This document shows, one piece after another, positions 1-47,636 of a stretch of DNA of 47,636 nt. The position numbers were made by a program, and so were the translations under genes. Source of the stretch: Bdellovibrionales bacterium (GTDB lineage: Bacteria; Bdellovibrionota; FAC87; UBA2466); contig SXPJ01000021.1 in the NCBI GenBank assembly GCA_005776395.1, positions 1 to 47,636 of the forward strand, read 5' to 3'. The notes beneath the pieces are model-generated. The model was not told the DNA's origin. It was given only the letters and a program-made list of their open reading frames with translations, and did not search any database. The stretch's first letter is position 1, and the number at the start of each line of letters is the position of its first letter.

Positions 1-1
1 C

Positions 2-124
2 GATAAAGTATGGGGATTTACTGTTTTGAGTTTAGGTGACGCTTTGTTTGCCAAAATATCCCAAGAATTTAAATGGCCTGTAAGGCAAACAAGACCAAAA
101 AAACTCTCAAAAAACACAGTATAG
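2..124 (+). CDS. 3' end of an unidentified gene (partial)
   Basis: Frame 2 is open from the window edge to a TAG at 122-124. It encodes 40 residues that read like a protein C-terminus: a hydrophobic stretch (VWGFTVLSLGDALFAKI) and then a basic tail (RQTRPKKLSKNTV). The gene begins outside the window. I do not recognise the family, and the open frame is short enough that chance cannot be excluded. The repeat at 133-231 starts only nine bases after the stop, so that repeat would lie in its 3' flank. Confidence 0.35.
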   Translation, partial: DKVWGFTVLSLGDALFAKISQEFKWPVRQTRPKKLSKNTV

Positions 125-132
125 AGGGCCAG

Positions 133-231
133 GTATATAAAATTACCCCAATAGCACACCGAGACTTTGTGAAAAGATTTTTCTAGTGCTCCTCAATTAG
201 CCTCAAAATTTACTCACCGAAAACGGCTGTC
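133..231 (+). repeat. dispersed repeat, copy 1 (inverted partner at 9083-9172)
   Basis: This stretch matches the reverse complement of 9083-9172 with about ten scattered differences. Shared blocks include ACCGAGACTTTG and GCTCCTCAATTAGCCTCAAA. The unit is non-coding on both strands and AT-rich. Here it lies between a gene tail and the radical SAM gene. Similarity fades near base 235, and the hairpin that follows the other copy is absent here. Confidence 0.7.
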
Positions 232-312
232 CTATTTTTTATTCAATACTTTCAAAAACTTATAACCACCCAGATAGACACGTTGCGGCATTTCTGATAA
301 AAACTATTCCTC

Positions 313-2193
313 ATGCGTACGTTACTATTGACCCCTCCTATGACCCAGATCAATACCCCCTACCCTGCCACGGCCTATTTAACCGGTTTTTTGCGCTCCC
401 AGGGGTTCGAGGCGATTCAGGCAGATCCGGCATTAGAACTGGTTCTAAAACTTTTAAACAAAACAGGCTTAGAGACGATTTCACAAGAGCTAAAAACAAA
501 CAAAGTCATAGCCCCTTCTCTTAAACATTTTTTAAAGTTTAAAGAGAATTATATTTCGACGATCGATAGCGTTATTAGATTCTTACAAAACCAAGATCCT
601 ACATTAGCTTACAGAATTGTGACCCATAATTATCTTCCAGAGGGGCCAAGATTTAAAACTTTAGAGAGTCTCAATATCTCTAGAAGCGATGGGCTCCAAT
701 GGGCTTTTGGAGCCCTGGGTCTTCAGGATAGAGCCCGTCATTTAGCAAGCCTCTACATCGATGATCTTGCTGACATGATTCGAGATGGAATTGATAATCG
801 ATTTGAGTTTTCTAGATACGGGGAAAAACTTGCTTCAAGCGCCCCTTCTTTTGAACCGATTTTAAAAGCCTTAAATGCAGCTCCCACCTTAATCGATCGT
901 TACCTCGATGAAATTAGTGAATCGTACGTCAAACAATATCATCCCGATATTTTAGCGCTCACAGTTCCCTTCCCAGGAAATGTCTATGGGGCTTTTCGTA
1001 TCGCAAAAAAATTCAAAGAATTATCCCCATCAACTCGAATTATCTTAGGTGGAGGTTATGTCAACACTGAGCTTAGAGAACTAAAAGAGCCTCGAGTATT
1101 TGAGTTTATTGACTACATCACACTAGATGATGGCGAGAAACCTTTTCTTACCCTTTTAGAAAACCTCTCTCAGCCCAAAAAAGCGGCCAAATACTTGCGT
1201 ACCTTTATCCGAGAAAACAATAAGGTTGTTTTTAAAAATGATACTTCACTTCACGATATTCCCTTCAAAGATTCAGGAGTTCCAACTTACGACGGACTTC
1301 CCTTAGACAGATATCTTTCTCTTTGTGAGCTTTTAAATCCAATGCATAGGTTGTGGTCTGACGGTAGGTGGAACAAACTCACCTTAGCTCATGGCTGTTA
1401 CTGGAAAAAGTGTAGCTTCTGCGACACCAGCCTAGATTATATTGGCAGATATGAAACTGCTCAGGCCTCTCTTTTAGTTGATAGAATTGAGCAGTTGGTT
1501 AAAGAAACTGGGCAAACAGGTTTTCATTTTGTAGATGAAGCTGCCCCCCCTAAAACTCTCGCAGCCCTCGCAAAAGAACTTATTAAACGACAACTTAATA
1601 TCTCCTGGTGGACCAATATCCGTTTTGAAAAAAGTTTCTCTCTAGAACTTACTCAGCTATTAGCTCAGAGTGGTTGTATTGCTATCAGTGGGGGACTTGA
1701 AGTAGCCTCAAACAGATTATTAGGACTCATGGAAAAAGGGGTTACTGTCGAACAGGTTGCAAAAGTTACACACAACTTCACTCAGAGTGGAATCATGGTT
1801 CATGCCTATTTAATGTATGGATTTCCAACTCAGACCCTTCATGAAACGATAGATTCTTTAGAACGAGTAAGACAACTTTTCGAAGCAGGTTGCATTCAAT
1901 CAGGTTTTTGGCACCGATTCTCTGCTACAATTCATAGTCCTATTGGAAAGAATCCTTCACATTATGGAATAGAAATTAAATATCCCTCCTCTACGTTTGC
2001 AAAAAATGACCTGGAGTTCTCTGATTCCAAGGGGATTGATCCCGAACCCTTAAGTGCCGGCTTAAAAAAAGCTATTTACAATTACATGCATGGTCTGGGG
2101 CTAGAGGAAGATGTGCGAACTTGGTTCGACTTCGAAGTTCCAAAAACTAAAGTCAAACGTAACTTTATTCGCGAGGCACTTATTACGGTTTGA
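313..2193 (+). CDS. cobalamin-binding-type radical SAM protein
   Basis: The 626-residue product has the B12-binding plus radical SAM architecture. Residues about 1-290 form a Rossmann-like B12-domain region, with HPDILALTVPFPGN near 210 and the glycine-rich ILGGGYVN near 244-251. The radical SAM core follows, with its 4Fe-4S cysteines at C362, C367 and C370 in GCYWKKCSFC. The spacing is CX4CX2C rather than the textbook CX3CX2C, a variant seen in some B12-type members. Later segments (FHFVDEAAP, ISGGLEV, HAYLMYGFPTQT) fit the rest of the SAM barrel. The family does methyl transfers or other radical rearrangements, and the substrate cannot be told from sequence. The gene appears monocistronic and converges on the next gene. 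A PduO-type adenosyltransferase at 34.3 kb is consistent with cobalamin use in this organism. Confidence 0.85.
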   Translation: MRTLLLTPPMTQINTPYPATAYLTGFLRSQGFEAIQADPALELVLKLLNKTGLETISQELKTNKVIAPSLKHFLKFKENYISTIDSVIRFLQNQDPTLAYRIVTHNYLPEGPRFKTLESLNISRSDGLQWAFGALGLQDRARHLASLYIDDLADMIRDGIDNRFEFSRYGEKLASSAPSFEPILKALNAAPTLIDRYLDEISESYVKQYHPDILALTVPFPGNVYGAFRIAKKFKELSPSTRIILGGGYVNTELRELKEPRVFEFIDYITLDDGEKPFLTLLENLSQPKKAAKYLRTFIRENNKVVFKNDTSLHDIPFKDSGVPTYDGLPLDRYLSLCELLNPMHRLWSDGRWNKLTLAHGCYWKKCSFCDTSLDYIGRYETAQASLLVDRIEQLVKETGQTGFHFVDEAAPPKTLAALAKELIKRQLNISWWTNIRFEKSFSLELTQLLAQSGCIAISGGLEVASNRLLGLMEKGVTVEQVAKVTHNFTQSGIMVHAYLMYGFPTQTLHETIDSLERVRQLFEAGCIQSGFWHRFSATIHSPIGKNPSHYGIEIKYPSSTFAKNDLEFSDSKGIDPEPLSAGLKKAIYNYMHGLGLEEDVRTWFDFEVPKTKVKRNFIREALITV

Positions 2194-2205
2194 GTTATCT
2201 TCTGT

Positions 2206-2949
2206 TCACCCTCCAAAATCGACAACTTTATTTAGTGCCGCTCCATTGAGAGAGCGAACATGAACTAAGTAGTCCCCCTTTAATTTAGGATCTAAAACAA
2301 CAGTTTTTAAAAACTCAATCTTCTCATCTTTACACTCACTCATCTGTTCTTTAAAAATTGTAATAGGCTGAACCACTATCGTATTTTCATTTTGGCTGAC
2401 TCGAATCTCTTTAAATTCAGTACAGCCATTAGAAAAACTTCCGGAAAGCACAACTTTATTTCGCTGAGGATCCTCTTCTGAATTGGGGCCCGAAGCCTGA
2501 ACAATATTCACATCACTCACAGGAGCATAAAGAAACTCATCCTGTTCAATGGTTCGAGCTAAACTAACCTCTATCGTGCCCAAGCTTCTACCCAAACGCC
2601 CCTCCACAATCTGATAGGTTCCAGGCTGTTCAATAACTCCCAAGGTCACCACTTTAGAGTAAGGCATAATCATCATTAGACAGAAGCCCATATAAACATA
2701 GGCCTGTTGCTTAACGACGATAGTTTTTGTTTCTAAATCCACCTTAACTTCAGGAGCAACAACTTTAAAGCAACTGTTTCTAAGTTCTCCACCCACAGCA
2801 AATTGAATACGATCATTAGTATCAAACCCTGCTGGAACAAACACTTTCGAAAGGGGAACCTCCACTAATACTGGATTAATAGTAGCCCCCAAGCTATGTT
2901 TTGAAGCCAACACTAAAACGATCACCCCTAAAAGAACTCGATAAATCAT
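2206..2949 (-). CDS. secreted hypothetical protein
   Basis: The product is 247 residues from an ATG at 2949 preceded by a strong ribosome site (GGGAGGTGAA). An upstream in-frame start at 3114 would add a run that does not look like protein, so I reject it. The N-terminus (MIYRVLLGVIVLVLASKHSLG) is a signal peptide. The mature part is rich in beta-strand-like valine patterns and contains four cysteines, possibly disulfide-bonded in the periplasm. Two roughly similar halves, each with an N/S-G/S-C segment followed by KVVTL- or KTVVL-like strands, suggest a duplicated beta domain. I do not recognise a family. It converges on the radical SAM gene with a 12-base gap. Confidence 0.7.
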   Translation of the reverse strand: MIYRVLLGVIVLVLASKHSLGATINPVLVEVPLSKVFVPAGFDTNDRIQFAVGGELRNSCFKVVAPEVKVDLETKTIVVKQQAYVYMGFCLMMIMPYSKVVTLGVIEQPGTYQIVEGRLGRSLGTIEVSLARTIEQDEFLYAPVSDVNIVQASGPNSEEDPQRNKVVLSGSFSNGCTEFKEIRVSQNENTIVVQPITIFKEQMSECKDEKIEFLKTVVLDPKLKGDYLVHVRSLNGAALNKVVDFGG

Positions 2950-3122
2950 TTCACCTCCCAAAAAACTTACTGTTTGCCAATTACAAAGTATAAAAACTGC
3001 AAAGCCTGTTCCATTCAGACTTAACTGCTGAAACGGTCGATTTTTCATTTGAAACCTAAGAAACCTGCCGACGCAGAAAGAATTAAGAGGAAATCTGCCT
3101 TTTGTGTGCGCCAAAAATGAGA

Positions 3123-3554
3123 CTATTTTTTACAGTTCTTTGTTTCAGTTGAGGCTTTCTGCATTGCCAACTGAACGGCAGATCTTCTTTGACTGGGACA
3201 AAATCCTGGACGAACGCTATTGAAGGGAAATCCACGACAAATAGAGGGACGATTCTCATAGATAGTACAAAGTCGGTTAGAATCCAGAAAAACACAGTCC
3301 CCATTTTCCAGCTGTTTTAATCTGAAAAGTCGAGTCCGAGAATTAAACGACCTGATAATTCCCGATCGAATGAGTCTTTGAGCTATTCTCTTCAAAGGGC
3401 CATTGACCTGGTGGGACTCAATAAACCCCATATGGAAAAGCTCTTCTGAGGTCACCTGAACAGGCATGGTACAACATCCTGCCCAACACCCCTTACACAT
3501 CGAAGGTTTAAACTTGACCCAACGACTTGGCTTTGCAATTTGTACCTTTTTCAT
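3123..3554 (-). CDS. YkgJ/UPF0153-family CxxCxxxxCC metal-cluster protein
   Basis: The 143-residue product starts at the ATG at 3554 (MKKVQIAKPSRW). Upstream in-frame sequence overlaps the divergent gene and is not protein-like. Cysteines occur in MCKGCWAGCC, followed by CVFLDSNRLCTIYENRPSICRGFPF and a final FCPS. This is the pattern of the PF03692 zinc- or iron-sulfur-cluster family, whose biochemical role is poorly defined. The C-terminal tail is basic and ends in KNCKK. It is transcribed divergently from the oxygenase-like gene at 3571 with only 16 bases between the start codons, so the two must share or overlap their control regions. Confidence 0.75.
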   Translation of the reverse strand: MKKVQIAKPSRWVKFKPSMCKGCWAGCCTMPVQVTSEELFHMGFIESHQVNGPLKRIAQRLIRSGIIRSFNSRTRLFRLKQLENGDCVFLDSNRLCTIYENRPSICRGFPFNSVRPGFCPSQRRSAVQLAMQKASTETKNCKK

Positions 3555-3570
3555 CTTATAAAGAGTCCCT

Positions 3571-4197
3571 ATGAAACTTAAAATTAACAACCTATTCCCT
3601 ACCTTGATTGGTACCGGATCGCTATCAAAATTCCACACCCTAAATGCACGCCTGATGAAAGATATTTTAAATATCTTCCAACAGGACAAAATGGGGCAGA
3701 AATGGTCCAAAGAGAACTATATCGGGGGGTACACCTCTTATGGTTCGATATCGGATCTACATTTTCGTTATCCCTCTTTTTCGACCTTTGAAGAGGAGCT
3801 AAAGCCCCATGCAGAGGCCTTTAAAAAGGCCCAAGGATGGAATCTAAAAGATCTTGAACTTCGAATGACCCACCTCTGGGTTAATATTATGCATGAACAC
3901 ACTTATCATGCGCTTCATCTTCATCCTCATTCGGTTATCAGTGGAACCTATTATGTGCAAACTCCCCCTCAAAGCGTTCCTTTAAAAATAGAGGATCCGA
4001 GAATGAGTTTTTATATGAATGCTCCGCTTAGAGAAAACCCTACTAAAGCCTCAGATAAACTTTACTATGAGGTTCAAGCCAAGGCCGGAGACTTTGTACT
4101 ATTTGAAAGCTGGGTCCGGCATGAAGTTCCACCTAATCAATCAAAAAAAGCTAGAATTTCTCTTAGCTTTAACTACAGCTTAGAAAGTGAAGATTAA
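3571..4197 (+). CDS. putative 2OG-Fe(II) oxygenase (TIGR02466-like)
   Basis: The 208-residue product resembles the TIGR02466/PF13759 putative 2-oxoglutarate-Fe(II) oxygenase family. Visible features are the histidine-rich strand HALHLHPHSVISGTYYVQ, the DPRMSFYMNAP segment, and the C-terminal AGDFVLFESWVRHEVPPN followed by RISLSFNY, which supplies the second histidine and the arginine expected for 2OG binding. The substrate is unknown. No signal peptide is present, so it is cytoplasmic. It is followed after 12 bases by the flavoprotein gene on the same strand, suggesting co-transcription. Its short divergent spacing to the metal-cluster protein gene hints at a shared oxidative or iron-linked theme, which is inference only. 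Confidence 0.75.
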   Translation: MKLKINNLFPTLIGTGSLSKFHTLNARLMKDILNIFQQDKMGQKWSKENYIGGYTSYGSISDLHFRYPSFSTFEEELKPHAEAFKKAQGWNLKDLELRMTHLWVNIMHEHTYHALHLHPHSVISGTYYVQTPPQSVPLKIEDPRMSFYMNAPLRENPTKASDKLYYEVQAKAGDFVLFESWVRHEVPPNQSKKARISLSFNYSLESED

Positions 4198-4209
4198 AAT
4201 CCTATCGCC

Positions 4210-5418
4210 ATGAAGAAAAACCCCTTTCATGTAGCTATCGTAGGTTCAGGACCCGCCGCTTTGATGGCCGCTGACATCATAAGTGCCTCGGGCTTTGATG
4301 TTTCGATCTTCGAAAAGAGAAATTCTCTAGGCCGAAAACTTTTAATTGCAGGTAGTTCAGGCCTTAACGTGACTTACGATATGCCCTTAAAAGATTTTCA
4401 CAAAAAATACTCTGGAGATGAATTATTCTGGAAAAATATTCTATCCAAATTTACCCCAGATGACTGGCTTAAATTTATCCATCAATTAGGAATCAAAACT
4501 TTCAAAGGAACTAGTCATCGATATTTTGTAGAGGAGATGAAAGCCTCTCGATTATTAACTCACTGGAAAGAAAGACTAACCCAACAAAATGTAAAATACT
4601 TTTTCAATAAATGCTGCATTGATTTTCAGAAAAACCCAAATGGAGAAATCACTCTATTTTTTGACGATGGAACTCAGTTTGCTTTCATGGCTGTAGTCTT
4701 TTGTCTAGGTGGAGCGAGCTGGGAACTAGTCCACGAGCCGGTCCAATGGCCCAAGATGTTTATTCAAAAAAAATTAGAATTGACCCCCTTTAGCCCTTCC
4801 AATGTAGGATTTTCAGTGGATTTTAGTCCGGAATTCTTAAAAGAGGCAGAAGGGCTCCCCCTTAAAAATGTTGTTTTAAAATCATCCAAAGGCTCTTTAC
4901 AGGGAGATTTAGTGGTCACCTCTTACGGTCTTGAAGGAACCCCTATTTATGCCATAGGGGCCAAAGAAACTGTCTATCTTGATCTTAAGCCTGATCTTTC
5001 TGAAGAGCAGATTATAAAAAAGCTAACTAAAACAAAAGAAAACTTAAATCCTATTAGACGAATAAAAAAGCATCTCAAACTAAGCCCCGCATCATTAGCT
5101 CTCCTGTTTCATCAAAGCTTAGAAATCGACCCTAAGGACTTAAATCAGTGGGTTCACAGAATTAAAAATTTTCCGATTCAGTTTCATGAAAGACAAGGTT
5201 TGCAATGGGCTATTTCATCAGCTGGAGGAATCAAACTTAGTGAGATTAACTTTGATCTAGAGTTAAAAAAGTTTCCAGGTGTTTTTGTTGCCGGGGAGAT
5301 GCTGGATTGGGACACAGTCACAGGAGGGTTTTTAATTCAAGCTTGCGTCTCCCAAGGTTTCTGCTCGGGACAGGGTGTTTTAACCTACTTGAAAAATTTA
5401 AGGCAAAAACCAAAATGA
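4210..5418 (+). CDS. HI0933-type NAD(P)/FAD-dependent oxidoreductase (TIGR03862-like)
   Basis: The 402-residue product begins with a classic FAD dinucleotide-binding motif (VAIVGSGPAALMAADII, residues about 8-24). A GRKLLIAGSSGLNVT segment follows, matching the GGGRCN-like region of the HI0933 family but in the altered form typical of the TIGR03862 subgroup. The C-terminus has SSAGGIKLSEIN and VFVAGEMLDWDTVTGGF, the conserved family end. It is a cytoplasmic flavoprotein of unknown substrate; some HI0933 relatives are proposed to act on modified nucleosides or membrane lipids. The start ATG at 4210 lies 12 bases after the oxygenase stop. The 3' end overlaps the convergent antiporter gene by 21 bases. 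Confidence 0.85.
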   Translation: MKKNPFHVAIVGSGPAALMAADIISASGFDVSIFEKRNSLGRKLLIAGSSGLNVTYDMPLKDFHKKYSGDELFWKNILSKFTPDDWLKFIHQLGIKTFKGTSHRYFVEEMKASRLLTHWKERLTQQNVKYFFNKCCIDFQKNPNGEITLFFDDGTQFAFMAVVFCLGGASWELVHEPVQWPKMFIQKKLELTPFSPSNVGFSVDFSPEFLKEAEGLPLKNVVLKSSKGSLQGDLVVTSYGLEGTPIYAIGAKETVYLDLKPDLSEEQIIKKLTKTKENLNPIRRIKKHLKLSPASLALLFHQSLEIDPKDLNQWVHRIKNFPIQFHERQGLQWAISSAGGIKLSEINFDLELKKFPGVFVAGEMLDWDTVTGGFLIQACVSQGFCSGQGVLTYLKNLRQKPK

Positions 5419-6648
5419 AAAGGCGGCAATCAAAGTCGGAATAAGTCCCGCCCACAATAACATTAATGGACTGATCCCCTCTTTTCCAAAAGACTCTTTA
5501 AGAATAGAAAAGCCCGCAGGATTAGGAGCGTTCGCGATAATTGTGAGACCGCCCCCCGTCACAGCGCCTGAAACTAAAGCGTATTTCATAGATTCACTTA
5601 AGTCGGTAACCTGTGAACCTAAATAGGTCACTGCTGCATTATCCATAACTGCAGTCAGAGCAGTACTTCCTAAAAATAGTGGAAAGGCGGTTAAATTATT
5701 TAGCAACGGCTTTAGCCACCATGTCTGCATCTCTCCAAAAACTACCAATCCCGCCAAAAAAAATGCCACCAAAAGACTAGCTTTTAATTGTATAGGATCC
5801 TGAAATTCTTTGGATATATGAGCCACACCCAGAAAAAAGAGAAACAAGGCCATAAAAAGAACAGGATGGTGAGCCGAAGCCACAATAGCTGCCACAAAAA
5901 TCAAATGAATTGCAATAAGCCACAAGGGAACACCTGTTTCAACTTCACTTTTCTCTTCAAGCCTTTTCAATTCCTTAGAGAACAGTGCGACGCCAAGAGA
6001 TGAATTAAAAATCACTGCTAAAATCGCCTTCCAACCAAAATGACTCATCATAAAAGAGCAATCCCACCCCCACTTGTCTGCCACCATTAAAACAGGGGGG
6101 GCCGCATAATGAGTTAAAACTCCGCCGATAGAAACATTAACAAATAAAATTCCCAAGGTGGCATACTTAAACTTTTCAGAAATATCTCTTCGATAAAATT
6201 CATCCAATAAAACCAAGGCCGTAACTGTCATGGCTGCAGGTTCAGTAATAAAACTTCCTAATAAAGGACCTAAGATCAAAGTGACCCAATATTTTGCAAC
6301 TTTGGAGTTAATAGGAATGGGTCTCGCGATTCGAATAATAACGAACTTAGCCAATTGAATCAGGGGTCGAGTAGCAGCGACTGTCATAATGACAAAAATA
6401 AAAAGAGGTTCTCTGAAATTTAACGACTCTAAGTAATGGATAGCTTCTGAGTAACTTTCTGAAAACGAAAAATAAAAAAACCAAACTCCCGCCCAAAACC
6501 CAAAGACAATTTCCACTTCACCTAAAAGGTGAAATAGATTTTCTAAAACCGACCCTTCAGGAAACTTTCTAGCCAATGATTGGAATCTTTTAATCGCAAA
6601 TGTGTGAAGGACAGCAATAGCAAAAAATAAAGTTCCCATGATTTCCAA
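5398..6648 (-). CDS. putative Na+/H+ antiporter (PF07399/DUF1504 type)
   Basis: The 416-residue integral membrane protein has about ten hydrophobic segments. It matches the PF07399 putative Na+/H+ antiporter family in length and in conserved blocks such as LILGPLLGSFITEPAAMTV, GGVLTHYAAPPVLMVADKWGWD, and the C-terminal TAVMDNAAVTYLG and GGGLTIIANAPNPAG. The paired discontinuous motifs (TEPAAMT and NAPNPAG) recall ion-transporter superfamily re-entrant loops. The likely role is sodium/proton exchange at the inner membrane, though family members are little tested. The start is the ATG at 6648. An earlier in-frame M (MEI versus MGT) differs by only three residues. It overlaps the convergent flavoprotein gene by 21 bases. 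Confidence 0.8.
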   Translation of the reverse strand: MEIMGTLFFAIAVLHTFAIKRFQSLARKFPEGSVLENLFHLLGEVEIVFGFWAGVWFFYFSFSESYSEAIHYLESLNFREPLFIFVIMTVAATRPLIQLAKFVIIRIARPIPINSKVAKYWVTLILGPLLGSFITEPAAMTVTALVLLDEFYRRDISEKFKYATLGILFVNVSIGGVLTHYAAPPVLMVADKWGWDCSFMMSHFGWKAILAVIFNSSLGVALFSKELKRLEEKSEVETGVPLWLIAIHLIFVAAIVASAHHPVLFMALFLFFLGVAHISKEFQDPIQLKASLLVAFFLAGLVVFGEMQTWWLKPLLNNLTAFPLFLGSTALTAVMDNAAVTYLGSQVTDLSESMKYALVSGAVTGGGLTIIANAPNPAGFSILKESFGKEGISPLMLLWAGLIPTLIAAFSFWFLP

Positions 6649-6869
6649 ATTGTATCACCTTGTACACTTCGTGAACATTCTCCCCTTTTCTTACATTTCA
6701 AAAAATGGATAAGAAATTCAACTCTCTAGACAACACCCTATACAAACTTAAGACAGCTCCTTTTTTTATTAAAAAGAGGGGTATGACAAGTCATTGAAAT
6801 TAACTACTTTTTTACCGCCAAGATCTGGTTCGTCTGTTGCATTTTGTGAGAGGGTATTCGCAATTTATT

Positions 6870-7742
6870 ATGATTTTACAATACCCACAAATACGCCAAT
6901 TTAAATCCTTAAAGTTGGCTCTAGTCCTTACGGGGCTACTCATTACTAGCCAACCTACTGAAGCCGCTCTCTTAAATTCCTGTGTCCGCACCTTAACCCA
7001 ACTCGTGTTACCTTATGCAGTCCAATATCACACAGGTAAAACAATTCGTCCTAAAATCATCGATGATCCCACCTCCCTCTTACTTGGGGAGCGAATCGGC
7101 TTAGGAGATCGAGGAGGCGTATATAGAATTAGTAAGTCCTCTACTCTCCCTGGCATTCCACTGACTACGGTAAGTCTGGTTGCTAAAATTCCTCATACAG
7201 TGCGTTTTTTAGGGAAAGATGCCCCTCACCCTCAAGCTGAATTGGAAATGAAAAGAGAAATTCATACCTATGATTTACTGAAATCAAACTGGGATAAAAT
7301 AGAGAAGGATCCTCAGTTCCCAAAAGATGCCGCCTGGAAATCTGGAGTCATCCCCACAATCCCCATCTTAAAAAGTTTCGAAAGCAAACAGGGAACGATC
7401 CTCATAAAACCTGAAATTCAGGGAGAATCTTTAAAAACACTCAACGAACAATATAGAGGACAACTCCCCATTGAAATGGCGAGTTCATTAAGAGAAATTT
7501 ACTCAACAATTAAGGCAATTTCGGCTCAGGTGAAAACCCCTATTCAAGATGCAGAGGGAAACTGGAGTGAAGGGCGTCCATTTTACACCGATATTAATCC
7601 AGCCAATTTAGTTTGGGTTTCCAATCCCGCTCAAATGAATCTACTAGGGCTTAAAAGGCCAAGTTTCGTGTTTTATGAAATAACTCCGCTGATTAACCGA
7701 ATGCCTCAATATCTGCCTTTGCCAAAGTTAGCGCCTAGCTGA
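6870..7742 (+). CDS. secreted protein-kinase-like protein
   Basis: The product is 290 residues from the ATG at 6870. A TTG at 6837 and a GTG at 6846 are alternatives, but the ATG gives a normal signal peptide (basic start, LKLALVLTGLLITS, cleavage after TEA). The mature protein has kinase-like landmarks: a glycine-rich loop GERIGLGDRGGVY (73-85), a VAIK-type lysine in VAKIP (K106), a candidate helix-C glutamate near E130, and TDINPANLVW (D241, N246), matching the catalytic loop of kinases and aminoglycoside phosphotransferases. The DFG aspartate is not evident: the equivalent strand reads VFYEI. It could be an active atypical kinase, a pseudokinase or a small-molecule phosphotransferase. Export makes an ATP-using role unusual. 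It overlaps the convergent glycosyltransferase by 15 bases. Confidence 0.65.
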   Translation: MILQYPQIRQFKSLKLALVLTGLLITSQPTEAALLNSCVRTLTQLVLPYAVQYHTGKTIRPKIIDDPTSLLLGERIGLGDRGGVYRISKSSTLPGIPLTTVSLVAKIPHTVRFLGKDAPHPQAELEMKREIHTYDLLKSNWDKIEKDPQFPKDAAWKSGVIPTIPILKSFESKQGTILIKPEIQGESLKTLNEQYRGQLPIEMASSLREIYSTIKAISAQVKTPIQDAEGNWSEGRPFYTDINPANLVWVSNPAQMNLLGLKRPSFVFYEITPLINRMPQYLPLPKLAPS

Positions 7743-8846
7743 AAGCAGGTGAGACAACTGGCGCTCATAACGTCCCCAAGTCATCATTTTAGCCTCTTGG
7801 ATGGATTGGTAGCGAAGAGTTTGAAGAAGCTCTGATGAATGCAATAAAGCTTCAAGCTTAGCTTTAATTTGTTCAGCGGAGCGAGGCTCTATCCGCCATT
7901 CTGTTTTATTCAAAAATGTAAAATCGGCTGAACCACAATGAGTTGTCGTAATTGGAACTAATCCACTCGCCATAGCTTGAATTAAAGTTTGGCCAAAGCC
8001 ATCCTCTAAGGTAGGAAATACAAAAACATGATGTTTTCTAATTTCATTCGCTAGTTCTGACTGTGGCATGGCCTGTTGATAGTTAAAATGCGAGTACTTA
8101 GATAAAACTCTCCTAAACTCTGGTTCAATAGATCCAATAAGATTTAACTCAATCTGCTTAGGAGAAAAGTCCTTAGTGGCCTCTAAAAGATATTGAACCC
8201 CTTTTCTAAAACTTAGAATGCCGAAATAGATAACTCTTAAGGGAGAAGGCTCTAATAAAATTTCCAAAGGTTGAAACCTCTCCAGATCAACCCCCAGTGG
8301 AAGCACATCAATTTTCTCCTGTTTTATTCCTGCTTCAACAAAAGTTTTTTTGGCAAAATCGGACAACACCCAGATCCGATCGGCCAATTCATATTCCTCG
8401 AGTTCTCTCTCTAAACAAAAATCCCGTTTTGGAAAAGCATGACCAAATTTTAGATACTCCTCAGTTAAAAGATCGTACTGAAACTTTATATGGGACGAAT
8501 CCCTCATTAAAATATGAAAATGGCCGGGCCGACTTTTTAAGGTCTCCAAGGAAAATGAGGACCAGCCCACGAAAAAATCAGGTCGATATCTTGAAAGGCT
8601 CCTCGAAAGAAACCTTCCAAACTGTCTCATTTTTAGATGATCCCCCAGGGATTCAAATCCTAAATTTCTACTGGCTCTAAAAATCAATTCTGGCCAAATA
8701 CAATTCTCAATATGCTCAGAAGGAATAGAAAATCTACTTCTGGGTAACGAAGTAAAAATCTGTGGTTCATAGCCCAAATTAACAAAAGACTGATACATAA
8801 AGTCGGAGTGAAATCTTCCCCCAACTCCAATTCCCACGGTTTTCAT
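7728..8846 (-). CDS. GT4-family glycosyltransferase
   Basis: The 372-residue product has the two-Rossmann (GT-B) layout of family GT4. The N-terminal half has GIGVGGRFHSDFM and later RIWVLSDFAKKTFVEAGI. The C-terminal half has VLPLGVDLERFQPL, LRVIYFGILSFRKGVQYLLEA and PTLEDGFGQTLIQAMASG. The family EX7E position reads D..Q here (DGFGQTLIQ), a variant seen in some active members. A sugar-nucleotide-dependent transfer onto surface polysaccharide or lipid is likely; donor and acceptor are unknown. The gene stands alone on this strand. Just upstream of its start (8847-9357) lies the repeat-packed, gene-free stretch. Confidence 0.85.
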   Translation of the reverse strand: MKTVGIGVGGRFHSDFMYQSFVNLGYEPQIFTSLPRSRFSIPSEHIENCIWPELIFRASRNLGFESLGDHLKMRQFGRFLSRSLSRYRPDFFVGWSSFSLETLKSRPGHFHILMRDSSHIKFQYDLLTEEYLKFGHAFPKRDFCLERELEEYELADRIWVLSDFAKKTFVEAGIKQEKIDVLPLGVDLERFQPLEILLEPSPLRVIYFGILSFRKGVQYLLEATKDFSPKQIELNLIGSIEPEFRRVLSKYSHFNYQQAMPQSELANEIRKHHVFVFPTLEDGFGQTLIQAMASGLVPITTTHCGSADFTFLNKTEWRIEPRSAEQIKAKLEALLHSSELLQTLRYQSIQEAKMMTWGRYERQLSHLLSARR

Positions 8847-8859
8847 GCTTTTTATTATA

Positions 8860-9018
8860 GCATTAACCCGTTAACCCAGTACCAGATCCGTGAGTTGATT
8901 TTAGGTAGCAAAGCGAGACGTGCCGACAACCGTTGTACTCTTGGTACTCATAGGAGGCGCAACAAAGCTTTGCTACAAAAGCAACCGCTCAGCGGGTGCG
9001 GGGTTAACTGGTTAGTGC
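8860..9018. repeat. long imperfect palindrome (MITE-like)
   Basis: Bases 8860-8914 and 8967-9018 are imperfect inverted repeats. Outer ends pair as GCATTAACCCGTTAACC against GGTTAACTGGTTAGTGC, and inner ends pair perfectly as GGTAGCAAAGC-like against GCTTTGCTAC. The central ~50 bases have no coding content. Terminal inverted repeats around a short non-coding core fit a miniature inverted-repeat element or a long RNA hairpin. No obvious target-site duplication was found. It begins 13 bases upstream of the glycosyltransferase start codon, so it probably overlaps that gene's promoter. Confidence 0.6.
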
Positions 9019-9082
9019 TATATAGCCTACTCAAATTCACACCTAGGATAATTTCAGAGCCTCAAAAATTAAAAATCAGCAA

Positions 9083-9172
9083 TTCTCGGTGAATAAATTT
9101 TGAGGCTAATTGAGGAGCGCTAAAAAAACCTTTTCGCAAAGTCTCGGTATGCCATTGAGGTAATTTTATGAT
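9083..9172 (-). repeat. dispersed repeat, copy 2 (inverted partner at 133-231)
   Basis: On the minus strand this segment reads like 133-231. Shared blocks include GCTCCTCAATTAGCCTCAAA and ACCGAGACTTTG, over about 90 bases with about ten differences. It is non-coding. Its right edge lies four bases before the 30-bp hairpin arm. Confidence 0.7.
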
Positions 9173-9175
9173 GGT

Positions 9176-9262
9176 TCATTCAAGAATTTGGATATGAAGT
9201 GGGGCGTACAGCGACTTTCCTTAGAACTGATAGCCCCACTTCATATCCAAATTCTTGAATGA
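9176..9262. repeat. 30-bp perfect inverted repeat (hairpin)
   Basis: Bases 9176-9205 and 9233-9262 are exact reverse complements (core CAAGAATTTGGATATGAAGT) separated by a 27-base loop. A perfect 30-bp stem is far longer than a normal terminator, and no T-run follows either arm. It could be a structured mobile-element end, a double-strand RNA source or a recombination site. It lies about 95 bases upstream of lgt. Confidence 0.8.
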
Positions 9263-9357
9263 CTCCGCTTTTTACCATGCGCTGTGGCTCACCGAGAACT
9301 GCTGATTAAAAAAGCTTTCTACAGACAAGTGCATCAATTTAGTGGAAAATAGGGGCC

Positions 9358-10170
9358 ATGCCGTTATTACATCCTCATATTAATCCCGTTATTATTAGAC
9401 TCGGGGGTCCATTTCAGATCACCTGGTATTCACTGCTCTATGTGGGGGGCTTTCTTCTAGCTCGAACCATTCTAAAAAGACTCTCTAGAGAGGAACGATT
9501 CCAATTCACCGCTCAGCAAATGGATGATTTCGGAATTTGGCTTCTAATTGGAGGGGTCGTTGGAGCTCGAATTGTCTACTGTGTCGTTTACGACTACAGC
9601 ACGTTTATCGCTAACCCTCTATGGCTTTTTCAAACTTACAAAGGTGGCCTTTCCTTCCATGGAGGCCTTTTGGGAACAATTGCTGCGGCGATTATATTTT
9701 GTAAGAAAAATAAAATTCCATTTTGGAATCTAACAGATGCGATGGCTCTGGCCACACCCACTGGACTTGCCATGGGACGAATTGGAAACTTCATTAACGG
9801 TGAGCTCTATGGAAGAGAGACTCAAATGCCTTGGGGAATGATCTTTCCTGCAGGGGGCCCTATCGTTCGCCATCCCTCTCAAATTTATGAATTTCTTTTG
9901 GAGGGGATCGTACTTTTTGCAGTTCTCTGGTTCTTAAAAAATAGATTTAAAAAAGACGGTCAACTTTCTGTAGTCTTTCTCATTGGCTACACTTTCATAC
10001 GATTTATTGTTGAGTTTTTTAGAGAGCCTGATGCCCATTTGGGTTACTTTTTTCTAGGACTAAGCATGGGGCAAATACTCTCTTTGTTACAGCTAATAGG
10101 GGGAATCATATTGGCCTGGATAATCTCAAAAGAAAGCTTCAAGCTACTTCACACAAGAAAAAAACAGTGA
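9358..10170 (+). CDS. lgt: prolipoprotein diacylglyceryl transferase Lgt
   Basis: The 270-residue inner-membrane enzyme transfers diacylglycerol from phosphatidylglycerol to the lipobox cysteine of prelipoproteins, the first step of lipoprotein maturation. Diagnostic features are YKGGLSFHGGLLG with the conserved HGG, the Lgt signature MGRIGNFINGELYGR, and RHPSQIYEFLLEGI. About seven hydrophobic segments are visible, and the length is normal. The start ATG at 9358 follows an AGGGG sequence at short distance. The upstream repeat cluster (8860-9307) means its promoter must lie within or next to those repeats. No partner gene follows on the same strand. Confidence 0.95.
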   Translation: MPLLHPHINPVIIRLGGPFQITWYSLLYVGGFLLARTILKRLSREERFQFTAQQMDDFGIWLLIGGVVGARIVYCVVYDYSTFIANPLWLFQTYKGGLSFHGGLLGTIAAAIIFCKKNKIPFWNLTDAMALATPTGLAMGRIGNFINGELYGRETQMPWGMIFPAGGPIVRHPSQIYEFLLEGIVLFAVLWFLKNRFKKDGQLSVVFLIGYTFIRFIVEFFREPDAHLGYFFLGLSMGQILSLLQLIGGIILAWIISKESFKLLHTRKKQ

Positions 10171-10177
10171 ATGTAAA

Positions 10178-10552
10178 TTAGATATAGTCCTGGGTTTCCA
10201 TCACAGAACTAGCATTACGCTTAGAAATTTTACGGCCTAGTTTAGGGGCCCACTTATCAAACTGATAACGAATTTGAGTACGCTCATTTAGTAAAGTGTG
10301 GCTAATCTTTCTTTCAATTTTTCTTTTAGATTTGGATAGTTGAGAAATTAGTTTTTGAATATTGATTTGCATGAGTGAGTTCCCCCCATGCAACAGAGAT
10401 GTAGTCTTGATCCTTTTCAAAGTTCGCTCGAGATCCTCATAAACGCTCACAAGCTCACCTAATCTCTTCCCGGGCTGAATCATCTTAAGATGTAATCGCG
10501 CAGGATTATTTTTAGGCTTAATCTGCTTTTTTGTCGTTACGCGTTTTTTCAT
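10178..10552 (-). CDS. small strongly basic hypothetical protein
   Basis: The 124-residue product is rich in lysine and arginine, especially at the N-terminus (MKKRVTTKKQIKPKNNPARLH) and in the region KSKRKIERKI. The middle (LGELVSVYEDLERTLKRIK, then MQINIQKLISQLSKSKRK) is predicted to be helical and possibly coiled. No signal peptide or membrane segment is present. The charge suggests nucleic-acid or ribosome association, but that is inference and I recognise no family. It converges on lgt with a seven-base gap. Confidence 0.55.
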   Translation of the reverse strand: MKKRVTTKKQIKPKNNPARLHLKMIQPGKRLGELVSVYEDLERTLKRIKTTSLLHGGNSLMQINIQKLISQLSKSKRKIERKISHTLLNERTQIRYQFDKWAPKLGRKISKRNASSVMETQDYI

Positions 10553-10795
10553 TACCCCTCAAAAAGGATCTAGCATTGCCTTAAAAAAAGAGGTTGGCAA
10601 GTTTAGAAATCGCTAAAAACAGATTTTTGTGGCCTTCTTAAGAGCGCTAAAATAGCAGTTATTTTTTAATAATAACAATTACTTAAATTAAGCAACGGTA
10701 GTAGTAACGAATGAAAAGTTAGTGCTATGCCCACTAGATTAAACTTTAAAAGTTGGGGAAAATACTTTACCAGTAACTAAGAGATCAAACGCTAT

Positions 10796-11308
10796 ATGAC
10801 TTTAAAATTAACCTTTGAGAAATCTCATCAAGTTCTTCAAGAGACCGGAGTAAGACACGCTCTTATCGGCGGATTTGCCTTGGCAGTTTTAGGTGTTCCA
10901 AGGGCTACTAACGATATCGATTATTTAATTGATGAATCGCAAAAAGAAACAGCCAAAAAAGCTCTTATCGAAGCTGGTTGGAAAATTGAAATGGAAACTG
11001 AAGAGGTGATTCACTTCAGAGGCTTGGGAAATTTAGATATTCTTCTCGCTCGAAGACCCCTTAGCCAAGCTATGTTAAAAAACTCCAAATCTTTACCTCC
11101 CCTAGGAATCCATTGTCTTTCAGCAGAGGCTATTATTGGACTTAAAATTCAGGCCTATAAAAATGACCCCTCTCGTGAGTTTCAAGATAAAGCGGATATT
11201 CAATCTCTAATCAATAAACACGAGGCCACCTTAGATTGGCAGGAGATTAAAACTTATGCAGATCTTTTTCAGGAAATGGCTTTTTTAGAAATTCTCAGGA
11301 AAAAATAA
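10796..11308 (+). CDS. AbiEii/MNT-type nucleotidyltransferase
   Basis: The 170-residue product has the minimal nucleotidyltransferase core. GGFALAVLGVPRATNDIDYL carries the GG (25-26) and the first two acidic ligands (D40, D42), and GNLDILLAR supplies the third (D81). The later segment FQDKADIQSLI matches the C-terminal part of DUF6036/AbiEii-like proteins. Such proteins act as nucleotidyltransferases in type IV or MNT-HEPN-like toxin-antitoxin pairs. No HEPN protein is next to it. Instead its TAA overlaps the ATG of a 35-residue ORF. The catalytic residues look intact. The gene is preceded by 243 bases of AT-rich non-coding DNA that should hold its promoter. Confidence 0.75.
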   Translation: MTLKLTFEKSHQVLQETGVRHALIGGFALAVLGVPRATNDIDYLIDESQKETAKKALIEAGWKIEMETEEVIHFRGLGNLDILLARRPLSQAMLKNSKSLPPLGIHCLSAEAIIGLKIQAYKNDPSREFQDKADIQSLINKHEATLDWQEIKTYADLFQEMAFLEILRKK

Positions 11309-11415
11309 TGACTCTCGAAGAATTTTTACAATTTCTGGATGAGTTTTGGGAATTATTTGGTCCAATCCACGAATCCCCACCCTCAGGTAATAAATTTAAA
11401 GATATTAAATTGTAG
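11308..11415 (+). CDS. 35-residue micro-ORF coupled to the nucleotidyltransferase
   Basis: The ATG at 11308 shares its A with the stop codon of the nucleotidyltransferase (TAATG). A plausible ribosome site (AGGA) lies nine bases upstream inside that gene. The 35 residues begin with an acidic, aromatic amphipathic helix (MTLEEFLQFLDEFWELFGP) and end in a short polar tail (GNKFKDIKL). Tight coupling, the ribosome site and the protein-like composition argue for a real gene. Its function is unknown. It could be the partner, substrate or regulator of the upstream enzyme. Confidence 0.55.
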   Translation: MTLEEFLQFLDEFWELFGPIHESPPSGNKFKDIKL

Positions 11416-11452
11416 ATAAATATTCTGGACCTAATTAGGATCGCTACCTGGA

Positions 11453-12160
11453 TTAGAAAGCAGGAAGAAAGAAACTTAAGCCTGCGAAGACTGAAAAATT
11501 ACTACGAGGCTTCTTAGCTGAGTAAACCTCTGCAAAGGTCACATAGTCACGTAGATCAATCACGAGCCCTAAAAAATCACTCGTGAATACTTTTAATCCA
11601 ATACCAAAATCAAAAGCAGGTTCCATACCCGAGCGAACCGTTGATTCTACCAAAGAGATTCCGGTGGGATCACTAAGCTTAATTGTTTTGGTATTGGCAA
11701 AACCGGCCCCTAGAACTGCATAGATATCAAAATAGAGGACTTGATTACCAAAAAACCTAACCTTTCCATAAATCGGGGATATTAAAAAATTGGAGGTCGC
11801 TAAAAAACTAATTTGGCTGAATTGAACATTCGTTAAATGTTTTGTGGTAACCTTATCCTTGATATCCGCAGTAATTGAAGGCACCCCATACTGAATATCT
11901 GCAATCTCCCAACCAAAGTGATCACTGAAATGCCAAGTAGCCTTCCCGCCCACAAGAAGATGGTTAACCACCGAGTCGTAAGGCATCATTCCAGCTGTCG
12001 CACCTATTTCAAATTTATTTGTTTTATAAAAATACTTACTTCTAACCACAGCATTAATAGAACGCTCAAAACCACTTTGTTTCTCCGAAGATTTACTTTT
12101 AGCTGCCCAAAGAGTGGGTGCCGCCATAAAAATAATAGTGAGGACTAGAAGCTGTTTCAT
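11453..12160 (-). CDS. outer-membrane beta-barrel protein (OMP_myx_plus-like)
   Basis: The 235-residue product starts with a signal peptide (MKQLLVLTIIFMAAPTLWA) and continues as alternating hydrophobic strands ending in an aromatic C-terminus (FAGLSFFLPAF), as in outer-membrane barrels. The layout, including KFEIGATAGMMPYDSVV, FSDHFGWEIADIQYG and a closing LVIDLRDYV strand, matches the barrel family found mainly in myxobacteria and Bdellovibrio-like bacteria. That supports the taxonomic reading. Its role is unknown. The start ATG at 12160 follows AGAG. Confidence 0.75.
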   Translation of the reverse strand: MKQLLVLTIIFMAAPTLWAAKSKSSEKQSGFERSINAVVRSKYFYKTNKFEIGATAGMMPYDSVVNHLLVGGKATWHFSDHFGWEIADIQYGVPSITADIKDKVTTKHLTNVQFSQISFLATSNFLISPIYGKVRFFGNQVLYFDIYAVLGAGFANTKTIKLSDPTGISLVESTVRSGMEPAFDFGIGLKVFTSDFLGLVIDLRDYVTFAEVYSAKKPRSNFSVFAGLSFFLPAF

Positions 12161-12255
12161 GATGTTCTCTGTAAGGTTTGGAATTTGATCTCTTTCATTG
12201 TCACACGGCTACCAAATTTGTTCAATGACTTGAAAAACATGATACACTACGCACT

Positions 12256-12894
12256 ATGTCGTCAGGTTTGCTAAATGTCATTTTATTGGTCCCTGTTTTC
12301 TTGTTTTCACTTTGTTTCCATGAATTTGCTCACGCTTGGATGGCTGTTAAACGAGGAGATCCCACTCCGCAGCTTTTAGGCCGTCTCTCCATGCATCCGA
12401 TGGTTCATGCCGATATTTTAGGAACGCTGATTTTACCCACGCTCGCCATTTATACCGGAGCCCCTTTTTTCGGGTGGGCTAAACCGGTTCCAGTTGATAT
12501 CCGAAACCTCAAATATGGAAGAAAAGATTTCGCTTTAGTGGCTGTTGCAGGTCCTTTAGCCAATATACTTTTGGCTATTTTATCAACTGGGGTACTTTTT
12601 ATTTTGGTAAGACTTCCACTGCAAAATCAAATCGTCGAAACAGTTCAAACATTTTCTTTAGTGAGCATTCAGGTAAATCTTATGCTCGCTTTCTTTAACC
12701 TTCTCCCCATTGCCCCCTTGGATGGATTTAATGTTATGCAAGGATTTGTTCCCAAGCGAATGGCCCTTCTCCTTGCAAAATCAGCCCAATTTTCAGGACT
12801 AATTCTCATCGCTCTTTTACTGACAGGCAGCCTAAAATACTTAGCAATTCCGGTACAAATCGCCTTTAGATTTTTAGTCAATTTTGTCGGGTAA
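12256..12894 (+). CDS. site-2 protease family membrane metalloprotease (M50)
   Basis: The 212-residue integral membrane protein carries the zinc motif HEFAH near residue 23 and the second ligand region NLLPIAPLDGFN near 155, matching HExxH and N/LxxLDG of the compact M50 site-2 protease group. GRLSMHPMVHADILGT between them is also conserved. It would cleave membrane-spanning substrates within the bilayer; the substrate is unknown. The length fits the single-domain bacterial group without PDZ. Its 3' end is one base from the end of priA, which converges from the other strand. Confidence 0.85.
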   Translation: MSSGLLNVILLVPVFLFSLCFHEFAHAWMAVKRGDPTPQLLGRLSMHPMVHADILGTLILPTLAIYTGAPFFGWAKPVPVDIRNLKYGRKDFALVAVAGPLANILLAILSTGVLFILVRLPLQNQIVETVQTFSLVSIQVNLMLAFFNLLPIAPLDGFNVMQGFVPKRMALLLAKSAQFSGLILIALLLTGSLKYLAIPVQIAFRFLVNFVG

Positions 12895-12895
12895 T

Positions 12896-14911
12896 CTAAA
12901 GTAGGTTAACAGGATCCACATCAACGGCCATCTGAACTGAACTCTTTTGCCGTTTTTCCCACTCGAACAACAACTTTAACATCCCCTGAATCTCTTTTAC
13001 CGACTCACTTTTTGCAAGACATTGCCATCTATACATTTTTTTTACTTTAGAGATTGGGGCTTCAGTCGGCCCCAATATTTGACACTTAGGAAATCGTCGT
13101 GGAAGTTCCTGTTGAAGAAGTTGAACTACTTGATAAGCAAAGCTTTCCACTTTATGAGCATTCGAATGCTGAAATCTCAACATAACTGCACGATGAAAAG
13201 GTGGAAATTGAAATAGCTTTCTTGAGGAAATCTCATTTCGATAAAATTCCTCTTGATGATGTTGGCTAGCTGCAAGCAAAACAGGATGTTCAGGATTTAA
13301 AGTTTGAATTACCACTTCGCCTGGAATATCGGCTCTTCCTGCTCTTCCCGAGACCTGTGTAATGATTTGAAATGTTCTCTCATGGGCTCGAAAATCGGGT
13401 AAATTTAAACTCGCATCTGCCAATAAAACTCCAACCAATGCAATACCCGGAAAATCATGCCCCTTCGCTATCATCTGAGTGCCAATAACAATATCAACTT
13501 CACGCCTCTGAATTCGAACTAAAACCTTCTCGAGATCTTTTTTACCCTTAATCACTCCTCGGTCCATTCTGCAGATTCGCGCCTTAGGGAAAATAGAGAT
13601 TAATGTCTTTTCAACCTGTTCAGTTCCGAGCCCCATAGTATCTAATCTTACTCCCGAACATGTTTCGCAGGTGTGCGGAACTTTTTTATGCACCCCGCAG
13701 TAGTGGCACTTTAGAATTGGAGGATTTTGATAGTAAGTTAAAGAAACGTCACAATTCTTACAACGCCAAGTATGACCACAATCACTGCAGAAAAGAAAAT
13801 GAGCAAAACCCAGTCGATTTAAATAGAGCATGGCCTGCTGTCCCTGATCTAAAGTTTCGCCAATGGCATGAACAAGACCTCGACTTAACCAACTCACATT
13901 AGGCGCATACCATTGCCCTTTATCTTTAAGATCAATAAAGGAGGTTCTAGGCATGGCTCTCTTATTGACACGCTCAGAAAGTTTTAAATGAACATATTTT
14001 CCATTGAGAGCATTTTGATAGGTTTCAACTGACGGCGTTGCGGATCCCAAAACTACTTTTGCACCCAATAGTTTCGCTCGAACCACAGCTAAATCTCGCG
14101 CATTGTAACGTAAAGAATCTTCCTGCTTAAAAGAGGTTTCATGCTCCTCATCAACGACAATAACACCTAACTTTTTTAAAGGTGCAAACACTGCCGATCG
14201 AGCCCCAATCACGATCTGAGCTGTGCCCTGAGTAATAAGCTCCCATTGATGAACCCGTTCCTTCGGGGTTAAATCACTATGAAGAACTGCTATCTTATTA
14301 GGAAATCGCCCCGAAAAACGCTCAGTCAATTGAGGAGTCAGAGCTATTTCAGGGACTAAAATAATACCCGTTTTACCTTGATCAAGTATGGCAGACAAAA
14401 CATTCATGTAGACTTCAGTTTTTCCGCTTCCAGTGACTCCATGAAGAAGAAAGGGTCTTGTTTCATCGGGATTAAGAATACTTTCCACAGCTGTTTGTTG
14501 ACTTGAATTGAGCTCATGTTTAATTCCAGACTCAAAGACTTTTTCTTCAATACATTTTTCAATCTTTTTTGATTTTCTTTCCTTTTTGTTTGGACTCCAA
14601 AAAGATTTGGGGATCGCAGTTGCAATGACCTCTCCTAAAGGATGACAATAATAATCACTAACCCACTTGAGAAACTGATACATATTTTCATCAAAAACAG
14701 AATTCGCAACCAAAACTTCAGTTACCTTTTTCAGCTTTGAATTTTCAACCTCAGATTTTTCTGGAAACCCAATAACAAATCCATAAGTAGTACGACTTCC
14801 AAAAGGAACCGAAACTATACTCCCTATAGAAAGGGTTCGGCCCAACTCATCATCAATAAAGTAATGGAAAGAATTAGAAACTCTGACCGGAATGGCAACA
14901 TCTATAATCAT
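12896..14911 (-). CDS. priA: primosomal protein N' (PriA helicase)
   Basis: The 671-residue replication-restart helicase reloads the replisome at stalled forks. After an N-terminal DNA 3'-end binding domain come Walker A (GVTGSGKTEVY, near residue 160), the DEEH box in IVVDEEHETSFKQE, and the zinc-binding cysteine cluster (CSDCGHTWRCKNCDVSL, then CHYCGVHKKVPHTCETC). The helicase C-terminal motifs are GTQMIAKGHDFPGI and QVSGRAGR. The start overlaps the upstream hypothetical gene by four bases (ATGA), indicating translational coupling in the galU-hypothetical-priA operon. Confidence 0.95.
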   Translation of the reverse strand: MIIDVAIPVRVSNSFHYFIDDELGRTLSIGSIVSVPFGSRTTYGFVIGFPEKSEVENSKLKKVTEVLVANSVFDENMYQFLKWVSDYYCHPLGEVIATAIPKSFWSPNKKERKSKKIEKCIEEKVFESGIKHELNSSQQTAVESILNPDETRPFLLHGVTGSGKTEVYMNVLSAILDQGKTGIILVPEIALTPQLTERFSGRFPNKIAVLHSDLTPKERVHQWELITQGTAQIVIGARSAVFAPLKKLGVIVVDEEHETSFKQEDSLRYNARDLAVVRAKLLGAKVVLGSATPSVETYQNALNGKYVHLKLSERVNKRAMPRTSFIDLKDKGQWYAPNVSWLSRGLVHAIGETLDQGQQAMLYLNRLGFAHFLFCSDCGHTWRCKNCDVSLTYYQNPPILKCHYCGVHKKVPHTCETCSGVRLDTMGLGTEQVEKTLISIFPKARICRMDRGVIKGKKDLEKVLVRIQRREVDIVIGTQMIAKGHDFPGIALVGVLLADASLNLPDFRAHERTFQIITQVSGRAGRADIPGEVVIQTLNPEHPVLLAASQHHQEEFYRNEISSRKLFQFPPFHRAVMLRFQHSNAHKVESFAYQVVQLLQQELPRRFPKCQILGPTEAPISKVKKMYRWQCLAKSESVKEIQGMLKLLFEWEKRQKSSVQMAVDVDPVNLL

Positions 14912-15756
14912 CTACTACTCAATAGTATTCTTAACGCCTCTTCGGCCACTGGAGCATTAACTAAGGATTTACTAGCCTTTTGCCATAATTGTCCCCAATC
15001 CGCAATCTGGCGTTTATTTAGAGGGCGAATGGCTACAAGCTCAGATTGAATAATATCTTTTCCATCTAGGTTAAGGGCAGATCTTCTAGAAAAAAAAGAA
15101 TCTTTCAGATTTAATGTTAATTGATCAAAGTTCCAACTTAGATTTTTCCCCTCCTCTAACCATTCTATTTTTTTTACACCTAGTAGACCTTTATCTAGAT
15201 AGATAGTTCTTTTTGAGTTTGGGTCTTGGGAGCCCACAATAGCAATAGTGGGTCCGATCGCTAGCAATACCAAAGAGATAGAATCATGGGCCAGATAATT
15301 TGATTTTACATCCCATGTTTGCGGATCGCCCTGAGGCTCAAATTCATCTTTAAACTGTTTTAACTGCTCCCATCGAAGAAATTTTTCATTAATTAAAGCA
15401 TCTCGAAACTCAATTGCAGAACTTGAAATAAAGTTTTTCAAGAATAGGAGAGATCTAGAATTAATTCTTTTGTCATTCCCCACAAAATAGGTGCGTTTAT
15501 CAAGAGATCCTGAAACCCATGTGCTAGCGAGTGCGGGTTTCCAAATAAATTTGATTCCTCGACGATCCGATAGAATTCGCTCCTCAATCTCAAGCCATTC
15601 TCCATTAGAATTTGCAACCTGATGAACAAAAATAAGCTCCAGCCCATCCCCAAATTTCCTTGAATCAAAAATCTCTTTTAAGACAGAGGAAACAGGTGGA
15701 ATAAATGCATTGACTTTAAATACTAGGAGAAAAAAAACTATAAAAACATATCTCAT
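14908..15756 (-). CDS. exported hypothetical protein between galU and priA
   Basis: The 282-residue product has a signal peptide (MRYVFIVFFLLVFKVNA) and a beta-rich mature domain (GLELIFVHQV, WLEIEERILSDRRGIKFIW, LDKRTYFVG, KRTIYLDKGLLGVKKIEWLEEG). The alternating strands and length loosely recall LolA/LppX-like half-barrels, but no signature is clear enough to name a family. It overlaps both neighbours by four bases (ATGA), so it is co-translated with galU and priA. A periplasmic protein between a nucleotide-sugar gene and a replication helicase is a genome-specific arrangement with no obvious functional logic. Confidence 0.7.
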   Translation of the reverse strand: MRYVFIVFFLLVFKVNAFIPPVSSVLKEIFDSRKFGDGLELIFVHQVANSNGEWLEIEERILSDRRGIKFIWKPALASTWVSGSLDKRTYFVGNDKRINSRSLLFLKNFISSSAIEFRDALINEKFLRWEQLKQFKDEFEPQGDPQTWDVKSNYLAHDSISLVLLAIGPTIAIVGSQDPNSKRTIYLDKGLLGVKKIEWLEEGKNLSWNFDQLTLNLKDSFFSRRSALNLDGKDIIQSELVAIRPLNKRQIADWGQLWQKASKSLVNAPVAEEALRILLSSR

Positions 15757-16640
15757 AAAGACTTCATATATTCGCGCAGGCGTTGATTGAGTTCAGGTCT
15801 TTTTAGGGCCGCATCAATTTGAGCTTTCATATAAAACAACGGATTTCCAATATCATATCGACAGCCTTTAAGTAGAACTCCATGGAGTTTACCTGCCGCA
15901 CAAAGCTTATCCATGGCATCAGTTAACTGAACCTCTCCTCCAACCCCTGGTTTAGTATCTTTTAAAGCATCAAAAAGAGTCGAGTCAAAAACATAACGTC
16001 CAATAATCGCATAATGGCTTGGGGCCACTTCAGGTTTCGGTTTTTCAACCGTTCTAAGAACTTGAAGAGGCGATTCCCCTAGCTGTTTACCCCCCAAATC
16101 TAAAATTCCATAGGAAGGGCTATCGACAATTGGAATCTCTACAACGCCCACCGTAGAGGTATTCATTTCAACTGCGGCATCCACCAATTTGCGCAAAGGG
16201 GCTTGCGTCTGATTAATATTGTCCCAAGGAGGAAAAATTTCATCTCCCAAACAGACTGCAAACTTTTCATTGCCGATCATGTGACGAGCACAGTAAACCG
16301 CATGGCCTAAACCCAGGGGCTCTTTTTGGCGAACCGACATAACTTCACAAAAAGTTCCAATATGCCGGACCTTATCGGCCAAAGCCTCTTTCCCCCTTTT
16401 TCTCAACCAATTTTCAAGATTGGGGGATAGATCAAAGTAATCTTCTAAAGCCTGTTTTCCTTTACTGGTAACAAAAATGACCTGCTCGATGCCGGCCGCT
16501 AGAACCTCCTCCGCAATGAAGTGAATCGTAGGGGTATCAATGATGGGGAGTAATTCCTTAGGAACCTCTTTAGTAAAGGGAAGCCCCCGGGTGCCTAAGC
16601 CAGCTACAGGAATAACTACTTTTTTGACCGATGAATTCAT
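15753..16640 (-). CDS. galU: UTP-glucose-1-phosphate uridylyltransferase
   Basis: The 295-residue enzyme makes UDP-glucose from UTP and glucose-1-phosphate for envelope polysaccharide synthesis. The nucleotidyltransferase signature is clear: PVAGLGTRGLPFTKEVPKELLPI at residues about 11-33. Further family blocks are FVTSKGKQALEDYFD, GLGHAVYCA, CLGDEIF and YDIGNPLFYMKA. The length is normal. It is the first gene of a tightly overlapped leftward operon with the exported hypothetical and priA. The 190-base gap upstream, facing lpxC, must carry both divergent promoters. Confidence 0.93.
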   Translation of the reverse strand: MNSSVKKVVIPVAGLGTRGLPFTKEVPKELLPIIDTPTIHFIAEEVLAAGIEQVIFVTSKGKQALEDYFDLSPNLENWLRKRGKEALADKVRHIGTFCEVMSVRQKEPLGLGHAVYCARHMIGNEKFAVCLGDEIFPPWDNINQTQAPLRKLVDAAVEMNTSTVGVVEIPIVDSPSYGILDLGGKQLGESPLQVLRTVEKPKPEVAPSHYAIIGRYVFDSTLFDALKDTKPGVGGEVQLTDAMDKLCAAGKLHGVLLKGCRYDIGNPLFYMKAQIDAALKRPELNQRLREYMKSL

Positions 16641-16854
16641 AAAACTTTTCCTTTGAAAAATATAGTTTTGCTTTACGGCCCTAATAAGTCAAAGCGCTAA
16701 ATCGATTGTGTTTTTTTATCTCTCCTAGCTTAAAAAGTGTCATTTTTTTACAACAACCAAATCGCACATAGCGCATTATGTCGTGCGTAAAATAGGGCCT
16801 TTAAGCTATTGACGACCTCTGGTATGAGTATTGCTGTCAAATCCCAAGGGGTTT

Positions 16855-17811
16855 ATGGAACCAGCTTTTTTTACATCCACTGAAGGCTATCGCGTGCAAA
16901 AAACTATTAGCCAAACTATCACCTTTAAAGGTGTAGGGCTGCACTCAGGAATTAATGCTGAACTCAAACTGCATCCCGCCCCTCATAACCACGGAATTAT
17001 TTTTAAGCGAACCGATCTAAACTCAAGGGTCAAGATCCCCGCCTATTTTAAATCGGTGGTCTGTACATCTTTAGCGACCTCTTTAGGCGTCAAAGAGCAA
17101 CCGGAATTACGGGTCTCTACAGTCGAACATTTGATGGCAACCCTCTATTCTTTGGGAATCACCAACGTACTTGCGGAAATTAATGGGCCAGAGATTCCAA
17201 TTTTAGATGGAAGTGCCTCTGTTTTTATCAAAGAGATTTTAAAGACTGGATTGGAACTGCAACCCTACTCGCACAAAATTCTACAGATCTTGAAACCTAT
17301 CAAAGTGTATCGAGATGGAACTGTCTGCGAATTACTTCCTAGAGAAAACTTAAGACTCACGACATCGGTCGATTTTCCACACCCTTCCATAGGTTTGCAG
17401 ACATTTGCGTTGGATCTCACTCCTGATTCTTTTAGGCAGAATGTGGCTAATGCACGAACCTTTGGATTTCAATCAGACTTAGAAAAATTACGCTCTAAAA
17501 ATTTAGCTCAAGGTGCCTCTATAGAGAATGTTCTGGCCTTTTCAGAAACTTCGATTTTGAATCCTGAAGGGGCGCGATTTCCGGATGAATGTGTTCGTCA
17601 CAAACTACTAGATGCCATTGGTGATTTAGCTCTTTGCGGATGTTGGATTCAAGGAGAACTGGTTAGTTTTCGAGGCGGGCACTCTATTCACTTAATGCTT
17701 TTACAATCTCTGGAAAGTCACCCAACCCATTGGAAACTTTTACCAGCCGAGCCATTAAAAATGGGCTTTAATTCTAAATTTAAAAAGAGTGATCACTCCT
17801 TAGCATACTAA
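16855..17811 (+). CDS. lpxC: UDP-3-O-acyl-N-acetylglucosamine deacetylase LpxC
   Basis: The 318-residue zinc deacetylase catalyses the committed step of lipid A synthesis. Visible landmarks are GVGLHSG near the start, the zinc ligand in STVEHLMATLY, the HKLLDAIGDLALCG segment holding the other ligands, and the catalytic-base histidine in FRGGHSIHLML. The ATG at 16855 is preceded by AAGGGG at good spacing, so I prefer it to the in-frame TTG at 16831. A strong terminator directly follows, so lpxC is probably a single-gene unit. Its presence indicates that this organism makes lipid A. Confidence 0.95.
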   Translation: MEPAFFTSTEGYRVQKTISQTITFKGVGLHSGINAELKLHPAPHNHGIIFKRTDLNSRVKIPAYFKSVVCTSLATSLGVKEQPELRVSTVEHLMATLYSLGITNVLAEINGPEIPILDGSASVFIKEILKTGLELQPYSHKILQILKPIKVYRDGTVCELLPRENLRLTTSVDFPHPSIGLQTFALDLTPDSFRQNVANARTFGFQSDLEKLRSKNLAQGASIENVLAFSETSILNPEGARFPDECVRHKLLDAIGDLALCGCWIQGELVSFRGGHSIHLMLLQSLESHPTHWKLLPAEPLKMGFNSKFKKSDHSLAY

Positions 17812-17822
17812 AACAGATACCT

Positions 17823-17893
17823 GCCCCCGAACCTTTCAATTACCCACAAGAAACGAAGAGAGATTTGAAAGGTTTGGGGGCGTGTTTTTTTCT
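17823..17893 (+). terminator. rho-independent terminator of lpxC
   Basis: A 17-bp stem with one G-U pair (GCCCCCGAACCTTTCAA against TTGAAAGGTTTGGGGGC) has a 25-base loop and is followed by a T-run (GTGTTTTTTTCTTTTTC). It starts 12 bases after the lpxC stop. Confidence 0.85.
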
Positions 17894-17987
17894 TTTTCGC
17901 TGTATAAAGCGACTCCGAAAAACCTGACACCCGCCTAAGTTACTTTAATTGTGATTGGGCCTTTGTCGGGCTTAAGGTAGTCAAGTA

Positions 17988-18017
17988 TTGGTAGTGTAAA
18001 GCAGTTTGTGATAAAAT
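17988..18017 (+). promoter_or_regulatory. candidate sigma-70-type promoter for the dihaem protein
   Basis: A TTGGTA -35-like box (17988-17993) and a TAAAAT -10-like box (18012-18017) are separated by 18 bases. They lie 36 bases upstream of the ATG at 18054. This is a match by eye only. Confidence 0.3.
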
Positions 18018-18053
18018 ATTTTCATAAGCTTATTGGTTCTTTGGGGGCGTATA

Positions 18054-19316
18054 ATGAAAAAATTCCCATCACGTATGAAGTCAACTGAGATTACTTTGTT
18101 CCATTGGCTACGACTCATTTCGTTCACTCTCTGGGGAGCCATTTTTTTCTTTTCCTTCGAAGCCGCCGCCGGAGACCTCGCCACATACGGTCGGGAGTGC
18201 CGGGAGACGATTGGAGTGCCGGTTCCCTCCTTCGACTGCGATGATCCTCGGGCCAGCCTTTTCAATCAGGGCGCGGTATCCGATGGGGGTTGCGAGCGCC
18301 CCCATGGCTCGAGCGGTTTCTCCAGTTGCCGGGCGGGATCCAAACTGTTGCGCTACGACGACATCTTTACGGATAATAGTGGCCGACGCCAGGTAGTTTC
18401 GACCGTGATCTTTTGCCGTGGGACACCCGGTACCCAAGGAGGGCGTGGGTCTTATGACGACATCGCTGTCATTCAGATTAATAAGACAAAGAACGCGAGC
18501 TGCTGGTTCAGTAAGCAAACGAATCCCAACGGGCGAGTGCCCTCGCCCAATGCCGATCCGGTGGACCCGAATGCTCTCGGATTTTGGGGAAACACCCAGC
18601 CCAACATGAATTGTCGTGGATGTCACGATAATGGACTTCTCATAAGAACCCCGGCCGTGGCGCGGGTCGAAAACGTTCCGGGCAAGGGGTATCAGCGAAT
18701 CGACCGTCAAGGAGCTTATCAGCCTGGTACCGGAAACGCTCTGCCGAACTTTGCAGAAGCGATGAGTAAGCAGGGGGCCATGTGCAGTATTGGTAACGTT
18801 CCGTGGACAGATGGTCGGGAAAGATTCCCTGAATTAAAAATTAATAATGAGGCGTTCCGCACGTGGAACGCGACTCGTCCGGAAAAAGTGCGTGCCCCTC
18901 AATCGAGGACCCCCGAAATCAATGCCGGCTATTGCACGAGTTGTCATTTCGTGGGGGCCGGTTTTTCTTGCAAAACCATGTTCCCAGACTCCATCCGAAA
19001 GCAAGCGAATCTCATGCGGCGTCCTGATACCTTTCCCCGTAATGTCTGGATGCCTCCCACCGAAGAGCTGAGTAAGCACAACATTGACTCCAAACAAAGG
19101 TACGACGAAATGTTTGCCGAGCCCATCGCGGCGCTCACCGCCTGCTGTGATAACCCAAATCTCGAAACGGTCGTGGGGGGACGCACGGTTAAGGTATGTC
19201 AAGACCGGTTCGATCGAAACACAACACAGCAGACGCTGTCGGAGCGGGGAGCGTGTGCGTTAGTTACGGTGGAACAGGGGAAAGCTCGACCAAGACCTAC
19301 CCACACTACCCCGTAA
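18054..19316 (+). CDS. secreted cysteine-rich protein with two CXXCH haem motifs (probably acquired)
   Basis: The product is 420 residues from the ATG at 18054, preceded by TTGGGGGCG. A TTG at 18033 is in frame but less likely. The signal peptide ends near FEAAAG. Two c-type haem-binding motifs are visible, NCRGCHDNG and YCTSCHFVG, along with about a dozen further cysteines in the mature part (ECRE, FDCDD, GGCER, SSCRA, IFCRG, ASCW, MCSIG, SCKTM, CCDN, VCQD). Weak c-type cytochrome motifs plus many cysteines suggest a periplasmic or surface electron-transfer or disulfide-rich protein, but I cannot name the family. The body of the gene is visibly much richer in G and C than every neighbour, which suggests horizontal acquisition. 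No mobile-element remnant was found beside it. Confidence 0.65.
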   Translation: MKKFPSRMKSTEITLFHWLRLISFTLWGAIFFFSFEAAAGDLATYGRECRETIGVPVPSFDCDDPRASLFNQGAVSDGGCERPHGSSGFSSCRAGSKLLRYDDIFTDNSGRRQVVSTVIFCRGTPGTQGGRGSYDDIAVIQINKTKNASCWFSKQTNPNGRVPSPNADPVDPNALGFWGNTQPNMNCRGCHDNGLLIRTPAVARVENVPGKGYQRIDRQGAYQPGTGNALPNFAEAMSKQGAMCSIGNVPWTDGRERFPELKINNEAFRTWNATRPEKVRAPQSRTPEINAGYCTSCHFVGAGFSCKTMFPDSIRKQANLMRRPDTFPRNVWMPPTEELSKHNIDSKQRYDEMFAEPIAALTACCDNPNLETVVGGRTVKVCQDRFDRNTTQQTLSERGACALVTVEQGKARPRPTHTTP

Positions 19317-19471
19317 AGCCTCAAAGCATAGCGGTCACCACTCAGTTTTTTAGAAATCAGCTTAGTTGATCCTCGCCCAATTAAAGAGGCATTACCTGAT
19401 GTCCTTCATAGCCGTTAAAGTAGAGAAGATTTCTATGGCTCAGAGGCTATTTCGAAAGGGGCGACGGACAG

Positions 19472-20131
19472 TTACAGTTTCTTCTTCCCCCATCCTGTGA
19501 TCTTGCCAGACTCCATTATACAAAACTCATCCGCTAAGGCCTCAAGATCTTCAAGATCATGGCTCACCAGAATCGTAGCAAGTTTTAGCTCTTTAATGAT
19601 CTCTTTAACTGCTGTCCTAGCAAGAGATTTCAATTGAGCATCTAGTGCAGAAAAGGGTTCATCAAGTAATAGGACAGGAAATTCTACAACCACAGATCGG
19701 GCTAAAGCCACCCTCTGTGCCTCCCCTCCGGAAAGTTCAAACGGATACCGCTCTGCAAGTTGCACAATATCTAATTTGGACAGCCAATACTTAGCTTTTT
19801 CTCTTTGCTCATTCAGTGACATGTTTTTTATTTTTAGGCCAAAACACACATTTTCTATAACGGTAAGATGGGAAAAAAGGGCTGGACGTTGAAAAACAAT
19901 AGCAACCTTTCGCTTTTCTGCAGGTAATAGGGAAAGAACCTTATTATCAAATACGACCTCTCCCTCCATCAGAGTTTCAAATCCAGCTATGGCATTAAGC
20001 AAAGTAGATTTACCACAGCCACTTTTACCCATAACGCCTAAAATAGTTCCTGATTCTACCGTCAACTGAGGAATAACAACCTCAAAAGATTTCCGCTGAA
20101 CTTTTAAATTTTTTAAAGTGAGCTTTCCCAT
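19472..20131 (-). CDS. thiQ: thiamine-type ABC transporter ATP-binding protein
   Basis: The 219-residue ATPase has all ABC motifs: Walker A GKSGCGKST, Q-loop VFQRPALFSH, signature LSGGEAQRVALARS, Walker B VLLLDEPFSALD and the switch histidine in LVSHDLEDLEAL. It would energise the ThiP-like permease encoded upstream, whose end it overlaps by 19 bases. A GGTGAAAG ribosome site precedes its ATG. Naming as ThiQ rests on the adjacent ThiB-like binding protein, since the ATPase alone could serve iron or polyamine uptake. Confidence 0.85.
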   Translation of the reverse strand: MGKLTLKNLKVQRKSFEVVIPQLTVESGTILGVMGKSGCGKSTLLNAIAGFETLMEGEVVFDNKVLSLLPAEKRKVAIVFQRPALFSHLTVIENVCFGLKIKNMSLNEQREKAKYWLSKLDIVQLAERYPFELSGGEAQRVALARSVVVEFPVLLLDEPFSALDAQLKSLARTAVKEIIKELKLATILVSHDLEDLEALADEFCIMESGKITGWGKKKL

Positions 20132-21657
20132 TTTTCTTTCACCATAAAAATTACAACCATCATGAGCAATAAAATAAATCCTAGAGCTTGAGCCTCATCG
20201 AATTGATACTTTCCCATGAGCTTAAACATCCAAAGAGGAAGGGTGAGTCTCCCTTGCGATTCAAATAACAGAACAGCCCCCACCTCACCTAATGAAACGC
20301 CCAATCCGGTTGCTGCAGCTAATCCAATAGATCTTTTAACCAAAGGCAACTCTATCCAAACCAGTTGTTGAAGCGCATTGGCCCCCAAACTTTGAGATGA
20401 AAAATAGATCTCCTTCTCAATTTTAGAAAAGCTTTCACTCAGTATGCGAAAGCTTAATGGAAGAATGGTTAAAGATTGAATACAAACGATCCCCCACATC
20501 TTTTCTTGAATCCAATCCGATGCGAATGGAAAGGTCACCGTAATAGCTAATCCCAATACCATAGTTGAAACAGCGACAGGCAACATACTGATAAAGGAAA
20601 CCGCCTTTTTCACCCAAAAGACTGAAGAATGCTGAACCATATAGGCCGCACTCAAAGCAATTAAAGTAGAAAGAAAACTCACCTTCAGCCCTAAAGCAAG
20701 ACTTGTGGCCAATGTACTAGCTAATTCCTCGATGGGGAGTTTAATGAACCCTTTAAGTCCCGATGTTAGAAGATTAAGCAAAGGTAAAAATACCAATACT
20801 CCTACTATCCCCACTACCAATACAATGAGACATTGCCTTCCCAAAGAACGACGACACCAATAAATCTGGGTCTGATATCGACTTTGCCCTGCTATAACAG
20901 GCCTTTGATTCGGTCGGTAAAAAAGATGAATAAAAAAACCCGCTAAAAGCTGTATCAGAGCTAATGAAACTGCCAGGGGAATATTAAGATCAACTTTAGT
21001 GGCTTGATAAATTGCAGTTTCGAGTCCTGAGAATCTAGGGCCACCTCCCAAGATTAAAAGCACCACAAAACTGGAGGCACAACATAAAAAAACCAAGAGA
21101 AAACTTTGAAAAATTGAAGGCCTTAATTTTACAAACGTAACCTTCCAAAATGTTTTCCATCGGCTCGCACCCAAAGAAAGAGAAATCTTTTCTTCATTGC
21201 GATCCATTTCAGAGAAGGATTGTCCCACAATTTTGAAATAGACTGAAAAGTTAAAAAATACATGGGCCAATAGAATTCCAAAGCCACCGTATAATCCATG
21301 GTTCGGAAGTAGCCCCCCCAGCCAGCCATTATGGCCCCATACTCCTATAATCGCTAAAACAACTACCAGAGTCGGCAGAAAGAAAGTCACCTCGCAAAAT
21401 CTAGTGATAATTTTCTTACCTACAAAATTCGTCTCGCTGCAAAATAGAGTTAGAAAAACTCCCACAAACCCAGAAACCACAGAACTAATTAATGCTTGAA
21501 AATAGGTGAAGCCAATAACTCGAAAAAAAATATCCGATGATATTAATTCAAATCTAAAATCATTAATCGCAACTCCAAACAAGTAGGCAATAGGAAAAAT
21601 AAGAAAAATTAATGAGAAGACTGAAAACAATAAGCTGGCAAAATGAATAGGCTTCAT
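20113..21657 (-). CDS. thiP: thiamine-type ABC transporter permease (two fused permease domains)
   Basis: The product is 514 residues from the ATG at 21657, which overlaps the stop of the binding-protein gene as ATGA. A start at 21684 would add nine residues and is less likely. About twelve hydrophobic segments form two successive binding-protein-dependent permease domains. EAA-like loops lie at SLGASRWKTFWKVTFVKLRP and SLGANALQQLVWIELPLVKRS. This duplicated layout is typical of ThiP and FbpB. It imports thiamine or a derivative across the inner membrane together with the neighbouring ATPase and binding protein. Confidence 0.85.
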   Translation of the reverse strand: MKPIHFASLLFSVFSLIFLIFPIAYLFGVAINDFRFELISSDIFFRVIGFTYFQALISSVVSGFVGVFLTLFCSETNFVGKKIITRFCEVTFFLPTLVVVLAIIGVWGHNGWLGGLLPNHGLYGGFGILLAHVFFNFSVYFKIVGQSFSEMDRNEEKISLSLGASRWKTFWKVTFVKLRPSIFQSFLLVFLCCASSFVVLLILGGGPRFSGLETAIYQATKVDLNIPLAVSLALIQLLAGFFIHLFYRPNQRPVIAGQSRYQTQIYWCRRSLGRQCLIVLVVGIVGVLVFLPLLNLLTSGLKGFIKLPIEELASTLATSLALGLKVSFLSTLIALSAAYMVQHSSVFWVKKAVSFISMLPVAVSTMVLGLAITVTFPFASDWIQEKMWGIVCIQSLTILPLSFRILSESFSKIEKEIYFSSQSLGANALQQLVWIELPLVKRSIGLAAATGLGVSLGEVGAVLLFESQGRLTLPLWMFKLMGKYQFDEAQALGFILLLMMVVIFMVKEKWESSL

Positions 21658-23150
21658 GGTGAAGTGCTGGCCCATCGGGTCCAATCATTCACTAGCTTCT
21701 TTCTTTCTCTTTCTGACAACTCCCCTGAAAGAGAAATCGCTTTAGGAATTGGAATTCCTTTAAAACTCTGCGGTAACAAAGTTCCAACTCGGGCAGGATA
21801 CATCCACTGAGTTAAAGGGAGTTCCTTTTGAATTTCTTCACTTACAAGAAGCTCTAGGAATGAATTAATTAACTCTTTTTTCTTAGAATGTTTTAGAACG
21901 GCCGCAGCCTCAATTTGAAGTCCATGCCCATCCTCAAAAATAAGAACCTCATATTGATCTTTTTTCTCCTTCTCCAAATGATAGGCTCTACTGGTCGTAT
22001 AAGAAAGCACCCACTCCGCCTCCCCCTTTAAAAACAGACCATAAGCGCCAGACCAACTAGGTGCAACAGTCACAAGTTTTGGAATGAACTTTTCCCAAAC
22101 TGTCTTTAGTGCTTCGTTACTTTTAAAAGATTCTTGAGTCCATCTTAAAAAACTAAAACCAATACTTGAGGTCCTAGGATCTTCTATAACTATCTTCTTT
22201 CTAATTTGTTCAGATTCCAAAAACTTAGACAGAGTCATGCCTGAAAATTCAGAGGGTTTTTTGTGGAGTTTATCTCGATTATAAAGAAAAGCTAAAAAAC
22301 CGTAGTCAAAGGGTAAAAATAGGCGATCCTTTCCAAGAGTTAAATTAGGTTCAAGTTTGAAAAAATATTGAACCGACACTGGGGAAAACAACTGAGTTGC
22401 ACGGGCTCTATCCGCAAAGCTACTGTCAACCCCAAGTAGAATATCAGCTTTTGACTTAGAGCCTTCGATAACAATCTGATTAAGCGCCTCTCCGCTACTA
22501 CCCAAAGATGTTAAAATCAGCTGAGAGCCTGTTTTCTTTTCAAATTCTCTCTTTAATATCTCTCCAAAGCTGGATTTTCCAGTTAAAGCATCATAGGTAT
22601 AAACATTTAAAAGATCGGCAACTCCGCTTTTGTTAAATAGCACACTAAACGCTATCCATATTAAAACCCTCTTTTTAAAATCAGAATTCATTTCAGGATT
22701 AGTTTGTTTGATAAAGGCCATGCGATTTAAATATTTTCGAAATACCATTCTCAATAAAAAGCCCAACCCCAGGATAAAGAAGCTCCCGAAAAGTATTATC
22801 GAATACAAAAACCGATCTAACTTTTTAACCTGAAGTTCCAATTCTCTTTGAAGTTCAAGACAGGCAATATAAGCGTTACCTATCAAATGAGGATTCAATG
22901 ATTTTACATCTTGAGATCTTCTCTTCTTCTCACTCCAAGCCACAGTCTGCTCAAATCCTTCGATAAGCTCCAAACCAGGTTCCATTTGAAATTGGAAATA
23001 TGAGGCCCAATGCCTCACCCCTTTTCCCATCATCTCTGCCTGTGCATTGAGTTGTGTCACACAGTCATTCAACTCCTTAAAACCGTTCTCGTTTTCTGAG
23101 GAGGTCGCAAATGTCAGTTGACTCAAAAGAATAAGAAAAAGAAAAGTCAT
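21654..23150 (-). CDS. thiB: thiamine-binding protein fused to an N-terminal membrane-anchored extension
   Basis: The 498-residue ORF has two parts. Residues about 180-498 closely follow ThiB/TbpA: VYTYDALTGKSSFG, ADILLGVDSSF, FLPFDYGFLAFLYNRDKL, IEDPRTSSIGFSFL, WSGAYGLFLKGEAEWVLSYTTS and a late QWMYPARVGTLLP. Before this lie about 150 extra residues: a signal or TM segment (MTFLFLILLSQLTFA), a cysteine-containing helical region, a second TM (FLYSIILFGSFFILGLGFLL) and a basic loop. A third hydrophobic segment (VLIWIAFSVLF) sits where the ThiB signal peptide would be. An internal ATG at 22691 could start a normal-length ThiB but has no visible ribosome site, so I keep the single ORF. It overlaps prmA and thiP by four bases each. 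Confidence 0.8.
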   Translation of the reverse strand: MTFLFLILLSQLTFATSSENENGFKELNDCVTQLNAQAEMMGKGVRHWASYFQFQMEPGLELIEGFEQTVAWSEKKRRSQDVKSLNPHLIGNAYIACLELQRELELQVKKLDRFLYSIILFGSFFILGLGFLLRMVFRKYLNRMAFIKQTNPEMNSDFKKRVLIWIAFSVLFNKSGVADLLNVYTYDALTGKSSFGEILKREFEKKTGSQLILTSLGSSGEALNQIVIEGSKSKADILLGVDSSFADRARATQLFSPVSVQYFFKLEPNLTLGKDRLFLPFDYGFLAFLYNRDKLHKKPSEFSGMTLSKFLESEQIRKKIVIEDPRTSSIGFSFLRWTQESFKSNEALKTVWEKFIPKLVTVAPSWSGAYGLFLKGEAEWVLSYTTSRAYHLEKEKKDQYEVLIFEDGHGLQIEAAAVLKHSKKKELINSFLELLVSEEIQKELPLTQWMYPARVGTLLPQSFKGIPIPKAISLSGELSERERKKLVNDWTRWASTSP

Positions 23151-24034
23151 TCATTATCTCTTCGCACAAAAAGAAAAGAGGCCCACTCTTGAAAGTTTCT
23201 ACACTCTAAAATTGAAAAACCTAAAGGAAGTAAAAACTCAAACAACTCCTTCTTTTGATAACCCAAAAGACCACTTAAAAGTAACAACCCCCCTTGAGGA
23301 ACTAACCTAACATAATCCTGAGCAAGCTCTCTATGCGTCTCTAATAAAATATTGGAGATTACAAAATCAAATTGCGATTTTAAGTTTCGAATATCGGTGT
23401 TCGATAATTCAATCTTAGTTCCCTGATTAAGTTCCATGTTCTCTTTGGCAACATCAACCGCGATAGGATCATTATCAATTCCAACAACCTTTTTCACCCC
23501 AAGATGATAAGCCGCTAGAGCTAAAATTCCAGTTCCTGTTCCAACATCTAAACAGATTAACTGATCTTTTTTTGTGCTACTCAGGATTTGAGATTGAAGC
23601 GTTTTAATACAAAGCCTAGTGCTAGGATGAAGTCCTGTTCCAAAAGCTTGACCTGGCTCCATAAAAATTGGGATCATTCCCGTTGGAATGGGAGTTATTG
23701 TATCCCACTTGGGACGAAGAAAAAACAGATCGCTTAACTTCTGAGCCACATAGTACTTCTTGTAAGACTCAGCCCAGTTTTCTTGAGGAACTACAGAAAT
23801 CTTCAAATTAAAATGGGGAAGATTAGGATAAACAGTTCTCTGTGACTCCCAAAAGCTTTCCAAATCTTTCGCAGCAAAATCCTTTTGCTCCTCTGGAATA
23901 TAGGCCTGCAATAAATTGAGATGGGCTAGGTTTTCATTGATACCTTCTGCTCCACTTTCAAATAACCTATTAGAAATTATCTCTTTTAATTCAGGGATCA
24001 CTTCGATCTTAAACTCATACCAATTAGAGGACAT
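23147..24034 (-). CDS. prmA: ribosomal protein L11 methyltransferase PrmA
   Basis: The product is 295 residues from the ATG at 24034 (MSSNWYEFKIEV, the usual PrmA beginning). An ATG at 24058 adds eight residues but has its GGAAG too close. PrmA trimethylates ribosomal protein L11. Motifs are EPGQAFGTGLHPSTRLC, LDVGTGTGILALAAYHLG (SAM motif I), VGIDNDPIAVDVAKENMELN and FDFVISNILLETH. It sits between the TPR gene and the ThiB-like gene, overlapping the latter by four bases. The pairing with thiamine uptake is positional and has no known functional basis. Confidence 0.9.
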   Translation of the reverse strand: MSSNWYEFKIEVIPELKEIISNRLFESGAEGINENLAHLNLLQAYIPEEQKDFAAKDLESFWESQRTVYPNLPHFNLKISVVPQENWAESYKKYYVAQKLSDLFFLRPKWDTITPIPTGMIPIFMEPGQAFGTGLHPSTRLCIKTLQSQILSSTKKDQLICLDVGTGTGILALAAYHLGVKKVVGIDNDPIAVDVAKENMELNQGTKIELSNTDIRNLKSQFDFVISNILLETHRELAQDYVRLVPQGGLLLLSGLLGYQKKELFEFLLPLGFSILECRNFQEWASFLFVRRDNE

Positions 24035-24063
24035 AAGTAAGGGGACTCCATCTTCCAATCAAA

Positions 24064-25377
24064 TTATTTATCTTCATCTTCTTCTGAGCCTTTTCGCTTT
24101 TTAATCCGTTTTTCAATCGTAGCTATTTTTCGAGTTGCTCTTTCTCTCTGATCTGGCTCCTCCAGTAAGGCAAGGGCTTTCTCCCAATACTCCCTTGCTC
24201 TAATTAAGTCACCCTTTTCTTCCAGGGCGTAAGCAAACCAGCCAAAATTAAGTCCATTATTGGGATCATGAATCACGGCCCTGGAAAAAGACTCGGCCGC
24301 TAAATCCCAAGCTTTTTGATTTAGATAGGCAATACCCAATTCCCTATTAGCTAAAGCATTTTTGGGGTTAGACTTCAAATAAAGTCTTAATTGAGTTACA
24401 GCTTCCGCATATTTACCGATATTTCGATAACTCTGCCCTTTCAAAAGAATCATATCTGAAGTTTCGCTCAGAGTTTGATTTGCTTCCATTTTCTCAATAA
24501 CTTCATCGTATTTTTCTGAATCGAAAAGTTGCTGAACTGTTTGAGTAAAATATTCTTTTATCTTTTCACTTGCGAGTACCAATTCGGGCTTCACACTAAG
24601 AGCTTTTTGCCAGTACTTAACAGCCTCAGGAATCTTATTTTTTCTTTCAAAGAAAGAACCAATTTCTTCCAACACTTCAGGGTTAGATCGATTAAGACGA
24701 TAACTTTCTTTTAGCCAGTTAAACCCTTGAGAGGCAAACTCTGGCCCTAATGTAAAATTTATTTTTGCGAGTAAAAATCGGCTCGCAATATGTTTGGGCC
24801 ATAATTTAGCTGTAAGTTCTAGATAATTAACACATCTTCTAATTTCATTTTGTCCTTGATAAAACCTTGCTAACCCCCAAGCAGAATGGCCTCTATTGGG
24901 ATCTTCTTTGAGCACTAAGTTATAAAGAAAAGCGGCTGGAGCCAACTTTTCCTGAGCCTCATACATCTCTGCAATGAGTTCTTGAGCCACAATAGCCGCT
25001 GGTTTACCTTTATTTGAAACTATAACCGACTCAAATATTTTTTTGGCCTCTTCATATTTCTTTTTAAGACTCAAACTGTATCCCTGTAGAAGTTGATAAT
25101 CGACCAGTTTTGTATTTGATTTCTGTTCTTCAAGAATCTTTTCACCCGCTTCGATTTGATTATTTCTTAAATAAACCCAGGCACAAGCAAATCGATCGTC
25201 ACGATCTCTAGTAGATAGGACTTCATACTGTCGGCAGACCGCTAAAGCCTCATCTAATCTATTTTCATTTAATAGAGTCTTAACGGGTGATACAGGCCTA
25301 TCTTCTGCCTTCATTAGGCCATGAGCTAAAAACAAAATCAGCCCCAGAAGCGTAAGTTTTGGAAAAGGTTTACCCAT
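24064..25377 (-). CDS. secreted TPR-repeat protein
   Basis: The 437-residue product has a signal peptide (LTLLGLILFLAHGLMKAED) and then tandem tetratricopeptide repeats over most of its length. Examples are FLYNLVLKEDPNRGHSAWGLARFY, EEIGSFFERKNKIPEAVKYWQKAL, KYAEAVTQLRLYLKSNPKNALANRELGIAYLN and DLAAESFSRAVIHDPNNG. The C-terminus is strongly basic, then acidic (KRIKKRKGSEEDEDK). TPR arrays are protein-docking scaffolds; export suggests a periplasmic or lipoprotein-assembly role, but none can be assigned. It is first in the leftward TPR-prmA-thiBPQ run. A signal peptidase I-type end seems more likely than a lipobox. Confidence 0.8.
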   Translation of the reverse strand: MGKPFPKLTLLGLILFLAHGLMKAEDRPVSPVKTLLNENRLDEALAVCRQYEVLSTRDRDDRFACAWVYLRNNQIEAGEKILEEQKSNTKLVDYQLLQGYSLSLKKKYEEAKKIFESVIVSNKGKPAAIVAQELIAEMYEAQEKLAPAAFLYNLVLKEDPNRGHSAWGLARFYQGQNEIRRCVNYLELTAKLWPKHIASRFLLAKINFTLGPEFASQGFNWLKESYRLNRSNPEVLEEIGSFFERKNKIPEAVKYWQKALSVKPELVLASEKIKEYFTQTVQQLFDSEKYDEVIEKMEANQTLSETSDMILLKGQSYRNIGKYAEAVTQLRLYLKSNPKNALANRELGIAYLNQKAWDLAAESFSRAVIHDPNNGLNFGWFAYALEEKGDLIRAREYWEKALALLEEPDQRERATRKIATIEKRIKKRKGSEEDEDK

Positions 25378-25526
25378 AGAAATAGACTTATCCTTACCTT
25401 CGCATTCGTAATAGAAATCGATAAACTTAAGAGCTCAATAATGCCCGTTTTAAAGTATTTTAAGTTATTGTTTTTGCTTGCTTTTAATAGCAAAATGTCA
25501 CGCCCATTAAAGCAGAACAAAGCAAA

Positions 25527-25555
25527 TTGACTCAATGCAATATATTTGTTATTTA
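25527..25555 (+). promoter_or_regulatory. candidate promoter of the NtrC-type regulator
   Basis: TTGACT (25527-25532) and TATTTA (25550-25555) are separated by 17 bases. They lie 20 bases before the ATG at 25576. The in-frame TTG at 25546 would fall inside this promoter, supporting the ATG as the start. Confidence 0.4.
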
Positions 25556-25575
25556 TACCCTTTCTGTTCATAAAT

Positions 25576-26949
25576 ATGGCACCAGTTAAATATGAAATTT
25601 TATTGGTTGATGACGACCGAACTCTTCTTCAGGCGATGGAGACGGCCTTATCCCCTCAATTCACTGTCCATGCCTTCTCTAATTCAAGCGATGCCAGTGC
25701 AATTCTTAGGGCTCGAAATATTCCCGTTGTTATTTTAGACCTTCATCTACCCGAGATCTACGGACTGGATCTCCTTAAGCGCTGGAAAGTTGAGTTCCCG
25801 GAAACAGAAGTTATCTTTTGTAGTGGAGAACAAAAGGTTGAAAAGGCCATTGAGTGCTTAAGGCATGGAGCTTCAGACTTTATCTCTAAGCCATTTAAAA
25901 AAGAGGATTTGCTTTGCCTCGTTCAACGAACCTTAGAAAAACATGAGCTTAAAAAAAGAAGTGAAAAATTAAATCCTCTTCTCAATCCGATGCCTATCGA
26001 ATTCATCGGAAAGTCACCAGTCATTCTAGACCTATTAAATAAAGTAAAACTTTTAAAAAACAACCCTCATCTCAATGTCATTCTTTTAGGTGAAAGCGGC
26101 ACAGGGAAAGAGATCATGGCCCGATTGCTTCATCAACAGGAAGCAGAAAGTAACCGCCCTTTTGTGGTGGTTAATATGCCCGCCATTCCAGCCAATCTAA
26201 TGGAGGCCGAACTATTCGGAGTTGAGCGGGGTGCTTACACTGATGCCAAACAAAGTCGTGCCGGGAAGTTTGAACTTGCTGACGGAGGCGACATATTCTT
26301 GGATGAAATTGGGGATCTTCCTCTGGACACCCAAGCCAAATTATTACGAGCCTTACAAGAACGCCAAATCGAAAGGGTGGGCTCTAACCGTAGCCGACGA
26401 ATTTCCTTCAGAGCCATTTCAGCTACCAATCAACCCTTATCTGATCTGATGACTAGTGGTCGTTTTAGAGAAGATGTGATCTATAGACTTAGTGATATGG
26501 TGTTGTGGCTTCCCCCTCTTCGAGAGCGAAAAGAGGATATCCCTCTCTTAGCTGACTACTTCATTAAAAAATATTCAAGAGGATATGATCTACCCATTTT
26601 AGGAGAGAAAGCTTTACAGTATTTATTGAGTTACTCATGGCCTGGAAATATTAGGCAACTAGAATCCACCATTAAACGCACTTTAATTTTCTGTGGAACT
26701 CAAGTTATCGAGGAGATTGAAATTTACGACCCCTCAACCTTTAATCCGATAGGTAAAATAACAAATCAACAACAAGCCTCACATCTTGAGGAAGATAACT
26801 TTGATGTTCAAATTAGGGAATTTGAAAAAACTCTTCTTGCCTCCACGATTCAAAAGTTTCAAGGAGATAAAAACGCCGCAATGAAAGTTCTAAAATTACC
26901 TAGAGCGACATTCTATCGTAAGCTTTCTCAACTAGGTCTTATCAATTAA
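25576..26949 (+). CDS. NtrC-family response regulator (AAA+ with C-terminal HTH)
   Basis: The product is 457 residues from the ATG at 25576. An N-terminal receiver (ILLVDDDR, phosphoacceptor D55 in VILDLHLP, KPF lysine) is followed by a sigma-54-type AAA+ domain: Walker A GESGTGKE (172-179), Walker B GDIFLDEIGDL, and the arginine-finger segment GRFREDVIYRL. A Fis-like DNA-binding helix closes it (NAAMKVLKLPRATFYRKLSQLGL). The sigma-54 contact loop reads GAYTDA (219-224) instead of GAFTGA. The phosphorylation and ATPase sites look intact. No histidine kinase gene is adjacent, so it is an orphan regulator. It is transcribed divergently from the TPR gene. Confidence 0.9.
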   Translation: MAPVKYEILLVDDDRTLLQAMETALSPQFTVHAFSNSSDASAILRARNIPVVILDLHLPEIYGLDLLKRWKVEFPETEVIFCSGEQKVEKAIECLRHGASDFISKPFKKEDLLCLVQRTLEKHELKKRSEKLNPLLNPMPIEFIGKSPVILDLLNKVKLLKNNPHLNVILLGESGTGKEIMARLLHQQEAESNRPFVVVNMPAIPANLMEAELFGVERGAYTDAKQSRAGKFELADGGDIFLDEIGDLPLDTQAKLLRALQERQIERVGSNRSRRISFRAISATNQPLSDLMTSGRFREDVIYRLSDMVLWLPPLRERKEDIPLLADYFIKKYSRGYDLPILGEKALQYLLSYSWPGNIRQLESTIKRTLIFCGTQVIEEIEIYDPSTFNPIGKITNQQQASHLEEDNFDVQIREFEKTLLASTIQKFQGDKNAAMKVLKLPRATFYRKLSQLGLIN

Positions 26950-27210
26950 TAGCTTTGAGTTGAGGTTAGCGTTCTTCCTAAACTCATTGCCAATTCCAAT
27001 GCCTTGAGGTGATAGACTCAGACCTGCAATTTTTCAAATCGAAAATTCCCGCAGAAAAGACTTAGGCCATTGTAGATTTTATAGAGTTTTATAATCTTAG
27101 ACATTTACATGGCTCTTTAGGTTTTTTAAACCCTAAAATGTTTATTGAGGGGGTCAATAACACCAGAATTCATCGCGGTATAACTGTTTTTATTTAGGGG
27201 ATTGACGTGT

Positions 27211-27633
27211 CTACCACCAAACTACGACTCGACCGCTACCGCCTTGTCCTCCGGGGGTAGCCCACCCAGCTCCGCCTCCGTTTCCGCCTCCCCCAGGAGT
27301 TGAACCTGGCTTACCTCGACCGTACGACGAAGGGCCTCCTAAGCCACCTCTTGGCGATCCTCCCCCATGACCGTTCGCTGCAGTGGTCCCAGCGTAGGTC
27401 CCTTCTCCACCGGCTTGTCCGGAAATATTGAATCTTGCGGTTGAGGTGCCACCTACTCCTGCTGGTGGTGAGGTCCCCCCGCGAACACCACCTGTCCCTC
27501 CTCCGGCACTGATAATGGTGCCGAAAGAAGTTGTCCCACCGGTACCACCGCCCTGTCCTACCGGTCCGCCGGCACCCGCCGGGCCGATCGTTACGGGATA
27601 ATCGGTACCCGGTGACACTGTGAAGATGTCCAT
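27211..27633 (-). CDS. detached glycine-rich C-terminal domain (second half of a frameshifted gene)
   Basis: This open frame encodes a glycine-rich domain with repeated GGxGG runs (GPAGAGGPVGQGGGTGG, SPRGGLGGPSSYGRG) and the typical closing GGQGGSGRVVVWW. The upstream frame, read through one fewer G in the tract at 27675-27683, joins it seamlessly to the prepilin-like protein ending in VEVWGAGGGGSGG. It is therefore the missing C-terminus of that protein, not an independent gene. The M of MDIFTVSPG has no evident ribosome site. Reading on from the tract, the domain starts near 27670. Confidence 0.6.
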   Translation of the reverse strand: MDIFTVSPGTDYPVTIGPAGAGGPVGQGGGTGGTTSFGTIISAGGGTGGVRGGTSPPAGVGGTSTARFNISGQAGGEGTYAGTTAANGHGGGSPRGGLGGPSSYGRGKPGSTPGGGGNGGGAGWATPGGQGGSGRVVVWW

Positions 27634-27670
27634 TCCATAACCCCCACCCCCACCGCCTGGGGCATATCCG

Positions 27671-28414
27671 TTAGCCCCCCCCCGAACCGCCGCCGCCCGC
27701 GCCCCAAACTTCTACCAAAATGGTGCTAACGCCCGCCGGAACTGTCCAAGTCTGAGAGGTATCAATTACCCTAAAGTTTTGAAATCCCTTGGCACCCACT
27801 TGATCGGAAGAACCGATATTCAAAGAACAGGCTAAAATATTATTTTTTTCTGAACCGGTAGTATTGTTTGTGGTTATCAGAATGGGCAGACGAATTTGTC
27901 GAGTGAATCCCGAGGCATCGGCCGAATGGCCCAAGACCAACGAAAGATCTAAACTGGCCACAAGGGTACGAGCGGCAATTGAACTCACGACGGTATTACT
28001 GCGCAAAGTGGGGTCTAGTTCCGTTAACTGAATAGAACTTACAAAAAAATTGCCATTTTTCTCCCCTTTTTTCGCCAAGGTGAGTGATCCAATTTTAAGT
28101 TGTGCCAATGTGTTTGCAAGAGAATAGGCATCAATCTGCGACGTTGTTGGATTTTTTGGTAATACAATAGAGGGAGCGAATTTGGCTCGATTTCCACTAA
28201 GATCTTGAAAGGCTACTGGGCATGTTTGCGAACTCGACAGTAGCGTCTGAATCTGCATTTTGATTGAAGCGATCTCAGCCCTAGCCCCATTCAATTCAGC
28301 AGCCTTAGTTAACCCCTCGATCATTCTCATGGCTCCGATTCCCAATACACCCAAGAGCACCGATGCTATGACAATCTCTAAGAGTCCAAAACCTGATTTG
28401 CCAATTTTACGCAT
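27671..28414 (-). CDS. type IV prepilin-like protein, cut short at a G9 tract
   Basis: As the sequence stands this encodes 247 residues. The N-terminus is a class III (prepilin) signal: KSGFGLLEIVIASVLLG, with predicted cleavage before F, glutamate at mature position 5 and a long hydrophobic helix. The middle is a variable pilin-like body with three cysteines. The end (TWTVPAGVSTILVEVWGAGGGGSGG) is the start of a glycine-rich domain common on surface and tail-fibre-like proteins. A TAA follows a run of nine G. With eight (or eleven) G the frame continues through the glycine-rich ORF to 27211, giving about 400 residues. Processing by prepilin peptidase and export by a type II/IV pilus-like machine are inferred. 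Confidence 0.75.
   Translation of the reverse strand: MRKIGKSGFGLLEIVIASVLLGVLGIGAMRMIEGLTKAAELNGARAEIASIKMQIQTLLSSSQTCPVAFQDLSGNRAKFAPSIVLPKNPTTSQIDAYSLANTLAQLKIGSLTLAKKGEKNGNFFVSSIQLTELDPTLRSNTVVSSIAARTLVASLDLSLVLGHSADASGFTRQIRLPILITTNNTTGSEKNNILACSLNIGSSDQVGAKGFQNFRVIDTSQTWTVPAGVSTILVEVWGAGGGGSGGG
27675..27683 (-). repeat. homopolymer tract (G9 on the coding strand)
   Basis: Nine consecutive C on the plus strand are nine G in the prepilin-like gene, right where the frame of the glycine-rich domain is lost. Such tracts slip during replication and commonly drive phase variation of surface proteins. A sequencing or assembly length error is the alternative. Confidence 0.75.
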
Positions 28415-28562
28415 AAACGTACCTCGAAAAGCGATGATTAGTTATTCGTGTTATTTTAACATTTTACGACATATTACTCATTTGAACAATTGTGATTGTT
28501 TTTTACATCATTTATACTACCCTAAAATCGGACATTTCTATTTCGTCACAACACTTAAAGCT

Positions 28563-28895
28563 ATGGCCACTTTATATCTTGAAAGAAAAGATCCTATTAA
28601 AAAGGCTGAGCGAGTTCTTAAAAAAGAACAACTTTTCCCTTCACTTTTCTCAAGGAGAGTAGATAACTCCCAAGGTAAACGAACTTCCATTCCCGCCCAA
28701 ATCCGGCACGAAGTCATGAAACGGAACCGTGGCCAATGTACTTTTAAAGATAAAGTAGCTACCCTATGTCAGAACAAAAAATGAATAGATCTTCACCATA
28801 AAAAACCGATTGTGAATGGTGGGAAGAATAGCCTTAGTAATATTGTTATGCTGTGCCGGCAACATCACAGATTCCTTCATCAGAAAATCTTCTAG
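28563..28895 (+). pseudogene. 5'-truncated HNH endonuclease remnant with an internal stop
   Basis: The frame from 28563 reads like the C-terminal third of a bacterial HNH nuclease: a linker (ATLYLERKDPIKKAERVLK, then SIPAQIRHEVMKRNRGQCTF) and then, after a TGA at 28782-28784, IDLHHKKPIVNGGKNSL and NIVMLCRQHHRFLHQKIF before a terminal TAG at 28893. The TGA falls where a tryptophan (TGG) would suit. The N-terminal domain of the family is missing, replaced by the 5' end of the divergent prepilin gene. A second copy, open in this region and with the stop at the same place, lies on the minus strand at 47533-47636. Confidence 0.75.
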
Positions 28896-29086
28896 AGGGT
28901 GAAGAACCCGATAAAAAAATTATGACCAATTTGAAGAGAATCTAAAAAAACAGGACCGGTAGTTTTGTGTACCAAAGCGAAGGATTGCTAAGCCGTTACA
29001 AAATTACGTTGAAATAACTAGGCTCATTCGACGCGGCGTGGAGCAGTTACTTCGCTAGGCGTCTCACTTTTCTGTTGGAGATCCCG
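28896..29086 (+). repeat. conserved non-coding tail of the HNH element, copy 1
   Basis: After the HNH stop about 190 non-coding bases match the reverse complement of 47335-47532. Shared blocks include GACCAATTTGAA-like, TCTAAAAAAACAGG and CTCACTTTTCTGTT. Similarity stops near 29086. The remaining bases to the methyltransferase start (29087-29153) show nothing recognisable. Confidence 0.7.
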
Positions 29087-29153
29087 ATAAAGTATCAGAT
29101 CGATTCCTAAGTCGACCGCACCAATCTGCGTAGAACTCCCTTTCAATAAAAAA

Positions 29154-30764
29154 ATGCGATACAATGTTTCAGTGAAGTCGCAGGTCCAACATCAATACGA
29201 AACCTGGCCTTATCCCTCAGTGCCTACAGTAGCCTCGATTTGCCGAGAGGATCTGTGGCAGATTAACTTAAACTGGATTCGATCTCGATGCGGAGTGGCT
29301 CCGCTTAAAACACAGCCCAGCATTTGGATTGCGGGTTGTGGAACCTTTGAACCTTATGTTTTCTCCCAGGCCAATCCCGAGGCCAAAATTTTAGCCAGTG
29401 ACATCTCGCAAAAATCCTTAGCAGTAGCTAAACAAAGACTTCGTTGGCACGGAGTTAAAAACACAACTCTCTGCCAAATAGATCTAAACGACCCAGCTAG
29501 TTTTCCCAATGAGATTTATGATTTTATTGAGTGCTACGGCGTTTTGATGTGCCTTCCTAATCCTGAAGAGACACTTAAACTCTTAGCCTCTCGATTAAAG
29601 CCCGATGGCATTCTTCGAATCATGGTTTATCCCCACTATAGCCGACAAAGAATTTTTCAAATTCAAAGACTCTCTAGACTTTTAGGATTAAGTTTTAACC
29701 CATCACACCACCCTGGTCTTTTACGAAACATTTTAAAAAAGCTTCCTAAATCCCATCCTCTCTCTTATGCATTTTCATCCTACTGGGATGCCAAAAACCT
29801 TCCAGGCATTGTAGATGGATTTCTTCATGCTTCGGACCGAGGATTCACTGGAATCGAACTTTGCGCTATGATTGAAAAAGCGGAACTATCACCTCGGTTC
29901 TGTTTTCATCGACCTTGGGGACAGCCAAGTATCATGGCCGAGAAGTTATCGGCTATTGGAAAATATAATTTCTCATTCTGGCTACACTACTTAGATCTTT
30001 GGCAAAGCCTTCGTACTAATTTCACTCTTTGCCTCACAAGAAAAGAATTGGAGTCTGATCAAAATTTTAAGACCGAGAGACACCCTCTATTTAATTTGCG
30101 AAATACCCACTTAGGTATTTCTTACAAAGCTAAATTACTAGGAATGTCGATAAAAGGGGCTAAACTCCCATCAAGAACCTCAGAAAGCCCCCTAAAACTA
30201 TCCTCTAAAAATATTAAAAACTTACTCTTAGGTGAGTCATCTTCCTCATCAATAGAATCTGAGATCTTACTGATCCCTCCAACTGAAATGTGGGACACCT
30301 CATTTAACAATAAACTTAAACCAATTAAACCCAAAAAACATTTCATATTGCGAGAGGGAAAACAGATTTTAAATCCACTCTATGATCACCTCTTCGATGC
30401 TTATACTTTCAAAGAACAGACCGAGCCATTTTTACAGTCTCCCCTTCCAGCTTTAGAATCTCAGATAGCTCTTTGGAATAATGAAGCCTCCCCTTTAGAA
30501 AACGATAAAATTCTATTTGGCCTCACCCCTTTTGGAACCTATGCTCACAAATCACAAGAGATTAACTCTTTTCGAAATGAATATTTATCTGCACAAGAGA
30601 TCTCTTTTTCAAAATTCAATCTCCCCAATGAGTTTGCGGCCTTTAAGGAGGTGTACTCTTTTTTAAAAGCAAATGAGATCTCTAAACTACCAGACAATAG
30701 TGAATCCACACTGAGACAGCTTTGGATTTTGCTGTTTTCTTATAAGAAGCTCTTTATTGATTAG
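29154..30764 (+). CDS. class I SAM-dependent methyltransferase with long C-terminal extension
   Basis: The 536-residue product has a class I methyltransferase fold near the N-terminus: IWIAGCGTFEPYVF (SAM motif I), ILASDISQKSLAVAKQRL (acidic end of strand 2) and YDFIECYGVLMCLPNPEETLKLLASRLKPDGILRIMVYP. A YETWPYPSVP segment precedes it, as in related methyltransferases. The roughly 300 residues after the catalytic domain are unrecognised. The substrate is unknown. A GT4 glycosyltransferase follows after 12 bases on the same strand, suggesting a two-gene unit that may decorate a surface glycan. It lies directly downstream of the decayed HNH element. Confidence 0.8.
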   Translation: MRYNVSVKSQVQHQYETWPYPSVPTVASICREDLWQINLNWIRSRCGVAPLKTQPSIWIAGCGTFEPYVFSQANPEAKILASDISQKSLAVAKQRLRWHGVKNTTLCQIDLNDPASFPNEIYDFIECYGVLMCLPNPEETLKLLASRLKPDGILRIMVYPHYSRQRIFQIQRLSRLLGLSFNPSHHPGLLRNILKKLPKSHPLSYAFSSYWDAKNLPGIVDGFLHASDRGFTGIELCAMIEKAELSPRFCFHRPWGQPSIMAEKLSAIGKYNFSFWLHYLDLWQSLRTNFTLCLTRKELESDQNFKTERHPLFNLRNTHLGISYKAKLLGMSIKGAKLPSRTSESPLKLSSKNIKNLLLGESSSSSIESEILLIPPTEMWDTSFNNKLKPIKPKKHFILREGKQILNPLYDHLFDAYTFKEQTEPFLQSPLPALESQIALWNNEASPLENDKILFGLTPFGTYAHKSQEINSFRNEYLSAQEISFSKFNLPNEFAAFKEVYSFLKANEISKLPDNSESTLRQLWILLFSYKKLFID

Positions 30765-30776
30765 AGAAATAATTTT

Positions 30777-31922
30777 ATGAAAATTATCATTGATGGTTCG
30801 ATCTACTCTTCCGCCCCTTCTGGTGGAATTTACCGTTATTTTAACGAACTGATTCCTAGGTTATCTGCATTTCCAGATACTGAAGTGAAAATTTTCACAC
30901 AAAAACAGTCCGCAGAAATCCCCATTGGAAATCACATTGAAATTACTAGGGACAATCTACCTACGGGCTCTTGGCTACCCGAAGGATCTTTAAAAAGGTT
31001 TTTAAGATCCCATAAACGCAATCTTCAAAGTTATATACTACAGAAAAAATTTTCCGGTTTAAAAGATTCGGTTTTTCACTCAAGCTACTATACGCCGTCA
31101 CCATGGAGTTCGATTGCACAGGTCGTGACTATTCACGATATGATTAGCGAAATATTTACAGAGACCTACAATCTTGCGCATGTACGAGCCTTAAGAGAGT
31201 CGAAAGCAAAATGCTTAAAGACCGCCTCCCGAGTCATAGCTATCTCGGAACAAACAAAAAAAGATCTACAGAAGGTTTATAATATTCCAGCCTCTCATAT
31301 TGATGTCATCTACCATGGAGTCGATTTTGACTACTTCTCAAGAGTTCAATCGCCTATACGTCAGAAAGAAATTTTGGAAAAGCATTCTCTAAATCGTCCC
31401 TATTTTCTTTTTGTAGGGGGTAGGCTTCACCATAAGAATTTTAAAGGTTTATTAAAGGCATTTGCACACAGTAAGATTTCCAATGATTTTGTATTAGCAG
31501 TTGCTGGAACCCCTTGGAATGAGGAGGAGCTTTCACTCATCAACTCCCTAGGTGTAGCCTCTAAACTTATTTGGATGCCCACACTAGAAGAGAATGAACT
31601 CTCTACTGTATATCAAAAGGCCCAAGCTCTTGCTCTCCCCTCTTACTATGAGGGGTTTGGACTCCCCTTAATCGAAGCTATGGCTGCCGGATGTCCTGTA
31701 CTCGCCAGTAATTCAGGTCCATTTCCAGAACTATCCCAAGATGCAGCTCTGCTTTTTAATCCCTTCAACGAAAATAAAATAGAGCAAGCTATGGAAGCTA
31801 TTGTAAAGCCCACAACACGGACTGAGCTCATCGAGGCTGGAAAAAAACGGGCCAAGGTATTTTCTTGGGATCTTTCAGCTCAACAACACTTTGAAAGCTA
31901 CTCAAAAGCTTTAAAAAAGTAG
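30777..31922 (+). CDS. GT4-family glycosyltransferase
   Basis: The 381-residue product has GT-B organisation. N-terminal blocks are IDGSIYSSAPSGGIYRYFNEL and TIHDMISEIF. C-terminal blocks are VIYHGVDFDYFSR, FVGGRLHHKNFKGLLKAFAHS and the canonical PSYYEGFGLPLIEAMAAGCPVLAS with intact EX7E. It is close to mannosyl- or rhamnosyltransferase-like GT4 enzymes of polysaccharide clusters, with donor and acceptor unknown. It follows the methyltransferase by 12 bases and probably shares its promoter. The next gene converges from the other strand two bases after its stop. Confidence 0.9.
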   Translation: MKIIIDGSIYSSAPSGGIYRYFNELIPRLSAFPDTEVKIFTQKQSAEIPIGNHIEITRDNLPTGSWLPEGSLKRFLRSHKRNLQSYILQKKFSGLKDSVFHSSYYTPSPWSSIAQVVTIHDMISEIFTETYNLAHVRALRESKAKCLKTASRVIAISEQTKKDLQKVYNIPASHIDVIYHGVDFDYFSRVQSPIRQKEILEKHSLNRPYFLFVGGRLHHKNFKGLLKAFAHSKISNDFVLAVAGTPWNEEELSLINSLGVASKLIWMPTLEENELSTVYQKAQALALPSYYEGFGLPLIEAMAAGCPVLASNSGPFPELSQDAALLFNPFNENKIEQAMEAIVKPTTRTELIEAGKKRAKVFSWDLSAQQHFESYSKALKK

Positions 31923-31924
31923 CT

Positions 31925-33829
31925 TTAAGCCTCTAGAGTAGTCATGGGATTCTCTACAGATTGAGTCTTAGGTTGTTTTCCCCAGATAAAAACACTCACT
32001 AGAATTAAAGTAAGCTGAGGAATTAAATTCTCCATAGTAGAAAAGAGGCCCAATCTCTCAATGCGGAAAGTAGTTCCAATCAGGGTCTCGGAAATCATCC
32101 CTGCCTCTTGGAACGCATGAATCGACTTTCCAATTAAGATAAAGGCCAGAAATAGCATCATCATCGAAGACAACGTAAACAACTGTTTCAGGGGAAGTTT
32201 AGCGCTGTATTTAATTGCAATACTTGAGGCGATAAGAACGGCAACTAAGGCACTCAAAACTCCAAGACCTAATGCCGTCTCCTGTCCAGGTGACTCTATG
32301 AGAAGAGCTCTTAAAAACAGTACAGTTTCAAAAGCCTCTCTAAAGACCCCCATGAAAGAGACCACAGCCAATCCGATTAATTTTTTGCTATCTAAAGCGG
32401 TTTTGACCAACTCATTAATAAAAATTCGCCATTTGCTAATTTCAGTTTTTCGATGAAGCCAATAACCCAAATAGAGAAGAACAATCACTGCTAACAGAGA
32501 GATACTTCCTTCGAGAACCTCTCTTCGAAGCCCCGAAATCCCCATAACCCAACCTGAAAAAAACCAACACACAAGCCCCACTCCAAAAGCTGAAATCCAT
32601 CCCCCATGAATAAAATAGATCGCTTTAGGATTTCCGAAGGCTCGAACCACCCCCAAAAGTGTAATGAGTAGAAGTGCCGCCTCTAGAGCCTCTCTTAAAA
32701 AAATACTTCCAGCGACGGAATAGGTAACCCAAAATGAAGAGGGTTTAGTCTCTAAAACAGTTTTAGCTTCAAATAAAAGCCCCTTAATTTTAAAACTTGT
32801 TCGATCTAACTCTTCAGAAGTGACTCTCTCATCGATCTGCTTTCTAAAGCTCGAAAGGGCCTCCTCCAGTTTGATAGTAAATTCAGGATTATTAATTCTT
32901 AACTTGGGCTCCAGGGGTTCGATTCCATCCAAATAGGCTGCAATGGCTTTACTTTTTGCCAATTCAAAATTTTTATTCTTAAAAGCCTCAATGGATGCCT
33001 CAAGATTTTGTTCAGTTAAAGATAAAAGAGTCGTTTGGCTGCCTTCAGAAACTTCAAATGTTCGAGCTAAAGATAGGGCTAGTGCCGTTTTTTCTGAGGG
33101 TTTTTCTGAGCTATTCAAAAGTTCATGATCAGATAAAGAGGCGACCTGTTCCAGGGTCCACGGATGGGTTGAAATGGCTGTATTTACTTTCTCAGTATGC
33201 CTAATAGAGGACAAGTAAAAGGCCAAATCCCAAGTCTCCTTTTCCGAAATTGATTCAAATGCTGCCATCGCCGTACCCGGGACCCCTAAACGAACCGCAT
33301 TGAAGTATTGAAAGGGGGAAATAAGATCATTTTTAGCATCTAAAAAATTGGCGGGTTTAGGATCTAGCTCTCCCCCCGAAGGGCCATCCCCCTGTCCCGA
33401 AACTCCATGGCACTGAGCACATTGTTGGGAGTAGATCTCTTTGCCATGTTTGATATTGGGCCACTTTTCGGGTGAACGTGGGAGAGCCGATATTTCAAAA
33501 ATCTGAGTTTTTAAACTGTCGGTGGTTTTACGAATCTCTTCGGCTGAAGCTTTATCTAGAACCAATCGATTTAAATGGTTCAAACCACTTTGAATCGAGC
33601 TAGAGGTTCTGAATTTCTCCTCCTGATTAGCTATTTCAATAATGGATTTAGAAAACTCTTTCTGCTCCTTATATTCAAACAGAGAAAGGATCTTTCCATT
33701 TTGAACAGCTCCAGGATAATCCGATGCTATATAGTTAAGTAAATGGATTATATTTCTAGAGGTCTCAGGTAAAGAATTCGCAAGTGAAACCATGGAGAAA
33801 AAAAACAATAACATCAGTTGTTTTTTCAT
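31925..33829 (-). CDS. cytochrome c-FTR1 iron permease fusion
   Basis: The 634-residue product has a signal peptide (MKKQLMLLFFFSMVSLANS). A periplasmic region carries one c-type haem motif CAQCH (C137, C140, H141) followed by the class I cytochrome c pattern GQGDGP and VPGTAMAAF. The C-terminal half has about seven TM helices of the FTR1 iron permease family, with both REXXE iron motifs present: REALE (379-383) and REAFE (497-501). The fused haem domain could handle the redox step that accompanies ferric import. It overlaps the ArsR-type gene by four bases (ATGA) and so is controlled with it. The transported metal is inferred as iron. Confidence 0.88.
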   Translation of the reverse strand: MKKQLMLLFFFSMVSLANSLPETSRNIIHLLNYIASDYPGAVQNGKILSLFEYKEQKEFSKSIIEIANQEEKFRTSSSIQSGLNHLNRLVLDKASAEEIRKTTDSLKTQIFEISALPRSPEKWPNIKHGKEIYSQQCAQCHGVSGQGDGPSGGELDPKPANFLDAKNDLISPFQYFNAVRLGVPGTAMAAFESISEKETWDLAFYLSSIRHTEKVNTAISTHPWTLEQVASLSDHELLNSSEKPSEKTALALSLARTFEVSEGSQTTLLSLTEQNLEASIEAFKNKNFELAKSKAIAAYLDGIEPLEPKLRINNPEFTIKLEEALSSFRKQIDERVTSEELDRTSFKIKGLLFEAKTVLETKPSSFWVTYSVAGSIFLREALEAALLLITLLGVVRAFGNPKAIYFIHGGWISAFGVGLVCWFFSGWVMGISGLRREVLEGSISLLAVIVLLYLGYWLHRKTEISKWRIFINELVKTALDSKKLIGLAVVSFMGVFREAFETVLFLRALLIESPGQETALGLGVLSALVAVLIASSIAIKYSAKLPLKQLFTLSSMMMLFLAFILIGKSIHAFQEAGMISETLIGTTFRIERLGLFSTMENLIPQLTLILVSVFIWGKQPKTQSVENPMTTLEA

Positions 33830-34179
33830 CGCATTAACTCCTCTACATGCTCAATCCCCGCTTCAAAAAGCTGATTGATATGTTCATCATCTAAAGCATA
33901 AAAAATTTGTCGGTGTTCTCTTCTTAATCGAACTAAATTGGCATCTCGTAATATTTTTAGGTGGTGGCTCACAGCAGACGGACTAAGACCCACAGCTTTA
34001 GAAATCTCACCAGGACATTTTTCCCCCTGAACCAAAGCCCAAACAATCCGGACGCGAGAATAGTCCCCCAGAGTCTTAAAGGTATTCGCTAACAATAAGA
34101 ATTTTGAATTCAGCTCAGCCTTAGGAGATCCCGATTTAACTATGGCTGAAGTAGCGTTAAAGGTAAGCGTGTTTCTCAT
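33826..34179 (-). CDS. ArsR/SmtB-family metal-sensing repressor
   Basis: The 117-residue winged-helix repressor has the recognition helix SPSAVSHHLKILRDANLV and wing RREHRQIFYAL. The family's cysteine box is reduced (EKCPGEIS, one cysteine). The C-terminal helix carries D98, H100, H111 and E114, the exact DXHX10HX2E spacing of the alpha-5 site used by SmtB, CzrA and NmtR-like sensors for zinc, cobalt or nickel. It lies first in an operon with the FTR1-cytochrome gene, overlapping by four bases, so metal-responsive control of uptake is likely. Which metal is sensed cannot be told from sequence. Confidence 0.85.
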   Translation of the reverse strand: MRNTLTFNATSAIVKSGSPKAELNSKFLLLANTFKTLGDYSRVRIVWALVQGEKCPGEISKAVGLSPSAVSHHLKILRDANLVRLRREHRQIFYALDDEHINQLFEAGIEHVEELMR

Positions 34180-34202
34180 TTCAGTAGATACTTAAATGAG
34201 AA
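34173..34202 (-). promoter_or_regulatory. inverted repeat overlapping the arsR-like start (candidate operator)
   Basis: A 9-bp perfect inverted repeat, TTCTCATTT and AAATGAGAA, is separated by 12 bases. The promoter-distal arm covers the ATG of the repressor gene. Position and symmetry fit an autoregulated ArsR-type operator. Confidence 0.45.
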
Positions 34203-34263
34203 ATTAAGGCAAGTCAACGCCGACTAAAAATTAGCTGCAAGGTAATAATCTCAGGTTCTTACA

Positions 34264-34815
34264 TTACCTTTTTTGAGGTATCCACTCAATATCCTTTAAT
34301 TTTTCAAGTTGGTTGGCCAGCCTTGAAAAAACAAAAAGGAAATCGGATAGGCGATTAATGTATATCATCACCCAATTATCTACCGGCTCCCCAGGAAGAG
34401 AACTCAAATAGACAGTGTTACGCTCAGCTCTTCGACACACGGTCCTGGCTAAGTGTAGATGAGCTGCGGTCCTACCCCCCCCGGGAAGAATGAAGTGCTT
34501 AAGAGGGGGCAAACTTTCTGTCATGACATCAATTTGCCGTTCCAAAAAATCGATATGAGCTGAAGTAATTCTCTCAATTTTAGGATCCGTACTGGGAGAG
34601 GCTAGTTGAGCCCCTAAAATAAAAAGATGATTTTGAATCATTCTTAAAGTGCTTTGAACTACGCTCTGCTCAGCATGTGCAATAACAACTCCTAAAACTG
34701 CATTCAATTCATCTATATCACCGTAAGCTGCGATGCGAGGAGAACTCTTGGGTACCCGCGTACCTCCGAAGAGTCCTGTCGTCCCTTCATCACCCGTTTT
34801 TGTATAAATCTTCAT
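34264..34815 (-). CDS. PduO-type cob(I)alamin adenosyltransferase
   Basis: The 183-residue product matches the PduO/ACA family. It has the N-terminal KIYTKTGDEGTTGLFGGTRVPKSSPRIAAYGDIDELNAVLG with the ATP-binding TGD.GTT block, FILPGGGRTAAHLHLARTVCRRAER, and a closing YINRLSDFLFVFSRLAN. The enzyme transfers the adenosyl group from ATP to cob(I)alamin to make coenzyme B12. No other cobalamin genes are nearby, so it probably serves salvage. It reads divergently from flbD, with their promoters in the 34816-34976 gap. Confidence 0.92.
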   Translation of the reverse strand: MKIYTKTGDEGTTGLFGGTRVPKSSPRIAAYGDIDELNAVLGVVIAHAEQSVVQSTLRMIQNHLFILGAQLASPSTDPKIERITSAHIDFLERQIDVMTESLPPLKHFILPGGGRTAAHLHLARTVCRRAERNTVYLSSLPGEPVDNWVMIYINRLSDFLFVFSRLANQLEKLKDIEWIPQKR

Positions 34816-34904
34816 ATAACACCCCGTTCCCTCTCAAAACTTGTCCTTATTTTGAAGGAATACCCTCAATCTCTTTATTATCTTTCGCCTCACTGTATTA
34901 AAGC

Positions 34905-34956
34905 AAGTCGCCCGGTATTAACATAGCCATTCATTTTTTTATTATTTCTTCCGATA
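34905..34956 (+). promoter_or_regulatory. shared upstream box plus CCGATA element before flbD-motA-motB
   Basis: AAGTCGCCCGGTATTAACA (34905-34923) is identical to the minus-strand sequence at 46311-46329. A CCGATA (34951-34956) follows after 27 bases, 20 bases before the GTG start of flbD. CCGATA resembles the -10 of sigma-28 (FliA) flagellar promoters, though a TAAA -35 is not evident. The upstream box may be an activator site. Confidence 0.5.
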
Positions 34957-34976
34957 ACTCTAGCAGGGAGTACTGC

Positions 34977-35195
34977 GTGATCCGTGTAACTAAATTTGAT
35001 GGTTGTAGCATGATATTGAATGCAGACTGGATTCAATCAATAGAAGAGACACCGGATACTGTGATTACTCTGACTACAGGTTCAAAAATTTTAGTCAAAG
35101 ATAGTGTAACTGAAGTTATTGCGGCATTCGAAGAATACAAACGTAAACAGTATTTAATGTCGCAATCTAACTTAAGGAAAGACACATGCTCTTAA
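34977..35195 (+). CDS. flbD: FlbD-family flagellar protein
   Basis: The product is 72 residues from a GTG at 34977 preceded by AGGGAG. The sequence MIRVTKFDGCSMILNADWIQSIEETPDTVITLTTGSKILVKDSVTEVI follows the short FlbD family, small cytoplasmic proteins normally encoded immediately before motA in flagellar operons and of poorly defined role. The stop overlaps the motA start by ten bases, so the two are translationally coupled. Confidence 0.85.
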   Translation: MIRVTKFDGCSMILNADWIQSIEETPDTVITLTTGSKILVKDSVTEVIAAFEEYKRKQYLMSQSNLRKDTCS

Positions 35196-35971
35196 ATTGG
35201 ATTGGCTTTTTAATGGGAATGACCGCTGTTTTTGGCGGAGCACTTTTGGAAGGGCTGCATATTCAGGCTCTAATCCAGCCGACCGCTGCTATCATTGTAT
35301 TTGGAGGCACCATCGGTGCCACTATGTTAGCTTCAACCACCGCCGAGTTTGGTGCAGCTCTCAAAGCACTTGTAAAAGTTTTTTTAAAAGGCGATGGTCA
35401 CGACTATAACCACATCGTTAAAGACATCGTAGAAATGGCAAACGTAGCCCGTAAAGAGGGTATCTTGGCTCTAGAAAAAAATACGGCCAACATCAAAAAT
35501 CCTTTCTTTGCTTCTAATCTAAGAAAAGTTGTGGACGGTTATGACCCGAATTTACTTAAAGAAATGATGGAAGAGAAAATTTTCAAAACCGAACAAAATA
35601 ATAATTCTATCGGTAAAGTTTGGGAAACTGCGGGTGGTTTTGCCCCCACCATCGGAATTATCGGAGCCGTATTAGGACTCATTCACGTCATGGGAAATCT
35701 TTCTGACTCCAGTAAATTGGGCACCGGAATTGCCGTCGCTTTCGTAGCCACCGTATATGGTGTGGGTTCCGCTAACATAATCTTTATTCCCTTGGGAAAT
35801 AAGATAAAAAAACTGGGGATGAATGAAGTCCATGAGATGGAGATCATTATGACAGGGATTCTTGGAATCCAAGCAGGTCTAAATCCCAGGGTTATTGAAG
35901 ACAAAATGAATAACCTAATTGGGGATCATGCTTCCCATGAAAAAGGTGAAGTCGAAAAGAAAGCTGCTTAA
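35186..35971 (+). CDS. motA: flagellar motor stator protein MotA
   Basis: The 261-residue product is the proton- or sodium-channel stator subunit. It has four hydrophobic segments (NWIGFLMGMTAVFGG, AAIIVFGGTIGATML, GGFAPTIGIIGAVLGLIHVM, GIAVAFVATVYGVGSANIIF) and the conserved prolines in FAPTIG and FIPLGN. A large cytoplasmic loop contains the charged residues that contact FliG. The start ATG at 35186 overlaps FlbD by ten bases, and motB follows after three bases. The set is the classic flbD-motA-motB operon. Confidence 0.93.
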   Translation: MLLNWIGFLMGMTAVFGGALLEGLHIQALIQPTAAIIVFGGTIGATMLASTTAEFGAALKALVKVFLKGDGHDYNHIVKDIVEMANVARKEGILALEKNTANIKNPFFASNLRKVVDGYDPNLLKEMMEEKIFKTEQNNNSIGKVWETAGGFAPTIGIIGAVLGLIHVMGNLSDSSKLGTGIAVAFVATVYGVGSANIIFIPLGNKIKKLGMNEVHEMEIIMTGILGIQAGLNPRVIEDKMNNLIGDHASHEKGEVEKKAA

Positions 35972-35974
35972 TTT

Positions 35975-36763
35975 ATGGCAAAGAAACGACATCACGAAGA
36001 GCATGAAAACCTCGAAAGGTGGCTTGTTTCTTATGCCGATTTCATCACCTTACTATTTGCCTTCTTCACCATTCTTTATGCTTTAGGCCAAACCGATAAA
36101 GCCAAATATCAAAAGGCTATTGAGAGCATTCAAAAGGCTTTTCTAACTACCGGCGGAGTTTTTCCTCAACGTGGAAGCCCTTTTACTCCCTTTATAAAAG
36201 AACAAGATAAAGGCTCACAAGTCCCGCCAAAGCCCAAAGACTTAGGTCCCAACTCAAAAACCGAACAAGAAATAATGGATCGAATTGCAGAGCAATTGAA
36301 AGGCATTTTTGAAAGATCCACAGGACTTGCAGCCGATCCCAAAGATATCGAAGTTTTAAAGAGCTCCAATGGTTTTAAAATTAGATTAAGCGAGACAATG
36401 CTATTTAAAGCTAATAGCGACAAACTAAAGAGAGAGCAAATCCCTTTTCTATTTGAAATGGGAAAAAGATTGGCCAGACTCGATTTACCCATTCAAGTTG
36501 AAGGTCATAGTGATAGAGTCGAAGGGCTACTTAATAAAGATTCCAATCGACAGGGGTGGCAACTTTCAGTGAATCGTTCCTTTAATATTTTGAAATTTTT
36601 AGTTGAAGGAGCAGAGTTTCCAAAGCAGAACATTTCAATTTCAGGCTTTGGTGATGTTCAACCTATTGCTTCTAATGATAGTCCTGAAGGGAGAAGAAAA
36701 AATCGTCGGGTGGAGATCGCCATCATCACTCCCGATCAAAACATTAAAGATCTGGAGTGGTAG
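35975..36763 (+). CDS. motB: flagellar motor stator protein MotB
   Basis: The 262-residue product has a basic N-terminus and one TM segment containing the ion-binding aspartate (WLVSYADFITLLFAFFTILYA). A plug/linker precedes a C-terminal OmpA-like peptidoglycan-binding domain (IQVEGHSDRVE, QLSVNRSFNILKFL, ISISGFGDVQP, RRKNRRVEIAI). It anchors the MotA stator to the cell wall and conducts ions. It lies three bases after motA. Its last 20 bases overlap the 3' end of the small exported gene on the other strand. Confidence 0.93.
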   Translation: MAKKRHHEEHENLERWLVSYADFITLLFAFFTILYALGQTDKAKYQKAIESIQKAFLTTGGVFPQRGSPFTPFIKEQDKGSQVPPKPKDLGPNSKTEQEIMDRIAEQLKGIFERSTGLAADPKDIEVLKSSNGFKIRLSETMLFKANSDKLKREQIPFLFEMGKRLARLDLPIQVEGHSDRVEGLLNKDSNRQGWQLSVNRSFNILKFLVEGAEFPKQNISISGFGDVQPIASNDSPEGRRKNRRVEIAIITPDQNIKDLEW

Positions 36764-37049
36764 AGCCAGTTAATCCGTTCTTTTGCTCCCCCACTTTTTT
36801 AACCTCTGGCTTAGTTAAAATATCTAGCTCCTTAATCAAACTTTCTAATTCAGCCGTTCCAGCCGCATTCATTTCTTCGGTTATATTATTTTTAAGTTGT
36901 TCCATAACTATAGGACGTGCTGAACGAGTAGGCGCTCCCAAGGAAACTCGGTCTGTGACCTCTTCCTTGCTATTATCTGTCCCACTGTGATCTGTATCCC
37001 CCCAACAAAGAACGGATGTCACAAGAATTAATGCCAACCACTTTAGCAT
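36744..37049 (-). CDS. small exported hypothetical protein
   Basis: The product is 101 residues from the ATG at 37049, preceded by AAGGGG at five bases. The in-frame TTG at 37064 sits before that ribosome site and is rejected. The N-terminus (MLKWLALILVTSVLCWG) is a signal peptide. The cysteine has leucine before it, so it is not a good lipobox. The rest is short, polar and helical (QLKNNITEEMNAAGTAELESLIKELDIL). No family is recognised. It is downstream of ftsZ but cut off from it by a terminator, and it overlaps the motB 3' end. Confidence 0.6.
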   Translation of the reverse strand: MLKWLALILVTSVLCWGDTDHSGTDNSKEEVTDRVSLGAPTRSARPIVMEQLKNNITEEMNAAGTAELESLIKELDILTKPEVKKVGEQKNGLTGSTTPDL

Positions 37050-37067
37050 TTTGACCCCTTTCAATAC

Positions 37068-37099
37068 TAAAAAAGGCAGAGAAGAAGATCTTCTCTGCC
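37068..37099 (-). terminator. rho-independent terminator of ftsZ
   Basis: An 11-bp perfect stem (GGCAGAGAAGA with TCTTCTCTGCC) has a three-base loop and is followed in the minus direction by six T. It lies 15 bases after the ftsZ stop. Confidence 0.85.
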
Positions 37100-37114
37100 C
37101 TAGAAACTCAAATG

Positions 37115-38335
37115 CTAGTCGTTTTGTCGTCGTAAGAAAGTCGGAATATCGTACTCTTCGGTTTCAAAGAAACGTTTGCCGATTTCTCGAGCCAATTGTC
37201 TTGCCGATTTCAAATCCTCAGATAAAGGCTCTCTTTTTTGAATAACAGGACTTGCTACTGTAGTTGCTATCTGAGGTTGTGAAGTCTCTTGAATCATTCT
37301 CTCAGGTTGCGCTTGAGGTGCAGCGACGGTTTCAGTGTTAATCACGATCTGTTCAACTGTCTGCTTAGCTTCAACCTCAGGATTAAATCCAGTGGCAATC
37401 ACAGTGACCCTAACTTCATCTTTTAAGTTCTCATCAATAACGGAACCGAAAATAATCTCAGCATCTTCGTGGGCTTCTTCAGTGATAAGCGAAGAGGCTT
37501 CGTTGACTTCAAAGAGAGTAAGATCAGATCCCCCAGTAATGTTAATGATAATTCCAGTAGCTCCGTTAATAGCTACATCTTCAAGAAGTGGAGAAGAGAT
37601 AGCTTTTCGAGCAGCTTCAATGGCTCTGTTCTCTCCTGAACAGATTCCAGTTCCCATCAGAGCTAAACCTTTATTGGACATCACGGTTCTAACATCCGCA
37701 AAATCGAGGTTGATTAAACCTCGAATGTTAATTAGATCCGAAATCCCTTTAACAGCTTGATAAAGAACCTCGTCTGCTTTTTTGAAACAATCTAGCATCG
37801 TAGTTGTTTCATTGGCGACATAAAGAAGTCTCTGGTTAGGAATACAGATCAAAGTATCTACAGCCTCTTTCAGTTCAGTGATACCTTTATCAGCATTTTT
37901 GCGGCGTTTCTTTCCTTCGAAGTTGAAGGGTTTAGTCACAACCCCCACTGTCAAAGCACCGACCTCCTTAGCAATGTTAGCGATTACCGGAGCGGCTCCC
38001 GTTCCAGTTCCTCCGCCCATTCCTGCGGTGATAAAAACCATGTCCGAGCCATACAACATCTCAGCAATTCTTGAACTGTCTTCCAGAGCGGCTTTTTTTC
38101 CTATCTCAGGATTAGCTCCAGCCCCTAAACCTTTGGTAAGTTCAGTGCCTAACTGGATATGATAAGGAGCAGGATTGTGATTCAGCGCTTGGTTGTCGGT
38201 GTTAGCAGCCACAAAGTCGACGCCACTAAGACCTAAAGAGATCATCGTAGCAATCGCATTAGTTCCTCCTCCCCCAACTCCAACGACCTTAATTTTTGCA
38301 CCCTGAGCAGTTGTTTTTTCGACGATTTCAAACAT
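37115..38335 (-). CDS. ftsZ: cell division protein FtsZ
   Basis: The 406-residue tubulin-like GTPase forms the division ring. N-terminal GTP-binding blocks are [12 protein letters not shown] and the tubulin signature [18 protein letters not shown]; the T7 loop is in [13 protein letters not shown] variable linker (about 320-385) leads to the conserved C-terminal peptide DIPTFLRRQ, which recruits FtsA. The ribosome site TTAGGAGGAATCAT precedes the ATG at 38335. It ends the ftsQ-ftsA-ftsZ order and is closed by a strong terminator. Confidence 0.98.
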
Positions 38336-38369
38336 ATGATTCCTCCTAATTGGGGTCTGTTGCCTTTAG

Positions 38370-39617
38370 CTAAAAAACATCGCCTAACCAGGTTTTCATT
38401 CTGGTTATAACTTTTCCATAAACATTTTCCTGATCTTTAACTTTAAATACCGTATCAGAAGTCATAGGTTTGCCGTACATCAGTAAACCCACGGCCGTTG
38501 AATACATGGGAGAATTAACTACATCTAACAATCCCCCCACACCTTGAGGAGCCCCTCTTCTGACTGGCATTTCAAGAATAAACTCTGCTAACTCCGGGAA
38601 CCCTTCAAGTAGTGAAGCTCCACCCGTAATCACAACTCCAGTGGACATAAGATGTTTAAATCCACTGTTACTGATTTCGTGACTCACCATCGATAGAATT
38701 TCTTCAACTCGAGGTTCAATAATTTTGGTTAAAACCGATCTTGAGATCTCTTTAGATTTTCTTCCGCCCATCATCGGGACTTCGATTATTTCTTCATTAG
38801 GAAGTAATGAAGCCATCGCGCAACCCGAGGCCACTTTGATTCTCTCCGCATCTTGAATCGAAGTTCTTAGACCTACCGCAATATCATTAGTGATATGATT
38901 GCCACCCATGGGAACCCCACCCGTATAAACGACACTTCCCCGTACATAGATCGCAATATCAGTTGTGCCCCCTCCAATATCAATTAAAGCAACGCCCAAC
39001 TCTTTTTCATCGGAAGTTAACACCGCTTCTGCAGAAGCCAAGGGCTCTAAAACGATGTCAGAAACTTCGATTCCCGCTTGGTTTACGCACTTAATAATAT
39101 TTTGAGCTGAAGCTACATTACCTGTAACCACGTGAACTTTAGACTCCAAACGAACCCCGCTCATTCCGAGCGGATCTTTTACACCCTCATGATCATTGAT
39201 CGTAAATTCCTGAGAAATCACATGAAGCACTTCTCGATCAGTGGGAATCGCAATCGCTTTAGCCGCATCAATGGCTCGTTCGACATCTTGAGCTCCCACC
39301 TCTTTATTTTTAATTGCCACCACTCCAGTGCTGTTAAAACTTTTAATGTGACTTCCGGCTATTCCGCATTGAGCGTGAGTGATTTCAACGCCCGCCATGA
39401 GTTCAGCCACCTCGACAGCTTTCTTTAAAGCTTCAACTGTCGACGGTATATTAACAACAATCCCTTTTCTAATTCCTAGAGAAGCTTGTTTACCGATACC
39501 GATTATTTCAACACCTTCAGAAGCCATTTTCCCAATCACAACGCAGATCTTCGTTGTTCCGAAATCAATGCCTACAAGAAGATCGGATTGCTTTGCCGGT
39601 TTCTTAGAGCCAGACAT
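38370..39617 (-). CDS. ftsA: cell division protein FtsA
   Basis: The 415-residue actin-fold membrane tether links FtsZ to the membrane. Features are the phosphate-1 block VGIDFGTTKICVVIG, EFTINDHEGVKDPLGMSG, phosphate-2 LIDIGGGTTDIAIY, the adenosine-site TGGASLLEGFPEL, and an amphipathic C-terminal helix (RMKTWLGDVF) that inserts in the membrane. The ATG at 39617 has AAAGGG at proper spacing, whereas the ATG at 39623 is too close to it. It follows ftsQ with a 144-base gap that may carry its own promoter and precedes ftsZ by 34 bases. Confidence 0.97.
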   Translation of the reverse strand: MSGSKKPAKQSDLLVGIDFGTTKICVVIGKMASEGVEIIGIGKQASLGIRKGIVVNIPSTVEALKKAVEVAELMAGVEITHAQCGIAGSHIKSFNSTGVVAIKNKEVGAQDVERAIDAAKAIAIPTDREVLHVISQEFTINDHEGVKDPLGMSGVRLESKVHVVTGNVASAQNIIKCVNQAGIEVSDIVLEPLASAEAVLTSDEKELGVALIDIGGGTTDIAIYVRGSVVYTGGVPMGGNHITNDIAVGLRTSIQDAERIKVASGCAMASLLPNEEIIEVPMMGGRKSKEISRSVLTKIIEPRVEEILSMVSHEISNSGFKHLMSTGVVITGGASLLEGFPELAEFILEMPVRRGAPQGVGGLLDVVNSPMYSTAVGLLMYGKPMTSDTVFKVKDQENVYGKVITRMKTWLGDVF

Positions 39618-39688
39618 ATGCATCCCTTTTTGTTAAGTACTTCTGTTGTAACGGTTAAAGACGAGAGGTCACTTTTTTCTCTGGCTTT

Positions 39689-39742
39689 ACACTCAGTTAG
39701 TGAATTTCACCACTCAGTGTATAAGCACTGGGTTATAAGTGC
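39689..39742 (-). promoter_or_regulatory. pair of small inverted repeats between ftsQ and ftsA
   Basis: In the ftsQ-ftsA gap, 39689-39720 pairs ACACT...AGTGT ends around AGTG...CACT-type arms, and 39725-39742 pairs GCACT with AGTGC. They lie 72 bases or more upstream of ftsA. They could be regulator sites or an RNA structure. No T-run follows, so I do not call a terminator. Confidence 0.25.
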
Positions 39743-39761
39743 CCTTGGGGTAACTGTAGTT

Positions 39762-40532
39762 CTAATTGTGGATACTGACAACAGCTTTTTTTGGAAACAT
39801 CAGATTAATTCTCTGAAGTTGTTGAATTTGACTAGGAGGGTCTAACAATAAAGTCTCTAAAACTTTCGACTGAGATTCCCAATTTTCAATATTCAAAAGG
39901 ACTTCGAGTTTAGGATTCTCTAAAAATATTTTGAAGTAGGGATAATTTCCTAAAATGATTTGCGAGATACTGTATTTGGAACGAGCTAAAACTTTAAATT
40001 GATCGCCCATTGATAAAACCTTTGGCACATTCCATTTTTCTCGTTCAGCCGTGAAAGAGAGAAAGGGCAGATCTAAGGTTTTTAAAAGATTAGGACGAGC
40101 TTTTTCAATTATATTCCCCTTTGAATCCATAAAATAGGCAATGCCTTTGAAGACCGATAAGGCTTGAGGCCTTTTTGTTTCAACTTCAATCCACAAATGA
40201 TCAGGATATTGTTTTTTGATCGTAACGTGTTCAATCCAAGGACGCTTTTCAAGATTAGAGATTAAATCCGCGGCACTCACAGCCACTAAACTTTTACCCT
40301 CTAAAATAGGCAACCAAGATTTCACCTCAGATACCGCTACAGGCCACTCAGAGGAGATTTTAACCTGCTTTATTTTAAACGGAGACAAAAGTTGAAAGTG
40401 ATCCCCCAAAACCCCTCGTTCATTAGAAAACAAGAACCCTACCAATAGTAATAAAAACAACCCACCCCCCATGACACTTGTCCATTGGGGTAAACCCTCC
40501 CACATTGAAACGGATTTTACATCTTCAGACAT
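39762..40532 (-). CDS. ftsQ: cell division protein FtsQ/DivIB
   Basis: The 256-residue product has a cytoplasmic tail, one TM segment (VMGGGLFLLLLVGFLF, about residues 20-35), a POTRA domain starting at SPFKIKQVKISSEW with the typical RPWIEHVTIKKQYPDHLWIEVETKRP, and the beta domain with a variable end. FtsQ links early and late divisome proteins in the periplasm. The position directly upstream of ftsA supports the assignment. It starts eight bases after the glycosyltransferase-like gene, so the two are likely co-transcribed. Confidence 0.85.
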   Translation of the reverse strand: MSEDVKSVSMWEGLPQWTSVMGGGLFLLLLVGFLFSNERGVLGDHFQLLSPFKIKQVKISSEWPVAVSEVKSWLPILEGKSLVAVSAADLISNLEKRPWIEHVTIKKQYPDHLWIEVETKRPQALSVFKGIAYFMDSKGNIIEKARPNLLKTLDLPFLSFTAEREKWNVPKVLSMGDQFKVLARSKYSISQIILGNYPYFKIFLENPKLEVLLNIENWESQSKVLETLLLDPPSQIQQLQRINLMFPKKAVVSIHN

Positions 40533-40540
40533 AAATCCTC

Positions 40541-41566
40541 CTAAGCAGCTTTCTCTAGGTTTTTTTCATTAAAACTCTCTTCACCAAAAAAGAGATTTTG
40601 ATACTGCTGTGTCACTACATTAAGTGAAGCGGATCTGCACAACTGTGCATTTAACTCCAAACCTAGCTCATTTCGTCTTGATTGCTCCTGGTAAAGCTCC
40701 AGAATTTTGATTCCCATCGTTTTAATTTCATAAGAAGGAATTAAAATTCCACTTTTTTCTGGAACTATAAAATCTTCAATGCCTGGAATTTCAACCGAGA
40801 TCACAGGGACTTGATAAGCTCCCGCAATCATCACTGGAATAAAGTGATAATTTCTTAAGGGGGCGTAAAGAAACAGATCAAGAGAACCCACAACCGACTC
40901 CGAAACAGTTTCAATGATACTGACAGCTTTATTTAAATCTAAAGCACTAACCATTCTCGAGAAATGGTTATAGAGAGGCCCTCTTCCCAAAATATTAAAA
41001 TGAATCTGAGAGCTCTGTTTGCTTACAAAATGAGCCACACAAAGTAAAAAATTAATATTACTTTCCATGGAAAAATCACAAAAAGTTCCCACCTGAAACT
41101 TGCCGCTATTTCGGTTTGGAAAGCTTTGCCAAACTCTCTTTGGCATCATTAAGGATCCAAGTTTTAACTGAGATTCAGGAATCTTCTTAATATCTCTAAA
41201 GAATCGATATTCTAAAGGACTATAAACAATCAAAGTTGTCGACTTAGGCAAGCTTGAAAAAAAGGGCTGAAATGAAAGGCCGTAAAGCTGTTTCTCTTCT
41301 TGGGGGGTATACAAAATCGATACAAAAACTTTTCCTGAGTTATAAGATTTAACTGATAAAAAATCTAAAGCTCTACGCCAATCTCGGGCCACTATCCAGA
41401 AATCGCCCTGAGCTCTTTTTTTAAAAAACCGTCGTTGGGCTTCAGTGACCCAAATCGTCTCGATCTGAGCAAATTGAGAAAGATTTTCTAAAATAGGTTC
41501 AATAGACGATCGCTCTGAGGGATCAAGATCGTTAAATAAAAAACAGGTGAGATTTTTTAGAATCAT
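40541..41566 (-). CDS. glycosyltransferase-like protein upstream of ftsQ
   Basis: The 341-residue product has a GT-B-like C-terminal half: QIHFNILGRGPLYNHFSRMV, SLDLFLYAPLRNYHFIPVMIAGAYQVPVISVEIPGIEDFIV and a final helix LNVVTQQYQNLFF. The usual EX7E glutamates of GT4 are not clearly present (LRNYHFIPVMIAG), so it may be a divergent or inactive member. The N-terminal half is poorly conserved. No signal peptide is present. It sits where murB, ddl or murC usually precedes ftsQ, eight bases upstream of it, so it may work in envelope or division biology. Confidence 0.6.
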   Translation of the reverse strand: MILKNLTCFLFNDLDPSERSSIEPILENLSQFAQIETIWVTEAQRRFFKKRAQGDFWIVARDWRRALDFLSVKSYNSGKVFVSILYTPQEEKQLYGLSFQPFFSSLPKSTTLIVYSPLEYRFFRDIKKIPESQLKLGSLMMPKRVWQSFPNRNSGKFQVGTFCDFSMESNINFLLCVAHFVSKQSSQIHFNILGRGPLYNHFSRMVSALDLNKAVSIIETVSESVVGSLDLFLYAPLRNYHFIPVMIAGAYQVPVISVEIPGIEDFIVPEKSGILIPSYEIKTMGIKILELYQEQSRRNELGLELNAQLCRSASLNVVTQQYQNLFFGEESFNEKNLEKAA

Positions 41567-41610
41567 GGCTCTTATTAAATGTTCCGTAGATGAGATTAGA
41601 AATTTGAATT

Positions 41611-41647
41611 GAGAGAGGACTAAACTTCAGCTTGAAGTCTATCTCTC
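41611..41647 (-). terminator. stem-loop after the LOG-family gene (possible terminator)
   Basis: GAGAGA and TCTCTC arms surround an inner ACTTCA/TGAAGT pairing. The T-run after it is poor, so function as a terminator is uncertain. It lies between the LOG-family gene and the glycosyltransferase-like gene, both on the minus strand. Confidence 0.3.
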
Positions 41648-41669
41648 GTCCTTATGAACTGCTTAACTA

Positions 41670-42728
41670 TTATACCGTATTTTCATTAATAAAGTCGATA
41701 AGACAACGCAGCATCCCAAAGTCTTTTTTTGTCCATTTAAAAACTAGACGCGGCAGTTCCATAATTTCCGGCTCGTTCTCCTCTTCAGGGAGTGGAGAAG
41801 ACAGGCAAAGCTTTCCAGCTTTTAAAAAATCGGCAAACTCATGATTAATCTTTTCCAAGGCTTTTTCTGTGAGGGGTTTTTTAATTCGAATAGAGACCTT
41901 ATCTCCCACATAACGCGTTGAATGGTAGTTTTTATAGAAGAGGTCAAAGTGGTCCAAAGCCTCTTCAGCGGTGTGGCAAACTTTGTAAAGGTGCCTATCG
42001 GAAGTTGAAATCAGTCCTTTCTTTAGCATGACTGTATTCAAAAAGTTAACCACCTTAGACCAGTAACCGTAATCTTTTGTTTCCAGAAAAACCACAGGAA
42101 CGGGATTGGTTTTTCCAGTTTGAAGCAGAGTTAAAGCCTCAAAAGCTTCATCAAAAGTTCCAAACCCACCTGGGAAAAAGGCAAAGGCCCAGGCCTCTTT
42201 AACAAGGAATAATTTTCGAGTGAAAAAATATTTGTAATTAATTAACCCTTTATCTGGATCGATAAACGAATTGGCACTTTGCTCAAAAGGAAGCTTAATA
42301 TTAAGGCCAAATCCCCCTTTAGCCGTAGCCCCCTCATTTCCCGCGGCCATAATTCCAGGCCCCCCACCCGTAATCACCATATATTTTCTTTTAACCGCTT
42401 TCTGAGCAAAATCTTTAGCTAGAATGTAAAGTGGATCGGCCGAGTCGATTCGAGCCGAGCCAAACATAGTGATTTTGGGCGATTGCCGATGAGGACGAAA
42501 CATTTTAAAGGAAAAACGCAACTCTTTTAACGCAGTTGCTGAAATTTTGAGATTTAAACTCCCAGGATTCTCTTTGGCTAACTTAATAGTTGCCTTAAAA
42601 ATATCCGAAATAATCTTTTTTCTTAGGGGGGTTTGCTCTCCCACCATTTCATGAAGGGAGTCCTCTAACTTATTCCATTCTGGCCCTAAACTGTCCTGTT
42701 TCATTTTATCATTTATTTTAGATTTCAA
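41670..42728 (-). CDS. LOG-family (TIGR00730-like) Rossmann protein
   Basis: The 352-residue product carries the LOG/lysine-decarboxylase-like core: ITMFGSARIDSADPLYILAKDFAQ, VITGGGPGIMAAGNEGA and the phosphoribohydrolase signature PGGFGTFDEAFEALTLLQ. Plant and bacterial LOG proteins release free bases from nucleoside monophosphates, and longer bacterial members like this one are less well tested. It has N-terminal (about 85 residues) and C-terminal (about 70 residues) extensions beyond the core. It reads leftward and is divergent from the VKOR-DsbA gene with 39 bases between the starts. Confidence 0.85.
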   Translation of the reverse strand: MKSKINDKMKQDSLGPEWNKLEDSLHEMVGEQTPLRKKIISDIFKATIKLAKENPGSLNLKISATALKELRFSFKMFRPHRQSPKITMFGSARIDSADPLYILAKDFAQKAVKRKYMVITGGGPGIMAAGNEGATAKGGFGLNIKLPFEQSANSFIDPDKGLINYKYFFTRKLFLVKEAWAFAFFPGGFGTFDEAFEALTLLQTGKTNPVPVVFLETKDYGYWSKVVNFLNTVMLKKGLISTSDRHLYKVCHTAEEALDHFDLFYKNYHSTRYVGDKVSIRIKKPLTEKALEKINHEFADFLKAGKLCLSSPLPEEENEPEIMELPRLVFKWTKKDFGMLRCLIDFINENTV

Positions 42729-42767
42729 TTTGCCTGCTCGTTCGGTTTAAGAGAAAATTTATAAACT

Positions 42768-44024
42768 GTGAAATCAAAATCTTTTATTCAACAACTTATT
42801 AAAAAAACTGTTTATTGGCAGGCGATCTTTTCCTTAATTGGATTAACCACCAGCCTCTATCTGTTTGTTCATCATACCCGACTCAAGAGCGGAATCCAAG
42901 AATCGGCTAGTTTTTGTTCGTTTGGTAAGTACATGGATTGTGACTCAGTGAACGTTAGCCGTTACTCAGAAATTTTTGGAATCCCTATTGCGGCTGTGGG
43001 CGCTGTTTATTTCTTTCTTTTGCTGGCTCTAAGCCTCTTAGTTCCTTCGCAAGAAAAGGCTTTCTCAACACTTCAGAAAATCATGGCTTGGTTAACTGGC
43101 CTTGCCACACTCTACAATCTGATCCTCTTTTTCGGGGTTCAACTGATTATTCTTAAAACCTTCTGTTTCATCTGTTTTCTAACCTATCTTTGCACTGCAG
43201 GTCATCTTTTCTTCAATATAAAACTAGCGGGAGCTTCTAAAGAGGGTTTTAAAGAAACACTACTTACTGCTTTTAGTAAGCCCCATTTTCCTCTTTTAAA
43301 AACGATTCCAAAGATGCGATGGCTTTTGGGAGCTGTGAGTCTAATTTCATTCATCGTGGTGATTGTTTTTTTACCCTATTTTATTCGTAGCAAAAGTTCA
43401 GCTAATAGCTTTGTGGAAAACTCAATCCAGCAATTTTATTCTCAGTGGAAAGAGATGCCTCAAAAGAAAATTCCAGTGAGTCTCGGGGATGGCACCTGGG
43501 GAGATCCTAATAGTCAAATTCAAATTGTGGAGTTTAGCGATTTTGAATGCCCCTTCTGTAGAAAGGCTGCTTTTACTTTGCACACAACTCTTAAACTCTT
43601 TAAGAATCGTGTGTTCTTCGTGTTTAAAAATTTTCCTCTAGATTCTTCCTGCAACCCCAATCTTCCCTATCAACTGCATGCTCATGCCTGCAAACTCGCC
43701 AGACTGGCTACCTGTTCTCAAACAAAAGGGAAATTCTGGGCTTATCATGACCAAGCTTTCCTAAAAATGACAGATGAGGATATAAAAGAGGGATTTGATC
43801 ACATCTCAGAAACTCTCAAACCTATTTTTTCTAAAGAGGAAATCTCTAACTGCCTTTCTGATGCAAAAACCTTAAAAAAAGTGATCGAAGATGTCAGTTT
43901 GGGAAGCGAATTAAAAATAAAAGCAACTCCCTCAGTCTTTATCAATGGTAAGTTGATTACAATCCCAATCACCGTTGAATCGATGGAAAAGTTAATCTCA
44001 TTAGAAGAGGGGTTATTTAAGTAA
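42768..44024 (+). CDS. VKOR-DsbA disulfide-forming fusion protein
   Basis: The product is 418 residues from a GTG at 42768. The N-terminal part is a vitamin K epoxide reductase-like domain with several TM helices: the loop cysteines in SFCSFGKYMDCDSVNVSRY, FGIPIAAVGAVYFF, and the active CFIC. A last TM (LISFIVVIVFLPYFI) leads to a periplasmic thioredoxin-fold domain of DsbA type with CPFC in FSDFECPFCRKAAF and a cis-proline in KATPSVFING. The fusion would take electrons from substrate dithiols to quinone, combining DsbA and DsbB roles in one chain. This arrangement is known in several phyla. Confidence 0.88.
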   Translation: MKSKSFIQQLIKKTVYWQAIFSLIGLTTSLYLFVHHTRLKSGIQESASFCSFGKYMDCDSVNVSRYSEIFGIPIAAVGAVYFFLLLALSLLVPSQEKAFSTLQKIMAWLTGLATLYNLILFFGVQLIILKTFCFICFLTYLCTAGHLFFNIKLAGASKEGFKETLLTAFSKPHFPLLKTIPKMRWLLGAVSLISFIVVIVFLPYFIRSKSSANSFVENSIQQFYSQWKEMPQKKIPVSLGDGTWGDPNSQIQIVEFSDFECPFCRKAAFTLHTTLKLFKNRVFFVFKNFPLDSSCNPNLPYQLHAHACKLARLATCSQTKGKFWAYHDQAFLKMTDEDIKEGFDHISETLKPIFSKEEISNCLSDAKTLKKVIEDVSLGSELKIKATPSVFINGKLITIPITVESMEKLISLEEGLFK

Positions 44025-44040
44025 TAAAAACTCTCTCTTT

Positions 44041-46260
44041 TTATGCTGCCAAATGAGTATCGCTAGAAGATTTTTTTGTATCCCCTTCAGAAGGCTTATT
44101 TATATTATCGCTGGAATCTCCTCTTCGCCAAGCGTGAAATCTTTGCACCCAGCCAAGTAGTTTTTCAGGAGCATGGTTTTTCTTCCATACACCCGCTGCG
44201 TATTTATTAGCCTCTCCTAATGTGGGATAGATATGAATTGTCCCTAAGATCTTATTCATTCCAAATCCATGTTTCATTGCAGAAACAAATTCCACAATAT
44301 AGTCACCCGCGTGATCGCCTGTAATCATGGCTCCTAAAATCTTATCTTTTCCTGGCGCTGTAAGGACCTTCACAATGCCATGAGCTTCCTGATCTGCAAT
44401 AGCTCGGTCTAAATCATCAATACCGTAAATAGAGACCTCATAAGGAATCTTTTTTTCTTTCGCTTCATCTTCACTGAGACCGACACGAGCCACTTCAGGA
44501 TCTGTAAACGTACACCAAGGAACCACTCGGTAATCGACTTTGAATTTCTTCAGAGATCCAAACAAAGCATTAACCGAAGCAAACCATGCCATGTGAGCCG
44601 CGGTATGAGTAAACTGGTAGGGGCCTGCGACATCTCCTACGGCAAAAATATTGGGATAATTAGTTCTTAGAAAAGCATCTACCGCAATGGTTCCTTGTGG
44701 AGTGATAGTGACCCCTAACTCTTCCAAACCAAATCCCGATATATTGGCTTTTCTTCCCAGTGCCATAACGACCTGATCAAATTCAATGCGAGAATCTTTT
44801 CCATTGGTTTCAATGATAAGATAATTTTTATTGTTCTCAATGATAAATTCTTTAGCGATAGCCTCCAGGTGAAGTTGAACGCCATCTCGTTTAAAGCTTT
44901 CCTGAACAAGCTCGGCAGCTTCCTTGTCTTCACGATGAAGAATTCTAGGGCCTCTTTGTACGAGATTTACTTGAGCTCCTAATCTTTGAAAACACTGTGC
45001 GATCTCACACCCGATAGGCCCACCTCCAACAACTAAAAGATTTTTAGGCTTTTCTCGTAAAGACCAAATGGAATCGCTATCTAAAAATTTTATTTTTTCA
45101 ACCCCCTTGATAGGCGGTGCAGCAGGTCTTCCACCCGTAGCTATAATTATATTCTTAGCAGTAATGATCTTTCCATTCACAGATACTTCATAAGGGCTTA
45201 AAATTTTAGCAGTGCCTGAGAGGCACTCCACTCCCAAACCTGAATACCTTTCAATCGAATCGTGAGGCTCAACTGTTTTTATTACATTTTGAACTCGATT
45301 CATAATATCAGCGAAATCAAATTCCACAGTTGCATTTTTAATTCCAAACTCTTTATGTCGACGAATATAAGAAAGAATTTTAGCTGATTTTATTAAAGCC
45401 TTACTAGGTACGCAGCCTGTATTTAAACAGTCCCCGCCCATTTTGTGTTTTTCAATCAAAACAACTTTAGCTTTAACTGCAGCAGCGATATAAGAAGAAA
45501 CCAAGCCTCCTGATCCCGCTCCAATGACTGCAATATTGTAATCAAACTTTTTGGGCTTTTTAAATCTTCGAAGAATCTTATTTTCTTTATAATAATTTAA
45601 AACTGTTTTCGCAATCAGAGGAAAAATGCCCAAAAGCACAAATGAAAAAAGTATCGAGGGTGATAAGATACCCTTTAAAGATTGCAGTTGGGATAACTGA
45701 GTCCCTGCATTAACAAAAACAACCGTACCGGGAAGCATTCCCAATTGACTCACCCAAAAGAATTTTCCCACAGAGATGGGAGTCAGCCCCATAACTAAAT
45801 TAATCATGAAAAATGGAAAAGCAGGAATCAATCTTAAGCTAAAAAGATAAAAAGCACCTTCCTTTTGAATTCCGGCATTGATAGCACCTAAGCTGTCTTT
45901 AAATTTAGCTTGAACAACATCTCTCAAAAGAAAACGGGAAACTAATAAAGCTACGGTAGCTCCAAGTGTTGATGCAAATGAAATTAGAACTAAGCCTGTT
46001 CCCAGACCAAAAAGAGCACCGCCGGCTAAAGTGAGAATGGTAGCTCCTGGAAGGGATAATGCAGTAGATAAAACATAAATAAGAAAATAGCCCCCCAGTG
46101 TTTTTATTGGGTTTAGCTCGTAGAAGTTTTGAAAGGAAGATTGTTGCTCTCTTAAGTAATTTAAAGTGAGATAACTATCTAAATTAAACTTAAAGAATAA
46201 AATCACCAAACTCACAATTATTGCGACCAAAAAACCTTTTAAAACAAAGCTCTTTTTCAA
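44041..46260 (-). CDS. VTT (TVP38/DedA)-type membrane domain fused to a mercuric-reductase-like flavoprotein
   Basis: The product is 739 residues from a TTG at 46260 preceded by AGAGGTG. Residues about 1-225 form a VTT/SNARE-associated membrane domain (PGATILTLAGGALFG, LRLIPAFPFFMINLVMGLTPI, LGMLPGTVVFVNAG). From about 240 it is a pyridine nucleotide-disulfide oxidoreductase: FAD loop VIGAGSGGLVSSY, redox disulfide C278/C283 in GGDCLNTGCVPSKAL, NAD loop VVGGGPIGCEIAQ, FAVGDVAGPYQFTHTAAHMAW, and the dimerisation domain ending IHIYPTLGEANKYAAG. Such fusions occur in other bacteria, and the substrate is unknown. An upstream box shared with flbD precedes it. Confidence 0.88.
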   Translation of the reverse strand: MKKSFVLKGFLVAIIVSLVILFFKFNLDSYLTLNYLREQQSSFQNFYELNPIKTLGGYFLIYVLSTALSLPGATILTLAGGALFGLGTGLVLISFASTLGATVALLVSRFLLRDVVQAKFKDSLGAINAGIQKEGAFYLFSLRLIPAFPFFMINLVMGLTPISVGKFFWVSQLGMLPGTVVFVNAGTQLSQLQSLKGILSPSILFSFVLLGIFPLIAKTVLNYYKENKILRRFKKPKKFDYNIAVIGAGSGGLVSSYIAAAVKAKVVLIEKHKMGGDCLNTGCVPSKALIKSAKILSYIRRHKEFGIKNATVEFDFADIMNRVQNVIKTVEPHDSIERYSGLGVECLSGTAKILSPYEVSVNGKIITAKNIIIATGGRPAAPPIKGVEKIKFLDSDSIWSLREKPKNLLVVGGGPIGCEIAQCFQRLGAQVNLVQRGPRILHREDKEAAELVQESFKRDGVQLHLEAIAKEFIIENNKNYLIIETNGKDSRIEFDQVVMALGRKANISGFGLEELGVTITPQGTIAVDAFLRTNYPNIFAVGDVAGPYQFTHTAAHMAWFASVNALFGSLKKFKVDYRVVPWCTFTDPEVARVGLSEDEAKEKKIPYEVSIYGIDDLDRAIADQEAHGIVKVLTAPGKDKILGAMITGDHAGDYIVEFVSAMKHGFGMNKILGTIHIYPTLGEANKYAAGVWKKNHAPEKLLGWVQRFHAWRRGDSSDNINKPSEGDTKKSSSDTHLAA

Positions 46261-46278
46261 TTAGCACCTCTGAACTAG

Positions 46279-46329
46279 TATCGGGATTTTGACATTTATT
46301 ATTTAGCCTGTGTTAATACCGGGCGACTT
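46279..46329 (-). promoter_or_regulatory. shared upstream box plus CCGATA element before the VTT-flavoprotein gene
   Basis: On the minus strand, AAGTCGCCCGGTATTAACA (46329-46311) is followed 26 bases later by CCGATA (46284-46279), then the TTG start at 46260. The flbD operon has the same box and CCGATA at nearly the same spacing. A TAAA lies about 16 bases before CCGATA here, giving a possible sigma-28-like -35. Confidence 0.5.
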
Positions 46330-46400
46330 TGCGAATTGATTCAGAAGCATGCGATTAAGACTTGGCGCGCCGATCTCGCATTAACTCGCCATATTAAACT

Positions 46401-47282
46401 TTATTGGCATGCAGACCCTGTGAATTTAGGAATCAGTAGAACAAGCTTATCCCCTGAAAATACCGAAGGGAGCGAATCTATCTTCTTAAGAGCATTTTTT
46501 GCAAAATCGATCTCAGCACGGTTTGCCTTGCCTGGTGCTTTTACTTCATCTACATATTTTTTCAATCGGTCAAATACCTGATTGCCCCGCCCGTTAACCC
46601 CTTCAGTGAAAGCTGCCAAGCCTCTTTCATCCACTAAAAAATACTGAAAGAAGATATTTCTTAATTCCTGACCTGCCCCCACTTTTTTCGTAAGGTGCTC
46701 GGTAAAAATTTCATTCACATCTTTCACCTCTTTATCACTACAAGTAGTATCCGATTCATTAGCAGTACAAATAAAAAAACCATATTGGGTGGGTTCTGAA
46801 CTCACCGGAACTTTAAATATGTTTTCCGCTTTTTTCTCCTTGAATAAAGAACTGGGGATATCCCAACTCAAAGACTTTCCTTTCCCTGAAAGATCTTCCA
46901 AAGTCGCAAGTAGTTTATGATTTGGAGCTGCTTTAAGATCCATTAAAATCGCATCAGCATCCCCCGGATTACAGATAGGCTTAATTGAAATTACAATCTT
47001 AAGTTGAGCTAGCTCCCCTTCTTTGGGAAGAGCCATTCTCTTTAATCCTGCCAATTTCTCGGCCCGATCTTTCTTAACAAGTGCTTGATAAGCCGTTCCT
47101 CCAGAAGAAAACGGAATAGTTTTTTCCGATTTAACAATTTGAGGCTCTTTTCTTTCGCTAGAAGATTGCTCAACGGGAGTCCCCAGAGAAAAGGTCAAAT
47201 GGCCTTCTCGTTTTTTAAAGACGATAAAAATCAACACCATTGTCAAAGCCAACACTACGATAATCTTATTTTGTCTAATCAT
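46401..47282 (-). CDS. membrane-anchored hypothetical protein
   Basis: The product is 293 residues from the ATG at 47282 with AAGGAA upstream. An N-terminal hydrophobic anchor (IIVVLALTMVLIFIVF), followed at once by positive charges, suggests one TM segment with the rest in the periplasm. The mature region has a beta-rich domain (LKIVISIKPICNPGDADAILMDL) and a helical C-terminal part (RNIFFQYFLVDERGLAAF). Four cysteines occur. No family is recognised. It reads leftward, 71 bases upstream of the shared box preceding the VTT-flavoprotein gene, so it may or may not share transcription with it. Confidence 0.65.
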   Translation of the reverse strand: MIRQNKIIVVLALTMVLIFIVFKKREGHLTFSLGTPVEQSSSERKEPQIVKSEKTIPFSSGGTAYQALVKKDRAEKLAGLKRMALPKEGELAQLKIVISIKPICNPGDADAILMDLKAAPNHKLLATLEDLSGKGKSLSWDIPSSLFKEKKAENIFKVPVSSEPTQYGFFICTANESDTTCSDKEVKDVNEIFTEHLTKKVGAGQELRNIFFQYFLVDERGLAAFTEGVNGRGNQVFDRLKKYVDEVKAPGKANRAEIDFAKNALKKIDSLPSVFSGDKLVLLIPKFTGSACQ

Positions 47283-47334
47283 GGAAGTTTCCTTAAGTAA
47301 TTACATCTTATCAGTTTTTTTCCACTTAATCCGC

Positions 47335-47532
47335 GGAATCTCTAACAGAAAAGTGAGCCGCTTAGCGCAATAAGTACCGTACTCCGCGCCGAACAAGCTT
47401 AGTAATCTTAGGATGATTTTGTAATGGCTTAGAAATCCTTTGCCTTACTATGTAAAGCTACGGGCCCTGTTTTTTTAGAGTCGGTACCTCTTTTCAAATT
47501 GGTTATGATTTTTGTATCGAGTTCTCCATTCG
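47335..47532 (-). repeat. conserved non-coding tail of the HNH element, copy 2
   Basis: On the minus strand this follows the HNH stop and matches 28896-29086. Blocks such as ACCAATTTGAA, CTCTAAAAAAACAGG, CATTACAAAAT and GCTCACTTTTCTGTTAGAGAT align in the same order with frequent single-base differences. Similarity ends near 47335, about 50 bases upstream of the start of the anchored hypothetical gene. Confidence 0.7.
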
Positions 47533-47636
47533 TTAGAAGAGTCTTTGATGAAGGAATCGGTGATGTTGCCGGCACAGGGTCACAATATTATTAAGGCTAT
47601 GCTCTCCACCGCTCGCAATGGGTTTTTTGTGGTGGA
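47533..47636 (-). CDS. C-terminal end of an HNH endonuclease (partial)
   Basis: The minus-strand frame from the window edge encodes HHKKPIASGGEHSLNN, then IVTLCRQHHRFLHQRLF and TAA at 47533-47535. This is the end of an HNH nuclease domain with conserved histidines (HHKKP), the central asparagine and the CRQHH segment. It matches the plus-strand remnant at 28563-28895 residue for residue in most positions and stops at the same place, but this section is uninterrupted. Whether the full gene is intact is unknown, because it continues beyond the window. Confidence 0.75.
   Translation of the reverse strand, partial: HHKKPIASGGEHSLNNIVTLCRQHHRFLHQRLF

Follow-up and report, generated by a model that had tools for sequence, protein, structure and literature searches.

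The window, the whole stretch of 47,636 nucleotides that was analysed, is contig 12 of 106 in a 2.76-Mb genome, which we take to be a metagenome-assembled Bdellovibrionota genome, probably of freshwater origin. On its minus strand an ORF of 247 amino acids (28414-27671) begins with the N-terminus of a prepilin (KIGKSG^FGLLEIVIASVLLGVLG) and ends with the residues VEVWGAGGGGSGGG, at a stop codon that follows a run of nine G. The features of the locus are:

28415..28517, minus strand: promoter-side stretch 5' of the gene, common to a paralogue on contig 7; the 87% DNA identity (blastn) starts here and reaches approximately codon 197
27671..28414, minus strand: prepilin-like ORF as assembled, 247 aa, with class III signal peptide, pilin module (approximately aa 1-200), linker and the beginning (~30 residues) of a Gly_rich_2 domain (N_methyl 16.0 bits, and motif KSG^FGLLE by eye)
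27675..27683, minus strand: G9 homopolymer tract, then C, then the stop TAA
27211..27674, minus strand: rest of the Gly_rich_2 domain in another frame, closing with GGQGGSGRVVVWW and a stop; ATG 27633 falls inside the domain
27211..28414, minus strand: whole inferred gene, a putative modular pilin with pilin module and glycine-rich tip module, assembled out of frame

A single gene with a split glycine-rich domain

The break in frame falls exactly at the G9 tract, which is the longest G run in the window. The last codons of the 247-aa ORF read TCG GGG GGG GGC TAA; the first-pass annotation correctly described nine G (27683-27675) and then a stop, and was one base off in placing TAA right after the tract, given that a C lies between them. 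When the length of the tract was changed in silico from 7 to 13 G, three products alternated, so that what the gene encodes depends on the frame, as in a contingency locus. With 8 or 11 G the protein has 400 or 401 aa and the C-terminus GGQGGSGRVVVWW (GRVVVWW), as the same annotation had predicted in proposing that these lengths open the frame into the 27211 ORF; with 9 or 12 G it has 247 or 248 aa, and with 7, 10 or 13 G it has 273, 274 or 275 aa and a foreign, unrelated tail. The frame after the tract runs for 154 codons without further lesion up to its canonical closure. It is also open 5' of its own first ATG, with residues ANGYAPGGGGGGYG that fit the domain, and for this reason we regard the downstream ORF as a continuation and not as a separate gene.

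The domain profile joins the two halves, taking as a match a score above the curated Pfam cut-off (24.3 bits for Gly_rich_2, PF21722) over most of the profile. Separately, the first and second pieces score 16.0 and 14.1 bits, both below the cut-off, whereas the read-through protein scores 37.1 bits (E 4.5e-9) over profile positions 5-223 of 226, a gain beyond chance which bears out the earlier remark that the halves fit in sequence and domain order. A C-terminal module that is not specific to pilus biology is accordingly present in the read-through protein and absent from the ORF as assembled. In a phylum-wide search Gly_rich_2 was present in 36 of 369 genomes, and among the ORFs examined two, in G260 (L088, 404 aa) and G358 (L099, 457 aa), unite the prepilin N-terminus with the domain in a single ORF; these are the one-ORF relatives for which the first-pass annotation had called. 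The G358 protein aligns across the position of the tract (47.6% identity, 82 aa, E 1e-10), and a homologue in G098 (L106) combines prepilin and domain in one ORF up to a 2-base N gap.

Because the halves form one domain and two genomes of the phylum encode both parts as one ORF, the locus is, as far as sequence comparison goes, a single gene that belongs to the known 'modular pilin' type and is out of frame in the assembly. That the short prepilin and a glycine-rich protein begun at ATG 27633 come from two genes of their own is scarcely credible, and this candidate was disfavoured: a G-rich stretch 5' of that ATG could pass as a ribosome site, but the domain would be split in mid-fold, Gly_rich_2 already covers the codons that follow the tract and precede the ATG, a protein started there would lack an export signal and the homologues are single ORFs.

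Regarding the identity of the pilin module, the sequence KSG^FGLLEIVIASVLLG matches the prepilin signature by eye, with G at the cleavage site and Glu at +5. The Pfam N_methyl profile gives 16.0 bits for the 247-aa ORF and 18.6 bits in the whole-genome search, both below the cut-off of 21.2, and the pilin call, which upholds the prepilin N-terminus noted earlier, consequently rests on motif, architecture and homologues. An AlphaFold model of the 247-aa product from a two-sequence input has a mean pLDDT of 30.8 and contains only a long N-terminal helix (10-41). The genome also encodes a predicted assembly machinery, comprising 15 prepilin-like genes, among them a GspG/H/I/J-like cluster on contig 56 that has a secretin and an ATPase-like ORF close by. 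On these grounds the gene is predicted to be a modular (minor) type IV-type pilin gene and a candidate for a surface adhesin, in which the N-terminal pilin module would insert in the membrane and assemble into a filament and the C-terminal Gly_rich_2 module would be displayed at the surface.

Paralogues and genomic setting

A paralogue on contig 7 (L032:3243-4211, minus strand, 322 aa) has the same pilin module and then changes abruptly to an H-type lectin (H_lectin, PF09458; 25.9 bits, cut-off 24). It shares 87% DNA identity with the window gene over 693 bp (blastn, window 28517 to 27825), comprising approximately 100 bp upstream and the pilin module as far as codon ~197, and 82% protein identity over aa 1-205. 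Within the shared pilin module dN is 0.098 and dS is 0.268, implying purifying constraint. As this paralogue shares the promoter region and the pilin module and yet carries a lectin, the genome swaps adhesive tips, lectin or glycine-rich, on one pilin base, and this conclusion is firmer than that of switching. Independently of any switching, two genes with nearly the same base and exchanged tips are a clear natural case of modules grafted onto pilins. An H-type lectin was found in none of the 13 other genomes searched in the family.

Two further prepilin sequences belong to this group. The third copy, on contig 98 (L033:375-464, minus strand), is a remnant of 45 bp upstream and 25 codons of the pilin module followed by unrelated sequence. 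On contig 2 a further prepilin runs into the beginning of a glycine-rich domain and stops at the contig edge; the end of this contig (L034:1-100) looks chimeric, as if a GC-rich tail had been attached where this prepilin gene has its glycine-rich codons.

None of the five genus relatives has the pilin locus, and in them the two flanking genes lie on different contigs or have other neighbours. Since the flanking genes lie apart in the relatives, the locus sits at a rearrangement; a synteny test for an empty site was discarded, as these genes are not adjacent there and no clean empty site exists. A methyltransferase gene flanks the pilin locus and a TPR gene is also a neighbour. In two genus relatives (L065:3478-7320 and L066:3648-9548) the methyltransferase gene adjoins a small gene and a lipoprotein-like ORF of 1280 and 1966 aa, respectively; the window has neither the small gene nor a very long lipoprotein-like ORF beside it. 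The orthologue of the NtrC-type regulator of the window (25546-26949) on contig 71 of G003 carries an internal stop TAA (L062:9336-9352).

Readings of the G9 tract

None of the 38 glycine-rich ORFs of the phylum contains a G run longer than seven (longest runs 4-7), and the homologues spell the same glycines with mixed GGN codons. Conservation or enrichment of the tract, as in a contingency locus, is thus not seen, the relatives being without the run. The relatives compared comprise one genome per species, and neither a second genome of this species nor a close orthologue was found in the 97 relatives or in pilin scans of genome_contigs and viral_contigs.

The genome contains approximately 31 G/C tracts of at least nine bases, most of them in intact, often housekeeping genes. 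Nine lie inside Pfam matches with the frame intact (IspE, alpha/beta hydrolase, FlgI, PP2C, DnaJ_C, UvrC, CoA_binding_3, QRPTase_C and AhpC), a tenth lies between two domains of one glycosyltransferase, and the only clear break of a recognisable domain among the tracts checked is that in the pilin surface gene. Under a first-order Markov model of the 63% GC glycine-rich stretch, a G9 is expected in 26-33% of simulated stretches, so base composition makes such a run not improbable here. The idea that G9 would identify switching genes across the genome was rejected on account of the many intact genes with such tracts, and since these are so common in intact housekeeping genes G9 marks no special or contingency locus here.

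Longer tracts occur elsewhere. On contig 65 two adjacent GT87-family glycosyltransferase genes contain G15 (L169:1691-1705) and G10 (L171:1685-1694) in their 5' parts, and these are better placed for phase variation than the G9 of the pilin gene. An ORF of 154 aa on contig 1, which has no Pfam match and whose N-terminus resembles a signal peptide, contains a G12 close to its start (L152:1728-1739). Tracts of G15 on contig 33 (L161:1760-1774) and G11 on contig 5 (L153:1706-1716) are intergenic, where variation in promoter length is possible.

The first-pass annotation went further and proposed that the cell toggles between a short and a long form. Nothing beyond the position of the tract speaks for this, the tract is unconserved, and tracts of this length are common in intact housekeeping genes (ispE, flgI, uvrC and others) where switching is not expected; we therefore consider switching at G9 plausible but unproven. 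Mechanistically, the gain of one base in a G8 tract, or the loss of two from G11, would put the tip module out of frame. A real extra base would have arisen by strand slippage, to which such a tract is especially prone, and for that reason the population would mix tip-bearing cells (G8 or G11) with tip-less ones. The 154 lesion-free codons and the canonical closure imply that any break is recent or reversible. That the extra base is real, arose by slippage and is reversible, giving C-terminal phase variation of a pilus-tip adhesin, is the reading we prefer, tentatively, at somewhat short of an even chance. The 'short pilin-like form' is as likely to be a damaged product as a designed alternative, because its end falls approximately 30 residues inside the glycine-rich domain. 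If the tract does vary, phase variation would affect just the tip of a modular pilin, which would suggest bet-hedging in attachment. A limited literature search found, among the papers it listed, no report of homopolymer switching in the phylum.

An error of one base in the assembly or consensus, in which case the true tract would be G8 and the gene would encode a normal, unbroken modular pilin (400 aa), is somewhat unlikely but has several observations in its favour. Neither of the two complete homologues found is out of frame. These assemblies tend to fail at glycine-rich domains: a contig end cuts 6 of the 55 Gly_rich_2 matches of the phylum search, the prepilin and glycine-rich gene on contig 2 ends within its domain in a seemingly foreign GC-rich tail, and the N gap of the G098 homologue lies in its glycine-rich domain. 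Moreover, in one metagenome as many as 1% of genes were estimated to suffer from spurious homopolymer indels in Illumina data, although such indels arise especially in tracts of more than 14 bases (PMC8808543). The other G9 tracts of this assembly also argue against an error, being in frame in conserved genes; as nine of them sit in intact Pfam-matched frames, the assembly does not generally miscount G9.

If the base is real, it may alternatively be a one-off frameshift by which the lineage lost its tip module, leaving a young pseudogene or truncated pilin under no selected switching, which we judge fairly improbable. It would agree with the lack of conservation of the tract, with the reduction of the pilin-module copy on contig 98 to 25 codons and with the locus itself, which is probably a recent, dispensable acquisition given its absence from the five genus relatives and the separation of its flanking genes there. 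The frame after the tract nevertheless contains no second lesion, and breaks within G runs are inherently reversible, so that a one-off event and phase variation differ by rate and selection.

Recoding, in which the G9 gene would yield the full protein through slippage of transcription or a +1 shift of the ribosome on GGG GGG GGC TAA, is highly improbable. A slippery run directly before a stop codon is the arrangement at known recoding sites, and here the sequence beyond the run is intact; against this, nothing is conserved, and the homologues lack the run and need no recoding.

Phase variation at the tract could also be combined with the exchange of tips described above. Duplicates with a common promoter region and pilin module would then carry different tips, one of them switched by slippage, resulting in a population mixed in its attachment properties; this dual diversification is doubtful.

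Comparison with known systems

Among predators, the part of the account of the Myxococcus Kil pilus at hand (PMC12075869) resembles our case in describing minor pilins of a predator lineage with extra C-terminal domains and several paralogous sets per genome, and tips are predicted in Bdellovibrio as well. Kil is a Tad-type pilus with heterotrimeric tips, unlike the gene studied here, and the likeness is one of description; that part of the account describes no phase variation of the tips.

The meningococcal PilC genes, which are pilus-associated, switch through repeat tracts (PMC6735796). As in Neisseria PilC1/PilC2, the on and off states of a pilus-associated adhesin would be set by a repeat tract in its gene, but PilC is not a pilin and its repeats of ~12-13 switch expression of the protein and not a C-terminal module. 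In Helicobacter canadensis, poly-G tracts late in genes alter the C-terminus and vary in length among reads (PMC2823697). The similarity lies in a poly-G towards the 3' part whose length sets the C-terminus, with the N-terminal part always made; the C-terminal cases there all have at least G10 and read-level variation, whereas here there is a G9 in one assembled sequence.

Modular type IV pilins are represented by PilB and PilC of S. sanguinis and a survey of 264 architectures (PMC8179133), in the main text of which the term 'glycine-rich' is absent. The gene described here differs from them in its Gly_rich_2 tip and in the frame broken at G9 in the assembly. It shares with them the order of parts, in which a class III signal peptide and the pilin module precede a C-terminal adhesive module that is not specific to pili, lectin modules recur among them as in the H_lectin of the contig 7 paralogue, and the grafting of modules on pilins is the strategy that has been proposed for S. 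sanguinis PilB.
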